53,444 nt of DNA, from contig JACVZY010000040.1 of the NCBI GenBank assembly GCA_014654705.1, positions 1 through 53,444 on the forward strand, written 5' to 3'. The first letter of the stretch is position 1; the number at the start of each line of letters is the position of its first letter. Both the position numbers and the translations under genes were made by a program. Positions 1-53,444 of this stretch are shown here, in pieces. Under the pieces are notes generated by a model. It did no database searches and had not been told where the DNA came from. It saw nothing but the letters and a program-made list of their open reading frames with translations. Source of the stretch: Ignavibacteria bacterium (GTDB lineage: Bacteria > Bacteroidota > Ignavibacteria > Kapaibacteriales > UBA4661).

Positions 1-244
1 TCTTCTATCACGATTATCTGGGCAATCCAGTTTTAACTTTTAATTGGCATCAATACTCGAAATTCAAAAGTTGGAAATGGAAATTCGACAGCTTGAAGCG
101 GGGAGCGACAGCAAGGAATAAGCTGTTCATACGATTGGGCAAGTCTCAGGGATGCCGACAGGGGTAGTGCGCGGAGTACCAACGGAAAGTTTGCCCATAT
201 TCAAAAATTCTGTTAACAGGTTAAGTTGTTTGATTACCAGTAAG

Positions 245-272
245 TTGTGAGAATTATTTGGAGTTATCTTTG
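245..272 (+). promoter_or_regulatory. Bacteroidota-type promoter of the tetR gene
   Basis: TTG at 245-247, a 17-base spacer, then TATCTTTG at 265-272, which fits the Bacteroidota consensus TTG-N17..23-TAnnTTTG. The predicted transcription start lies near 279, so the palindromic operator at 287-304 would overlap the first transcribed bases. Confidence 0.55.
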
Positions 273-286
273 TGATTGATTATTTT

Positions 287-304
287 TGAATGAATAGTCA
301 TTCA
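287..304. promoter_or_regulatory. TetR/FadR-type palindromic operator
   Basis: TGAATGAATAGTCATTCA is an 18-bp palindrome with 7-bp perfect arms, flanked by T and A runs that extend the symmetry. It matches the published operator consensus of the Bacillus subtilis fatty-acid regulator FadR (YsiA), TGAATGAMTANTCATTCA, at every defined base. It lies 26 bp before the ATG of the TetR-family gene and just after its predicted transcription start, which suggests autorepression. Confidence 0.75.
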
Positions 305-330
305 AAAAATAAATTAAAATAAAATTTTCT

Positions 331-945
331 ATGCCGCGTACGCAGAAACAATTTGAAGCCATGCAAGATGAAAGTCGCGCTGCCATTGTACAAGCCGCAT
401 CGGAGCTTTTTGCAGAGCAGGGATTCGCTCATACAGCTGTGAGTGCTATCGCGAAACGGGCTGGGATTTCGCAGGGACTCATGTACAATTATTTTGCGAG
501 CAAAGATGATCTTTTAGTGGCAATTTTTGAAAAGGGGTGGAAAGAGGTTCAAGATTCGTTTCTCGTTCCTACGCGGATGGGGGCTGAGAAGCCTAGCCTG
601 TTTGACTTTATTGAAAATGCCTGCATACTAACCCTGAAACACCAGTCTTTTTGGCGTTTGGTGCATAGTCTTCGCGCGCAGCCTGCGACGCTGGAGCGAT
701 TGGGCGGCAGGGTACAAGAGTTTGAGCAGTTGATTTTATCGCAGTTAGAAGTCTTCTGCGCTGCTTCAGAGCCAGTATTGCCTCACGCAGTGGCAAATAT
801 AAAGCGCAATCCCCAAGCAGAAGCGCGATTACTTTTTGCGCTGATAGATGGTATTTGTATGCATTTGGTTCAGCAGCCAGACACCTATCCGTTGAGCGAA
901 GTACTAGAATGTCTTAGACCTCAATACCAATCACGTTTGTTGTGA
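331..945 (+). CDS. TetR/AcrR family transcriptional regulator
   Basis: A 204-residue protein of typical TetR size. Residues about 15-62 form the N-terminal DNA-binding helix-turn-helix, with the family pattern of a helix ending in LFAEQGF, then ISQGLMYNYFASKDDLL. The rest is the variable all-helical ligand domain. The FadR-type operator directly upstream suggests a repressor of lipid or acyl-CoA metabolism that also controls itself; this is inferred from the operator only. The next gene, an alpha/beta hydrolase, starts 31 bp downstream on the same strand and is probably co-transcribed, so it is the first candidate target. The ATG is supported by the HTH position and the promoter about 60 bp upstream. 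Confidence 0.9.
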   Translation: MPRTQKQFEAMQDESRAAIVQAASELFAEQGFAHTAVSAIAKRAGISQGLMYNYFASKDDLLVAIFEKGWKEVQDSFLVPTRMGAEKPSLFDFIENACILTLKHQSFWRLVHSLRAQPATLERLGGRVQEFEQLILSQLEVFCAASEPVLPHAVANIKRNPQAEARLLFALIDGICMHLVQQPDTYPLSEVLECLRPQYQSRLL

Positions 946-976
946 ATTTACCACATTTTATTTTGGAGAAACAATC

Positions 977-1903
977 ATGGAAAGCATTAGGAAGCAGGAC
1001 GTTCAACAAGAAAGTGTTATTGCAAATAATAACATAATAAAACACGAATGGTTAAATACAAAAGAATATCCTTTTGTATCCAAATACATTACTATTGATA
1101 AACATTCCATACATTATGTGGACGAAGGTGAAGGGGATGTGTTGCTGATGGTGCACGGAACGCCTGTATGGTCTTTTTTGTACAGGCATTGCATTCGGCA
1201 GCTTTCGGGAAAATATCGCTGTGTGGCGCTTGACCATTTGGGCTTTGGGCTTTCAGACAAGCCCGACAATGCCGATTACACAGCGCAAGCTCACGCTGAA
1301 AGGCTTGGCGCGTTTATTAAGGCACTAGACTTGCGAAATATCACTGTTATTACGCAAGACTATGGCGGTCCAATTGCCCTAGATTATGCGGTTAATCATG
1401 CAGAAAATGTGTCCCGTCTTGTTGTTGCAAACTCGTGGATGTGGTCACTACCACAAATGGAGCAAGGGGGAAGGCTTTTTAATAATGCGCTTGGAAAGTG
1501 GCTTTATCTGAGGTATGGTTTCTCGCCGAAGGTTCTGATTCCACAGGCTTTTGGAGATAAAAGCAAATTATTGCCGGAAATTCATGCGCATTACCTCAAG
1601 CCACTTGATACCGCGGAGAATCGTATAGCAACATTTGCATTGGTTCAGGCGCTCACGGGCAATAAAAAATGGTATGACATGCTCAGCGAAAAAAGTAAGT
1701 CCATAGCAGACAAGCCCGTTCTCATGCTCTGGGGAATGCGAGATCGTTTTGTGCCTGCTGCACAACTGCTGCCATTATGGAAAAAACTATGGACAAATGC
1801 TCAGTATGTAGAACTCGCTCATGCTGGACATTTTGTGGAAGAAGAAGATCCTGAGCGTGTTGTGAATGAAATAGGGCGTTTCTTGCGTGAAACAAAGATA
1901 TAA
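977..1903 (+). CDS. Alpha/beta hydrolase, haloalkane dehalogenase-like
   Basis: A 308-residue alpha/beta-hydrolase of the haloalkane dehalogenase/epoxide hydrolase branch. The nucleophile is an aspartate (Asp128 in TQDYGGPIAL), the acid is Asp256 (WGMRDRFVP) and the base His285 (HAGHFVEEEDPE). The oxyanion segment is HGTPVWSFLYR (60-70). Two halide-binding positions differ from classical dehalogenases: the residue after the nucleophile is Tyr129 instead of Trp, and Thr62 stands where DhlA/DhaA have Glu or Asn. Ester, epoxide or other substrates are therefore as likely as haloalkanes. The protein is probably cytoplasmic, as no signal peptide is seen. It follows the TetR gene by 31 bp with GGAGAAAC before the ATG, so it is likely under that regulator. 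It converges on ppx. Confidence 0.8.
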   Translation: MESIRKQDVQQESVIANNNIIKHEWLNTKEYPFVSKYITIDKHSIHYVDEGEGDVLLMVHGTPVWSFLYRHCIRQLSGKYRCVALDHLGFGLSDKPDNADYTAQAHAERLGAFIKALDLRNITVITQDYGGPIALDYAVNHAENVSRLVVANSWMWSLPQMEQGGRLFNNALGKWLYLRYGFSPKVLIPQAFGDKSKLLPEIHAHYLKPLDTAENRIATFALVQALTGNKKWYDMLSEKSKSIADKPVLMLWGMRDRFVPAAQLLPLWKKLWTNAQYVELAHAGHFVEEEDPERVVNEIGRFLRETKI

Positions 1904-1978
1904 CAATAGTCTTAGCTTTAATGAAGTATTGAGTAAAAAAAACAGTGATTGTTTGTTGTATTACAGCTGAATTTACTA

Positions 1979-2950
1979 TTACTGCTTGTTACTGTGATTA
2001 TGCATGAACCACTGTGCAAAGGCATCGTAGAGAACCCCGTATCGCAAGCCCTTGGTGCTGGCTTTGCAGGATGCAGCTCCAAAGAAAAGAAGGGTTTCTT
2101 CGAGAATGAGCGCTCCAGCAGGAAGAATGTCCGCTCTCTGTGGATGAATCGCCGGGTTCTCAAGAAGCTTCGAAAGGGGAGTAGTGAGAAGATAGTTTGT
2201 GATGTGAGAGACGGTCTCCAATGTCATTGTATGATTGTGAACGCGTGCGGAATCATACTCGGCGAGGTGTAAATCAATTGCTGCCAACGTAGTAAAGGTT
2301 CCGCCAACGCCGATAATATCGCCTGGGGCGAAAGTGGCAGCGCTCGGTGCCTGCGCTTGAGGCAAGAGTGCTAATTGGCGACGAATCTCTTCTCGAGCAG
2401 CGATGATTGACTTAGGGGAAGGCGGAAGCGAAAGGAGAAAGCGTTCATGTAGTCGAACAGCGCCGATTTGCAAGCTCATTCGGTGAGATATTGCATTGTT
2501 TTCACCTGTTACATATTCCGTGCTGCCACCACCAATGTCAACAACTGTACATAGATTACCTGTTTCATTTGTACCAATAAAAGAAAAACGAGCTTCTTCG
2601 TCTCCGGAAATACAGTGAATTTCGCAATTTAGGATTGCACCTAGTCGCTCGCAAACCGAGTGACCGTTTTGAGCATCTCTTACGGCGCTTGTTGCTACTG
2701 CCGTAATGTGGGCTACATTGTGAGCATCGCACAAATATTTGTAGTGATGCAGAATATCTGCAGCTCTTGCAAATGCTTCGTCCGAAATTACTCCTGTTCT
2801 GCCAACACCCTCGCCTAATCGTGCGATGGAATGGACGTCGTTCAATATAACTATATCTGTCGTTTGAAAATCTGATTTAGTAGTGCGATTATATTCACCT
2901 AAAAGTAAAAGCAATGTATTTGTACCAATATCAGCTGATGCAATTTTCAT
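1979..2950 (-). CDS. Ppx/GppA family phosphatase
   Basis: A 323-residue member of the exopolyphosphatase/guanosine pentaphosphate phosphatase family (actin/Hsp70 fold). The phosphate-1 loop is DIGTNTLLLLLGEY at residues 7-20. The second loop is VVDIGGGSTEY near residue 140, followed by the GVGGTFTTLAA adenosine-type motif. It has only the two N-terminal domains, like the short (about 300 residues) Ppx/GppA proteins of Bacteroidota; the C-terminal HD domain of E. coli Ppx is absent. Expected role: hydrolysis of polyphosphate or pppGpp, linked to the stringent response; the preferred substrate cannot be read from sequence. The gene lies 15 bp downstream of prmA on the same strand and is probably in one transcript with it. 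Confidence 0.88.
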   Translation of the reverse strand: MKIASADIGTNTLLLLLGEYNRTTKSDFQTTDIVILNDVHSIARLGEGVGRTGVISDEAFARAADILHHYKYLCDAHNVAHITAVATSAVRDAQNGHSVCERLGAILNCEIHCISGDEEARFSFIGTNETGNLCTVVDIGGGSTEYVTGENNAISHRMSLQIGAVRLHERFLLSLPPSPKSIIAAREEIRRQLALLPQAQAPSAATFAPGDIIGVGGTFTTLAAIDLHLAEYDSARVHNHTMTLETVSHITNYLLTTPLSKLLENPAIHPQRADILPAGALILEETLLFFGAASCKASTKGLRYGVLYDAFAQWFMHNHSNKQ

Positions 2951-2965
2951 GTGAATAACTTAATT

Positions 2966-3829
2966 TTATGAAACAGTGAATTTAATTGCAATCCATTCGC
3001 CTTCACTGTCTGTGTGTATATGTGATAATTTATTCTCCTCTGCTGTCGCTATGACATTCTCGCGGTCATACTTAAGTAACCCTGATACAATAAGCGTACC
3101 ATTGCTACTTTTAAGTGCGTCGTAGAATTTACCCATGTTGTTCAAAAGTAAGTTTTTATGCAAATTTGCTGTGATTCCATTGCATGGTGGGAAACTCATC
3201 GCGTTAATATCATTTTGTTCAATGGTTATTTCAGAAATGGCAGTTCTAATACCGTTCCGCTCAAAGTTTTCCTGCGTATTAAGTACCGACCATTCATCAT
3301 TGTCGAAAGCATATACTTGTTTAGCCCCACAGCGCAGCGCTAATATAGCAAGCACTCCCGTTCCTGTGCCCGCATCTATCCAAAAATCACCGTGTTGTAC
3401 GCTTTCCTCAAGAAGATTTGCCACCATCCGCGTTGTTTCGTGGTGTCCGGTGCCAAAAGACATCTGTGGGTTAATAACGATTTTTAACGGTGCAGAGACC
3501 GTATCTTCTTTCCATGAAGGGGTTATGACGATACGTTCATTGACATGGACAGGTTCGATACTTTCTTCCCACACCCGATTCCAATTTTCTTCTTTGATAA
3601 TGAGAGATTCGGTGAGCGTTGCCGGGACGTTGAATTGTGCAAATAGGTCTTGAATGTGCTTTTCGTTGCGAGGCTGGTAATCTTCGCTTCCGTCGTGCAG
3701 GAGGCAAATAGTGATCTCGTCGTGCGTTTCTGCAATGCCAAGATGTTTTAGACTGGCAAGAGCGGTGTAAGCGTCTTCAAATCGCTCTTCCGGTACGGCA
3801 TAGCGCAGGGAAAGGTAGAGTTTGGTCAT
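2966..3829 (-). CDS. prmA: Ribosomal protein L11 methyltransferase
   Basis: A 287-residue class I SAM-dependent methyltransferase. The PrmA signature NPQMSFGTGHHETTRMV is followed by the SAM-binding motif DAGTGTGVLAILAL and the acidic strand YAFDNDEW. The N-terminal third is the substrate-recognition domain that binds ribosomal protein L11. PrmA trimethylates L11 lysines and the N-terminus. Length matches the family (about 280-300). The gene diverges from kdsC with 87 bp between the two ATGs; the kdsC promoter overlaps the prmA start codon. ppx follows closely on the same strand. Confidence 0.92.
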   Translation of the reverse strand: MTKLYLSLRYAVPEERFEDAYTALASLKHLGIAETHDEITICLLHDGSEDYQPRNEKHIQDLFAQFNVPATLTESLIIKEENWNRVWEESIEPVHVNERIVITPSWKEDTVSAPLKIVINPQMSFGTGHHETTRMVANLLEESVQHGDFWIDAGTGTGVLAILALRCGAKQVYAFDNDEWSVLNTQENFERNGIRTAISEITIEQNDINAMSFPPCNGITANLHKNLLLNNMGKFYDALKSSNGTLIVSGLLKYDRENVIATAEENKLSHIHTDSEGEWIAIKFTVS

Positions 3830-3852
3830 GGTGGAAAGAATTTGTAATTTTG
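3822..3852 (+). promoter_or_regulatory. Bacteroidota-type promoter of kdsC
   Basis: TTG at 3822-3824, exactly 20 bases, then TAATTTTG at 3845-3852. This fits the phylum consensus and lies 64 bp before the kdsC ATG. It overlaps the first codons of the divergent prmA gene. Confidence 0.55.
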
Positions 3853-3916
3853 TTGCTGGTTATTCGTGTCCTTTATTACTGGATACAATGTACAATTTTC
3901 ATACTATTCTTTCCAA

Positions 3917-4450
3917 ATGCTTGACCATCTTCCTGCCGATTTTGTCCGCCGTTGTGTATCAATTCGTATCGTTGTTTCAGATGTGGACGGAACTCTTACC
4001 GATGGCGGCATGTACTACAATGCCGAGAAAGAAGTAATGAAGCGCTTTTCAGCACGTGATGGCATGGGAGTAACGCTTCTCCAGCGTTCTGGCATAGAAG
4101 TTGTACTAATGACAAGTGACAAAACGGGAATTGCCGAAGCGCGAGCGTGCAAACTCGGCATTCAACGTGTACTTGAAGGAGTTAAAGACAAAGCATTGGC
4201 GTTAAAAGAATTAGCTGACTCAATGAATGTGTCTTTTGCCGATATCGCGTATATTGGAGACGACGTAAACGATGAAGCACCTTTGAAGCATTGCGGCGTA
4301 AGTGCTTGCCCGCACGATGCTGCACACGAAGTCCGGCAATGGGTACATTACATATGCAAGCAAGGAGGCGGCAACGGCGCATTTCGAGAGCTGGCGGAAA
4401 TCATTCTTTTGGCGCAAGGAAAATCACTTGTTTTAGGTGAAAATATTTAG
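3917..4450 (+). CDS. kdsC: 3-deoxy-D-manno-octulosonate 8-phosphate phosphatase (KdsC-type HAD)
   Basis: A 177-residue capless HAD phosphatase of the KdsC family. The nucleophile motif is VVSDVDGTLTDGGMYYN (Asp22, Asp24). The second motif threonine/serine occurs in VLMTSDKTGIAEAR, and the Mg-binding loop is IGDDVNDEAPLKHCG. KdsC removes the phosphate from Kdo 8-phosphate in LPS inner-core synthesis, which implies an outer membrane. Length matches the tetrameric KdsC enzymes (about 170-190), which have no cap domain. An upstream in-frame ATG at 3866 exists, but the start at 3917 gives the family length and lies just downstream of the predicted promoter. YtxH follows 74 bp later. Confidence 0.88.
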   Translation: MLDHLPADFVRRCVSIRIVVSDVDGTLTDGGMYYNAEKEVMKRFSARDGMGVTLLQRSGIEVVLMTSDKTGIAEARACKLGIQRVLEGVKDKALALKELADSMNVSFADIAYIGDDVNDEAPLKHCGVSACPHDAAHEVRQWVHYICKQGGGNGAFRELAEIILLAQGKSLVLGENI

Positions 4451-4524
4451 TGATTCACTGTTTTCGTTTGTCTTTAAAAGTTGTAATTTATTCACTGTTT
4501 CATTTATTTTTATTATCAGTTAAT

Positions 4525-4956
4525 ATGGCTAATTCCAATGAAAGCTCGTATTCAAAAGGTCTCGCTGTCGGTATTATTATTGGCGGGGCTGTGGGTGCTG
4601 TTGTCGCGTTACTACTTGCTCCCAAAAGCGGCAAAGAGCTTCGCCAAGACCTTACAGAGCGCTCTGGCGAAATCTATGAAAAGGCAAGTGACTTTGCTGC
4701 CGAGCAGTCACGCAAAATGGGCGAATACGTGAATGAAGGCAAGGTTCGTGCAGACGAACTTGTGCGCACCGCGCGTCAGCAAGCCGGTTCGCTTTTGAGC
4801 GAAGCGGAGCATCTTATGAACGATGCTCGTTCCCGTGTTGGTACGGCACAATCGGGCATCAAAGACAACGTAGGGCGCATCCAAGATGCTGCTCGTGCGG
4901 GTGCTGATGCTTTTCAAAGCGAGATGTCGCGTATGAAAAGCAGCGAAACGATGTAA
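4525..4956 (+). CDS. YtxH domain-containing protein
   Basis: A 143-residue protein with one N-terminal membrane segment rich in Gly/Val/Ala (GLAVGIIIGGAVGAVVALLL) followed by APKSGKELRQDL, the YtxH signature. The rest is a long charged helix, probably a coiled coil. It resembles gas-vesicle/general-stress YtxH proteins; the molecular function is unknown. The start at 4525 is chosen because the frame upstream only adds a poorly conserved hydrophobic stretch and the YtxH homology begins at MANSNESS. The next gene is DUF948-like; YtxH and DUF948 genes are often adjacent, which supports the pairing. Confidence 0.8.
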   Translation: MANSNESSYSKGLAVGIIIGGAVGAVVALLLAPKSGKELRQDLTERSGEIYEKASDFAAEQSRKMGEYVNEGKVRADELVRTARQQAGSLLSEAEHLMNDARSRVGTAQSGIKDNVGRIQDAARAGADAFQSEMSRMKSSETM

Positions 4957-5002
4957 TTATAGGTATTAGATTGTGGCTCTTGCCACAAGAAATTGTAAGG
5001 AC

Positions 5003-5075
5003 TTATCCACGAATCACGCATGGGTTCACGAATCTTCTTTTGTATTCGTGAGGATTTGTGCAGATTCGTGGATAA
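5003..5075. repeat. 73-bp imperfect palindrome (REPIN/MITE-like)
   Basis: TTATCCACGAATC at the left end is the exact reverse complement of GATTCGTGGATAA at the right end, and an inner pair (TCACGAAT / ATTCGTGA) continues the symmetry. The whole element could fold into a long hairpin built of repeated CACGAAT units. It lies between the ytxH-like gene and the DUF948-like gene and carries no convincing frame; the long upstream extension of the next frame reads through it and should be ignored. Confidence 0.7.
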
Positions 5076-5107
5076 TTTTTTTTGTTCTGTCTCAAAAGTA
5101 CATCATT

Positions 5108-5542
5108 ATGGAATTGTGGGTTCAGGTAGCAACAGTTATAGCACTGCTGTCGTTTGCAGCGCTGTGTTTATATGGCATTTTTACGCTCAAAGACATTCGA
5201 GGTAGTCTGGCTCTCGTGCAGAACATAGGGAAGTCCTTAGAGCAGCTTCCTGCTGAAATGAAAGAAATACGTTTGAGATTATTGGGAACACTTAAAAACC
5301 TCGAAGAAACCTCGAAGAATGCGGCGATGATAACGCACAAGATTCACAACGACTTAGACTCTACGGATGGGATTTTTGCAGAAATTGAAGCGCTCACGCG
5401 GCAAATTCGTAAGGTTCGTGAGTATATTCAGACAGGAGTTTTGCAGCCGCTTGGTAGTATTGCCATCACGCTGAGCGCGCTTGGCAAAGGGTCGGAAGCG
5501 TTCGTGGAGACGCTTAGAAAGCCGAAAAGAGGACAAGAGTAA
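5108..5542 (+). CDS. DUF948-like single-pass membrane protein
   Basis: A 144-residue protein. Residues 3-25 form one membrane segment, then a soluble helical domain with the LEQLPAEMKEI and LKNLEETSKNAAMI pattern typical of DUF948-like/methyl-accepting-like small proteins, ending with two conserved short helices. No catalytic motif is seen. Function unknown; proteins of this type are usually found beside YtxH proteins and are thought to act at the envelope in stress. The start at 5108 excludes a frame extension that runs through the 73-bp palindrome upstream. Confidence 0.65.
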   Translation: MELWVQVATVIALLSFAALCLYGIFTLKDIRGSLALVQNIGKSLEQLPAEMKEIRLRLLGTLKNLEETSKNAAMITHKIHNDLDSTDGIFAEIEALTRQIRKVREYIQTGVLQPLGSIAITLSALGKGSEAFVETLRKPKRGQE

Positions 5543-5685
5543 CACTTGCTCACCTGCAATTCGCCCCAAATACGTGTCGTTTCACCCCAAAAGACTTGAA
5601 TCTTTTCGTAGAAAACCAAATCTTTGCACCCAGACAGCTTAAATTCAAGTTGTAATAGTTTTGCCTACTATTTTGGTGCAATTAT

Positions 5686-8600
5686 ATGGTTTCTTTGTTT
5701 TATTTATCTCGTTTTCGCCGCTTGAACCCAGGTAATTATTTACAAGTGGTTTTTCGAGCACTCTCGTTTCTTGCCGGAGTTCTGTTTCTGATACTTTCCT
5801 CTGTGCGTCTGATGGCTCAAGGGACTACTTCAAGGTCTTCCTCCATTGCGCTGCCAGTGCATACAACCTATCTACCGGAAGCCATCTCAAATCGGCGGAT
5901 GGATTATCTGTCTGATGCTACAGCTGTTGGTTGGAACCCATCGTTATTGGGGATGCGCTCGCATTTTGATATGACTATTGCAGGGGCATTTTCGTCAAAC
6001 GGGATTCAAACCACGACTAAATACGGGGCTTTTGCAAAAGCCTACGGTTTGGGAATTGGCTATACAACAAATCCCTCCTTCAAGCCCTCGTCAGGAGAAC
6101 TGTATCTCGGGTTTGGTTTTCAAGCGCTGGACGATATCCTTTGGGGTGGTGTAAGTGTACGCCAAAGCTTCTTTTCTTTGTCAGCAACCGATTTCAATAT
6201 TTCCCTCACTGCAAAGCCCCTTGCAGGTTTGTTTCTTAGTGCTTCGGCTACAACAATGGGCATGGAGAGCTACCAAGAATATGCTGCTGTGTCCCCAACA
6301 GGAAGATTGCCCGTTGTGTCATATAACATTGCCGCAGCATATTCACTTGCTTCCGACTTGACATTTCTTGCTTCTTTTCGCTCACGTTCTCTTGAACAGC
6401 CTGAGAGTGTCGGTGTCGATGCTGGCGTGAGTTATGCTTTTCTTAACGCGGCGGTTGTTCTTAGCGGTAATGTGCGTTTGACGCAGCCAATGTTTCGCTT
6501 TGGCGTTGAAGTCAATAGCTCCATTTTTGATTTAGGGTATATGGGGCGCGTAGCAGAAGGCGCTGCGTTTGAAAACACGATTTACCTTCGATTTTCTGAT
6601 GACAAGGCTCATGCTGCTGGGCAGTTGCTTGGCAAGCGTGTTGATTCTGATTTGTGCGTAGGCATGCTTAACCCAGCACTGGAGAGTCCCGCGGGGCTTC
6701 TTTCTGCTTTGCCGCGTCTGAATCCTCTGCTTGCAGAAACTTTTGCCGACAATGGTTTGGCTAGTGATTCGCTGGCTTTATACGCCACACTTCGACGGCA
6801 ATTTTATGCACGGGGGCAGGGCGAAGGCACTTTACATCGAGATGCTTTCGTTGTTGCAAAAAAAGACACTTACCGTATTGAGTTCAAAAAGAATAGCTAT
6901 GCTCGTTTTCCGCTTGTGTCCACGATTGTCCGCGTTTCGGATTCGTTGGGTCGCTCGGTGGAGGGTCTTACTGCTGCCGATTTTACTCTGAAAGAAACTG
7001 GTTTGAGTGCCGCGCCGCGCCACATCGTTTCTGTTCAAAGACTGGATACAACAGTTTCTGTGCCGGTGGATGTGGTAATGCTTATAGATTGCTCCGGTAG
7101 TATGCGGGATAAAATTCAAGAAACCCGTGAGAAAGCAGAGCAATTTATGACTGAATTGGGCAAAAGTGGTATTGATGCCCGTATAGGCGGGATTCTGTAC
7201 GGAACGGATATCATCGACGTGCTGCAGCCAACTTCAGACTACGGGCGTTTTGACGAGTTTCTTGCACGTGTAAGTGCCTCACAGTCCGATGAGTACACGC
7301 CCAATGCGCTTGATGAACTTATCGGGATGAAATTTCGTCCCGACGCGGAACGCATCGGCATTGTTATTTCTGATGAGGTTATGTATAGCAACCGCAATCC
7401 TGCTTTGCGCGAGGCGCTTACAATTAGAGCGCTCTGGGAGAAGCGTCTTTCAATTATCAAAATAGTTAAACCCTGCGAAAATAATGGTGCTGCAACTGCA
7501 TATCTGACTCTTGGGCGCGAATACGATATTGCGCAGCCTTTTAGCGATATTTTGTCTCGCATCGGCAAGGAATCTGCGGCGTTGTATGTCATTACAACTG
7601 AGCCTACAAGCCCTACCAACACAGTATTCGCGGCAAATGTTCGTGATGAGCGCGGTAATCCTGTTATGGCGACGATAACGCTGACCGATGCCGACAACAC
7701 CGTTATAGGACCGTTTCGTACAAATGAGCTGGGGGTTGCAGAGCAGGCTATTATTGAGGGGAAGAAATATCAAATGTTTGTGCAGCCGACGACGACGACG
7801 ACGACGGTAAATGGTGTCTCGCCTGACCGCACTTTAACCGGAATTATTGTGCGGACGCTTGATGCTTCAAGGCTCTCAAAGGGCGGAACGCTCCGGCAAG
7901 ATATTGTGTTGCTTCCCAGAACGGTTTTGCGCGGCGTGGTGCGCAATGAGTTTGGTAAGCCGCTCGCAGCAGATATTTTTTTGAGAGATAACCTTGGCTA
8001 TGAATTGCCGGTAAGTAGTACCCGCCGTGTCGCCGACGGTCAGTCAAGTGGAGACTTTGAAGCAGCGATTGTGGCGGGGCGAAAATACGTGGTAACGGTT
8101 GTGCCGGTTGCTTCTGTGCTCTACGAGCCGCTTGAGCGCGTTGTTGATGCCAGAGTATTGCGAGCGGGCGATACGCTGGAGCAAACGTTCACGCTGCAAA
8201 GAATTACGCCTTTTGTGCAAATTGAAGGCGTTGTGCATTATGATAGCGCCAGTAGTGACTCGCCAAGAGGAGGGGTGCGGATTACGGTCAAAAATCAAGC
8301 AAATCAAGAAGTCATAACTCGCGCTGAATCTCGGAGCGATGGCGCATACTCGTTTCGTTTGCCCAAAGGAACAAGTGCGGAGGTCGTCTTGGAAGGCGGC
8401 GGCTATACGCCAGAACGCTGGCGAGCATTTTTTCGTAAAACCGATACAGCAGTTGTGGCAAAGATTGTTACTGTTTTACATCGCAAACGCAAAGATGCAG
8501 ACGAAGAAGAGCAACAGGCGCGCAGCGGATTAGTTCTTGCGCTTAGAGGCTCGGCTGCGGATCTGACGAAGCCAGCATGGGTAACGAGCAGCGATACGGC

Positions 8601-9042
8601 AAGCGTGGTAATTGAAGCCCCCATACCTGCTGTACGTGAGCTTCTTCGGATGCCGGAGAGTAGGGTTCTTTCGCTCAGTTTTGCTGATGCAAAAGAGGTG
8701 AAGCCGATAACGATGGATACAAATGGCGCTTTGGTAAACCGCTCGTGGAAAGAAGAACTAGACCGAGTTGCCGCAGAAATTGTTGCGGATTCAGCCAAAT
8801 TGACAAAAATTGTTGTGATTGGTCATGCGGACGAAACAGCATCAGTGGATGCCAATAGAGCCGAAGGCTGGCAGCGAGCGGATTTTGTCGTAAAAGAGCT
8901 TGTAAGGCGTGGTATTCCTGAATCGCTTGTTACTGCAACGTCGCAAGGAAATAGTCAGTTACTCCAGCGTCGCCCAAAGGAGTCTGCGCTTGCGTTTCGC
9001 GCACGCTGTCGGCGCGTCGAATTAATGAAAATTTGGAGGTGA
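5686..9042 (+). CDS. Barrel-like, VWA and OmpA-like domain outer-membrane protein
   Basis: An 1118-residue protein. Residues 1-45 form a signal peptide with a long n-region ending near LMAQ. Residues about 70-310 look like a PorV/OmpP1-type barrel (pattern DATAVGWNPSLLGM and many alternating beta strands). A VWA domain starts near 462 and has an intact MIDAS start, Asp468-Cys-Ser-Gly-Ser472. Residues about 640-950 hold carboxypeptidase-regulatory-like beta-sandwich repeats. The C-terminal 110 residues resemble an OmpA peptidoglycan-binding domain (IVVIGHADETASVDANRAEG ... CRRVELM), though degenerate. It would be an outer-membrane protein tethered to the cell wall, with a VWA domain for metal-dependent protein binding. 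Six ACG codons in a row (7789-7806) encode a Thr run. A TAGTTTTG box at 5656-5663 could be its promoter. No operon partner. Confidence 0.75.
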   Translation: MVSLFYLSRFRRLNPGNYLQVVFRALSFLAGVLFLILSSVRLMAQGTTSRSSSIALPVHTTYLPEAISNRRMDYLSDATAVGWNPSLLGMRSHFDMTIAGAFSSNGIQTTTKYGAFAKAYGLGIGYTTNPSFKPSSGELYLGFGFQALDDILWGGVSVRQSFFSLSATDFNISLTAKPLAGLFLSASATTMGMESYQEYAAVSPTGRLPVVSYNIAAAYSLASDLTFLASFRSRSLEQPESVGVDAGVSYAFLNAAVVLSGNVRLTQPMFRFGVEVNSSIFDLGYMGRVAEGAAFENTIYLRFSDDKAHAAGQLLGKRVDSDLCVGMLNPALESPAGLLSALPRLNPLLAETFADNGLASDSLALYATLRRQFYARGQGEGTLHRDAFVVAKKDTYRIEFKKNSYARFPLVSTIVRVSDSLGRSVEGLTAADFTLKETGLSAAPRHIVSVQRLDTTVSVPVDVVMLIDCSGSMRDKIQETREKAEQFMTELGKSGIDARIGGILYGTDIIDVLQPTSDYGRFDEFLARVSASQSDEYTPNALDELIGMKFRPDAERIGIVISDEVMYSNRNPALREALTIRALWEKRLSIIKIVKPCENNGAATAYLTLGREYDIAQPFSDILSRIGKESAALYVITTEPTSPTNTVFAANVRDERGNPVMATITLTDADNTVIGPFRTNELGVAEQAIIEGKKYQMFVQPTTTTTTVNGVSPDRTLTGIIVRTLDASRLSKGGTLRQDIVLLPRTVLRGVVRNEFGKPLAADIFLRDNLGYELPVSSTRRVADGQSSGDFEAAIVAGRKYVVTVVPVASVLYEPLERVVDARVLRAGDTLEQTFTLQRITPFVQIEGVVHYDSASSDSPRGGVRITVKNQANQEVITRAESRSDGAYSFRLPKGTSAEVVLEGGGYTPERWRAFFRKTDTAVVAKIVTVLHRKRKDADEEEQQARSGLVLALRGSAADLTKPAWVTSSDTASVVIEAPIPAVRELLRMPESRVLSLSFADAKEVKPITMDTNGALVNRSWKEELDRVAAEIVADSAKLTKIVVIGHADETASVDANRAEGWQRADFVVKELVRRGIPESLVTATSQGNSQLLQRRPKESALAFRARCRRVELMKIWR

Positions 9043-9103
9043 AAAGTATATGTCTGTTGAAGCAGAATCAATCTTATGTAAAGTGTGAGGTTTTTCAAAA
9101 AAG

Positions 9104-9517
9104 CTACGTAATTGAAATGCTTTGATTTGCGCTATTGACTTCATCCCCTTGTATTCCGGTCGCAATATTTTTCAAGAGTTCTTCAAATTTATAGCGCTGC
9201 AAAACTCTATCTATTCGATAGAGTTTTGTTTTTTGAATAATCGACGGATCAATTCCAAGCGACGCGGCGACGATGAGCACTTCTGCTGCACGTTCTTTAA
9301 TCTCTCGTGCTAACTCATAGGCGTTAAATTCTTTTGCATCAAGATCAATAAAAACATACTCCATTTTTTTTTCTGACTCCGACGGCAACCGTGCACAATG
9401 CTGTAGAACTTCGTCCGCAGTTGTAACAAGGCGTATCGTTGTTGAGTTCTGCCCTGCGAAAAGACGCTCCGCTTTGTTCTGGAGCCTTTTATCGTCGGTG
9501 GCGAGGAGAATAATCAT
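9104..9517 (-). CDS. Degenerate response-regulator receiver-like protein
   Basis: A 137-residue stand-alone protein with a receiver-like pattern: the acidic pair in LLATDDKRLQNKAERLF, a candidate phospho-acceptor aspartate in YVFIDLDAKEFNAYEL, a small residue in LIVAASLG and a lysine in LQRYKFEELL. Motifs are weak and no output domain is present, so it may be a single-domain receiver or a pseudo-receiver. It is the last gene of a leftward set with the SirB1-like (33 bp upstream) and LOG genes. Its partner kinase is not in the window. Confidence 0.6.
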   Translation of the reverse strand: MIILLATDDKRLQNKAERLFAGQNSTTIRLVTTADEVLQHCARLPSESEKKMEYVFIDLDAKEFNAYELAREIKERAAEVLIVAASLGIDPSIIQKTKLYRIDRVLQRYKFEELLKNIATGIQGDEVNSANQSISIT

Positions 9518-9550
9518 TGGTGTGGACTTTGAATATTTTGTGTGCGCTTC

Positions 9551-10516
9551 TTAGCCTTCTTCTTGGTTCATCGTCTCCAGAATTGCAGCGCTAATCTCCT
9601 GCAATGCCGCCACCTCCCAGTTGTTGTCGCTTTTGGAATATGCGAAAATGAGATTCCGAATCATTCTGAGCAAAATCGCAATATTCGACACGCGGTCAAG
9701 CATGGATGGCTCGTAGGTGAAGCCTGCTCCGTGAATAAAACGCTTGCAATCCTCACGCGACAAGAATGCACCTTTATTGAAGGTATCAATGAAAATATCC
9801 AATTCGGGGTGATAGACAACAAAATGTGCCGGCATTCCCACTCCGAAAAGGCTTACTCCAGCCCGCTCTGCAACGAGGAGATATAATGCGCAGAGCGAAA
9901 TCGGGATGCCGCGCTTGCTTTTGAGCAGCGTGTGGGCGTAGGAGTTGTCTGGGTGGTGATACGCATCGTCTTCCGCACCTGCAAACTGCGCTTCTTCAAA
10001 AAATGCTTGGTTCACGCTCAAAAGTAAACCGAGTTCGTTGTGTTGCGGCGCTTTCATGAAGAGCGCATGAACTCTGAGCGCGATGGCGTCGAGCGCCTGC
10101 GCAATGGCTATGGGGTCAGTTTCGGGATAGCCGAACCGCGAAAGCAGCAATATAGCCGCTTCGAGATTAATATCGTTGGTGTCGGGGTCTGTTCCCTTCA
10201 CCATGTCCACCAGCTCAAAAAGCGCATCTTGCTGAAAGCTTTGTACGACTAATTGCAGCGAATGGCATATATGCTCGTTTGTTTCTGTGCGCCAGATTGA
10301 CCGTAGGCATGGTGCAATTGTTCCGCCGTAGCTTTTGAGTTTTTGCCGTACTGCAAGGCAAACACTCTCGTCGGTATCGTCCAACAAAGAATAGAGCGCC
10401 CTGAACTCTTTTTCAGCCACCGTGGGCGGCAAATGCTCTTGCATGATAGATTGCAGGCGGCTTTCGGGCGAGCGGCTCTCGTTGGCGGTTGCTTCAGGTG
10501 CTTGCATGGTGGTCAT
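9551..10516 (-). CDS. SirB1-like transglutaminase-fold protein
   Basis: A 321-residue protein. Residues about 30-120 are helical; the central part has the SirB1/transglutaminase-like-core pattern KSKRGIPISLCALYLLVAER, GVGMPAHFVVYHPELDIFIDTFNKG. Family members usually lack proven protease or transglutaminase activity and the function is unknown. The ATG at 10516 (or the one at 10507) overlaps the end of the LOG gene by about 23 bases in another frame, pointing to translational coupling. A frame extension further upstream lies within LOG coding sequence and is rejected. Confidence 0.75.
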   Translation of the reverse strand: MTTMQAPEATANESRSPESRLQSIMQEHLPPTVAEKEFRALYSLLDDTDESVCLAVRQKLKSYGGTIAPCLRSIWRTETNEHICHSLQLVVQSFQQDALFELVDMVKGTDPDTNDINLEAAILLLSRFGYPETDPIAIAQALDAIALRVHALFMKAPQHNELGLLLSVNQAFFEEAQFAGAEDDAYHHPDNSYAHTLLKSKRGIPISLCALYLLVAERAGVSLFGVGMPAHFVVYHPELDIFIDTFNKGAFLSREDCKRFIHGAGFTYEPSMLDRVSNIAILLRMIRNLIFAYSKSDNNWEVAALQEISAAILETMNQEEG

Positions 10517-11354
10517 CCAGTTTGTAAATACGATGTAGCTGGCTGTGTACGTACTCAAATGCCTCGTCGGGGGTATCAGCAAAGTGGAAAAGCATGAGGT
10601 CTTCTTCACTTATCATTCCTGTTTCGACCAAATACTCAAAGTTGAATAACTTCCGCCAGAACTCCCGTCCATATAGGACTATAGGCATTTCTTTGGTGAT
10701 TTTTTGCGTCTGTACAAGCGTTAGTAATTCAAACAATTCATCCATCGTTCCAAATCCACCCGGAAAGACAATCAGTGCCTTTGCCAGATTCATAAACCAG
10801 AACTTGCGGATAAAAAAGTAATGAAACTCAAAGTTCAATTCCGGTGAAATGTACGGATTCGGGTACTGCTCGAACGGCAAGCTAATGTTCAGTCCGATAG
10901 ATTCCCCGCCCGCGTTGTGCGCGCCACGATTGGCAGCTTCCATAATGCCCGGACCGCCGCCGGAGCAAATCAACAGGCGTTTATGCTGCGGCAACGTCAA
11001 TGACCATTCCGTGAGCTTGTGTGCCAGTTCGACCGCATGGTTGTAATAGTCTGTAAAATGGCGCTGCCGCTGCAAACGGTCGAGTTTTGATTGAATAATC
11101 TTCAGGTCGTCAGGCTTTGCTGCTTTTAATTCTTGATGCAACTGACTATCTGCGGCTTGAAATTCTTCTTCTGAGCGAATCCGAGCCGAGCCGAAAAAGG
11201 CGATTGTGCCAAGCATCGGAACGTTCCGCAAGGTATGTTCGGGATAGGTATATTCCGCCAAAATGCGGATGCTCCGTGCGTCTTTGCTATTCAGGAAGTC
11301 AAGATTTTTATATGCTTTGGGGGCGCGTTGAAGTAAGGATGGTTTTTTTTTCAT
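10494..11354 (-). CDS. LOG family protein (TIGR00730-like nucleotide hydrolase)
   Basis: A 286-residue member of the LOG/lysine-decarboxylase-like Rossmann family. Both signatures are present: GGGPGIMEAANRGAHNAGG and PGGFGTMDELFELLTLVQT (the PGGxGTxxE active-site motif). Characterised members cleave cytokinin or other nucleoside 5'-monophosphates to base and ribose 5-phosphate. The N-terminal 50 residues before the Rossmann core and an insertion with charged helices (QAADSQLHQELKAAKP) make it longer than the 190-residue short form. It heads a leftward set: its 3' end overlaps the SirB1-like gene. The 76-bp palindrome lies between it and the marR gene. Confidence 0.85.
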   Translation of the reverse strand: MKKKPSLLQRAPKAYKNLDFLNSKDARSIRILAEYTYPEHTLRNVPMLGTIAFFGSARIRSEEEFQAADSQLHQELKAAKPDDLKIIQSKLDRLQRQRHFTDYYNHAVELAHKLTEWSLTLPQHKRLLICSGGGPGIMEAANRGAHNAGGESIGLNISLPFEQYPNPYISPELNFEFHYFFIRKFWFMNLAKALIVFPGGFGTMDELFELLTLVQTQKITKEMPIVLYGREFWRKLFNFEYLVETGMISEEDLMLFHFADTPDEAFEYVHSQLHRIYKLDDHHAST

Positions 11355-11436
11355 GCAGTTTTGAGGGGTAAATCAAACAAGAATAGAGTAAGAAATTAGG
11401 AATGACTAAAAAAATAAGAAGCCAAAGTTCTAAGAC

Positions 11437-11512
11437 TGTGGCACAGACATTCCTGTCTGTGAGGTTTGAAGCGGCTTTTAAGGACTACACAGGCAAGAAT
11501 ACCTGTACCACA
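11437..11512. repeat. 76-bp REPIN/MITE-like palindrome, copy 1
   Basis: TGTGGCACAGACATTCCTGT starts the element and a diverged inverse (ACAGGCAAGAATACCTGTACCACA) ends it. Each end is itself a small palindrome (ACAGACATTCCTGTCTGT). A second copy, in opposite orientation and also 76 bp, lies at 43941-44016. The two share about 24 identical bases at one end and nearly 20 at the other, with a more diverged centre. It sits between two genes read on the same strand and contains no frame. Confidence 0.8.
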
Positions 11513-11532
11513 ACGGATTTGTGATTTCTAAA

Positions 11533-11988
11533 TTATTGCCCCGACGATGCCAGCTTTTGGCATAAGCGAGAGAGTTCGCGAAATTCCTCCGGTGTGAGTG
11601 TTTCGCTCATCGCGCCCATCATGGCGTAAAAATGAGGATCAACGTCCTTCAGTGCCTGTATGCCCTTTTCGGTAATAGTCGTGATAGAAAGCCTGCGGTC
11701 TTCCGCCGGGCGCTCGCGCTCGACGTAACCGGCGTGGAGCAAGCCATCAATGGAACGTGTTACATCCACGCTCTTCTCAATAAGATGTTTCAATACCTCC
11801 GAACGCGATATTCCCTGCGGATAAGCACGTTTCAAAATGCGAAGAATATTGTACTGCACTCCCGTAATATTCAGAGGGGCAACGGCTTTATCCACCTGTG
11901 TTCGCAGGTGCTCTGCGGCAATGGAAACATTAATAATGGCATCCAGAGCCGGATGGCTGTGTTGGTGCGGTGTCGATTGTTGGTTCAT
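11533..11988 (-). CDS. MarR family transcriptional regulator
   Basis: A 151-residue MarR-type winged helix regulator. Recognition helix and wing are seen in GISRSEVLKHLIEKSVDVTRSIDGLLHAGYVERERPAEDRRLSI, including the DRR wing motif. Helices at both ends provide the dimer interface. The N-terminus is His-rich (HQHSHPALDA), which could be chance. The gene stands alone between the LOG operon and the divergent TPR sensor kinase; its targets cannot be deduced. A Bacteroidota-type promoter lies at 12083-12052 on the same strand. Confidence 0.88.
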   Translation of the reverse strand: MNQQSTPHQHSHPALDAIINVSIAAEHLRTQVDKAVAPLNITGVQYNILRILKRAYPQGISRSEVLKHLIEKSVDVTRSIDGLLHAGYVERERPAEDRRLSITTITEKGIQALKDVDPHFYAMMGAMSETLTPEEFRELSRLCQKLASSGQ

Positions 11989-12051
11989 GGTTGTAAAAGA
12001 GTATTAAAGACATTGAAATCACGCCGAGCGTTGCTTTGACGAACTTATACA

Positions 12052-12083
12052 GCAAAGATACACGATTTTCGCTTTGTTCACAA
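12052..12083 (-). promoter_or_regulatory. Bacteroidota-type promoter of the marR gene
   Basis: Read on the minus strand: TTG (12083-12081), exactly 20 bases, TATCTTTGC (12060-12052). This is a full match to TTG-N20-TAnnTTTG, 64 bp before the marR ATG. Confidence 0.6.
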
Positions 12084-12199
12084 TATCAAGCGCTCTTCAA
12101 ACGGCGAATTACATAAATTTTCATTGCAAAAGTCACATTTTCCCCTAATATTGTGTGCCATACCACGCCTTGATTCGTCCCACGCACGAAAGAATTGTT

Positions 12200-14416
12200 A
12201 TGCCTTTTGTATCACGCCTACATATTTGTCGGTTTTGCTGGTGCAATTCCTCGCTGGAGAGACGATGCTCAAGACCGCTTCGGTGCTCTGCCGCGGTCAC
12301 CTTCGTTCGTGTGTTTTTGCTTATTGGCATAGTGTTCTGGGTGCCATCCGGCGAACTCCCTGCACAAGCACTCAAGCGAACGGTGGACAGCCTGAACGCT
12401 GCGTATAATCAAGCCGTAAGCAACCGCAACGATACCCTTGCTGTTTTGCTGCTTAATTCGATAACCAAAGCTCTTTGGGGAACCTACCCTGATTCGGCAA
12501 TGGTTTTTGCTCAGAAGATGCTTGTAGATGCCGAGCGAATTCAATTTCGGCGCGGTATTGGGCTTGCCTACAATAACATCGGTTATATTCACCGCAAAAA
12601 AAGCCACTTCGATGATTGTCTTTTGTATAGCTACAAAGCGCTCACAATCTTCGAGGCTTTGGGTGATACATCCAACGCTGCGTGGTGTTATCACAACATT
12701 GCGAACGTCCATTACTCTCGTGGGCGCTTTGATTTGGCATTGGACAATCATTTTAAGGCATTACGCCTTCGCGAAGCAATCAATGAGAAACCCTCTGTGG
12801 CGTGGTCGCTCAGCAATATCAGCGATGTCTATCGAGATCAAGGTTCCAAGGCGCAAGCGATTGAATACACGCAAAAAGCAATTGCTCTTTTTCAGCAAAT
12901 CAACGACGCGCATGGGGCGGCAGTGGCAATGAACGGAATCGGTGTTATGCTTCAGGAAGACGGGAAATACGACGAGGCGCTCGGATATTTTATGAAGGCG
13001 CTTGCACTGGATGAAGCCAGCGAACATGGTTTGGGGATTTTATGGTCATCGCGCTTTATCGGTGAACTTTCTATGCTTCAGCACAACTACGCTCGTGCGG
13101 AGAAGTATTTTTTGCGGTGTTTGACGCTCGCGCGCTCGCTGAAAGACCGAAAAAACGAAGGTATTGCCATGCTCAATCTTGGGCGACTTTACAACGCCGA
13201 GCGTAAGTTTCCACAAGCGTTCACCATGTCCCGCAGTGCCATTGCGCTTGCAGATTCCCTCCATGTAATGGATCTTCGGCAATCGTTGTATGAATTACTT
13301 GCCCAGCTCTATGCGGCATCAGGGCGATATGACTCCGCATACAGTTTTCATCAGCGTTTCTCTGCCCTGCGGGATTCGATATTTTCTGCGCAAAGTTCAA
13401 AAAAAATTGCTGAACTTGGTGCTCAGTACGAATCTGAAAAGCGCAAAATAGAAATCGAAGTTCTCACCAAAGACAACGCCTTGCAAGAAGCCGCCTTGAA
13501 GCGCGACGGTATGACGCGGAACGTCTTAATCGCAGGCGTGCTGGTTCTGCTCGTCATTGCCGGTTTGCTCGTGCAGCGCAACCGATTTGTGCGTAAGTCC
13601 GAAAGCGCATTGCAGCAAAAGAATGATGAAATTATGCGTCAACAGAAAATTTTGGAAGACCAAGCAGCTGAAATTGAAATCACCAATTCGCAGCTTCAAG
13701 AGCAAAATCTCCTCTTGCACCAAATGAACATCGAAAAAAATGAGTTCTTGGGAATTGCTGCACACGACCTCAAAAATCCGCTTGCTGCTATCACCATGAG
13801 TGCCTCAACCGTCCGTGATTACTACGACCGTATGCCCCCGGAGGCAAGACAAGAGCGGCTTGGGAGTATTGTCGTCTCGGCGCAGCGTATGGCAAGCATC
13901 ATCTCGAACCTTCTCGACCTGAATGCTATTGAGACCGGAAATCTGAATGTAAATTGTCAGCAAACCGTTATGGAGCCGATTGTGCAGCGCTGCGTGTCGG
14001 ATTATGAAGAGCGTGCCGCCGCAAAACAGATTGTTCTTCATTACACTGCCACCGACAAAAACGCACAGGTCAGCATTGATGCGGGCATGATGATGGAAGT
14101 CATGGACAATCTCCTTTCTAACGCGCTAAAATACTCCCCTCTGGGCAGTAATGTTTTTATTCGTCTCAGCGCAAGCAATGGCGCTCTTCGCGTCGAAGTT
14201 AGCGACGAAGGTCCGGGCTTGAGTGCGGAGGACAAAACGAAACTCTTTGGCAAATTTGCACGGCTTTCGGCACAGCCGACGGGCGGCGAACACAGTACCG
14301 GGCTGGGGCTTTCTATCGTGAAACGTCTCGTGGAAGCTATGAAGGGGCGCGTCTGGTGCGAATCCGAAGCAGGTAAAGGTGCTACCTTTATTGTGGAATT
14401 TCCCTGTACTACATAG
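12200..14416 (+). CDS. TPR-containing sensor histidine kinase
   Basis: A 738-residue kinase. An N-terminal hydrophobic signal/anchor (about 30-50) precedes about seven tetratricopeptide repeats (70-400), e.g. GLAYNNIGYIHRKKSHFDD and AWCYHNIANVHYSRGRFDLA. One membrane segment (LIAGVLVLLVIAGLLVQRN) near 450 is followed by a coiled coil, the HisKA dimerisation helix with His522 (GIAAHDLKNPLAAIT) and the HATPase domain with N box (DNLLSNALKYSP), G1 (VSDEGPGLS) and G2 (HSTGLGLSIVKRLV). The TPR part faces the periplasm and probably senses a protein or peptide. No regulator is adjacent, so it is an orphan kinase. The ATG at 12200 is preferred over an upstream GTG at 12155. Confidence 0.85.
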   Translation: MPFVSRLHICRFCWCNSSLERRCSRPLRCSAAVTFVRVFLLIGIVFWVPSGELPAQALKRTVDSLNAAYNQAVSNRNDTLAVLLLNSITKALWGTYPDSAMVFAQKMLVDAERIQFRRGIGLAYNNIGYIHRKKSHFDDCLLYSYKALTIFEALGDTSNAAWCYHNIANVHYSRGRFDLALDNHFKALRLREAINEKPSVAWSLSNISDVYRDQGSKAQAIEYTQKAIALFQQINDAHGAAVAMNGIGVMLQEDGKYDEALGYFMKALALDEASEHGLGILWSSRFIGELSMLQHNYARAEKYFLRCLTLARSLKDRKNEGIAMLNLGRLYNAERKFPQAFTMSRSAIALADSLHVMDLRQSLYELLAQLYAASGRYDSAYSFHQRFSALRDSIFSAQSSKKIAELGAQYESEKRKIEIEVLTKDNALQEAALKRDGMTRNVLIAGVLVLLVIAGLLVQRNRFVRKSESALQQKNDEIMRQQKILEDQAAEIEITNSQLQEQNLLLHQMNIEKNEFLGIAAHDLKNPLAAITMSASTVRDYYDRMPPEARQERLGSIVVSAQRMASIISNLLDLNAIETGNLNVNCQQTVMEPIVQRCVSDYEERAAAKQIVLHYTATDKNAQVSIDAGMMMEVMDNLLSNALKYSPLGSNVFIRLSASNGALRVEVSDEGPGLSAEDKTKLFGKFARLSAQPTGGEHSTGLGLSIVKRLVEAMKGRVWCESEAGKGATFIVEFPCTT

Positions 14417-15118
14417 TGAAAATTCAGTAAACAGCATAATCCTCCATGCGTGGTCTCCCTGCCTAAGCCGTGCGTACTTGTGCGTATTTGTCGGTAAATG
14501 CTCTCAACCCAATGTGAACCCAAAATTCAACTTGTGGCGGTTCATCCGATTAAAGGGACAGTTCATCGGATGCCTGTTGTGCAATAGGACGTAATGATAT
14601 ACTTTTGAGGGTGCGTACTCTAAGTTTTTAGCTAGGATGAAATCATCAAAAAAAAACCACAGCCATGCCGGCAGTCGGCAAACAGTAGGCATAGCCGCGG
14701 TCAGTAAACCACATTTTTCCTGCAGAGCAGGAAGGAAGTGCTATAAGCAAAGATACTCATTCCTGGCATTTTCGTTACAGATATTCTCACATTATGAAGC
14801 AATCACTTTCCAACGATACTGGTGATTGCTTCATTCTTTTTTGTGCCGCAACCGTAGGTGGAAGGATGTTTTCTACGCAGGGATATGACCTTTTGGCATA
14901 GAAAAAAATGACTTCTCGTCTAAAAATTAGTGCCTTATTGGTACAAGGTTTCATACTGCTCGGAGCGTACTTTTGTACTGTCATCATACCGCTTGTGGCG
15001 GTGTGGTACCGTCTCAGCAGATGCTTTCTTGGGCAGTCGGCACAACTTTTCGGGAAGTATCAAGAAAAAAGAGACACCGTAAACCATTTTTCACATTGTT
15101 TTCAGGAGGAACGCTATT
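14417..15118. other. 700-bp intergenic region without a convincing gene
   Basis: No frame here looks like a real protein on either strand. The region has a perfect hairpin TTCCTGC-AGA-GCAGGAA near 14716-14732, a smaller hairpin (TGCCG/CGGCA) near 14668-14682, and a strong terminator at 14796-14842 pointing right. The terminator is about 380 bp past the kinase stop, far for that gene, so it may end a small RNA transcribed from this region. A short frame at 14908-15195 begins with a hydrophobic segment, but its 3' part runs into the next gene. The last bases contain the ribosome-binding site AGGAGGA at 15104-15110 for the following gene. Confidence 0.5.
14796..14842 (+). terminator. Rho-independent terminator
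   Basis: GAAGCAATCAC pairs perfectly with GTGATTGCTTC (11-bp stem, 15-base loop), followed by the T-rich tail ATTCTTTTTT. No coding gene ends just before it; see the intergenic entry. Confidence 0.8.
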
Positions 15119-18100
15119 ATGCGACCACTTCAACCATCCGCCATTGCCGGAGCAGTGCTTGTGCTGTGTCTGGCTTTCTTGCTTCCCTTTCATAACCCAC
15201 TTCAGCGATTGGGTTATACAACGCCTTCCCAAGCACCATCTCCTACGCTCAAGACAAACGGCAAAGAGAATGTTTCTGCGCTCTCAGGTATTCAGCAACC
15301 GTCTCAGACTGAGCTTCCTGCGACATCTATTAAAACTCCAAGCAAGCAAATTCCGGCACAAAAAGAACAGGTACGGCACTCCAAGAGAGGTGACAAGGAA
15401 CGCCGAGCTGCATTGGATGAAGAAAATCAAGAGAACGAAGAAGATGAAGAAAAGGGTGAGCATCCCGGCTATCAAGAGCAGTTGCTCACCATGCTCCGCG
15501 ATCCCAAGACAGGTGAGATTCCTGAAGGTATTGGCTACCGTGAGCGCGAATTTTTACGTAACCTGCCCTCGCGGAGCGGGAGCCTGCGCGAGCTAGGAAA
15601 AGAGAAAGGAACGGCAGAACTTCAGGCTTCCAGTCTTGTCTGGCAGGCACGCGGTCCGCTCAATATCGGCGGACGCACCCGAACAGTAACCATTGATATT
15701 TCCAACGAAAATATCATTCTGGCTGCCGGCGTAGGCGGTGGCGGAATTTGGCGCTCGACCAATAAAGGGCAATCATGGACACGGACAACTTCTAATCCAC
15801 AGGCTCCCAACGCAACTTCCCTTGTACAGGACAAGAGACCGGGCAAACAAAATATCTGGTACTGCGGCACCGGGGAGTTTTTTTCTAGCGGTTTTCCTAC
15901 AAAAATGCAAGGTATTCTCAAGTCGGTGAACGGTGGTCTGACGTGGCAGTCCTTGCCTTCCACCGCGGGACTCAGCACTCTACAAAATGTTTTTTCTGTC
16001 GTCACACAACCAGCAAATCTCCTCCAAGACGAGGTTCTGGCAGCAACAAATGGTGGTATCATACGCTCTGTGGATGGTGGCACGACATGGACAACGGTCA
16101 TTCCTTCTTCGACAATAAATGCTCGAACAGATGTGGCAGTCAGCTCTACCGGTGTACTCTATGCAGTTGTTTCCGATGCGAATAGAAGAATTTATCGCTC
16201 CACCAACGGCATTACGTGGGTTGATATTTCTGCACCAAATTTTCAGAGCAGCACTCAATCCATGCAACGAGGTGTACTGGCTGTCGCGCCGTCGAATCCG
16301 AACGTTGTCTATATGGCTTTTTCAACTCCTTATGGTACAAGCGGCATTCATTTATGGAAATATAACTACCTTTCCGGCAATGGTTCCGGTTCAGGTGGAG
16401 TATGGGAAGATAGGACAAATAATGTCATTAATTCTCCCGTCGTCAATCTCCCGTACGGTACCCAAGGTGGTTATGATATGTTGCTCGGTGTCTATCCTCA
16501 AAATGAAAACGTAGTCTTTCTGGGTGGGGTCAGTATGTATCGCTCTATGGACGGCTTTCAAACACCTTCTCAAGTGACTGGCAATGCCGGAATCCACTCT
16601 GACCACCACGCAATCACTTTCTTTTCTGATGGACGTGCCCTAGGAGCAAATGACGGCGGGGTTTATATTTCTGCCGGAAGTGCTTTGCAGGCAGGTACTC
16701 TTCAGTGGTCTTCCCTCAACTCCGGCTATATCAACACCCAATTTTATCATGCTGCTATTGACGAGCAAACATCAGGCTCCAATGTGGTCATGGGCGGAAT
16801 GCAGGACAACGGCACGTACTTAACAGCAACAAGCGGCTTGAGTGCTTGGCAGTACACGGGCGGTGGTGATGGAGTATATTCAGCCATTACCAAATGGGGA
16901 ACCAATAGGATGGTCTATTCATCATACCAGAACGGAAATATCTATTCTCGTATGATATTGAACAGTGTCGGAAGTCTAAGCAATTATTCGACATCAAAGA
17001 TTGATCCTATCAATGCGATACCCAGAATGTTTATTCACCCCTACTTCCTCGACCCAAACAGCGACAGTGTGATGTATTATCCATCGGGCAGAGACCTATG
17101 GCGGCACGACAACCTGCCCTCCATCCCTGCAACTGGCTACGACCGAATTACTGGTTGGAAACAATTTGCAAGTATTGCTCCCGGCACCATCACCACTATT
17201 GCTGCTGCGAAAGGTGCAACAACAAGGCTATATGTCGGTTCGTCCGGCTCGGTCATGCGTATTGATAATGCCCGACTTGCCAGCCCTACAGCCGTGAATG
17301 TGTCCATCGGCAAAAGATTTCCTTCCTTTGGTAATGTCCAATCAATCGCCATTGACCCCACCAATGCTGACCGGGCAATCGTCGTCTTTTCCAATTACAA
17401 CGTCCAAAGCCTCTTCTACACCACCGATGCCGGAAATACATGGCAGCCCGTTGGTGGTAATCTTGAGCAGTTCCCCGACGGCACTGGTAATGGTCCGGCG
17501 TGTATTACGGCGGCGATTGTGAATTATCAAGGAAAAGCAACCTACTTCGTCGGTACAAGTGCCGGACTGTATTCGACGACCACGCTGAACGGCATGAGTA
17601 CGACGTGGATGCTGGAAGACGGTGTTGCGCCGGGCACAGCAATTATGCACATCGCCAAGCGTGATATTGATGGAATGGTCGCTGTCGCCACGCACGGCAC
17701 AGGTGTTTATTCAACGTTTCTTGGGGGCGTACCGCCTGTGAGTACCGTTTCCCTGACGGGTTTTGTGCGTGATAATGGCTCGCCCGCGCAACCGATACAA
17801 GGAGTAACCGTTAGCCTCAGCAATGGCTTGCAGGCTGTTACCGATGCCAGTGGCGCATACAGTTTTCCCAATCTTGCCAAAAATGTGTATTCCGTGAGCG
17901 TTACACTGCCAAACGGCTATTACACTGCCACCAAAACTGTCCTCAAAGACCTCACCCAACAAAGCAGCACACAAGATTTCACTCTCTTGCCAATGCAGAT
18001 AACGGGCAAAATTACCTTGAACGCTGTTGGACTAGCGAATGTCAGTGTGAGTGCCGGAGCGGGCGGAACGGCTCTGACAAATGGTCTGGGCGTGTACACA

Positions 18101-20488
18101 ATTAACAAAGTAAACGTAGGCTCCTACACCGTTACCCCGACTCTAGCGGGATACACCTTCACTCCGACAAGCCGCACGGTTTCTTTAACCAATGTCCAAA
18201 ATCCAGTTTCGCCTACTGTGTACGGCATTGCGAGTAATATCAACTTTACCGCAACGCCAACTCCGCTCCTCACCGTAAGCCCACAAACGCTGACCATTGC
18301 GGCTGCTGGGCAAAGCAACATCAGCATTGCGATAACGGGCAATGTGGCGTGGACAGCCAGCAGCAATCAAGCATGGGCGACCATCACTCCACAAAGCGGC
18401 AGCAATAATGGAACGATAACCTTGAACGTGGCGCTCAACCCCACTGCCACGCAGCGCACAGCAAGTATTACGATTTCGGGTGGTGGCATTACCAGAACTG
18501 TCGCCATCACCCAAGGCGCGGGAACGGTAACTCTCGCAGCCCCTGTCGCCACTGCCGCCACGAACATTGCAGGCTCAGGAATGCTCATGAATTTCACGGC
18601 GAACTGGCTCGCCGTGGCAGGTGCAACGGGCTATCGGATTGATATTGCGACGGACAGCACATTTACGCTGCTTGTGGCAAATAATCTATCGGTATCCGGA
18701 CTATCCTACACAGCGCTCGGTTGGGTCTTGAAGCCGTATTACTACCGTGTTCGTGCTGTGAATGCGACAACAACAAGCCCGAACTCAAACGTGATTGTCG
18801 TCACGCCTCCCGCGGCGGCGGCCCTGAATGTTAGCCTTCAAACGCTTTCCACAACAGCAAGCCAAAGCACAAGTTCAGCAACAATTACTTCCAACGTTGC
18901 ATGGACGGCAAGTAGCAATCAAGCATGGGTAGCGCTTCAGCAAACGAGCGGTAGCGGGAACGGAACACTCAGCTTCACCATCAGCACCAATACGACCACG
19001 AGCGCACGAAGCGCAATCATTACTATTTCGGGCGGCGGCATTACCAGAACCATTTTGATAGTACAATCCGGCGCAGCAGCCTCGCTCACGGTGAGTCCGG
19101 TTGCCTTTGCTCCATCCTCAGCTGGAATAAGTAATTTTCCGGTAGCTGTTACCGCCAACGTCGCATGGACAGTGAGTAGCAATCAAGCATGGGCGACCGT
19201 TTCTCCCTCAAGCGGCACAAACAACGGCACATTCGCTCTCACCGTTGCTGCGAATGCTGCGACGACCCAACGAACAGCCACGCTCACTATTTCGGGCGGA
19301 GGAATTACGCAAACGATTACTATTACTCAAGCAGGAGAAAGCGTTACAAACACTCTCAACACAAACATCTTCCAAATCAATGCGGGTGCTGTGCCGGCTG
19401 TGAACGGCGCATATCCTGTCATTGTTACCGCCAACGTTGCATGGACGGCTTCAAGCAATCAGCCGTGGGCAACAGTTTCGCCTGCAAGTGGTACGGGAAA
19501 TGCAAACGTAACGATTCAAGTACAAACTAATACGACGACTCAACAGCGCACAGCCGTTGTAACCTTTGTCGGTGGCGGTATTACCAAAACTGTTACCGTC
19601 ATACAAGCCGGTGCAACCTCAGCACTTGCCGCACCGACGATTACGTTCATTACGGTTCTCGGCACGACCTCCTTCCGCATCAATTGGCAGGCAGTGGCGG
19701 GCGCTGTGTCGTATCAATCAACTGTTGCTCTCGACGCACAATTTACGCAGGGTGTTAGCAATGGAAACACGACCACAACCAGCTTCACAGCAACAGGTCT
19801 GACGAGCAACACGCTCTATTACTACCGCGTTCGTGCAGTTGCGGCAGACGGCACGTTTGGAGAATGGTCGGGCACATTGTCCTATAGAACTCCTCCTGTA
19901 CCGCCAACAGCGCTTGCCGTAACGAATATCACCGCATCTTCGTTTACATTCAATTGGACAAGTGTACCCGGCGCGACACGTTATGATGGAGAAATTTCGG
20001 CAAACTCTACTTTTTCACCTATTCGGGCGGCTTTTGGTACAAGTGTTGGGAATCCTGTTGCTACCAGCTTCACAATGACGATTACCAATCCACCCCTTAC
20101 ACCGGGAGCTACCTATTACTACCGTGTGAAAGCATCCGTGGGCTTGAGCACAAGTTCATACTCCAATGTCGTTTCCTTTACCGTACCAGCACTTGCGCTC
20201 ACGCTCAAGACCAGTCCTAATCCAAGTGCTGATATTCTGCGCGTGGAGATAGAAATTGCCGAAAGTGAGATGGTGCAAAATGCCGAAGCAAAAGAACCAC
20301 TTGTGGTGCGGCTCATGGATGCACGAGGAGTTGTTCTGCAAGAGCGCACGCTGTCGTCGGGCACGCTCAGCACCACAAGCACAGAGTTTGACGTTCACAC
20401 CTTGCATCCGGGCACATATTTCGTTGAAGTCCGCTCGGAGTCTGGCAAACTCAATCTTCGCCGCACCGAGAAGTTCATTAAGCAATAA
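15119..20488 (+). CDS. Secreted multidomain T9SS protein with beta-propeller, BACON and FN3 domains
   Basis: A 1789-residue exported protein. Order: signal peptide (1-27, AGAVLVLCLAFLLPF); charged low-complexity region (90-130); sortilin/BNR-type beta-propeller (about 172-870) with repeated WRSTNKGQSW-like Asp/Ser-box motifs; carboxypeptidase-regulatory-like domains (about 872-1045); BACON 1 (about 1050-1138); FN3 (about 1140-1235); BACON 2-4 (about 1235-1500), each with NVAWTASSNQAW-type cores; two FN3 domains (1501-1690); and a T9SS type A sorting domain (about 1691-1789, starting SPNPSADILRVEI). It would cross the inner membrane by Sec and the outer membrane by T9SS. BACON and FN3 suggest mucin or polysaccharide contact; no catalytic domain is evident. 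A strong AGGAGGA lies 8 bp before the ATG. A second propeller protein follows. Confidence 0.85.
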   Translation: MRPLQPSAIAGAVLVLCLAFLLPFHNPLQRLGYTTPSQAPSPTLKTNGKENVSALSGIQQPSQTELPATSIKTPSKQIPAQKEQVRHSKRGDKERRAALDEENQENEEDEEKGEHPGYQEQLLTMLRDPKTGEIPEGIGYREREFLRNLPSRSGSLRELGKEKGTAELQASSLVWQARGPLNIGGRTRTVTIDISNENIILAAGVGGGGIWRSTNKGQSWTRTTSNPQAPNATSLVQDKRPGKQNIWYCGTGEFFSSGFPTKMQGILKSVNGGLTWQSLPSTAGLSTLQNVFSVVTQPANLLQDEVLAATNGGIIRSVDGGTTWTTVIPSSTINARTDVAVSSTGVLYAVVSDANRRIYRSTNGITWVDISAPNFQSSTQSMQRGVLAVAPSNPNVVYMAFSTPYGTSGIHLWKYNYLSGNGSGSGGVWEDRTNNVINSPVVNLPYGTQGGYDMLLGVYPQNENVVFLGGVSMYRSMDGFQTPSQVTGNAGIHSDHHAITFFSDGRALGANDGGVYISAGSALQAGTLQWSSLNSGYINTQFYHAAIDEQTSGSNVVMGGMQDNGTYLTATSGLSAWQYTGGGDGVYSAITKWGTNRMVYSSYQNGNIYSRMILNSVGSLSNYSTSKIDPINAIPRMFIHPYFLDPNSDSVMYYPSGRDLWRHDNLPSIPATGYDRITGWKQFASIAPGTITTIAAAKGATTRLYVGSSGSVMRIDNARLASPTAVNVSIGKRFPSFGNVQSIAIDPTNADRAIVVFSNYNVQSLFYTTDAGNTWQPVGGNLEQFPDGTGNGPACITAAIVNYQGKATYFVGTSAGLYSTTTLNGMSTTWMLEDGVAPGTAIMHIAKRDIDGMVAVATHGTGVYSTFLGGVPPVSTVSLTGFVRDNGSPAQPIQGVTVSLSNGLQAVTDASGAYSFPNLAKNVYSVSVTLPNGYYTATKTVLKDLTQQSSTQDFTLLPMQITGKITLNAVGLANVSVSAGAGGTALTNGLGVYTINKVNVGSYTVTPTLAGYTFTPTSRTVSLTNVQNPVSPTVYGIASNINFTATPTPLLTVSPQTLTIAAAGQSNISIAITGNVAWTASSNQAWATITPQSGSNNGTITLNVALNPTATQRTASITISGGGITRTVAITQGAGTVTLAAPVATAATNIAGSGMLMNFTANWLAVAGATGYRIDIATDSTFTLLVANNLSVSGLSYTALGWVLKPYYYRVRAVNATTTSPNSNVIVVTPPAAAALNVSLQTLSTTASQSTSSATITSNVAWTASSNQAWVALQQTSGSGNGTLSFTISTNTTTSARSAIITISGGGITRTILIVQSGAAASLTVSPVAFAPSSAGISNFPVAVTANVAWTVSSNQAWATVSPSSGTNNGTFALTVAANAATTQRTATLTISGGGITQTITITQAGESVTNTLNTNIFQINAGAVPAVNGAYPVIVTANVAWTASSNQPWATVSPASGTGNANVTIQVQTNTTTQQRTAVVTFVGGGITKTVTVIQAGATSALAAPTITFITVLGTTSFRINWQAVAGAVSYQSTVALDAQFTQGVSNGNTTTTSFTATGLTSNTLYYYRVRAVAADGTFGEWSGTLSYRTPPVPPTALAVTNITASSFTFNWTSVPGATRYDGEISANSTFSPIRAAFGTSVGNPVATSFTMTITNPPLTPGATYYYRVKASVGLSTSSYSNVVSFTVPALALTLKTSPNPSADILRVEIEIAESEMVQNAEAKEPLVVRLMDARGVVLQERTLSSGTLSTTSTEFDVHTLHPGTYFVEVRSESGKLNLRRTEKFIKQ
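18269..19618 (+). repeat. Four BACON-encoding repeats with near-identical DNA segments
   Basis: Four copies of a module of about 260 bp lie at about 18269-18532, 18821-19078, 19079-19345 and 19346-19618; an FN3 module separates copy 1 from copy 2. The segment encoding AWT(A/V)SSNQAW recurs almost base for base (AGCAATCAAGCATGGG in three copies), as does the one encoding ISGGGIT. Such tracts can recombine and change the copy number. Confidence 0.75.
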
Positions 20489-20516
20489 ACCTTGAATTCC
20501 ACGTCTTTCGTGGAGT

Positions 20517-20590
20517 CACGCAAAGAACGCAAAGGAAGAACGCAAAGAGCGCAAAATCTTGATGCCTTCTTTCTTTGCGGGCTTTGTGTG
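20517..20590. repeat. 74-bp imperfect palindrome (REPIN/MITE-like)
   Basis: Left arm CACGCAAAGAACGCAAAGGA and right arm (TTTCTTTGCGGGCTTTGTGTG) pair over about 22 bp with four mismatches. The core repeats CGCAAAG units. It lies between the two propeller genes. The in-frame extension of the second gene translates this element into an Arg/Lys-rich stretch, a common misannotation with this repeat type. Confidence 0.7.
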
Positions 20591-20638
20591 AAGGATAACA
20601 TCGAATTTTTAGACCCTATCTCAACCCCAAATTTCACT

Positions 20639-22822
20639 ATGAAAACGCTTCACATCTTTTTCCTCATCTGTCTTTGTGTCCTTGGACTAGCGACCAGAGC
20701 AAAGGCGCAACAACTCAATTTTCAGCGTATTGATAATGGCTTGCCAACAAATGTACAAGCACTGGCAGCAAACGAAACGAGTTTTTTTGCTGCCGTCTCC
20801 GGTTACGGCATTTATCGTTCGACTGATAACGGCGCTTCGTGGCAGGAAAGTTGGGCGAAAGAAGACTTCAATCTTCAATTGCTGACAGCAACCTCATTCG
20901 GTGCAATTGCCCTCGGCTACGACAAAGATTTTCTCCAAATGCTCGTCTATCGCTTCGATGGGCAGCGGTGGAGTCCGATGTCCTCCTTCGGCGCGATTGG
21001 CACTACTATTCGCGGCATTGCCGAAAGGCGTGGTGGTACGCTCTATATCGCCACCGAAGAGGGTTTCGGAGTTTCTGCCGACCGCGGCGCAACATGGGAA
21101 ATTGCTTCCCTGCCCGCACAATCCATACTCTCCACCCTCGTCGAGACCGCGTCGGGTGTGTTTGTCTCAGCAGGAAGCGACGGCGTTTATTCACTCCCCA
21201 ACGGCACATCGTCAACGTGGACAAAACTTGCTCCCAGCGGACTTCCTGCGAATGCAAGTATTACGGCTCTCACTGCATTATCAAACAACCTCGTAGCACT
21301 CAGCAATGGAGCGGTCTTTCGCTCTCAAAATAACGGTAGTTCATGGGAAACACTCGCAACGGGTCTTCCTGCGGATGCACAGGTGCGCTCGCTCACGGCA
21401 GCCGGCACGGTACTTTATGCACAAGTAAATAGTGGTAACGCTTTGGATATTTATTTGTACACGAATGGCGCGTGGACAAGAACATCGCTCCGAGATATTC
21501 CGGCAGGAACGGTGCTTGCGGCAAATGCAACCACGTCCGCTTGTGCTGTTCCTTTCACGGGAGTTTTTCGCGCCGCCACGGGCACGGCAGAATGGCAAGA
21601 ACGCAATACGGGTTTACCAAGAAATGTCGGCATTACAGCGTTTGCGACATCAGGTATCGTACCGTTAGGCGGGACAGGAATAGGTACAAGAACATATCTG
21701 GCAACACAGAACGGGAAAGTCTATCTGTCGTCCGACAACAGCGCATCGTGGCAGAGTTTCTCTGACGGGCTGCCATCTAACCAAGCCGTTGTTTCCTTAA
21801 CGTATATGCCCTTGACGCAATTTCCGATTCCGGGGGCGCTGGCGGGTACTTCTACGGGTCGTTTATACCGTTTAGCGGATAACTCTTCTACGTGGCAAGC
21901 CATCACTAGCTTTCCCGCTATCTCAGGCAGTATTGATGTTCTGCTTTCTGCAGGTGCGACGCTGCTTGTGGGTGTTTCGACGGGTGAAGTTTTTATCTCA
22001 CGTGATGTCGGCATTACATGGCAGCAGACACTTTCTCAAGCCGGAGCAGTCGTGGGAGCAACGATGCTTGGAGGCTCATTTTTTGTTGCCACAAACGGCA
22101 AAGGCGTGATGCGCTCCACGGACTTCGGCTCAACGTGGCGAGACTTCAATGCGGGATTGATTGCGCTGCCGGAATCATTCGGCATACAAGGCATCGGGAA
22201 CATTGACGGAATGCTCTATGTGGGCGTGGAGCAATCCTCTCTCGGCTTTTCGGCGAGTTATCGTAGTGCGGGTAGTGCAGCGCAATGGCAGCAGGCGAAT
22301 AACATACCTGTAAGCAAGATGGTAACAACTGTTCTTGGCTCAGAATCATCAACATTTGCGGCAACCCGTGCGGGCAATATTTTCCGTGTTGCCGGCGATG
22401 ACTGGCAAGACGTTGGGCGTTTGGAGAATATTCAGACCTTCGGCGCTGGTGACGGCGTTATCGTGGCGGGAACAAAAGCAGGCTTGTTTCGCGCGTCGTT
22501 ACTTTCCCCCTCGACCTCTGTTCGTACCGCAAATTCCACCTCAAAGCCCTTGTCCGCGACATTTTTGATTAGTCCTAACCCTTTTCGCACCGGAGAGCAA
22601 GTACTCCTGAGGTTCAGCCAGCCCAAAACAGGCTCGGTAACAGTGCGAATCCTTGATGCGCTTGGGCGAACTGTAGCAACGTTTCCACAAGGCACGATGC
22701 CAAGCGGCGAAAACAAAATAAACATCGCAGTACCGCACCAAATGGCACAAGGAGCATACTTTATTTCGATTGATGTTGATGGAGTTTCGAGCGGCACCAC
22801 AGCCGTGATTATTCGTCCATAA
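20639..22822 (+). CDS. Secreted beta-propeller (Ycf48/BNR-like) protein with T9SS sorting domain
   Basis: A 727-residue exported protein. A signal peptide (HIFFLICLCVLGLATRAKAQ) leads a propeller built from repeated blades of the type YRSTDNGASWQES, FRSQNNGSSWETL, YLSSDNSASWQSF, FISRDVGITWQQT and MRSTDFGSTWRDF. The last 85 residues form a T9SS type A sorting domain (LISPNPFRTGEQVLLRFSQP ... GAYFISIDVDGV). It probably acts on the cell surface or outside; the ligand is unknown. The start at 20639 is chosen because it opens a good signal peptide; a frame start at 20492 would translate the 74-bp palindrome. It follows the 1789-residue propeller gene by 150 bp and may share its transcript, which ends at the terminator at 22846. 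Confidence 0.83.
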   Translation: MKTLHIFFLICLCVLGLATRAKAQQLNFQRIDNGLPTNVQALAANETSFFAAVSGYGIYRSTDNGASWQESWAKEDFNLQLLTATSFGAIALGYDKDFLQMLVYRFDGQRWSPMSSFGAIGTTIRGIAERRGGTLYIATEEGFGVSADRGATWEIASLPAQSILSTLVETASGVFVSAGSDGVYSLPNGTSSTWTKLAPSGLPANASITALTALSNNLVALSNGAVFRSQNNGSSWETLATGLPADAQVRSLTAAGTVLYAQVNSGNALDIYLYTNGAWTRTSLRDIPAGTVLAANATTSACAVPFTGVFRAATGTAEWQERNTGLPRNVGITAFATSGIVPLGGTGIGTRTYLATQNGKVYLSSDNSASWQSFSDGLPSNQAVVSLTYMPLTQFPIPGALAGTSTGRLYRLADNSSTWQAITSFPAISGSIDVLLSAGATLLVGVSTGEVFISRDVGITWQQTLSQAGAVVGATMLGGSFFVATNGKGVMRSTDFGSTWRDFNAGLIALPESFGIQGIGNIDGMLYVGVEQSSLGFSASYRSAGSAAQWQQANNIPVSKMVTTVLGSESSTFAATRAGNIFRVAGDDWQDVGRLENIQTFGAGDGVIVAGTKAGLFRASLLSPSTSVRTANSTSKPLSATFLISPNPFRTGEQVLLRFSQPKTGSVTVRILDALGRTVATFPQGTMPSGENKINIAVPHQMAQGAYFISIDVDGVSSGTTAVIIRP

Positions 22823-22845
22823 ATACGACACAACGACGATATTCA

Positions 22846-22886
22846 AAAAGCCCTTCCACGCACTCAAAACGTAGAAGGGCTTTTCT
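22846..22886 (+). terminator. Rho-independent terminator after the propeller genes
   Basis: AAAAGCCCTTC pairs with GAAGGGCTTTT (11-bp stem, 17-base loop) and is followed by T-rich sequence. A-tract and T-tract symmetry means it may also serve the leftward gene ending at 22933. Confidence 0.85.
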
Positions 22887-22932
22887 TGTGCCGTATTGTT
22901 ACTTTGCTACGGCTTGCGTAATATTTTGTGGC

Positions 22933-23508
22933 TCAAGCACTATGGTTTCTACGCCAGCGCTGCTCAAAGATAGCAATGGTAAATGCGTACACGGCAACAA
23001 TAGCAAACGGAATAACAACAAATCTTTGCTGAGGAAACGCATACCACAAAGCAAGAATAAGCACAGTTCGCACCACACTATGAAAAATACCAACCCAATG
23101 CTGAGTAATCCACGAGAACGGTAGCCACATTAGACCGGTCAGAATACCGACCGACAGTGGTAAGGAGGTATGGTCAACAAGGTAAAACGGTAATCCAATA
23201 GCATATACCAGCAACGACATTGCGACGGTGTAAAAGAACAGCGCATCAAAGGTGTTTTTGGGCTTGGTCTTATCCAAAAAATTTTCGCCTGTAAGCCGTG
23301 AGATAAACATACCAAGATATGCTATCATGCCCGTAGCAATGAAAAGAATGATGGCGACGGTGCGCGAAGGAAGAATCATGCCCGAAACTCCTACTACAAT
23401 CCATGCAATAGAACCGGCAAGCGGCATTGCAAGGAATCGACGAGCAGAAAACTCGGAGCGTTGGATGTCGAGTGAACGATCGGTCGTAACGGTAGCTGAT
23501 GGTGTCAT
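22933..23508 (-). CDS. Multi-pass membrane protein of unknown function (DUF7010-like)
   Basis: A 191-residue integral membrane protein with about five to six hydrophobic helices starting at AMPLAGSIAWIVVGVSGMIL. Short loops carry HWVGIFHSVVRTVLI and a basic C-terminus (EQRWRRNHSA). The pattern of an N-terminal Arg-x-x-Phe followed by a helix with Gly-x-x-x-W resembles DUF7010 proteins; I am not sure of this. No catalytic residues are obvious. Converges on the propeller genes and stands 77 bp upstream of the kinase gene on the same strand. Confidence 0.6.
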   Translation of the reverse strand: MTPSATVTTDRSLDIQRSEFSARRFLAMPLAGSIAWIVVGVSGMILPSRTVAIILFIATGMIAYLGMFISRLTGENFLDKTKPKNTFDALFFYTVAMSLLVYAIGLPFYLVDHTSLPLSVGILTGLMWLPFSWITQHWVGIFHSVVRTVLILALWYAFPQQRFVVIPFAIVAVYAFTIAIFEQRWRRNHSA

Positions 23509-23585
23509 TGTGCAGGTATGAAATTGTACAAAAAAACGGTTGTTGCCTTTGTACTCAAAACATACTGAAAAGTTACACCTTAGGT

Positions 23586-24923
23586 TTAGGTGGTAACGAC
23601 TTCTTGCGAGGCTTTCGCGGTTTTGGTTGGAGCTTCTTTTGCACTGTTGGGAATATTCGGAAGTTCTATCGCAAAGACCGTCCCTTTACCGGGTGCGGTG
23701 TCCTTGATGACAATTTTTCCGCCGTGATAGTCCTCAATAATCCGCTTGCACAGGCTTAATCCCAAGCCCCAACCACGTTTTTTTGTGCTGAAGCCGGGCT
23801 TGAAAACCTCACGACGCACTTTAGGCGACATCCCTTTGCCGTTGTCGCAGACGAGAATTACGGTCTTCGTGCCACGCTGTTCCAAGAGAATATCAATAAT
23901 ACCACCGCCGGATTCCATCGCCTCGGCGGCGTTTTTGACCAGATTTTCAATCACCCATTCAAAAAGTTCGGCATTGATGCGGAGGTTGATATTGTCCTGA
24001 ATACTTTTTTTGATCTTTACTCGCTTGCCCAAGTGTGGAAGCCGATGTTCAAAATAGAGAATCACATTTTGGATAATAGCAGAAATATCTTCTTCTTTCA
24101 TCTCCGGGAGCGAACCAATCTTCGAGAAGCGGTGCGAAATCTTGCTCAGGCGGTCAACGTCTTGTTCCATCTGCCCAACGATTTCACGCACTTGTTCGGG
24201 ATTCTCGGCATCAAGTTTTGCAATTTCCAACCATGCCAGAAGACTCGAAAGTGGCGTTCCAAGCTGATGCGCAGCCTCCTTTGCCAAGCCCACCCAGACA
24301 TTGGATTGTTCAGCTGTACGCACATAGTTGAAGGCGATGTACCCCAGAAAAATAAACCCAGCGACAACCAAAATTTCAATGTAGGGAAAGAGCATCAAGT
24401 TCCGCACGAGAATGGAGTTTGCATAATACACTTTTTGAATAACCATCTGCCCCAGCTTGATTTCAAGCGGCGGATACACTTCACGCATTTCTTCAATGGT
24501 ACGCTTGAGAAACTGATACTGCTGCTCCTCAGTCATTTGCAGTGCTACTGCTGAATCCAAGACATTGAGTGAGGATTGCAAATACGGCTTCGATGGTTCG
24601 TCGTCTGCTCCGGCAAGCACGACGGGAAAGTTAATCGTGGGTGTAATACCCTCCAAATAGTAGGTGTAATCTACTTTGTCGTCTTTTTCGCTTTCGCTGA
24701 TACCTTTTTCTGCGTAGTGCTGAATCACATTCGCATAGAACTTCACCACGCTTTCTTCCTTTGCCCGCAGCTGCCCGACAAGATATTGCGTATAGAGCAG
24801 CACGGTTGCGCTGATGAGAATACCGGTCGCCAGAAGAAGAAATTTAATTTGATTTGCACCCAGCCCCGGCTTGCCGGGCTTACCCGGTCTCAGTGCGGCG
24901 AGTTTTAGCGTTGGTGTTTTCAT
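23586..24923 (-). CDS. Membrane sensor histidine kinase
   Basis: A 445-residue kinase. A cytoplasmic N-terminal tail with GKPGKPG precedes TM1 (about 27-50), a periplasmic domain of about 140 residues, TM2 (YIEILVVAGFIFLGYIAFNYV), and a kinase core. The phospho-acceptor is His219 in AAHQLGTPLSSLLAWLE; the ATPase has N box (ENLVKNAAEAMESGG), G1 (DNGKGMSP), F box (FKPGFSTKKRG) and G2 (WGLGLSLCKRI). Helices between H and N boxes are complete, so it should be active. No response regulator is adjacent. A long upstream frame extension lacks homology; the ATG at 24923 opens the cytoplasmic tail. It diverges from hpnC. Confidence 0.83.
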   Translation of the reverse strand: MKTPTLKLAALRPGKPGKPGLGANQIKFLLLATGILISATVLLYTQYLVGQLRAKEESVVKFYANVIQHYAEKGISESEKDDKVDYTYYLEGITPTINFPVVLAGADDEPSKPYLQSSLNVLDSAVALQMTEEQQYQFLKRTIEEMREVYPPLEIKLGQMVIQKVYYANSILVRNLMLFPYIEILVVAGFIFLGYIAFNYVRTAEQSNVWVGLAKEAAHQLGTPLSSLLAWLEIAKLDAENPEQVREIVGQMEQDVDRLSKISHRFSKIGSLPEMKEEDISAIIQNVILYFEHRLPHLGKRVKIKKSIQDNINLRINAELFEWVIENLVKNAAEAMESGGGIIDILLEQRGTKTVILVCDNGKGMSPKVRREVFKPGFSTKKRGWGLGLSLCKRIIEDYHGGKIVIKDTAPGKGTVFAIELPNIPNSAKEAPTKTAKASQEVVTT

Positions 24924-25046
24924 TGAGATACCGTAGATTGGACGTTGAATGCCTGCATAAGAACAAACGCAAGCAATGAGTGCAAAAAGCGTAGCACGTA
25001 ATCTACGCAGATGTATGCAATTCGCCAAGCACAGCCCCAACATCAA

Positions 25047-26009
25047 ATGAATTTTTCTACCGACGACCTTCTTGCTCTCACCTCGCCCGATGGTGGCACT
25101 CGATTTCGCAAGGCTTCCATCGGTGAGAGTTTTGCTTTCTGCAAGCAGATTGCCACGGAGCACTACGAAAATTTCCCCGTTGGTTCCCTGCTCATTCCAC
25201 GAGACCTGCAGCCGCATTTTTACAGTATTTATGCGTTCTCACGCTTGGCAGACGATATTGCCGATGAACTGCATAACGACGATGAGATAAGGAAATTTGC
25301 TGCATTGGACGCACTGGAGCAACTTTTGCTTCATCCTGACGATGTGCAGGGCAATCCCATACTGACCGCCCTTCACGAAACCATGCGCACAAAAGCAATC
25401 CCAGCGCTGCCGTTTCAAAAACTGCTCACGGCGTTCCGTATGGATAGTGCATTTCGGCAGGCTCAGACGTTTGAAGACCTAGAGCATTACTGCAAGTATT
25501 CGGCAAATCCTGTGGGTGAATTGGTGCTGCGGCTCTTCGGTTTGTACACGCCGGAGCGTGTACCATTATCCGATGCGGTCTGTACGGGATTACAACTTGC
25601 AAATTTCTGGCAAGATTTTTCGCGAGACCTACCTATCGGGCGCGTATTTATCCCACAGAATATTCTTGCGGAATGTGGGTTGGAAAGCGCAGAATTACTT
25701 GCTCTGTACGCGGGCGGCATACAAAAACCCGATGAGGAAGCGTTAAAATTGGTTAAGGAAGGATTTTTCCATGCGTTTACACTTCTTTTTCATAAAACAA
25801 AATTGTATTTTGCACTCGGCAAAGGCTTGTTGCCAAGCGTACCGCATACGCGGCTTCGTGCGGAACTTGCTCTTACTATCGCAGGCGGTGAGCGGGTTCT
25901 TGCAAAAGCATATCGCAAGCAGCATCACATCTTGGCTCACCGCGTCAGCATCTCCACGTTCGATGTACCGACGCTTCTTGCGCGGTCAATACGCCTTTTC
26001 ATCGGATAA
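25047..26009 (+). CDS. hpnC: Squalene/phytoene synthase family protein HpnC
   Basis: A 320-residue trans-isoprenyl diphosphate synthase. The N-terminal HYENFPVGSLLIPRDLQPHF is characteristic of HpnC. The first Asp-rich motif is LADDIADE (Asp69, 70, 73); the second is WQDFSRDLPIGRVFIP near residue 190. In the HpnCDE route HpnD makes presqualene diphosphate, HpnC converts it to hydroxysqualene and HpnE reduces this to squalene, the precursor of hopanoids. hpnD follows by 52 bp and is likely in the same operon. The start at 25047 is chosen since homology begins there; an upstream ATG at 25011 adds 12 residues. Confidence 0.85.
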   Translation: MNFSTDDLLALTSPDGGTRFRKASIGESFAFCKQIATEHYENFPVGSLLIPRDLQPHFYSIYAFSRLADDIADELHNDDEIRKFAALDALEQLLLHPDDVQGNPILTALHETMRTKAIPALPFQKLLTAFRMDSAFRQAQTFEDLEHYCKYSANPVGELVLRLFGLYTPERVPLSDAVCTGLQLANFWQDFSRDLPIGRVFIPQNILAECGLESAELLALYAGGIQKPDEEALKLVKEGFFHAFTLLFHKTKLYFALGKGLLPSVPHTRLRAELALTIAGGERVLAKAYRKQHHILAHRVSISTFDVPTLLARSIRLFIG

Positions 26010-26061
26010 ATTTTTTTTCTCCCCTACTTTCATTTTCCAATTCCCGTCCGGGGGTGTCAGA

Positions 26062-26985
26062 ATGGCTTCCATGCTCACATATTCTGCCGATTCCGCGTTA
26101 GACGACGTACTTCCGCTTCCGCAAGAAGGCACGACGAATTTTTTCTATTCGTTTTCGCTTCTGCCCAAAGAAGAGCGCGAAGCGATACACACCGTCTATG
26201 CGTTCTGCCGCTACACCGATGACATCGTGGACATTGACCATCCCACGCCCGGTGCAGCACTCAACGACTATTCTTCCATTCAGCGAAAGCGCGAGCGTCT
26301 CGACCGATGGCGGCGCGAAGTAGAGCGCTGCTACAACGGCACATCGACGCACCCCATCATGCTTCCGCTAACGGCAGTGGTGAACCGTTTTTCGATTCCG
26401 CAGCAGTATCTGCAAATGCTCATAGACGGCTGTGAGCGCGATCTTGTGCAGAATCGTTACAAATCATTCGACGAACTGAAGGAATACTGTTACAGCGTGG
26501 CAAGCATCGTGGGGTTGATTTGCATTGAAATTTTCGGCTATAAGTACGATGAAACCAAAGAATATGCGGTCAATTTGGGCTATGCACTCCAATTGACTAA
26601 TATCCTGCGCGACATCAAAGCAGACAGCGACAACGGACGTATTTACTTGCCGCAAGAAGACTTAGCGCGGTTTCATTATTCTGAAGAAGAGCTGATGGGC
26701 AACGTCTATAATGAAAATTTTGTAGAACTGATGCGCTTTGAATCCCGCCGCGCACGGGAATACTACCACAAAGCCCGCGCTGCTCTGCGCCCCGACGAAA
26801 GCATCACGATGTTTGCCGCACAAATTATGGATGCAATTTACTATCGGCTGCTGGAAAAAATAGAAATTGCAGACTACAACGTCTTTCAAGGCAAAATATC
26901 TGTTTCTACGTCGCATAAAATCTTGATTGCTCTGCGCTTGTGGATGAAGACCCATTTGCTTCTCAAAAAGCCCAAACATCCATAG
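26062..26985 (+). CDS. hpnD: Presqualene diphosphate synthase HpnD
   Basis: A 307-residue head-to-head isoprenyl synthase. Motifs: YAFCRYTDDIVDIDHP (Asp53, 54, 57), RDLVQNRYKSFDELKEYCY, and LTNILRDIKADSDNGRIYLP near 180-200 (second Asp motif). It condenses two farnesyl diphosphates to presqualene diphosphate. Paired with hpnC, the function is more likely squalene than phytoene synthesis, though CrtB-like activity cannot be excluded by eye. The start at 26062 is chosen over a long extension that runs back into hpnC in another frame. hpnE, a squalene-hopene cyclase and other hpn genes are not in the window. Confidence 0.85.
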   Translation: MASMLTYSADSALDDVLPLPQEGTTNFFYSFSLLPKEEREAIHTVYAFCRYTDDIVDIDHPTPGAALNDYSSIQRKRERLDRWRREVERCYNGTSTHPIMLPLTAVVNRFSIPQQYLQMLIDGCERDLVQNRYKSFDELKEYCYSVASIVGLICIEIFGYKYDETKEYAVNLGYALQLTNILRDIKADSDNGRIYLPQEDLARFHYSEEELMGNVYNENFVELMRFESRRAREYYHKARAALRPDESITMFAAQIMDAIYYRLLEKIEIADYNVFQGKISVSTSHKILIALRLWMKTHLLLKKPKHP

Positions 26986-27161
26986 CAGCCTCTTCTTGAA
27001 GCCTTTCAAGGAAAAAAGCAGAAAAGATTGTAACCTTTCGGACTGTGATTCGTTTTTTCCACAAAATTGTGTAACTTGTATATGTATTGACTTCGGCGCT
27101 TCCACGCCTTATTCTAACACCGCTTGGCACAGTTTTCCACACATTATTTGTTTGCTTGACT

Positions 27162-27635
27162 ATGCAATACACGTTTTCACCCGAAGAACTCACAAAAATC
27201 GAAGGAATCAAAGCCCGTTACCCTGAGATCAAAGCAGCACTTATGCCCGTCCTCTGGATGGCTCAGGCAAAATGGGGCTGGCTTTCGGATGATGCAATGC
27301 GGTGCGTTGCCGAAACACTCGCGCTACCGCTTGCACACGTCAAAGGCGTTGCCACGTTTTACACGATGTACTTCAAAAAGCCAATGGGCAAGTATCACGT
27401 GCAAGTTTGCACCAATGTTTCGTGTATGCTGCGTGGCGGAGACACACTTTTCGAGCAGGTGAAAACGAAATATGGCATCGGACACAACGAATGCTCTGCC
27501 GATGGGCGCATTTCGCTGGAAGAAGTCGAGTGTATGGGCGCTTGCGGCGGCGCACCCATGATTGCCATTAACGAAGATTATCACGAAAACGTCAATTTTA
27601 CTGAGGTGGAGCGCCTCATCGAATCGCTCCAATAA
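27162..27635 (+). CDS. nuoE: NADH-quinone oxidoreductase subunit E
   Basis: A 157-residue thioredoxin-like [2Fe-2S] protein. All four ligands are present: Cys83 and Cys88 (CTNVSC) and Cys124 and Cys128 (CMGAC). Helices at 20-70 (WMAQAKWGWLSDDAM, VKGVATFYTMYF) match NuoE. It is the 24-kDa subunit in the NADH-dehydrogenase module of complex I, next to NuoF. No other nuo gene is in the window, so it is detached from nuoF; it might instead belong to an NAD-dependent hydrogenase or formate dehydrogenase. The start at 27162 gives the family length. The Rieske gene follows by 88 bp. Confidence 0.88.
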   Translation: MQYTFSPEELTKIEGIKARYPEIKAALMPVLWMAQAKWGWLSDDAMRCVAETLALPLAHVKGVATFYTMYFKKPMGKYHVQVCTNVSCMLRGGDTLFEQVKTKYGIGHNECSADGRISLEEVECMGACGGAPMIAINEDYHENVNFTEVERLIESLQ

Positions 27636-27723
27636 TTTTGCCTTTCGATTTTCTTCCCTCAGCACTGGCTAAAGACTGATAAAGGAAATCTCACGCTGGC
27701 AGCATACAGAAGGACTTTGAACC

Positions 27724-28533
27724 ATGAACAAACAAGGACTACATTTTACAGACGCATCGCCGAACGCTCAGTTCAGCAGCCAATCTCGGCGGGAGTTTTT
27801 ACGCACAGCTCTTGCGGTGTCTGTCTTTTCAGCAACCTGCGGCACAAATACACTGCTTGGCACCGTCATTCCCGACGACTTCAAAGAATCGGGAGCAAAA
27901 CTGACTGGTATCTACAGGCTTCAGTTTAGTGAATACCCTGAGCTGCGCACGGTTAATGGTTCCATTCGCCTTCAAGTGCCGGGTACGCCTATCAGCATGG
28001 GACGTGTCGTGGTAACACGCTTGTCTCAGGCTGAGTTTTCTTCTTTATCTGAGAACTGCACCCACGAGTTTTGTCCTGTCGAACCCTTCTCCAACGGTCG
28101 GTTCAACTGCCTTTGCCATGGTTCCGTCTTTGATGGTCGGGGCAGAGTGCTGAACGGTCCGGCGACACGACCATTACCCTCCTACACGACCACCTACAAA
28201 GCAGGTGAGGATTTTGTACAAATAGACATCCCGGGCTTAGTCGTCTCTTCGGTTTTGGGCGATCAACAAGGGGGCTTTTCACTTTTGCAAAACTACCCCA
28301 ATCCCGCTTCGGGGCAAACGACCATTGAGTATAACATTGAGAAACAGTCGTTTGTAACCATTTCTTTGCTTTCGATTTTGGGAAAAGAAATTTCCGAATT
28401 AGTCAAAAAAGACCACGAACCGGGCGTACATCGTATTACGACAGATGTTTCTAACCTGAGTCGTGGTGTGTATTTGTACCGCATGGAAACTTCGACCGGC
28501 TACACACAGACACGTAAATTGACCGTAATTTAA
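27724..28533 (+). CDS. Tat-exported Rieske protein with T9SS sorting domain
   Basis: A 269-residue protein. A twin-arginine signal (SRREFLRTALAV, Arg22-Arg23) is followed by a bc1/b6f-type Rieske domain (about 60-172): box 1 Cys112-Thr-His114-Glu-Phe-Cys117 and box 2 Cys129-Leu-Cys131-His132-Gly-Ser. Cys112, His114, Cys129 and His132 bind the [2Fe-2S] cluster; Cys117 and Cys131 form the disulfide typical of high-potential Rieske proteins. Residues about 185-269 are a T9SS type A sorting domain (SLLQNYPNPASGQTTIEYNI ... GVYLYRMETSTGYTQTRKLTV). Rieske proteins of bc complexes are anchored by an N-terminal helix and lack such a tail. It should fold with its cluster in the cytoplasm, pass by Tat and then cross the outer membrane. 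Electron partners are unknown. Confidence 0.87.
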   Translation: MNKQGLHFTDASPNAQFSSQSRREFLRTALAVSVFSATCGTNTLLGTVIPDDFKESGAKLTGIYRLQFSEYPELRTVNGSIRLQVPGTPISMGRVVVTRLSQAEFSSLSENCTHEFCPVEPFSNGRFNCLCHGSVFDGRGRVLNGPATRPLPSYTTTYKAGEDFVQIDIPGLVVSSVLGDQQGGFSLLQNYPNPASGQTTIEYNIEKQSFVTISLLSILGKEISELVKKDHEPGVHRITTDVSNLSRGVYLYRMETSTGYTQTRKLTVI

Positions 28534-28563
28534 CTTCCTCCACTTCGTTTTCTGGAATGCGCT

Positions 28564-29442
28564 ATGCTTTTTTGGCAAATGCTTCCGACCTCACACCGCC
28601 TGCTCCTGATGCTTGGCACTGTATATTTCGTCAATATCGCTTTGCGAGGCGCTCTGACGCAGTGGCTGGCACTCTTGCCATTTTCGTCTGTGGGTAACGG
28701 TCAATACTGGCGCTTTATCACCTATCCGCTTGCTTCCAGCAGTTTTTGGGAAATGCTTTCCTCAAGTGCGGTGCTGTACTTTTTTGCACCGGAAGTAGAA
28801 CGGATACTGAATCCGCGCCGTTTGCTGATGATTCTTGCGGTCTTCGTGGCTGTGCATGGTTTGGTCTATGCGCCCGTCCTCTGGATTTCGAGCGCACCAC
28901 TTGCCGGAACAACTGCAATGGCACTTTTTGTGCTGACAATGTATGTGTATCTTTACCCAACGGGCGAAGTGTCGCTTTTCGGCTTAATTCCTCTTCGCGC
29001 AACCATGCTGTTAGGAATTATGTTCATTGCCGCTATTGCGGGCAGCATTATTACACACTCGTTCAATCCTGCTTCGCTCATCAACGCCTTTGCTGATGCG
29101 GGCTTTGGACTGTTCTTCGGATTTATCTTCTCTCATCTCTATTTTGGAAAATTCTCCTCCGGCAATTTCACCCTTTTTCGCCGCGAAGAGCGTCCGCAGC
29201 AGCCCACACGCCGCGCAAGTACGCCTTCGCCAGCTTCCGTAGGACGCTCTACATACAGCACCACCGAGGCAGAGCGCCGATTCGCGGGAGTAGAGCGCCG
29301 TGTAGATGATGACGAAGAAGATTCTACACCGCTTGACGAAGACCATTTGAACGAAATTCTGGACAAAATCAATGAAAAAGGTCAAGCCTCACTCACACCG
29401 CAAGAGCAGAAATTTTTGAAAGATTACGCAAATAAGCTGTAA
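28564..29442 (+). CDS. Rhomboid-like membrane protein with C-terminal DUF6576-like domain
   Basis: A 292-residue protein with six hydrophobic helices in the first 200 residues, a Ser/Pro/Arg-rich linker (RRASTPSPASVGRSTYS) and an acidic C-terminal domain ending ILDKINEKGQASLTPQEQKFLKDYANKL, a motif seen at the end of Bacteroidota rhomboid-family proteins (DUF6576-like). The helix that should carry the catalytic GxSG motif reads APLAGTTAMALFVL, with Thr where Ser is required. It is therefore probably an inactive rhomboid (iRhom/derlin-like) that binds or escorts membrane proteins. It starts 30 bp after the Rieske gene, so the two may be co-transcribed up to the terminator at 29465. Confidence 0.72.
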   Translation: MLFWQMLPTSHRLLLMLGTVYFVNIALRGALTQWLALLPFSSVGNGQYWRFITYPLASSSFWEMLSSSAVLYFFAPEVERILNPRRLLMILAVFVAVHGLVYAPVLWISSAPLAGTTAMALFVLTMYVYLYPTGEVSLFGLIPLRATMLLGIMFIAAIAGSIITHSFNPASLINAFADAGFGLFFGFIFSHLYFGKFSSGNFTLFRREERPQQPTRRASTPSPASVGRSTYSTTEAERRFAGVERRVDDDEEDSTPLDEDHLNEILDKINEKGQASLTPQEQKFLKDYANKL

Positions 29443-29464
29443 ATCTGTCGGAACGAAAAAAAAT

Positions 29465-29510
29465 CAAAGCCCAAGAAGCGCACAAATGGCAGTTTCTTGG
29501 GCTTTTTATT
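29465..29510 (+). terminator. Rho-independent terminator
   Basis: AAAGCCCAAGAA pairs with TTCTTGGGCTTT (12 bp, 16-base loop), followed by TTATT. It ends the Rieske/rhomboid-like transcript. The converging leftward phosphatase gene stops at 29530, so the hairpin with its A-rich left flank may act in both directions. Confidence 0.85.
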
Positions 29511-29529
29511 GTGACGATGCTTAGGTTTT

Positions 29530-30417
29530 TTATGGGTTCTTCACAAAGCGCTGCGAAATGGTACGCTTACTATTGGATAAAATCACCGTGTATGCCGCAT
29601 TTGCCCAGTCCTCAATACTAAGCGTTCTGGCGTCTTGCAGTGATTCATCGTCAAATACAACCTGTCCTAAAGGATTGATAATACGGAGGCTGTATTTTTC
29701 CGGTGTACAGAGCGAAAGCCTATCATTTGCGGGATTCGGTGCAATAGTTATTTCACTCACACTTGCGGTCTGCTGCTGGATAGCAACACTTGTTGCCTGT
29801 TGCCCCCACGTGGCTGCGCGAACAAACCCGATAAATTCAGGGCGAGCATCCGTGCGATTACGATAGACAGCAGCATCACTCCATGCCAGCGTCGCAATCC
29901 GATTATAGAGCGTGTCGCCAAAATCTATTCCATGCGTTACCAAGACTGTATTTGTGCCTTGTGGCGGCATGGGACGCGCTAAGGAATCAATAGTGCGGGT
30001 ACGCAACTCGTTCGTATAAAGCGTCATGGTCAAGCCCTGCGAAATTGTAACCGGCAGACCAGTGTTCATCAGTACCGCAGTCTCATAGCAGCGGCAGAAC
30101 TCACTCGCCGCAATACGACTAATTTTGATATTCAATCGTTTGAATGTGCGTCCTATGTTCATTGCTTCATTGCGTCCGATAATGCTGAGTTGACGGGAGT
30201 AATTCGCATCGCAACGCATCCACCATAGAGAATCCAAAGCGCCACCGGTATCATTTCCCGTTCCTGTGGGCGGGATACCGCCGGGCGCAGACGCATGGCG
30301 AAAAATCAGCGTATAGCCGCCTTGCTGCAAAAGGCTAAGATTCGTAATTTCTTGGGCAAAGGCGCTCGTGACGGAAAGTGCTGCTACGAGGCAGCACGAA
30401 AAGAAAATGTTCTTCAT
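29530..30417 (-). CDS. Secreted histidine phosphatase-like protein with T9SS sorting domain
   Basis: A 295-residue exported protein: signal peptide (CCLVAALSVTSAFAQ), then a histidine-phosphatase (phosphoglycerate mutase-like) domain with the catalytic start GYTLIFRHASAPGG, a middle Arg/Glu segment (SEFCRCYETAVL) and the second catalytic His in VLVTHGIDFGD. The last 75 residues are a T9SS sorting domain (ITIAPNPANDRLSLCTPEKY ... RFVKNP). RHG is replaced by RHA, seen also in other periplasmic members. It is probably a surface or secreted phosphatase; substrate unknown. The start at 30417 opens the signal peptide. It lies downstream of, and on the same strand as, kdpE (126 bp apart), but its content is unrelated. 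Confidence 0.78.
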   Translation of the reverse strand: MKNIFFSCCLVAALSVTSAFAQEITNLSLLQQGGYTLIFRHASAPGGIPPTGTGNDTGGALDSLWWMRCDANYSRQLSIIGRNEAMNIGRTFKRLNIKISRIAASEFCRCYETAVLMNTGLPVTISQGLTMTLYTNELRTRTIDSLARPMPPQGTNTVLVTHGIDFGDTLYNRIATLAWSDAAVYRNRTDARPEFIGFVRAATWGQQATSVAIQQQTASVSEITIAPNPANDRLSLCTPEKYSLRIINPLGQVVFDDESLQDARTLSIEDWANAAYTVILSNSKRTISQRFVKNP

Positions 30418-30543
30418 AAAGAGCAGTAAAAATGGTAGGGATATTGAGTATAAGGAGGAAGAAATGTTCAAAAAAATGAAAATAGGTATTTTTCCTGAGC
30501 CGCGCAAGTATCGGTTTATGCAGTACCTGTTCTTCTCCCCGCT

Positions 30544-31224
30544 TCATTCCCCACCGCTTAAGCGATACCCCACGCCCGATTCCGTCAGTATCAGTGCGGG
30601 GCGTGAAGGGTTGTCCTCAATTTTCCGTCTCAGTGCTGCCACGTGGACGTGTACGTAATGCGTCGCCTCGGCGTATTGATTGCCCCAGACCTCGCGTAAA
30701 ATCTGCGAGTACGTCAGCACTCGCCCTTCGTGCTGTGCCAATAGCCGAATGATTCCATATTCCGTCGAAGTGAGTTTCACAGGAGAACCGGCTTTTTTCA
30801 CGACTCTGGCGGCGAGGTCAATTTCGACATCCCCGACTAAGACACGCGGCGTTTCCATGCCTTTCGTCGCCGCATGGCGTAGCGCCACTCGCACCCGTGC
30901 AAGAAGTTCGTGGGGCGAAAACGGCTTGGTCACGTAGTCGTCTGCCCCTGCATCCAGCATCATCACTTTATCGTGCTCACTTCCGCGCACAGATAGTATC
31001 AGCACAGGCACCGTACTCCATGCGCGCACGGAGCGTAAGACCTCCACGCCTTCCATGTCGGGCAAGCCCATATCGAGCAGAATCAAGTCAGGGCACGCCA
31101 TTGCAGCCTGCACTATTCCGCCCTTGCCACTATCGGCTTCAGAAACGTAATAACCACTTGCTTCCAGGGTAATGGTCAGCAAGCGGCGCATTTGCTCCTC
31201 GTCGTCAATAATGAGAATAGTCAT
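30544..31224 (-). CDS. kdpE: KDP operon response regulator KdpE
   Basis: A 226-residue OmpR-type regulator. Receiver: acidic pair in IIDDEEQ, phospho-acceptor in LILLDMGLPDMEGVEV, Thr/Ser switch in VLILSVRG and Lys in YVTKPFSPHELLARV. The C-terminal winged helix includes LTSTEYGIIRLLAQHEGRVL and YVHVHVAALRRKIEDNP. KdpE activates kdp when phosphorylated by KdpD under potassium limitation. It is the last gene of the operon, 6 bp from kdpD. Candidate binding sites are the 12-bp direct repeats upstream of kdpF. Confidence 0.93.
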   Translation of the reverse strand: MTILIIDDEEQMRRLLTITLEASGYYVSEADSGKGGIVQAAMACPDLILLDMGLPDMEGVEVLRSVRAWSTVPVLILSVRGSEHDKVMMLDAGADDYVTKPFSPHELLARVRVALRHAATKGMETPRVLVGDVEIDLAARVVKKAGSPVKLTSTEYGIIRLLAQHEGRVLTYSQILREVWGNQYAEATHYVHVHVAALRRKIEDNPSRPALILTESGVGYRLSGGE

Positions 31225-31230
31225 AGTTCT

Positions 31231-33963
31231 TTATCCTTCTAATGTCGGTAATTCCGCCCCTCGCGGCAACAATATTGTCATTTTCAAACCGCCACTCGGA
31301 CGGTTTTCTGCATGAAGCGTGCCGCCGTGCGCCTCCACAAATCCTTTCGTTATTGAAAGCCCAAGCCCCGTGCCACCTGCTTTTGCACCCTCAGCACGGA
31401 AAAATTTGTCAAACAAATGATGCAGCGCTTCGGGCGGAACACCAGCACCGCTGTCAGCAATACTGATACGATAACCGCTCGCGGTCTCCTGCAAAGCGCA
31501 TTCCACCTGCGTTCCGGGTGGTGTGTACCGCGAGGCATTGAGCAAAATATTCACCAGCGCCTGCTCCAGGAGAACAGTATCGCAAAAGCAAAGCATCACA
31601 TCCGATGCGGTATCAAAGCTCACGTTGTGCCGTGCAAGTTCCGTTCGTGTGCGCTCCAGTGCGGAATTGAGCGTATCGGCAAGATTGCACCACTGCTTGC
31701 GTAATTGCAAATGTCCCGCTTCGAGACGAGTCATATCCAGTAAATTTTCGACAAGCGTGTTCAGACGGCGGCTTGCGGTCTGGATTTCGCTGGCATAATT
31801 CGCATGAACAGGTGCAAGTGGCGGCATGGCAAGTGCCAGCGCCTCCGACGAGCCGTTAATCACGGACAACGGCGTACGAAATTCGTGCGAAATGGAGTTG
31901 AGCAGCGTTCCGTAAAGCCTTTCCGATTCAGCAACGATACGGCTTTGCTTAGCTAGTTCGTTTAGTTCCTCACGCTCCAATGCCGATGCGATTTGCCCGG
32001 CGAGATTGTCCAGTAGCCCCTGCCAATCACTCCGAATATGCTCGCCTCGCACTGCCACACCCAACACACCCACCACGCCACGCGGTGCGGAGAGCGTTGT
32101 GTAGTGCGCACGCGCCGCCGGAAGAGTTGCCGTAAAGCGCCCCGCAGCGCGGCGATTACCAAACGTCCATTCGGCAATGCTCCGCTCTTTTGCATCGGGC
32201 TTGAAATTACTCGCTTCGTGAGGGCTTTCCTGCAAGCGTTCATGAGCCATTGAGGCACTTTTTTCTGTAAGATAAACTGCCACATCAGCATCGAAAAGAA
32301 GGCTAATATGCTTCACGCCGACCGCTACCACATCGTCCGTTGTTCGGGCAGAGGCGAGTTCGTGTGCCACATCGTAGAGAGCAGCTGTGCGCTCTTCTCG
32401 CTTGCGAACAGACCGCTCACGAAGGCGAATGCGGCTCGTCAAAATACCCAATGCCAGCGCAATGGCAAAGTACAACAAAAACATCAATCTATCTTCCAGC
32501 GAACCGATGACAAACGTGAAACGCGGCGGAATAAACAGAAAATTCCAAAGCAACGCGCTTAGAGCCGCCATTAGCGCAATGGCACTACCACTCAGCGCCA
32601 GCGCCGAAAGTGCAACCCCGAAAAGCATGAGTAGCCCAATAGCTTGATAACTCAAAATTGCGAGCAACGGTAGGCAAAGAAGCGCCAGCACAGCAGAAAG
32701 ACCCGCAGCCAGCCCGTACGAGCGCCACCGCGAGGTAGTATCTCCGGCAAAGTCAGCAAAAAGCGCGGACAAGAGTTGCCAGCGTGAATGTTGCTTCTTG
32801 CCGCCATCACCTTTCTTCCATAAGTCTTCGACGCGGACGACGTGCAAGTCAATCGTGCCACTCTCCTCAATGAGCCGCTCAACAATGGATGCTCTGGCTT
32901 GGTGGGCAGGCTTGCCGACAACAATCTGCGAAACATTGTGCTGCCGCGCCGAGCGCAAAATGCCTCGCACAACGTCGTCATCGGCAATCGTCTGAATCTC
33001 TGCACCCAGTTCACGCGCCAGTGCGAGGTTTTTCGTAAGGCGCTGTGCATCCTCCGCGCTTTGCGGGCGCATTGTCTCGACGCTGAGTGCTATCCACGGT
33101 GCTTTCATGGTATACGCCATGCGCCGCGTCCAGCGTACAAGTTGCTCGGAATACGGGCTGGCGCTCACCGCTACAAGCAAGCGGTCGCCGGATTTCCACG
33201 GACTAGCAATTCGATTGTCCTTGCGGTATTCGTTTAGCTGCCCTTCCACGCGCTCTGCCGTTAGGCGGAGAGCCATTTCCCGCAGCGCAGTGAGATTACC
33301 CTTGCGAAAAAAGTTCTGAATAGCCTGCTCGGATTTCTCCGGCGCATAGACTTTACCTTCGCGCAGGCGCTCCAAAAGCTCATCGGGAGAAATATCCACC
33401 AATTCAATTTCATCGGCTCGCTCCAGAATCGAATCCGGCACGGTCTCACGGACAGCAACGCCCGTGATAGCGCGTACCGTATCGGCGCGGCTTTCGATGT
33501 GCTGCACGTTCAGCGTGGAATAAACATCAATTCCCGCATCCAGCAGTTCCAACACATCTTGCCAGCGCTTGGCGTGGCGTGTGGGTGCGGTGTCGTCTGT
33601 GGCGTTGGTATGCGCCAGTTCGTCCACCAGTACGAGTGCAGGCTTCAACTGTAAGACGGCATCGCAATCAAATTCTTCCAAATCAGCGCCGCAATACGAT
33701 ATTTTTTTTCGCGGTAAAACGTCCAGTCCCTTCACCAATTCTTCTGTTTCGGCGCGTCCGTGTGTTTCCACATAGCCCACCAATACGTGTACACCTTCAC
33801 TCCGGCGCGTGTGTGCTTCTTGGAGCATAGCATAGGTCTTGCCTACGCCGGGACTCATGCCGAAGAAGAGCTTGAATTTACCACGTTTGAGGCGTTCTTC
33901 GTCAGCATGGATTTGGGCGAGAAGGTCGTCGGGGGTAGGGCGGTTGTGGTCTAGGAATGGCAT
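31231..33963 (-). CDS. kdpD: Potassium-sensing histidine kinase KdpD
   Basis: A 910-residue kinase with the full KdpD layout. Residues 20-235: KdpD domain with Walker A GMSPGVGKT (35-43) and Walker B-like LVLVDELAHTN. About 250-375: universal-stress-protein domain that binds c-di-AMP in some homologues. About 405-510: four membrane helices (DUF4118). About 530-660: GAF-like domain. The phospho-acceptor His lies near residue 691 in SISHEFRTPLSVING; HATPase boxes NILLNASRYTPPG, IADSGAGVPP and GGTGLGLSITKGFVEAH follow. It senses K+/ionic state and phosphorylates KdpE. It lies 9 bp after the DUF1648-like gene and 6 bp before kdpE. Confidence 0.94.
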   Translation of the reverse strand: MPFLDHNRPTPDDLLAQIHADEERLKRGKFKLFFGMSPGVGKTYAMLQEAHTRRSEGVHVLVGYVETHGRAETEELVKGLDVLPRKKISYCGADLEEFDCDAVLQLKPALVLVDELAHTNATDDTAPTRHAKRWQDVLELLDAGIDVYSTLNVQHIESRADTVRAITGVAVRETVPDSILERADEIELVDISPDELLERLREGKVYAPEKSEQAIQNFFRKGNLTALREMALRLTAERVEGQLNEYRKDNRIASPWKSGDRLLVAVSASPYSEQLVRWTRRMAYTMKAPWIALSVETMRPQSAEDAQRLTKNLALARELGAEIQTIADDDVVRGILRSARQHNVSQIVVGKPAHQARASIVERLIEESGTIDLHVVRVEDLWKKGDGGKKQHSRWQLLSALFADFAGDTTSRWRSYGLAAGLSAVLALLCLPLLAILSYQAIGLLMLFGVALSALALSGSAIALMAALSALLWNFLFIPPRFTFVIGSLEDRLMFLLYFAIALALGILTSRIRLRERSVRKREERTAALYDVAHELASARTTDDVVAVGVKHISLLFDADVAVYLTEKSASMAHERLQESPHEASNFKPDAKERSIAEWTFGNRRAAGRFTATLPAARAHYTTLSAPRGVVGVLGVAVRGEHIRSDWQGLLDNLAGQIASALEREELNELAKQSRIVAESERLYGTLLNSISHEFRTPLSVINGSSEALALAMPPLAPVHANYASEIQTASRRLNTLVENLLDMTRLEAGHLQLRKQWCNLADTLNSALERTRTELARHNVSFDTASDVMLCFCDTVLLEQALVNILLNASRYTPPGTQVECALQETASGYRISIADSGAGVPPEALHHLFDKFFRAEGAKAGGTGLGLSITKGFVEAHGGTLHAENRPSGGLKMTILLPRGAELPTLEG

Positions 33964-33972
33964 TGTTTTTCC

Positions 33973-34482
33973 CTATAAATTTTGCTTTTTGATACGCTGA
34001 ATAGCCATCAATAAAGCGATTGTCCACCACGCCACACTGCCTAGAAAGAACACAGTAACAATAAGCCCTATAACCATACTTGTTCTTGCAAAGGATTGGG
34101 TATTTGCAAGTACAATGACAATATCAAGAAGTGTAAAAAAAACAATCATCAACGAACCGAAAACCCAAGAATGGTTCTCCATAAAGTGTACAAATGCTAG
34201 TTTTCCTGCTTCAGAAAGCAGATGATATTCCGGAATATTAATTCCCTTTTGCCACCGTGCAGTTGCCGAAAGAAACCAACGCAAACCGAAGATAAATGTC
34301 ACCATAAAGAGATGAAATAATAAAAAAGCACCGCTCGACATCCATCCATTTGCGTTGCCGTCCAGCCCAAAGTGTGTGGCAAGCACGTTTGACGGCATCG
34401 TGAAAAAACGCACAATCCCATGAAGCAAATACACTGCAACGAGTGCAAAAAAGATATTTCTTGCCCGCATAAACGTTCTCAT
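33973..34482 (-). CDS. DUF1648-like membrane protein within the kdp operon
   Basis: A 169-residue protein with four hydrophobic helices. Residues about 28-50 show the DUF1648 motif: MPSNVLATHFGLDGNANGWM, like the LPxxVPxHFxxxGxxDGW pattern of SdpI-type membrane proteins. It lies between kdpC (47 bp upstream) and kdpD (9 bp downstream), so it is almost certainly co-transcribed with them, but I know of no required role in potassium transport. It may modulate the pump or the KdpD sensor; this is inference from position only. Confidence 0.7.
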   Translation of the reverse strand: MRTFMRARNIFFALVAVYLLHGIVRFFTMPSNVLATHFGLDGNANGWMSSGAFLLFHLFMVTFIFGLRWFLSATARWQKGINIPEYHLLSEAGKLAFVHFMENHSWVFGSLMIVFFTLLDIVIVLANTQSFARTSMVIGLIVTVFFLGSVAWWTIALLMAIQRIKKQNL

Positions 34483-34529
34483 AGCTAATCTGTGAATATT
34501 GTGAGTGCACGGGTGGACTTGTTAGTAAT

Positions 34530-35108
34530 TTATTTAGAAGCATTGTCCAGAGCCATATTCAGCCTCAGCACATTAATGCGCTCCTGCCCGAAAATACCGA
34601 ATTGCGGCGACTCTACCGCACGCTCCACAAGCTGTGTGAGTGCTTGCGTTTGTACATCGTTATATGCACGCGCTTTTGCTACTCGCGCCACTTGCAGCCT
34701 CGCTGCTTCAGGACTGATATGCGGGTCTAAGCCACTTCCCGAAGCAAATGCCATTTCGCCCGGCACATCTTGTCCGGCAGCAAGACCATTGGTGGTGCGG
34801 AAAGCTGCGCGGCGCTCCTGCACGAGGTCTTGCAGCGCTTTGCTCGTGGGACCTTTGTTACTTGCGCCGCTTGCCACGGTGCCGTAATCACACGCCGATG
34901 GGCGCGACTGAAAATAAATCACGCTGTCGAATTTTTGTGCTAAGAGTTCCGAGCCAAGTGCTTGATTTTGTGCGCCCTTCAGGATGCTACCGTTAGCTTT
35001 TGCATTGAAGAAGCCTTGAGCGATGCCTGTTACGGCAAGCGGATACAAAACGCCTGTAAGCAGCGTCATTACAAGGAAGAGGCGAAGAGCGATGAGAGTC
35101 GTTTTCAT
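34530..35108 (-). CDS. kdpC: Potassium-transporting ATPase subunit C
   Basis: A 192-residue protein with one N-terminal membrane helix (RLFLVMTLLTGVLYPLAVTGIAQ) and the KdpC periplasmic domain (SRPSACDYGTVASGASN, SGLDPHISPEAARLQVARVA). KdpC stabilises the KdpAB pump and helps capture ATP/K+. Length matches E. coli KdpC (190). It is split from kdpB by an outer-membrane porin gene, not directly adjacent as in E. coli. Confidence 0.93.
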   Translation of the reverse strand: MKTTLIALRLFLVMTLLTGVLYPLAVTGIAQGFFNAKANGSILKGAQNQALGSELLAQKFDSVIYFQSRPSACDYGTVASGASNKGPTSKALQDLVQERRAAFRTTNGLAAGQDVPGEMAFASGSGLDPHISPEAARLQVARVAKARAYNDVQTQALTQLVERAVESPQFGIFGQERINVLRLNMALDNASK

Positions 35109-35140
35109 GGTTGCTTAAAAAAATGTCGATTGAAGATTCA

Positions 35141-36256
35141 TTAAAAAGAAAAAGCTAGGGAGGTAACTACAAAGCCATCATTCATGCGCGGCGCGGCGTT
35201 TTCGGTCGGATAAATGGCATCCCGCGACGAGAACCACCGCCCTTCTATGCGCCAGAGTAGATTTGTAGTCAAAGCAACGTCAATATTTGCCGATATGCCC
35301 AAGGTCTGGAAATTATTTGCAGTTCCGGTAGAAATAAGTACACCTTGCGGGTCGCTGTAATACTCAGCTCGCGCCGCAAGCGTAATGCGCTCTCCTGCAG
35401 CGTACTTTGCTATCATAGCAGCTCCGAACCATACAGGAAGAGTGGTGTTGAGGCGTTGCTGCACGCCAACATCAAAGAGCAGCGCGAGGCTGAGTTTTTC
35501 TGAAAGCCCGATTTGCGCGTAGAAATTGTTAAAATATCGCATTTGCCGTGCAGCCGAATCGGGCTGATCATTACCGATGTAGGTACTCCAATTCACAAGT
35601 ATATTTGATGAGGGCTTCCACTGCACTTGTGCTCCAAATGATTTATCGCTGTTGGTTTCACGGATAATTTGCCAACCGTTTAGCATGAGTACGCTCAGAA
35701 TCCATTCACTGCTTGGAGTCCACGTAAGTTTCGCACCCGTTTCATAGTACGGCGAATAATCCGCAACAATAGTGCGAGAGTACGTCCAGTTATCTTTGGA
35801 AACAGCCGATTCAAAGCCGATGTGCGAAGCAAAAACACCCGCATCAAGCCAAAGGTTTTCCGCAGCGCAGTAGCCCACATTTGCCTCGAAAATATTCCGC
35901 CAAAACTGCGGCTCGGCGGCGTAGTTCGACTCCACATATGAGCCGACTTGTGCGGCAAAGCGTCCGCGCACACGGTCAGATGAATAAGCGAGTGAAAGAA
36001 ATGCGAAGTTGATGCTGAACTCATTGTGATATAGCGGTTGTGTCGTGAACGCACGAGTTTTTGCGGGCGGTGTGGCAAACGCAAGTGCATAATACGCATC
36101 CACAAAGCCACTCACGACCAAATTTGCTTGCGGCGATACAGGCAGGACGCTCACGGCGGAATCATTGGGGATTGTTGCCGCTTTATTGCTGCCAAGCTGA
36201 ACAAATACCATCACCACAAGGAACAACCATGAGCGAATTGATTTGAAAAAAGACAT
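35141..36256 (-). CDS. OmpL-like beta-barrel porin in the kdp operon
   Basis: A 371-residue outer-membrane barrel protein. A signal peptide (SWLFLVVMVFVQLGSNKAA) is followed by a series of amphipathic beta strands with aromatic girdles (VVSGFVDAYYALAF, FSINFAFLSLAYSSDRVRGRFAAQVG, ARAEYYSD) and a terminal phenylalanine (VVTSLAFSF), as needed for BAM assembly. It resembles the putative beta-barrel porin-2/OmpL-like family. Its place between kdpB and kdpC (86 and 32 bp gaps) suggests a channel that brings K+ across the outer membrane when the ion is scarce. The ATG at 36256 is preferred over a TTG two codons upstream. Confidence 0.8.
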   Translation of the reverse strand: MSFFKSIRSWLFLVVMVFVQLGSNKAATIPNDSAVSVLPVSPQANLVVSGFVDAYYALAFATPPAKTRAFTTQPLYHNEFSINFAFLSLAYSSDRVRGRFAAQVGSYVESNYAAEPQFWRNIFEANVGYCAAENLWLDAGVFASHIGFESAVSKDNWTYSRTIVADYSPYYETGAKLTWTPSSEWILSVLMLNGWQIIRETNSDKSFGAQVQWKPSSNILVNWSTYIGNDQPDSAARQMRYFNNFYAQIGLSEKLSLALLFDVGVQQRLNTTLPVWFGAAMIAKYAAGERITLAARAEYYSDPQGVLISTGTANNFQTLGISANIDVALTTNLLWRIEGRWFSSRDAIYPTENAAPRMNDGFVVTSLAFSF

Positions 36257-36342
36257 ACACAATCTATTTGTTTATGAAAAATGAACAGAACACAAGTAAT
36301 TGTCGCATTTTCTATGAGCAAACCGAACGAAGAAAGAAACAA

Positions 36343-38445
36343 TCAGACTAAATGCAGCGCCACAACAAGAATATCAATCAATTTAATACCTACAAACGGA
36401 ATCGCTACGCCGCCCACGCCGTAAATGAGAAAATTCCGCCATAGCAGCGTCGATGCCGGAAGCGGCTGATACGCCACGCCACGCAATGCCAGTGGAATGA
36501 GTGCAACAATAATAAGCGCATTGAAAATAATTGCCGATAAAATTGCACTTTCCGGCGTTGCTAATTGCATAACGTTGAGCGCAGATAAAGCACCTTCGCC
36601 ATTTGTCATGTACAATGTTGCAAAAATTGCGGGAATAATTGCAAAGTATTTTGCCACGTCGTTTGCAATGCTGAACGTTGTCAATGCACCGCGTGTCATC
36701 AGGAGTTGTTTGCCGATATGGACTACATCGAGCAATTTCGTGGGATTACTGTCCAAATCCACCATATTTCCGGCTTCGCGGGCTGCTTGTGTACCGGAGT
36801 TCATTGCCACGCCCACATCTGCCTGAGCGAGTGCTGGTGCGTCATTTGTGCCGTCGCCGACCATTGCCACGAGATGTCCCGCAGCCTGTTCGTCGCGTAT
36901 GCGCTTCAGTTTTGTTTCCGGCGTTGCCTCGGCGATATAGTCGTCAACACCTGCTTCGGCAGCAATAGCGGCGGCAGTGAGCGGGTTGTCGCCCGTTATC
37001 ATCACCGTGCGGATGCCTGCTTTGCGCAGTTCAGCAAAGCGTTCTTTTATACCGCCTTTAACCACATCTTTGAGTTGAATCACGCCCAGCACCGTTGCTT
37101 TGTTTGCAACAACTTCTGCCACGACAAGCGGCGTTCCACCTGTTTTGGCAATGTCTTCCACTGCGCGTTTCGTATCTGGCGGAAAAGCTGCGCTGTAAGA
37201 ATCAACGTACTTTTCAATCATATCGGCAGCGCCTTTGCGAATGGAACGCCCACCCACATCTACGCCGCTCATGCGCGTTTGCGCTGTGAAGGGGATGAAC
37301 GTTGCCTGATGCAAGGCAGCGTTGTGCTCAGAGTCGTCATGCCCACGAATACCAAAGTTTTCTTTTGCTAAGACGACAATGGAACGCCCTTCCGGGGTTT
37401 CATCGGCAAGCGAGGAAAGCTGTGCAGCTTCGGCGAGACGCTTGGGGTCTATGCCGCCTGCGGGAATGAACGCCGATGCCATGCGGTTTCCCAGCGTTAT
37501 TGTGCCTGTTTTGTCCAGAAGCAGTACATCCACATCGCCTGCCGCCTCGACAGCTCGCCCACTTGTCGCCAAGACGTTGCGCTGAATGAGCCTGTCCATG
37601 CCGCTTATGCCAATCGCAGAAAGCAAACCGCCGATGGTAGTCGGGATAAGACACACCAGAAGAGCAACCAACACCGGAACACTAAGCAGCGAAGTCGTCA
37701 ATCCCGATGCGGTCTCGGAGTACGCGGCAAAACCTTTGAGCGTTACGACAGCCAGCAAAAATACAATCGAAAGCGCTGCCAGAACGATACTGAGCGCAAT
37801 TTCATTCGGTGTTTTCTGGCGTTTTGCGCCTTCCACAAGTGCAATCATGCGGTCGAGGAAGGAATCACCCTGCTCGGCGGTGATGCGGACGAAGATTTGG
37901 TCGCTTATCACTTGTGTCCCGCCCGTCACGGCACTGCGGTCGCCGCCCGCCTCACGAATAACAGGTGCAGACTCGCCCGTGATGGCTGATTCGTTCACGC
38001 TGGCAATGCCCTTGATAACTTCGCCGTCACCCGGAATTACGTCGCCCGATTCACAGATGACCACATCGCCGCGCTTCAGTTCGGTCGCAATGACACGGTG
38101 TTCGGTGGAAGAAGGATAATTCGTCAGCCGACGCGCCATTGTGCCCGTGCGTGTCTTGCGAAGCGAATCTGCTTGCGCTTTCCCACGCCCTTCGGCAATG
38201 GCTTCAGCAAAATTAGCAAAAAGCACCGTGAACCAGAGCCAGAGCGTGATTTGGAGGTTAAACGTCGAAAATGCACCGCTCGCGAGGTCACGGAAAAACG
38301 TAAAGGTCGAAAGCACCGCGCCCACTGCCACGAGAAACATGACGGGATTTTTCACCTGTACGCGCGGGTCGAGTTTGGTAATGGATTCCCACGCCGCGCG
38401 GCGTGTAATGGCGGGGTCGAAGAGAGATTTTACTTGCGTTGACAT
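36343..38445 (-). CDS. kdpB: Potassium-transporting ATPase ATP-binding subunit B
   Basis: A 700-residue P-type ATPase (E. coli KdpB 682). Seen: ITGESAPV (actuator TGES), the phosphorylation motif [15 protein letters not shown], and the hinge motif [21 protein letters not shown] with [19 protein letters not shown]. Seven membrane helices are in the expected places. It hydrolyses ATP to drive K+ through KdpA. The gene lies 30 bp after kdpA and 86 bp before the porin. Confidence 0.95.
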
Positions 38446-38475
38446 GATATTCGGTTTTGAGTAATGAGAATTGAT

Positions 38476-40167
38476 TTAGAACGTCTTCCCCGCATTCATC
38501 AGCAAATGCTCCACTATCGGACCCAGCGAAAGTGCCGGAAAGAACGTGAGCGCACCGACGATGAGAATAACGGCAATCAGCAAGACGGCAAAAAGCGGCT
38601 TATCGGTCGGGAACGTGCCAAGCGACGGCGGCGTATATTTTTTGCCGACCAAACTTCCCGCAATCGCCAGAGTAGGCAGAATCACGCCGAAGCGCCCCAC
38701 CAGCATACCGATACCAATCGCAATGTTGTAAAACGGCGTGTCCACCGTTAGCCCCGCAAAGGCGCTTCCGTTATTGCCTGCTGCCGACGTGAAAGCGTAG
38801 AGAATTTCCGAAAAGCCGTGCGCTCCTTGATTATTCAGGCTGCTGAGTCCTTGCGGAATAAGAACGGCAATCATTGTTCCGATGAGTATCACCGTGCTCG
38901 GCGCAAGAATAGTTATCATCGCCATTTGCACCTCGAATGCTTCTATTTTTTTGCCCAAATACTCAGGTGTACGCCCAACCATCAAGCCGGCGATAAAGAC
39001 CGTGATGATGATGAACATGAGCATACCGTACATTCCCGCGCCAACACCGCCGAAAATGACTTCGCCGAGCATCATGTTTAGCATCGCCATTCCGCCCGCG
39101 AGTGGTGAAAAGCTGTCGTGCATGGCGTTTACCGAACCATTTGAGGCGACCGTGGTGGTCATGCCCCAAAGAACGCTGTTTGCCACGCCGAAACGCTGCT
39201 CTTTGCCTTCCATTTGGACAGAAGTTTGCAATACGGTATTGTAGCTTGTTTCCGACCACAACGACACTGCTAAGACTACCAGCAAAACCGCCAGCATAGC
39301 AGCAAAAATTGTCCACCCCTGGCGCACGGAACCGACCATTTTACCATAGGTGTAGGTCAATGCTGACGGAATAAGGAGAATAGCAAGCACTTGGAGAAAA
39401 TTGCTGAACGGCGTGGGATTCTCAAAGGGATGAGCGCTATTCACACCGAAAAAGCCGCCACCATTGGTGCCAAGCTGCTTGATGGCGATTTGCGAAGCAG
39501 CAGGACCAAGCGGAATCACTTGTGAACGTCCTTCGAGCGTTGTTGCAGAAACATAGCTTCCAAAGGACTGTACAACGCCTTGACTGACGAGCAGAATCGC
39601 CAAAAGAAGCGAAAGCGGAAGCAAAATGTAAAGCGTCGTGCGCGTCAAATCCACCCAAAAATTGCCAATACTTGCGGCGTGCTTACGAGCAATACCCCGC
39701 GTCAGTGCTATCATTACGGCAATACCTGTGGCTGCGCTCACGAAATTTTGTACGCCCAAGCCCAGCATTTGCGTAAGGTAAGAAAGCGCTGCCTCACCGG
39801 AATACGCCTGCCAGTTGGTATTGGTCATAAAACTCACGGCGGTATTAAAAGCGAGGTAGCCGGATGTGCCGCCTGTGCTCTGCGGATTGAGTGGTAAAGC
39901 GCCCTGCGCAAGCATCAGCACAAAGACCGCGAGAAATCCGAGCGCATTGAAAGTGAGAAGCGCAAAAGCATATTCTTTCCACGACATTTCTTCGTAGTCA
40001 TTCACGCCGGAGAGTTTATAGATCAAACCTTCAAGCGGTTTCAATACAGGCGTAAGCCATGTTTTTTGACCGCAAAACACCGTTGCCATAAAGCCACCCA
40101 AAAGCGGCGTAATGGCGATGAGAAGCCCGAAATAGAGGGCGATTTGGAGAAATTCTAAGGGTTGCAT
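38476..40167 (-). CDS. kdpA: Potassium-transporting ATPase potassium-binding subunit A
   Basis: A 563-residue channel-like subunit (E. coli 557) with ten membrane helices and four selectivity-filter pore loops, including TNGGGFFGVNSAHPFENPTP. The N-terminal FGLLIAITPLLGGFMATVF and the SAAGNNGSAFAG loop are typical. KdpA selects and translocates K+ at micromolar concentration. The start codon follows an AGGAGG ribosome site that overlaps the kdpF stop codon. Confidence 0.95.
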   Translation of the reverse strand: MQPLEFLQIALYFGLLIAITPLLGGFMATVFCGQKTWLTPVLKPLEGLIYKLSGVNDYEEMSWKEYAFALLTFNALGFLAVFVLMLAQGALPLNPQSTGGTSGYLAFNTAVSFMTNTNWQAYSGEAALSYLTQMLGLGVQNFVSAATGIAVMIALTRGIARKHAASIGNFWVDLTRTTLYILLPLSLLLAILLVSQGVVQSFGSYVSATTLEGRSQVIPLGPAASQIAIKQLGTNGGGFFGVNSAHPFENPTPFSNFLQVLAILLIPSALTYTYGKMVGSVRQGWTIFAAMLAVLLVVLAVSLWSETSYNTVLQTSVQMEGKEQRFGVANSVLWGMTTTVASNGSVNAMHDSFSPLAGGMAMLNMMLGEVIFGGVGAGMYGMLMFIIITVFIAGLMVGRTPEYLGKKIEAFEVQMAMITILAPSTVILIGTMIAVLIPQGLSSLNNQGAHGFSEILYAFTSAAGNNGSAFAGLTVDTPFYNIAIGIGMLVGRFGVILPTLAIAGSLVGKKYTPPSLGTFPTDKPLFAVLLIAVILIVGALTFFPALSLGPIVEHLLMNAGKTF

Positions 40168-40176
40168 TTGTTCCTC

Positions 40177-40266
40177 CTACAATCGTTCGGGATACAGCAT
40201 TGCATAGAGCAAATATCCCAGAAGGAGGACGGAAAGCACGAGACCGATGATATATTCGAGAGCCAT
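40177..40266 (-). CDS. kdpF: Potassium-transporting ATPase subunit F
   Basis: A 29-residue one-helix protein on the minus strand, beginning MALEYIIGLVLSVLLLGYLL and ending YAMLYPERL. This is the KdpF pattern of a short hydrophobic helix with a terminal Tyr-Pro-Glu-Arg/Lys (ALLYPERF-like). It lies first in the operon, 9 bp before the kdpA ATG; its stop codon TAG is part of the AGGAGG site of kdpA, so translation is likely coupled. KdpF sits against KdpA and stabilises the complex. Confidence 0.92.
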   Translation of the reverse strand: MALEYIIGLVLSVLLLGYLLYAMLYPERL

Positions 40267-40309
40267 TGTGATTTGCTTTCGTTCTGTGAAACACGAGTGA
40301 ATTACAAAA

Positions 40310-40379
40310 GCAAAACTACGGCGTATTTTCTCAAGAGGCGTTCAAATCTGAGGCGGGAAGTCTAAAGATTTTCTCAAGA
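40310..40379 (-). promoter_or_regulatory. kdp operon control region with 12-bp direct repeats
   Basis: Two exact copies of TCTTGAGAAAAT (minus strand) lie at 40379-40368 and 40336-40325, start to start 43 bp apart (about four helix turns). A Bacteroidota -7 box TAGTTTTGC (40318-40310) follows the second copy by 6 bases and is 44 bp before the kdpF ATG. The canonical -33 TTG is not well spaced (24 or 13 bases), consistent with an activator-dependent promoter. KdpE is the natural candidate protein. Confidence 0.5.
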
Positions 40380-40388
40380 AAGCATTTA

Positions 40389-41864
40389 TTATTCCAAACA
40401 TCCCGCAGGCGGCACAAAACCTGTTCCCAGTTTCTCGATTTGTTCGGCAATCGTCAGCAATCGCCAGTCCTGCCAGCGCTTGCCATGCACGGAAACACTT
40501 ATCGGAAGTCCATCGCTGCTCATACCTATCGGCACGGTAACGATGGGCGTAGCTTGCAAGACCGTCGTGCAGGCGAAAGGCGCGTGTGCTTCGGTGTAAG
40601 GGATTGTTGCGCCGTCAATCTTGAGCGGCGTCCCCATACGCACGTGTGGGAATGCGGCATGAGCGGCAGTGGGTGTGAGCCAAATATCAACTTCATCAAA
40701 AAACCGCTCTGTGGCTTGTACAATCGCGTCCCTACGGTCGAGAACGTGCGCAAAGCCGCGTGGTGATTGGAACAGTCCCTTCACAAGCGACGCAGAACCG
40801 CCACGAAAATTTGCATAATGGAACGCCGCAAGAAATGGCGCTATGAGCGATTTCGGTATCATGGCGGGAATTTCTGTTAAGGATTCCATAGTCATCAAGC
40901 GCCCCCACACATCAAGCGCATCATCTGTAGCCCGCTTTGTGTCGAGGTCGGCAGGAGCTTTTTCGATAAGTGTGCAGCCTTGTTCGCGTAAGCGTACGAG
41001 CAATGTGGAAAAAACACGCTCTGTGTCGCGTGAAACCTTGCGTTCGCCAATCGTGGATGAGTACGCAATCCGTAGCCCTTTGAGCGGAACATCTGCCACT
41101 GTAAGCGTGTTCTGAAGCGGTACGGGTGGGTTTTGCCACATTCGGTCGTCGTACCCCCAGAGCAATTCCAAGAGCATTTTGGCATCATCTACATTGCGCG
41201 CCATTGGTCCAACGGTTATCATGGAGCGAAGCATTTTAGGTGAACCGGGCGGAGTAATATGCCCAAAGTCCGATAAACTCCGCTCTGTGGGGCGAAACCC
41301 CACTACGCCGCAATAGTGCGCCGGAATCCTGAGTGAACCGCCTATATCGCTACCTATCTCCAATGGCGTGAAGCCTGCCGCCAAAGCCGCTGCCGAGCCG
41401 CCGGAACTTCCGCCAACGACATGGTTTTCGTTGTACGGGTTATTTGTTCTGCCCCAAAATGTGCTTTGCCAATCAAACGCAAACATAGGCAAATTGGTTT
41501 TGCCAAGCAAGATTCCACCCGCCTTCTTTAGCCTTTCGACCATTGTAGCATCGAAATCAGGCACGTGCGACCGTAAAAGCGGGCTCGCAAACGACGTTCT
41601 CATGACCTTTGTGGCAAAGGTATCTTTTACGGTAAAAGGAATACCGTGCAGCGCACCTGTGCTTTCCCCACGCGCCAGTGCTGCATCTGCTTCAGAAGCC
41701 TGCTTCAAAGCGCCTTCTGCGTCTATGATGCAAATGGCGTTAATACGCGGATTGTGCTGTTTGATGTGCCGAAGCAGCGTTTCGATCAACTCGCGTGAGG
41801 TGAGGTCGCGGGCGTGAATGCGACGCGAAATCTCGCGGAGTGAGGTAAAATTGATGTTGTCCAT
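40389..41864 (-). CDS. Amidase signature family hydrolase
   Basis: A 491-residue amidase with the complete Ser-cisSer-Lys triad: Lys80 (FTVKDTF), Ser154 (GGSSGGSAAALAAG) and Ser177 (GSDIGGSLRIPA), close to the spacing in GatA. The C-terminal part (HAPFACTTVLQATPIVTVPIG) also fits the family. It is a general amidase that hydrolyses an amide bond; the substrate is unknown. It is unlikely to be GatA, as no gatB or gatC is near and the Glu-tRNA binding features cannot be verified. It lies on the same strand just upstream of kdpF, but a 122-bp gap with its own promoter-like site separates them. Confidence 0.85.
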   Translation of the reverse strand: MDNINFTSLREISRRIHARDLTSRELIETLLRHIKQHNPRINAICIIDAEGALKQASEADAALARGESTGALHGIPFTVKDTFATKVMRTSFASPLLRSHVPDFDATMVERLKKAGGILLGKTNLPMFAFDWQSTFWGRTNNPYNENHVVGGSSGGSAAALAAGFTPLEIGSDIGGSLRIPAHYCGVVGFRPTERSLSDFGHITPPGSPKMLRSMITVGPMARNVDDAKMLLELLWGYDDRMWQNPPVPLQNTLTVADVPLKGLRIAYSSTIGERKVSRDTERVFSTLLVRLREQGCTLIEKAPADLDTKRATDDALDVWGRLMTMESLTEIPAMIPKSLIAPFLAAFHYANFRGGSASLVKGLFQSPRGFAHVLDRRDAIVQATERFFDEVDIWLTPTAAHAAFPHVRMGTPLKIDGATIPYTEAHAPFACTTVLQATPIVTVPIGMSSDGLPISVSVHGKRWQDWRLLTIAEQIEKLGTGFVPPAGCLE

Positions 41865-42075
41865 ATATACAATGGGACAATTGAAAAGAGGGCATTTTAT
41901 GGAAAGAGAGAAACAATATTTGGCTGAAGATAGCAGTTTTTTGTTCGATTCGCAATTAACATACTTGGTTCATTTATTTTTTATTTGAACTATATTGCAT
42001 TAACGTCAATAAATTTAATAAAATCAACTCTGGAAATAAGAATCCATAGCAACTTTTCACACCGGTCAATCAATA

Positions 42076-42807
42076 TTATCCGAAAATCCGCTTCACGACT
42101 TCATCGCGTAATTCCCGGCTGACAGGAATCATCTGCCCCGCCACGTTCAGCATTGCGCCGTCCAGTGATTTGACCTTCGAGGAAGAAACAATATACGACT
42201 TGTGTACCCGCACAAAATCAGGCGTTGGTAGCATTTCTTCCATCCGTTTCATTCGCTCAAGGGTCATCACTTTGCCCTGCGTGGTGTGAACGATTACATA
42301 TTCCCTTGCGCCTTCACAAAAAAGAATATCGGTATGCGCGATTTTCATCAATTTCCCGTCGGCAACAATACTTAAAAAAGATGATTTCGTGTGGCTCTGG
42401 GGCAAAGCCTGCGAGTCCGGCGCAGGAAAAGCTTTGACTCGGGCTTGCACGGCAGTTGTGGCTTTATTGAATGCTTGCAAAAAACGCTCAAAGGCAATCG
42501 GCTTGACCAAATAATCAACTACATCCAAACCAAAGGCTTCGACAGCATACTCATTGTATGCCGTCGTGAAGACCGCCACAGGCTTTTTCGGGAGCGACCG
42601 CAAAAGATTCACCCCGCTCAGATTCGGCATTTGAATATCCAAAAAGATAATATCCACATCGTGCTTTTCCAATATTTCCAGTGCTTGCAGAGGGTGTTTC
42701 GCCTTAGCGACCAGATTCAGGCTCCGCCCCTGCTCTATAAGTTGCTGCAAATACCCCTCCAAAAGATTGAGCGCAAGGTATTCATCGTCGAGCAACAGGA
42801 TATTCAT
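42076..42807 (-). CDS. LytTR family response regulator
   Basis: A 243-residue regulator. The receiver has the acidic pair (LLLDDEYLAL), the phospho-acceptor in IIFLDIQMPNLSGV, Thr in VFTTAYNEYAVEAF and Lys in YLVKPIAFERF. The C-terminal LytTR DNA-binding domain includes ILFCEGAREYVIVHTTQGKV and FVRVHKSYIVSSSKV. It lies 27 bp after its cognate kinase gene on the same strand. Such LytS/LytTR-type pairs are common in Bacteroidota; the target genes are unknown. Confidence 0.9.
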   Translation of the reverse strand: MNILLLDDEYLALNLLEGYLQQLIEQGRSLNLVAKAKHPLQALEILEKHDVDIIFLDIQMPNLSGVNLLRSLPKKPVAVFTTAYNEYAVEAFGLDVVDYLVKPIAFERFLQAFNKATTAVQARVKAFPAPDSQALPQSHTKSSFLSIVADGKLMKIAHTDILFCEGAREYVIVHTTQGKVMTLERMKRMEEMLPTPDFVRVHKSYIVSSSKVKSLDGAMLNVAGQMIPVSRELRDEVVKRIFG

Positions 42808-42834
42808 AACTAAACTGTAAAAAAAAATGGTGGT

Positions 42835-43884
42835 TTAGAGCAAAACTGGGATTGTCAGCCGCGCCTCAAAATGCGTCTCGGTGTCGTGGATAGCTAGTGC
42901 GGCGCGGTCAGCATATTTCAATGCCAGTCGCTGACGGATATTGTGCAAGCCAACACCACCAACAGCATCTTTTTGTGCATTAGAATTATCTTTGGTGTTC
43001 AATGTACTAAAATACACGGTTTCTCCTTCGACAGCAAGATGAATTGCGATAAAGCCCGCTGTATTGTGCGTAATGTCGCTGTGTTTGAGACAATTTTCCA
43101 CAAGCGCAAAAAGTATCATCGGCTCAATTTGCCGCCCATGAATCTCGCCGCCCGCTGTGAAAGTAATGTTCATCGGCTCTTCGGAGCGGAGTTGAAAGAG
43201 CGCAATCAATTCATGTATCTCGGCAATTTCCTCTTGAATGGAAACACTCGGCTTTTGCGTGGTATAGATGCTGTACCGAAGTAAACGCGAGAGCCGCATA
43301 ATCATCGGTGCAGTTTGCGGGGACTGCACCACAGCCAAAGAATAGATGTTATTAAGGGTGTTAAAAAGAAAGTGTGGATTGATTTGAGCACGGAGAAACT
43401 GCATTTGCGCCTCGTTATGGCGCAGAAGAAGTTCTTGCGTTTCGCTTTCGCTCCGGCGGCGGTTGCGCTGCGTGGTAGTAAGCAATCCCACCAGAGTAAT
43501 AGTCACCGAGACCCAAAGCACCGCAACAATGAAACGACGCGGCTCCACGAAAAATTTATGCCACATCTCGCCGCCCAGAAAGAGACTTTCAGCGGCATAA
43601 TTAAGTGCGGTGCTGAGAATAATAATACTCACCACAATCGTTGTGTACGCGAGGTAGTGCTTGGTCTCAAAATAATGATTCACCAGAAAAAGGGTATTGC
43701 CATAATATCCACCGACAGCACATACCATGACAACCATAGTTCTGAGAAGGCTCGGAGAAGCACCATTGAAGGTTTGCATACCGATAAAACTTATCAGAAT
43801 ACCCAGCCAGACCGCGCCGTGCAACGCTATTGTCTGCCAAGAGTAGTGTTTTATAGCTGAATTAATATTGGGTATGATGGTCAT
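42835..43884 (-). CDS. LytS/YehU-type sensor histidine kinase
   Basis: A 349-residue membrane kinase. Four hydrophobic helices fill the first 150 residues (GAVWLGILISFIGMQT and so on). A short helix leads to the His_kinase domain with phospho-acceptor motif LRAQINPHFLFNTLNNIYSL. The ATPase domain is short (ILFALVENCLKHSDI ... VGGVGLHNIRQRLALKY). No periplasmic sensor domain is seen, so the signal is probably felt in the membrane. The ATG at 43884 is preferred over an upstream TTG. It pairs with the LytTR regulator. Confidence 0.87.
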   Translation of the reverse strand: MTIIPNINSAIKHYSWQTIALHGAVWLGILISFIGMQTFNGASPSLLRTMVVMVCAVGGYYGNTLFLVNHYFETKHYLAYTTIVVSIIILSTALNYAAESLFLGGEMWHKFFVEPRRFIVAVLWVSVTITLVGLLTTTQRNRRRSESETQELLLRHNEAQMQFLRAQINPHFLFNTLNNIYSLAVVQSPQTAPMIMRLSRLLRYSIYTTQKPSVSIQEEIAEIHELIALFQLRSEEPMNITFTAGGEIHGRQIEPMILFALVENCLKHSDITHNTAGFIAIHLAVEGETVYFSTLNTKDNSNAQKDAVGGVGLHNIRQRLALKYADRAALAIHDTETHFEARLTIPVLL

Positions 43885-43940
43885 GGGAAGTTTATTCTGC
43901 GGGAATTCAAACTGCACAGTACTCGACAAAAATCTGTTCT

Positions 43941-44016
43941 TGGTGGCACAGGCATTCTTGCCTATGTGATTTTAAGCGAAGTGTAGAAATTCACAGACAG
44001 GAATGTCTGTGCCACC
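43941..44016. repeat. 76-bp REPIN/MITE-like palindrome, copy 2
   Basis: Reverse-oriented relative of the element at 11437-11512. Its reverse complement starts GGTGGCACAGACATTCCTGT, sharing the 24-base terminal palindrome with copy 1, and ends with GGCAAGAATGCCTGTGCCAC. Between the kinase gene and the upstream lipoprotein gene; no frame. Confidence 0.8.
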
Positions 44017-44072
44017 GAAGCCAGTAATCAAGACATTTGTAAAAATCTGTCGTGCATCAAGTTCAAGCCATT

Positions 44073-45281
44073 TTACTGCGTTACTGTTACCGAATAATTT
44101 CGTTGCGCTTCCGAAAGCAAACCGCGCACGGGCGTACTTGTGCGGACAACTTTGTAACGGAATCGTACCATTGCAAGAGTCGCAGCGCCGGTTTTTCCGC
44201 CAAGCAATGTAGAGAGAACTTGTTGCGAAAGCGTTACCGTGCCGGCATTGTCGTTTGCCACCGTCGGAACAACACGAGGAATGGAATCTTGCGCAAGCGT
44301 CAGAACGACAAATACGCTATCATCGGCTTGGGATGTGGGCTGCCACGTGAGTGTCAGGTTACTACTTTGAGCGATACTTGTCGGTGGATTGGTGAGGCTT
44401 GGCAATGTCGCCGAAACAACATTATCGATAAAACCTGCAAAAGACGAACTTGCCGGAACGGTGAACGTATGCGGAGTTGTGCCGTCGAAGGTGATATTAC
44501 GGGCTGGTATCACAAAGGTAGAAGGCGCATACACCGTTGCATTCAGCGTTGTTCCGGTTTGAGCGCTGGTGTAGGAAATACCCTGCTTTGCGAGCGTAAT
44601 TGCGGTTCCATTCGTTTTGCCTACCAGTTGCACCGATGCTCCCACATTTGCCAATACGCTCGTCCCGACCACAAATGACCCCAAAGCGGAATAGGTCGTG
44701 GAATTACTCGGCGAGGTAAGAGCGAATGTACCGACAAAAGAAATAGTCGTATCAATACGGCTTGGGAGCTGCATACCACCCAAGAGAGACGAAAGCTGCT
44801 GTTGCAAGACCTGAAGTGATGTTTGCCCGCGCTGCGTACCGGAATTCGTCGCCGATACAGCGATTGTTTTAGCCGTATCGGCATTGAGCTGTGCGCCACC
44901 TTTTTCTGCCAGTGATGTCGGACGACGCAAGCCGCGGATGATGAGGGTATCACGCGAAATACCTTGCGGGAGCTTCGAGCGGTCAATCGAAATGGTAAGT
45001 GTTTTTGAGCCGATGCCCTGTTCGGCTTCCACAATCAGCCACGAAGACGAGCGCTGGCGCTGAATCGTCCATCGGTCGGTGAGCGCAGGAGTTGTTATTT
45101 CCAGCGGTAATGCCATTTTTGTTTCTCCAAAATCCAGCACCGTTGTACTGATGTCCGTCGAATCGCTGATGTTCGTGTCGGTCGGTGTTTGCGTGATGGA
45201 CGTTTGCTGACAAGCTGCAACGAGCAGTATCAGTGCCGCAGATAGGCTTGTCACGCGTAAAAATGCTTGTTTGGTTTTCAT
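44073..45281 (-). CDS. Lipoprotein of unknown function
   Basis: A 402-residue exported lipoprotein: signal peptide VTSLSAALILLVAAC with a lipobox (VAAC) and Cys followed by QQTSITQTP. The mature part is rich in Ser/Thr and beta strands, with no domain I recognise. An Ig/pilin-like region near residue 30-110 (VLDFGETKMALPLEI) reminds of BACON-like folds. The C-terminus (RFRYKVVRTSTPVRGLLSEAQRNYSVTVTQ) is not a T9SS domain. It is probably exposed on the periplasmic or outer face of the outer membrane. Confidence 0.7.
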   Translation of the reverse strand: MKTKQAFLRVTSLSAALILLVAACQQTSITQTPTDTNISDSTDISTTVLDFGETKMALPLEITTPALTDRWTIQRQRSSSWLIVEAEQGIGSKTLTISIDRSKLPQGISRDTLIIRGLRRPTSLAEKGGAQLNADTAKTIAVSATNSGTQRGQTSLQVLQQQLSSLLGGMQLPSRIDTTISFVGTFALTSPSNSTTYSALGSFVVGTSVLANVGASVQLVGKTNGTAITLAKQGISYTSAQTGTTLNATVYAPSTFVIPARNITFDGTTPHTFTVPASSSFAGFIDNVVSATLPSLTNPPTSIAQSSNLTLTWQPTSQADDSVFVVLTLAQDSIPRVVPTVANDNAGTVTLSQQVLSTLLGGKTGAATLAMVRFRYKVVRTSTPVRGLLSEAQRNYSVTVTQ

Positions 45282-45378
45282 AGTTGTCATGTCGATAAGG
45301 TACGAAAAATTTGTTGTTTCAATGCTATCAGGATGTGCTTTTGCAATGCTTCTGCACTACTTTTTCAACACGCGAGGG

Positions 45379-46164
45379 TTACGAGCGCGAGGTTACTTCA
45401 GCAAACGTATCTTCATACTTTGCATGAATCGTTCCGAAAAGCCTATCCCATACGAGCGTGTAGAGACCGTAATTCTGCGTAGCAAATTTGTGGTGCATAT
45501 TGTGACTGACGGAGGTATTGATCCATCGCCCGATGGGATGGGTGGAGAAGCCTTTCGGGTACAATTCAAACCCCAAGTGTCCGTAAGCGTTGACAAGCGA
45601 CATCGCAAACATCCATACTGCCAGCGCACTGAGCGTGTGCGGGATAGTGAAAGCCACAATCGGGAAGACCAAAAATTCTGTCAACGCTTCCAAGGGATGA
45701 AAAGCGAAGGCTGCAAGCGGCGAAGGATTATGCGAAAGATGATGCACTTTGTGAATAATCGGATAGAGCTTTTTGCTATGCACTGCACGGTGCATGAGAT
45801 AAAAATACAAATCGTGCAGAGCAATCATCAGGATAATTGAGAATACCCAATAAACCCATCCCCAAACTACACCACCCATAGAATCTATCGAACTATACAT
45901 TTTTGTCAAAGGGCGCACTTGCGGCAGATAGAGCAAGGCTACAATCGTTGCGAAAATAAAAAACGTCATCAGCGAATACCCCGCTTCGCGTAGATAATCG
46001 GCTCGCGTGGGAAATTTTTGCTGAATTTTACGCGAGACATTTTTATCACGACGAACCAAATACCACCACACAAAGAGCGAACCGGAAATCGCTCCATAGC
46101 GCACCAAAAGGAGAGTCAGAATAATCAGCCACGTCAGCCCGTAACTATCAGAGGGAGAAAACAT
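45379..46164 (-). CDS. Sterol desaturase/fatty-acid hydroxylase superfamily protein
   Basis: A 261-residue membrane enzyme. The eight-histidine diiron motif is present: HDLYFYLMHRAVH, HKVHHLSH and SHNMHHKFA. Four to five membrane helices surround it. Family members hydroxylate or desaturate fatty acids, sterols or carotenoids with O2 and a di-iron centre. The substrate is unknown; a link to the hpnCD isoprenoids elsewhere in the window is only speculative. It stands alone between the lipoprotein and SDR genes on the same strand. Confidence 0.85.
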   Translation of the reverse strand: MFSPSDSYGLTWLIILTLLLVRYGAISGSLFVWWYLVRRDKNVSRKIQQKFPTRADYLREAGYSLMTFFIFATIVALLYLPQVRPLTKMYSSIDSMGGVVWGWVYWVFSIILMIALHDLYFYLMHRAVHSKKLYPIIHKVHHLSHNPSPLAAFAFHPLEALTEFLVFPIVAFTIPHTLSALAVWMFAMSLVNAYGHLGFELYPKGFSTHPIGRWINTSVSHNMHHKFATQNYGLYTLVWDRLFGTIHAKYEDTFAEVTSRS

Positions 46165-46354
46165 TGTGGTAAAGGAAAAGTGAAGAAAACGTGTGAACAG
46201 CTAATAAATGCTGTCACAACTTGTTTCAAAAGCAATATGCCGCAAGGAGTCGACAAAGAGAGCACGTTTTCAACGAATGGTACATATTTATCAATGAATC
46301 GACTGCCCGCATCAATCAAGTCAGCGATGGACAACGCGACAAAAGAAACATATC

Positions 46355-46396
46355 GCTTTCAGAGCATCTTGCTTTCAGAGCACCTCGCTTCCTCTG
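46355..46396. repeat. Short tandem repeat of 16 bp (about 2.5 copies)
   Basis: GCTTTCAGAGCATCTT is followed directly by GCTTTCAGAGCACCTC and a decayed third unit GCTTCCTCTGCAT. It lies just downstream of the SDR stop codon at 46403. Confidence 0.6.
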
Positions 46397-46402
46397 CATT
46401 AC

Positions 46403-47095
46403 CTACCACGAAATTTCTTTTCTATCGCGCAGAAACTTCCCCGTGAGCGATTGTGGAGCTTCCGTAGCGAGCCACACCGCCGTGTCTGCACCTTGCGACA
46501 CGCTTCGTGGTGCACCTGCTCCGCCCATTTCGGTTTGCACCCAGCCGGGACACATTGCGTTCACGGCGATTCCCTCAGAAGCGAGTGCGGAAGAGAGTTG
46601 TAACGTAATCGCATTCATGGTCGTTTTGGAAATGCAATATGCCGGAGCAAATGTACTTGCACCGTTTGTAATTTGCCCACCCGAACTGGAAACATTGATA
46701 ATACGACCTCCGCGCTGCATGAGCGGCAAAAATGCTTGCACCACAGTCAGCGCACCAATAGCATTTGTCTGGAGCGTACTCAAAAGCAATGACTCCGAAA
46801 CAGCAAGAATGCTCTGCGAATGGTCGAGCATCACGCCCGCATTGTTGATTATCACGTCCAAATGCTGTATTTTGGTCGAGACCTGCCGATGCGCCTCCCG
46901 AATGCTTGCGCTGTCGCTCACGTCCATTGGCACAAAGGTACAAACGTACTTCTGCCGAACAAGCCGTGATGCGGTTTCTGAACCGGCATGAGGATTACGC
47001 GCTGCAAGCAGCACATGGTAACCTTTTGCACAGAGTTCGCGGGCAATTTCCAAACCGATGCCTTTGCTTGCACCGGTAATAAGAGCAGTTTTCAT
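46403..47095 (-). CDS. Short-chain dehydrogenase/reductase
   Basis: A 230-residue classical SDR. Cofactor motif TGASKGIG (7-14), NNAG motif (VIINNAGVMLD), catalytic Ser in INVSSSGGQ and Tyr153-x3-Lys157 (YCISK). The C-terminal CPGWVQTEMGG fits carbonyl reductase-like SDRs. NAD(P)H-dependent oxidation or reduction of an unknown alcohol or ketone. The start at 47095 begins the Rossmann fold, with 63 bp to the divergent Crp-type regulator, a likely controller. Confidence 0.88.
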   Translation of the reverse strand: MKTALITGASKGIGLEIARELCAKGYHVLLAARNPHAGSETASRLVRQKYVCTFVPMDVSDSASIREAHRQVSTKIQHLDVIINNAGVMLDHSQSILAVSESLLLSTLQTNAIGALTVVQAFLPLMQRGGRIINVSSSGGQITNGASTFAPAYCISKTTMNAITLQLSSALASEGIAVNAMCPGWVQTEMGGAGAPRSVSQGADTAVWLATEAPQSLTGKFLRDRKEISW

Positions 47096-47158
47096 GGTAT
47101 CATCTGAATTTTTTTGAGAAAAATACGACACATCTTCCTTTTTACGTTTCCCTGCTCT

Positions 47159-47761
47159 ATGTCCGCAAAACCTCTTCATACATCATTATCGTCACTCCAC
47201 GCTTTTATTTCGGAAAAGATTACCCTCACTGAAAAAGAATGGCTGTTCGTCGCCGAGCGATTTGAAACGGTTTCTATCAAAGCCAATATGCTGCTTCTAC
47301 GCGAGGGGCAGGTCTGCGGGCATTTGTACTTTGTAAACAAAGGGCTGATGCGGTTTTTTATTACCACCAGCGACGGCAAAGATACAACAAAGTTTTTCAC
47401 TCCCGAACACCAGCTTTTCACCTCGCAGCAGTCCTTTTCCACACAAACACCTGCCCGTGAAAATATCGAAGCCCTCGAAGACGCGGAACTGCTGGCGGTT
47501 TCTCACGCTGCCCTTCAACACATCTACAACGACGTTCCCAAATGGCATACTCTTATTCGTCGCGTTTTGCAAGAGGTAAACGGCATGACCGAACGAATCT
47601 ATATGGACAGCATTACCATCACTGCCGAAGAGCGCTACCGCAGGCTTCTTCAAAACGAACCGGAAATTGCCCTGCGTGCTCCACTCAAGCATATTGCGTC
47701 CTATTTGGGCGTTACACCAGAGAGTTTGAGCCGCATTCGGAAAAAACTTTCCCAAGCCTAA
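47159..47761 (+). CDS. Crp/Fnr family transcriptional regulator
   Basis: A 200-residue regulator. The cyclic-nucleotide-binding barrel (about 30-120, MLLLREGQVCGHLYFVNKGL) lacks the strict cAMP phosphate-binding cassette, so the ligand is unknown. The C-terminal helix-turn-helix is PLKHIASYLGVTPESLSRIRKKL. It resembles the widespread Bacteroidota small Crp-like proteins. It diverges from the SDR gene and precedes the SRPBCC and MBL-fold genes by 101 bp, so it likely controls one or both. The start at 47159 opens a usual N-terminus. Confidence 0.87.
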   Translation: MSAKPLHTSLSSLHAFISEKITLTEKEWLFVAERFETVSIKANMLLLREGQVCGHLYFVNKGLMRFFITTSDGKDTTKFFTPEHQLFTSQQSFSTQTPARENIEALEDAELLAVSHAALQHIYNDVPKWHTLIRRVLQEVNGMTERIYMDSITITAEERYRRLLQNEPEIALRAPLKHIASYLGVTPESLSRIRKKLSQA

Positions 47762-47862
47762 ACGAACTTACCATACATCAAGTGTTTAGTTCGTGCATGG
47801 TTGTAGTTTTGGGTGAACTTGAATTCACGAAGCATTCTTTTTCACCAACACCTACAAGCACT

Positions 47863-48342
47863 ATGATACCACAACCATCCGCCCCCAGCCCTCGCCATTT
47901 CTGGCATAGCACCACCACGAACGCAAGCCCTGACGATGTTTGGAGCGTGTGGACAAATGTTTCAGAATGGCATCTCTGGGACAAAGGCTTGCAATCAGCA
48001 TCACTAGAAGGCGCATTCAAACTTGGCGCAGTTGGAAAGCTCGTTAGTCTGAACGGCACAACGTCGCGCTTTACTATCACAGAGTTCAGCGACCAACACT
48101 CGTACACTTTCTCAACAGCCCTTCCGCTTGCACGCCTGAATGTAAAACGCTTTTTCGAGAGTTTCGGCACCGAAACCCGTTTTACGCATGAAGTCTGGTT
48201 TGACGGTGTGTTGGGAGGCATTTTTGCCATGCTCTTGGGCAAAAATTTTATGCGCCTTCTCCCCTCCGTCATGGAAGAAGTCAAGCGTCTGGCGGAAGCA
48301 CGGGCAAACGCGCAAACTGCACCACTCCACCAAACACTATGA
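47863..48342 (+). CDS. SRPBCC/polyketide-cyclase-like protein
   Basis: A 159-residue START-like fold protein. It starts with HFWHSTTTNASPDDVWSVWTNVSEWHLWDKGLQSASLEG, the SRPBCC opening (helix, D-x-W-x-x-W). It has a hydrophobic ligand cavity by family, but no catalytic residues are evident. Its stop codon overlaps the ATG of the next gene (ATGA), so translation is coupled to the MBL-fold hydrolase. An earlier frame start is possible, but the homology begins near here. Confidence 0.8.
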   Translation: MIPQPSAPSPRHFWHSTTTNASPDDVWSVWTNVSEWHLWDKGLQSASLEGAFKLGAVGKLVSLNGTTSRFTITEFSDQHSYTFSTALPLARLNVKRFFESFGTETRFTHEVWFDGVLGGIFAMLLGKNFMRLLPSVMEEVKRLAEARANAQTAPLHQTL

Positions 48343-49403
48343 ACCGCCGTCAGTTCGTCCGTACCAGTATTCGTGCGGGTGTGAGCGTTAGCGCCGGAAT
48401 TGCACTTGCCGGAATTATGTTTCCAGAAACGCTTGGCACAAGAGAAGCAACTACCATTTTGTCACCTTCACCCCCTTCCACCATGCTCACTACCGCACCC
48501 AATACCACGCATCCGTCCCTTCTCCACGAGTCCGACTGCTGCGTCACCGTCCATATCTCCGAGCGCGTCCGCGTTCATGCTTTGCGTTCAGGCTGGGTGC
48601 AAGTTCGCCCGCCGCACCGCGAACACACAGGCATCGAAGCCTTGCGACTTCCATCCATTTTGCTCAATTCCCAATGGACAGAAAAAATGCCAGTCTGGAT
48701 GTGGCTTATTGAGCACCCCGACGGTACATTTCTCGTTGACACGGGCGAAAACACGCGCGTTCACGAACCGAACTATTTCGGTGATGCCAAAGGCGATGCC
48801 TGGGTGAACCGCAGAATTTTACAACTCGACATACCACCCGAAGAAGAGCTTGAAAGCCACTTACAGCGCTTGGGCATAGCGGAGAACAAGATTGATGCAG
48901 TCATTCTCACTCACGGACACCTTGATCATACCGACGGCTTGCGCTTCCTACCGTCACCGGAAATTCTTTTCCCCAAAATTGAATGGGAAAAACCCTTTGG
49001 CGTTGCGAAAACGACCTTTCCTACATGGCTCAAACCCCGCTTCATTACGCACGACGCGGCAACATCGCTGGGCGAGCTACCCGCGAAGGACAATCCATTT
49101 CAGGCAGCACACCGCATTGCATCCGGCTTATACACCATTCCCACACCCGGACACACCTTTGGTCATCAGTCTGTCTTGCTCATCGAAAACGACACGGCAT
49201 ATTGCTTCGCGGGCGACGTTTCCTTTTCGGAGAAGCAATTATTAGCAGGCGGAGTGGCGGGCATTTGCGTCAGCCCTGATGACGCACGGGAGACATATTC
49301 ACGCTTCAAAAAACTTGCCGGACGTATTCCGCTTGTGTATATGCCCTCGCATGATGTGGAGTCGGCGATGCGACTTCAAGAAAGGCGAACAATGCCCGTG
49401 TAG
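48339..49403 (+). CDS. Tat-exported MBL-fold hydrolase, lactonase-like
   Basis: A 354-residue metallo-beta-lactamase-fold protein. A twin-arginine signal (MNRRQFVRTSIRAGVSVSAG) precedes the domain. Zn ligands: THGHLDH (His192, His194, Asp196, His197), a later His in PTPGHTFGHQ and Asp in CFAGDVSF, and His in MPSHDVESA. Spacing is like AHL-lactonase (AiiA) and related hydrolases; the substrate cannot be set. It is co-transcribed with the SRPBCC gene. Confidence 0.85.
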   Translation: MNRRQFVRTSIRAGVSVSAGIALAGIMFPETLGTREATTILSPSPPSTMLTTAPNTTHPSLLHESDCCVTVHISERVRVHALRSGWVQVRPPHREHTGIEALRLPSILLNSQWTEKMPVWMWLIEHPDGTFLVDTGENTRVHEPNYFGDAKGDAWVNRRILQLDIPPEEELESHLQRLGIAENKIDAVILTHGHLDHTDGLRFLPSPEILFPKIEWEKPFGVAKTTFPTWLKPRFITHDAATSLGELPAKDNPFQAAHRIASGLYTIPTPGHTFGHQSVLLIENDTAYCFAGDVSFSEKQLLAGGVAGICVSPDDARETYSRFKKLAGRIPLVYMPSHDVESAMRLQERRTMPV

Positions 49404-49536
49404 CGCAATAGAAGCCACAGCCGCCGCAAGGATAAAAATTGCCTTTACACCTTACAAAACCTTGTTCTATGACCAAAAAGTGTGTAAATTATTCTGAATG
49501 AATTTTTTACCATCCCCAGTTTATTTTGGAGGAATT

Positions 49537-49977
49537 ATGAGGAATGTCTTGTCCGGCATCGCCACTTTATGCCTGATGCTGGTATCGTATAGCGTATCCT
49601 TCGGGCAAAATGCCGATGCTATCACAGGCATTTGGTACACCGAAGACGATAAATCACTTGTGGAAGTCTGGAAATATAACGGTTTGTACTACGGAAAAAT
49701 TATTTGGGTGCGCGACTCGCTTGATGAAAAGGGGAAAATTAAATTAGATAAAAACAATCCCAAAGAAGCCCTTCGCAGCAAGTCTGTCATCGGGCTGCAA
49801 ATGCTGAATAATTTGAAATACGAAAACGGTGAGTGGCGGGATGGAAAAATTTATGACCCGGAAAGTGGGAATGAATATAGTTGCAAAGCGAATCTCAATG
49901 GCTCCACTCTTGATTTGCGCGGTTATATTCTCGGTATGCCGTTTCTGGGACGAACAACCAAGTGGCGCAAAAAATAG
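49537..49977 (+). CDS. DUF2147 family exported protein
   Basis: A 146-residue protein with a signal peptide (VLSGIATLCLMLVSYSVSFGQ). The domain follows the DUF2147 pattern: ITGIWYTEDDKSLVEVWKYN, YYGKIIWV, IGLQMLNNLKY, GKIYDPESGNEYSC and LRGYILGMPFLGRTTKWRK. These small lipocalin-like beta-barrels are periplasmic or outer-membrane-linked; function unknown. GGAGG precedes the ATG at 49537. A strong terminator follows at 50014. Confidence 0.85.
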   Translation: MRNVLSGIATLCLMLVSYSVSFGQNADAITGIWYTEDDKSLVEVWKYNGLYYGKIIWVRDSLDEKGKIKLDKNNPKEALRSKSVIGLQMLNNLKYENGEWRDGKIYDPESGNEYSCKANLNGSTLDLRGYILGMPFLGRTTKWRKK

Positions 49978-50003
49978 ATTCTCTTTCGCCAGAGTCATTT
50001 AGA

Positions 50004-50050
50004 CTACGCTGGCAAACGCCGCATGAACTCTTCGAGTTTGTGCGGCGTTT
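50004..50050 (-). pseudogene. Relic of the 3' end of an MBL-fold gene
   Basis: On the minus strand, the codons P-H-K-L-E-E-F-M-R-R-L-P-A plus stop match the end of the MBL-fold gene at 51235 (KPHKLEDFMRRLPM plus stop). The DNA copies match at 40 of 47 bases (50004-50050 vs 51235-51281) and share the TAG position. Nothing of the gene upstream of these codons remains. The two copies flank the alkC-like gene as direct repeats. Confidence 0.75.
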
Positions 50051-50056
50051 TTTTTT
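50014..50056 (+). terminator. Rho-independent terminator of the DUF2147 gene
   Basis: A 17-bp stem (50014-50030 with 50034-50050, two G-U pairs, no mismatch), a 3-base loop and nine T residues. It lies 37 bp after the DUF2147 stop. It is formed from the MBL-fold relic: at each of the four stem-forming bases where the relic differs from the intact gene end, the change makes a Watson-Crick pair. Confidence 0.85.
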
Positions 50057-50083
50057 ATGTTTTTCTTGAATTTCAACGAGATT

Positions 50084-51175
50084 TCAGGCAACCTCTCCAA
50101 CGACCTCAATGTGCGTTTCAGCACATTCTACACCATTGACGATAATGGTAAAGCGATGAGTGCCGGCATAATGTTTACGAGTGGTACGCTGTTGAAAAGA
50201 AATCTTGCGCTGAACATGCACTTGTTCGCCCTCGGAATATTTTCGCTCGTGAATAAAAAACACCTTGCGCGTCGCTTGACCATTCGATTTGACATAATAG
50301 ACACCGTATTCTAATCGTATATTTTCCGCTTTTTCGCTCTGCACGTCAAATGAAACATTGACCGATGCGCCAATCGCCACCGAAGACTGATGAAATCGAA
50401 GATTGTGGATAGTAAACGATGGCATAGCTCCAAACCCAAAAAGTTGCATTGCCTTGGGATTTCCGCGCTTGAGAAGTGTTCGTAATCCATGCTTCACTAT
50501 CCAGTCCGTGTGAGGATGTACGCCTATCCAACGTTCCGCAATATTGAGCACGAGTGCAGGATGGTCTTTCGCAATATCATTGAGATTATTTGCGACGCTC
50601 CGCCGAACGTAATCAGAATCATCCGCCTTGAGAAGTTCCAAAATCGGTAGTATCGGCGCAGGGTCGCGCTGAAACTCTTTGAGTGCCATGCCCCATGGCA
50701 AACGTGGGCGGCAGCCTTCACTGGCAAGCCGACGTACATGATGATTTGGATGCTTTGCCCATTGGAGCATTTGTGCCATTATTTTTGCCGGATTACGCTG
50801 AAGAAAAGGGCGAATTGCAAATTCCGAACTGGAATACTGCGTGAATAATTCTAATGCCGAAAGAGAAATTTCTTCGTCACCCAAACCGTATTGTTCTACA
50901 AAATCGGGAAAAAACATATACGGAAAGCCCTGACATTCGGGCGCAACCAACCGTAGAATAGCTATTGCTTGAGCATAATCCTGTGGCAAGAATCGCCGCA
51001 GCCCCCGCGTAATATGGTGCATTCGCTCTTTTAATTCCCTATCCTCCCATGCACTATCTAGGATCCAATTGATAAACGCTTCTCCATCGAAGCCTACGTT
51101 TAACCGTTGTATCTTCTCTGCAAATACGCGGACAAATTCGGGGTTATAGACATTTTTGAGCTTAAAATCTTCCAT
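50084..51175 (-). CDS. AlkC-like DNA alkylation-repair glycosylase
   Basis: A 363-residue HEAT-like repeat protein. Residues about 1-250 carry the alpha-helical repeats, including the AlkC-type motif WAKHPNHHVRRLASEGCRPRLPWG and SDYVRRSVANNLNDIAKDHPAL; a beta-rich C-terminal domain (about 270-363, FDVQSEKAENIRLEYGVYYV ... TIIVNGVECAE) resembles the Ig-like domain of AlkC. AlkC excises 3-methyladenine and 3-methylcytosine without base flipping. The ATG at 51175 is preferred over an earlier TTG. It lies 59 bp downstream of the MBL-fold gene on the same strand and is flanked by a 47-bp direct repeat, which suggests insertion or duplication. Confidence 0.85.
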   Translation of the reverse strand: MEDFKLKNVYNPEFVRVFAEKIQRLNVGFDGEAFINWILDSAWEDRELKERMHHITRGLRRFLPQDYAQAIAILRLVAPECQGFPYMFFPDFVEQYGLGDEEISLSALELFTQYSSSEFAIRPFLQRNPAKIMAQMLQWAKHPNHHVRRLASEGCRPRLPWGMALKEFQRDPAPILPILELLKADDSDYVRRSVANNLNDIAKDHPALVLNIAERWIGVHPHTDWIVKHGLRTLLKRGNPKAMQLFGFGAMPSFTIHNLRFHQSSVAIGASVNVSFDVQSEKAENIRLEYGVYYVKSNGQATRKVFFIHERKYSEGEQVHVQRKISFQQRTTRKHYAGTHRFTIIVNGVECAETHIEVVGEVA

Positions 51176-51234
51176 AGCAAACAAATATTCGATGAGAAAT
51201 ACAACAAAATCCCAATATATTGAGAGCCTTTCTT

Positions 51235-51939
51235 CTACATCGGCAAACGACGCATGAAGTCTTCGAGTTTGTGAGGCTTTTGTATGAGCGGTGCACCATG
51301 CCCGAAGCAGATAATGTCAGGCTTCAGTGCTGCCAGTTTGCGAATAGAACGCCGATTTTGCGCAACATCGGTCGTAAAAGGCACGGGCGGTTCGTTCAAA
51401 CCCGGAAGTCCTGTCATCAGATTCATTCCGTTCAGCACATCGCCCAGAATCAAGCATTTGTCAGTCTCTCGCCAAAAAGAAATATGCCCCGCTGAATGAC
51501 CGGGCGAATCCAGCACACGAAAGCCCGCCACCATGTCGCCCTCTTGCAAGCGCCGTGCGACCGTGTATGCGGGACCTGACCACACGCGCATCAACAAACC
51601 CAATACACCTTGTGCATCAGGGCTATTCGCCAACCCTCGTTCCATTGGTTCGGCATCGCGCTCACCGCACCAGAGCGGAACACCGTAAGCATCGCAGACA
51701 GCCTTGCTCGCGCCTTGATGGTCGGGGTGAACGTGCGTGAGGGCGTGTGCGGTGAGACGCTTGGTTTTGTGCTCGTCTTCGGCAAAAAATCGTTTCAGTG
51801 TCCGCAGAATACGATTGGTCATGTAGCGCGTACCGGCATCAATCAGCACGACCTCGTTGCCGTCGGCAATAAGATAGGTGTTGATAATGTTGGGCGGGAA
51901 GCCGGAAAGTTGCCAAAGGTTTGGGGCTATGAGGCGCAT
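51235..51939 (-). CDS. MBL-fold metallo-hydrolase
   Basis: A 234-residue MBL-fold enzyme. Zn motif HVHPDHQG (His69, His71, Asp73, His74), a later His in LDSPGHSAGHISF, Asp in CLILGDVLNG and His in CFGHGAP. It is close to the small cytoplasmic MBL hydrolases that cut thioesters or lactones. No signal peptide. The start at 51939 is chosen because the domain begins there (MRLIAPNLWQLSG). Its last 47 bases are repeated at 50004-50050. Confidence 0.88.
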   Translation of the reverse strand: MRLIAPNLWQLSGFPPNIINTYLIADGNEVVLIDAGTRYMTNRILRTLKRFFAEDEHKTKRLTAHALTHVHPDHQGASKAVCDAYGVPLWCGERDAEPMERGLANSPDAQGVLGLLMRVWSGPAYTVARRLQEGDMVAGFRVLDSPGHSAGHISFWRETDKCLILGDVLNGMNLMTGLPGLNEPPVPFTTDVAQNRRSIRKLAALKPDIICFGHGAPLIQKPHKLEDFMRRLPM

Positions 51940-52001
51940 AATTGCTGAGGTTTTGGAAGATTGCAGTGGACGATGATACGAAAGCACAATTTACAAAAGA
52001 C

Positions 52002-52033
52002 TTGGTTGTGAGCAAGAATCATTTGTAGATTTG
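52002..52033 (+). promoter_or_regulatory. Bacteroidota-type promoter of the esterase-like gene
   Basis: TTG at 52006-52008 (or 52002-52004), 17 (or 21) bases, then TAGATTTG at 52026-52033. Predicted start near 52040 leaves the ATG at 52099 with a leader; an earlier ATG at 52045 would be leaderless. Confidence 0.45.
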
Positions 52034-52098
52034 TAGCGATTCTCATGCAGAGTCTCTATTTTTATAGTTGCCAAATTTCCTTCCTATTTTTTCATGCT

Positions 52099-53444
52099 AT
52101 GCTTTACTCTCGTTTTGTATCTACGACAATAATTTGCTGTATGAGCTTCTTTTTTATGGTGCTTTCTGCTTGCTCACAACAAGACACTCCCACGCACGAA
52201 ACACAAGAAGCGATTACCAGCTACATTCGCTCACATCACATCCCTGTTAATCTTGGTGCTGATGCAGGGTTGGCAAATTGGCAATCTTTCGATTCGCTTA
52301 TCGGCAGCGCCCGTGTTATCGGCTTAGGTGAGGCTACGCACGGAACCGAAGAGTCAGACGCAATAAACTGCGCCATTATCAAACACCTTGTTGAAACCAA
52401 AGGGTGTACGATGATTTGTGTGGAAAACAATGCAGATATAACAATCCGTGTGAATCGGTATGTTCTTGGCGGCAGTGATAACGACCAACTTTTTCTAGGA
52501 AACTCCCGCTCTATTCAACTTCTTATTGATTGGGTTCGTTCGTACAATGCTCAGAATAAAGCAAAGGTACGTTTCTATGGTCTGAATTTTTACGGCGTTG
52601 ACCAAATTACGGAGGCAATACTGGAACGGATACACACAGCAAATTCCGCGTATTATGATTCAGCCCGAATGAAATTGGATGGCTTTAGAACGTATTCTGC
52701 ACCGAACGGAATTCGTGTCGGCTTTACCATCTCTCCTGATAGTATGCGTTCTTTACACCGCTCCGCAGTTAATGTCTTGAACTACATTAAGATGAATAAC
52801 CATCGCTTTTCAGCCGGACTAGATTCCTATAGCCTAAGTGAACTCATGCAATTTTTGAATCTTCTTGTTCAAAGTGTTTCAGTGCCTGACCCTAACCAAG
52901 AAAAACCATCAAGTGTTCAAATTCAAATATTCAAAACTCTCGGTATGGCAACAAAAAGATACGACTACTCAATCTTCGATGCCTACCGAGATTCATGTAT
53001 GTTTGAAAATGCACGTTGGGCTATAGAGCAAACCCCGAAACTCTCTCCAGTGGTTGTGTGGGCGCATAATTTGCATATAGCAAAGCGTACAGAAAATAGC
53101 AACTCACAAACACTGCCCGTGTATAAGCGGATGGGAGCATATTTACAGGACAACTACAAAACAGCATACAAAACAATCGGATATACCTTCTTTGAAGGAA
53201 AATATATTGCCATGAACTTGCAAGGAAAAGTAAGTAAAATTGAATCAGAAACACCCCCCATTGGCAGTATTGAGCGAATGTTACAACAACCGACCATACC
53301 AGCATTTTTTATTTCCACACATGAATTAGCCTCAGCAGCAGAAAACTTTTTTCAAAAGCAGTTTCCAATACGTTCTGTCGGTGTATCACAGCAAGCTACC
53401 GAGTTTAGAGAGAAAGCAGCATTATCTGAATTTGATGCTCTTAT
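52099..53444 (+). CDS. Erythromycin esterase-like lipoprotein (3' end outside window)
   Basis: The frame stays open from 52099 to the last base of the window (448 codons) and is cut by it. The product starts with a lipoprotein signal: MLYSRFVSTTIICCMSFFFM then VLSAC with Cys25. It has the erythromycin esterase (Ere/SuccE) fold signature VIGLGEATHGTEE (Glu78, His81) and WAHNLHIAK (His323). Ere enzymes open macrolide lactones; many related proteins in the family have no antibiotic target, so resistance should not be assumed. As a lipoprotein it would lie outside the cytoplasm, unlike most Ere enzymes. It is AT-richer than its neighbours. It diverges from the MBL-fold gene. Confidence 0.85.
   Translation, partial: MLYSRFVSTTIICCMSFFFMVLSACSQQDTPTHETQEAITSYIRSHHIPVNLGADAGLANWQSFDSLIGSARVIGLGEATHGTEESDAINCAIIKHLVETKGCTMICVENNADITIRVNRYVLGGSDNDQLFLGNSRSIQLLIDWVRSYNAQNKAKVRFYGLNFYGVDQITEAILERIHTANSAYYDSARMKLDGFRTYSAPNGIRVGFTISPDSMRSLHRSAVNVLNYIKMNNHRFSAGLDSYSLSELMQFLNLLVQSVSVPDPNQEKPSSVQIQIFKTLGMATKRYDYSIFDAYRDSCMFENARWAIEQTPKLSPVVVWAHNLHIAKRTENSNSQTLPVYKRMGAYLQDNYKTAYKTIGYTFFEGKYIAMNLQGKVSKIESETPPIGSIERMLQQPTIPAFFISTHELASAAENFFQKQFPIRSVGVSQQATEFREKAALSEFDAL

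Follow-up and report, generated by a model that had tools for sequence, protein, structure and literature searches.

A direct repeat of an MBL-fold gene end encloses an alkC-like gene and includes a predicted terminator in an Ignavibacteria genome

The origin of bacterial terminators is seldom visible. Intrinsic (Rho-independent) terminators consist of a G+C-rich hairpin with a short loop and a run of T. Single-crossover integration or tandem duplication, for its part, can leave a truncated gene end. In Neisseria and the Pasteurellaceae, DNA uptake signals of about 9-11 nt, usually present in 1,000 copies or more, have been described as forming terminators (PMC1852404). A small literature search found no paper on terminators derived from the ends of neighbouring genes.

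The site described here lies in a window, the whole analysed stretch of 53,444 nucleotides (contig JACVZY010000040.1), from an Ignavibacteria bacterium. It shares with intrinsic terminators the G+C-rich hairpin, the short loop and the T run, placed 37 nt behind a stop codon, but its sequence, unlike theirs, shows a relationship to the end of a neighbouring coding sequence, and the other 34 terminator calls in our sample have no match that strong. As in the remnants of single crossovers or tandem duplications, direct repeats of a gene end stand on both sides of a possible newcomer gene, whereas the copies here are short, with 7 mismatches in 47 positions. The uptake-signal terminators also offer a parallel, in that a sequence of other origin would have been co-opted as a terminator; in contrast to those signals as PMC1852404 characterises them, the present sequence occurs as two copies in its genome at E ≤ 0.001. 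We propose, with a probability of about 0.85, that positions 50004-50050 are what is left of the 3' terminus of an MBL-fold gene and, in the plus direction, the intrinsic terminator of a DUF2147 gene.

The MBL-fold hydrolase gene (PF00753, Pfam E 8e-27) is intact and occupies 51235-51987 on the minus strand, and its protein is 70-74% identical in four genomes of the same genus. An alkC-like DNA glycosylase gene (PF08713) lies at 50084-51184, also on the minus strand. Its product matches the AlkC structures 5vi0 and 5vhv over residues 9-358, near full length, with E about 7e-81, and has no match to NCBIfam models at E ≤ 0.001; translation probably starts at the ATG at 51175, judging from the sequence MEDFKLKNVY, which is kept in the AlkC relative of genome G002. 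Convergent to alkC, the DUF2147 gene (PF09917, Pfam E 4.5e-31) occupies 49498-49977 on the plus strand. A second MBL-fold gene, MBL2, is found at 48339-49403 (plus strand) and is nearest to AHL-lactonase models, under their cut-offs (AiiA model, E 3.8e-22, with 78.7 bits where the cut-off is 375).

The original prediction held that a direct repeat of the MBL gene end flanks alkC and that both copies retain the last codons and TAG, and an ungapped comparison bears out all of this. Positions 50004-50050 and 51235-51281 are identical at 40 of 47 positions (85%) in the same orientation, about 1.2 kb apart, with alkC between them. Because the MBL gene runs on the minus strand from 51235 to 51987, the copy at 51235-51281 is the intact one, made of the last codons and TAG of that gene, and 50004-50050 is the relic. 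On the minus strand the relic reads PHKLEEFMRRLPA and the intact copy PHKLEDFMRRLPM, each closed by TAG in a common frame. In the MBL frame the relic as a whole reads KKTPHKLEEFMRRLPA before its stop, and an in-frame stop codon stands immediately 5' of KK. The seven differences comprise three at 50008-50010, outside the stem described below, and four within it, at 50019, 50028, 50043 and 50047. By uncontrolled scores, comparison of the flanks gave no clear similarity past the stop codon or past the T run, and no clear homology of the relic reaching further into the MBL gene on either side of the repeat.

When the MBL end was used as query, the relic was the sole other place at E ≤ 0.001 in its own 5.7-Mb genome (E 9.2e-9); the reverse search returned the MBL end at E 1.2e-8, and the next place listed from that genome had E 0.26. 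With two places at that threshold, a recurrent repeat family is rejected. The motif pair GCCGCA ... TGCGGC is hardly enriched in the genome (38 occurrences versus 30 in a reversed control). Within the order (123 genomes including its own, many represented by the best 7 candidates), no match at E ≤ 0.0001 was found outside the own genome, and at E ≤ 10 within the genus the best listed outside match (E 2.1e-4) was a terminator in G006. One pattern scan of viral contigs for closer relatives gave no match. In four relatives the MBL family C-terminus keeps a K-x-x-x-F-x-x-x-L-P pattern, which the relic peptide resembles, and the relic very probably derives from an MBL gene end, to judge by this peptide and the shared frame. 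Three other genomes of the genus contain terminator-like hairpins of the loose form GCCGC(A/G)TAAA ... GTTTRTGCGGC.

The relic stem (50014-50030 with 50034-50050, plus strand) pairs at 17 of 17 positions, two of them G-T and 8 G-C, around a loop of 3. The predicted fold energy is -25.7 kcal/mol for a 66-nt stretch and -25.1 kcal/mol for the hairpin alone. In the MBL copy, 13 of the 17 stem positions pair, and the predicted fold differs from that of the relic. The four stem differences fall in four separate pairs, and the relic has a Watson-Crick partner in each, exactly as had been noted for the four mispairs of the intact copy. The earlier description of a 17-bp hairpin plus T9 is right as to the pairs and slightly generous as to the T run (50048-50056), three T of which belong to the stem and six follow it. 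The relic thus has the sequence features of an intrinsic terminator, namely a stable G+C-containing hairpin, a short loop, a T run and a same-strand gene close upstream. The hairpin, which begins 37 nt 3' of the DUF2147 stop, is by form the terminator of that gene; the claim that it ends the convergent DUF2147 gene agrees with this form and position and is best read as a prediction from them. The possibility that the hairpin terminates alkC as well, from the opposite direction, was considered and rejected: GCCAGCG, and no T run, comes after the stem on the minus strand, so termination in that direction should be weak.

Such hairpins do not set the site apart in this genome. In a 453-kb sample (the window together with another 400 kb of its genome), 35 terminator-like calls were made, whereas two dinucleotide shuffles, counted slightly differently, yielded 7 and 11, which suggests that the genome employs such hairpins. 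Stems of 14-17 pairs occur in 26 of the 35 calls, and 25 lie 17-93 nt 3' of a same-strand ORF; the relic hairpin is ordinary in both stem length and distance from the stop. A simple scan of 47000-53444 found 5 terminator-like sites versus a shuffle mean of 7.8, hence no enrichment, and the relic site was the only one with a long stem (17 pairs, against 5-10 at the others). None of the 35 calls overlaps a coding 3' end; four overlap an ORF (at least 100 aa, by at least 15 nt), all at least 95 nt from the ORF 3' end. It is in its relation to another sequence that this call is exceptional: its best 40-nt match elsewhere in the sample is 35/40, while for the other 34 calls, not all independent since some hairpins were called on both strands and counted twice, the best match is 24-28/40 across the 453 kb and 21-26/40 within 5 kb.

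How the two copies came about is a separate matter. An MBL gene that faced DUF2147 may already have had the hairpin in its coding end. This gene would then have recombined with a second, diverged MBL end to which alkC was attached, for instance when a molecule containing both entered by a single crossover, an event that leaves direct repeats flanking the newcomer. The present MBL gene would thereby have acquired a new end, and the old end, with its hairpin, would have been stranded beyond alkC. We regard this whole mechanism, from a pre-existing hairpin in a coding end to the recombination that brought alkC, as tentative, at somewhat under an even chance. A more specific form of it, that the last MBL codons were once dual-use, coding on one strand and terminating DUF2147 on the other, mostly by means of third-position bases, is possible and rather doubtful. 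We give the same low standing to its continuation, in which alkC, arriving together with a second MBL end, split the two roles and the coding end lost the hairpin.

Within the PHKLEDFMRRLP codons, all four differences between the copies are at third positions, three silent and one Asp/Glu, a pattern expected of copies that were still coding as they diverged. Among the mispaired pairs, three offered a first or a third position, and the change is at the third in all of them; across the whole repeat, third codon positions account for 4 of the 7 differences. In simulations that ignore selection, four random stem substitutions turned the MBL copy into a 17-pair stem in 55 of 2,000,000 trials, and turned a 17-pair copy into one with exactly 13 pairs in 71,893 of 200,000. 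Taken together, the simulations and the third positions lean weakly to a hairpin lost from the present MBL end; the lean is weak because the sites are few, the codon argument is post hoc and selection after duplication could give the same result. The lack of terminator calls over coding 3' ends (0 of 35) counts against a hairpin within the coding MBL end. The whole-repeat count of third positions and the absence of any relative with MBL facing DUF2147 also weigh against the proposed mechanism. The differing sites could not be polarised from the MBL ends of relatives, which have diverged too far, and no donor or intermediate for the recombination was found.

The strongest alternative reverses this order: a plain MBL end was duplicated with the arrival of alkC, or by duplication of the MBL gene, and the non-coding copy was then selected into a terminator of DUF2147. 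This course, which we also place short of even odds, has an ordinary starting point, since in the sample at least 13 of 17 pairs are found at 43 of 356 gene ends with loops of 3-8 (17 of 356 with a loop of 3). It also accords with the improvement of pairing by all four stem differences and with the lack of coding-end terminators among the 35 calls. Against it, four of four stem changes must restore pairs, an outcome seen in 55 of the 2,000,000 trials run without selection, and the third-position pattern in the core codons, itself weak, is left without a reason. Between the dual-use order and later recruitment we judge the balance to be about even. The original prediction of a coding fragment recruited as a terminator is thus upheld in the MBL origin of the sequence, through its in-frame peptide and the family C-terminus, and in its terminator form and position; recruitment after the duplication is the part that loses its privilege, the opposite order fitting about equally well.

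Copying in the reverse direction, from an older terminator into the MBL gene end, which would now encode a degraded terminator, seems improbable to us. Terminators of similar form do occur in the genus (81-83% over about 40 nt in G005, G006 and G007, among the matches listed), and, compared with three aligned relatives, the window MBL protein is longer by one residue where the repeat begins or ends. However, the relic peptide fits the C-terminal pattern of the MBL family, which a terminator would hardly encode by chance, and the MBL ends of relatives are without such sequence.

An ordinary terminator that resembles the end of its neighbour by accident, an idea to which the loose likeness among genus terminators and the G006 match (E 2.1e-4, the best listed outside match) lend something, is the least probable of all, and chance as the origin of the repeat is very unlikely given 35/40 against at most 28/40 for the other 34 terminator calls, an E of 9.2e-9 genome-wide with the only other copy 1.2 kb away in the same orientation, and a reading frame and stop common to both copies.

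Insertion of a transposon with target-site duplication fits poorly as well, the repeats being 47 nt long and 85% identical instead of short and near-identical. The enclosed stretch contains no transposase gene; alkC fills it, and the remaining ORFs listed there lie opposite alkC or MBL, on the other strand.

Gene presence was called at E ≤ 0.001 in seven further genomes of the genus. MBL and alkC are each present in the same four (G002, G005, G006, G007), and DUF2147 in three (G002, G004, G007). A scan of genome contigs gave four MBL loci, apparently those of the same four genomes. MBL and DUF2147 occur together only in G002 and G007 (2 of 7), on different contigs in each, and in no relative were any two of the three genes on one contig; the G002 assembly is in about 680 pieces. 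Adjacency of MBL and DUF2147 without alkC, which had been set as a test, was therefore assessable in G002 and G007 only, where the genes are on separate contigs, and MBL facing DUF2147 was seen in none of the seven. The relic was seen neither 3' of MBL (four genomes) nor 3' of alkC (four relatives) or DUF2147 (three relatives), within the roughly 260-300 nt inspected; over 14 relative loci, some overlapping, the best match to its 40-nt core was 24/40.

The nearest approach to an empty site appears to be a 3,868-base contig of G002 that carries MBL, a lipoprotein-like gene, MBL2 and an SDR-like gene, although another gene in the interval and the shortness of the contig make it a less than clean one. 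The last two genes are relatives of window 48339-49403 and 46403-47179; they are adjacent in G002 and apart in the window. Neither alkC nor DUF2147 lies between MBL and MBL2 in G002; on this evidence both are plausible newcomers to that interval in the lineage of the window. It is plausible, too, that alkC was an inserted piece; loss in G002 may have occurred instead. Elsewhere, MBL2 was found in G005, on a contig other than that of MBL, and in G006 as a 60-residue piece.

We regard the repeat as genuine, an oddity of genome rearrangement confined to this locus. By form the terminator is ordinary; its origin is unusual and so far a single case, which, coming from a draft genome, leaves the general picture unchanged. 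A terminator-like copy and its related coding sequence are nevertheless preserved 1.2 kb apart with seven differences between them, so that the path from one to the other is testable in close strains.

Other features of the region were also observed. In G007, MBL is directly upstream (33 nt) of an amidase-like gene, a relative of window 40389-41864, and the genes 3' of MBL there are colinear with window 34530-41864 at 74-85% protein identity; in the window about 9.4 kb separate MBL from the amidase-like gene. We take this block to consist of potassium-transport-like genes followed by the amidase-like gene. Finally, window 18322-19590 contains repeats of 81 and 38 nt, present in four copies at spacings of 552, 264 and 276 nt, which are perhaps repeated protein domains.
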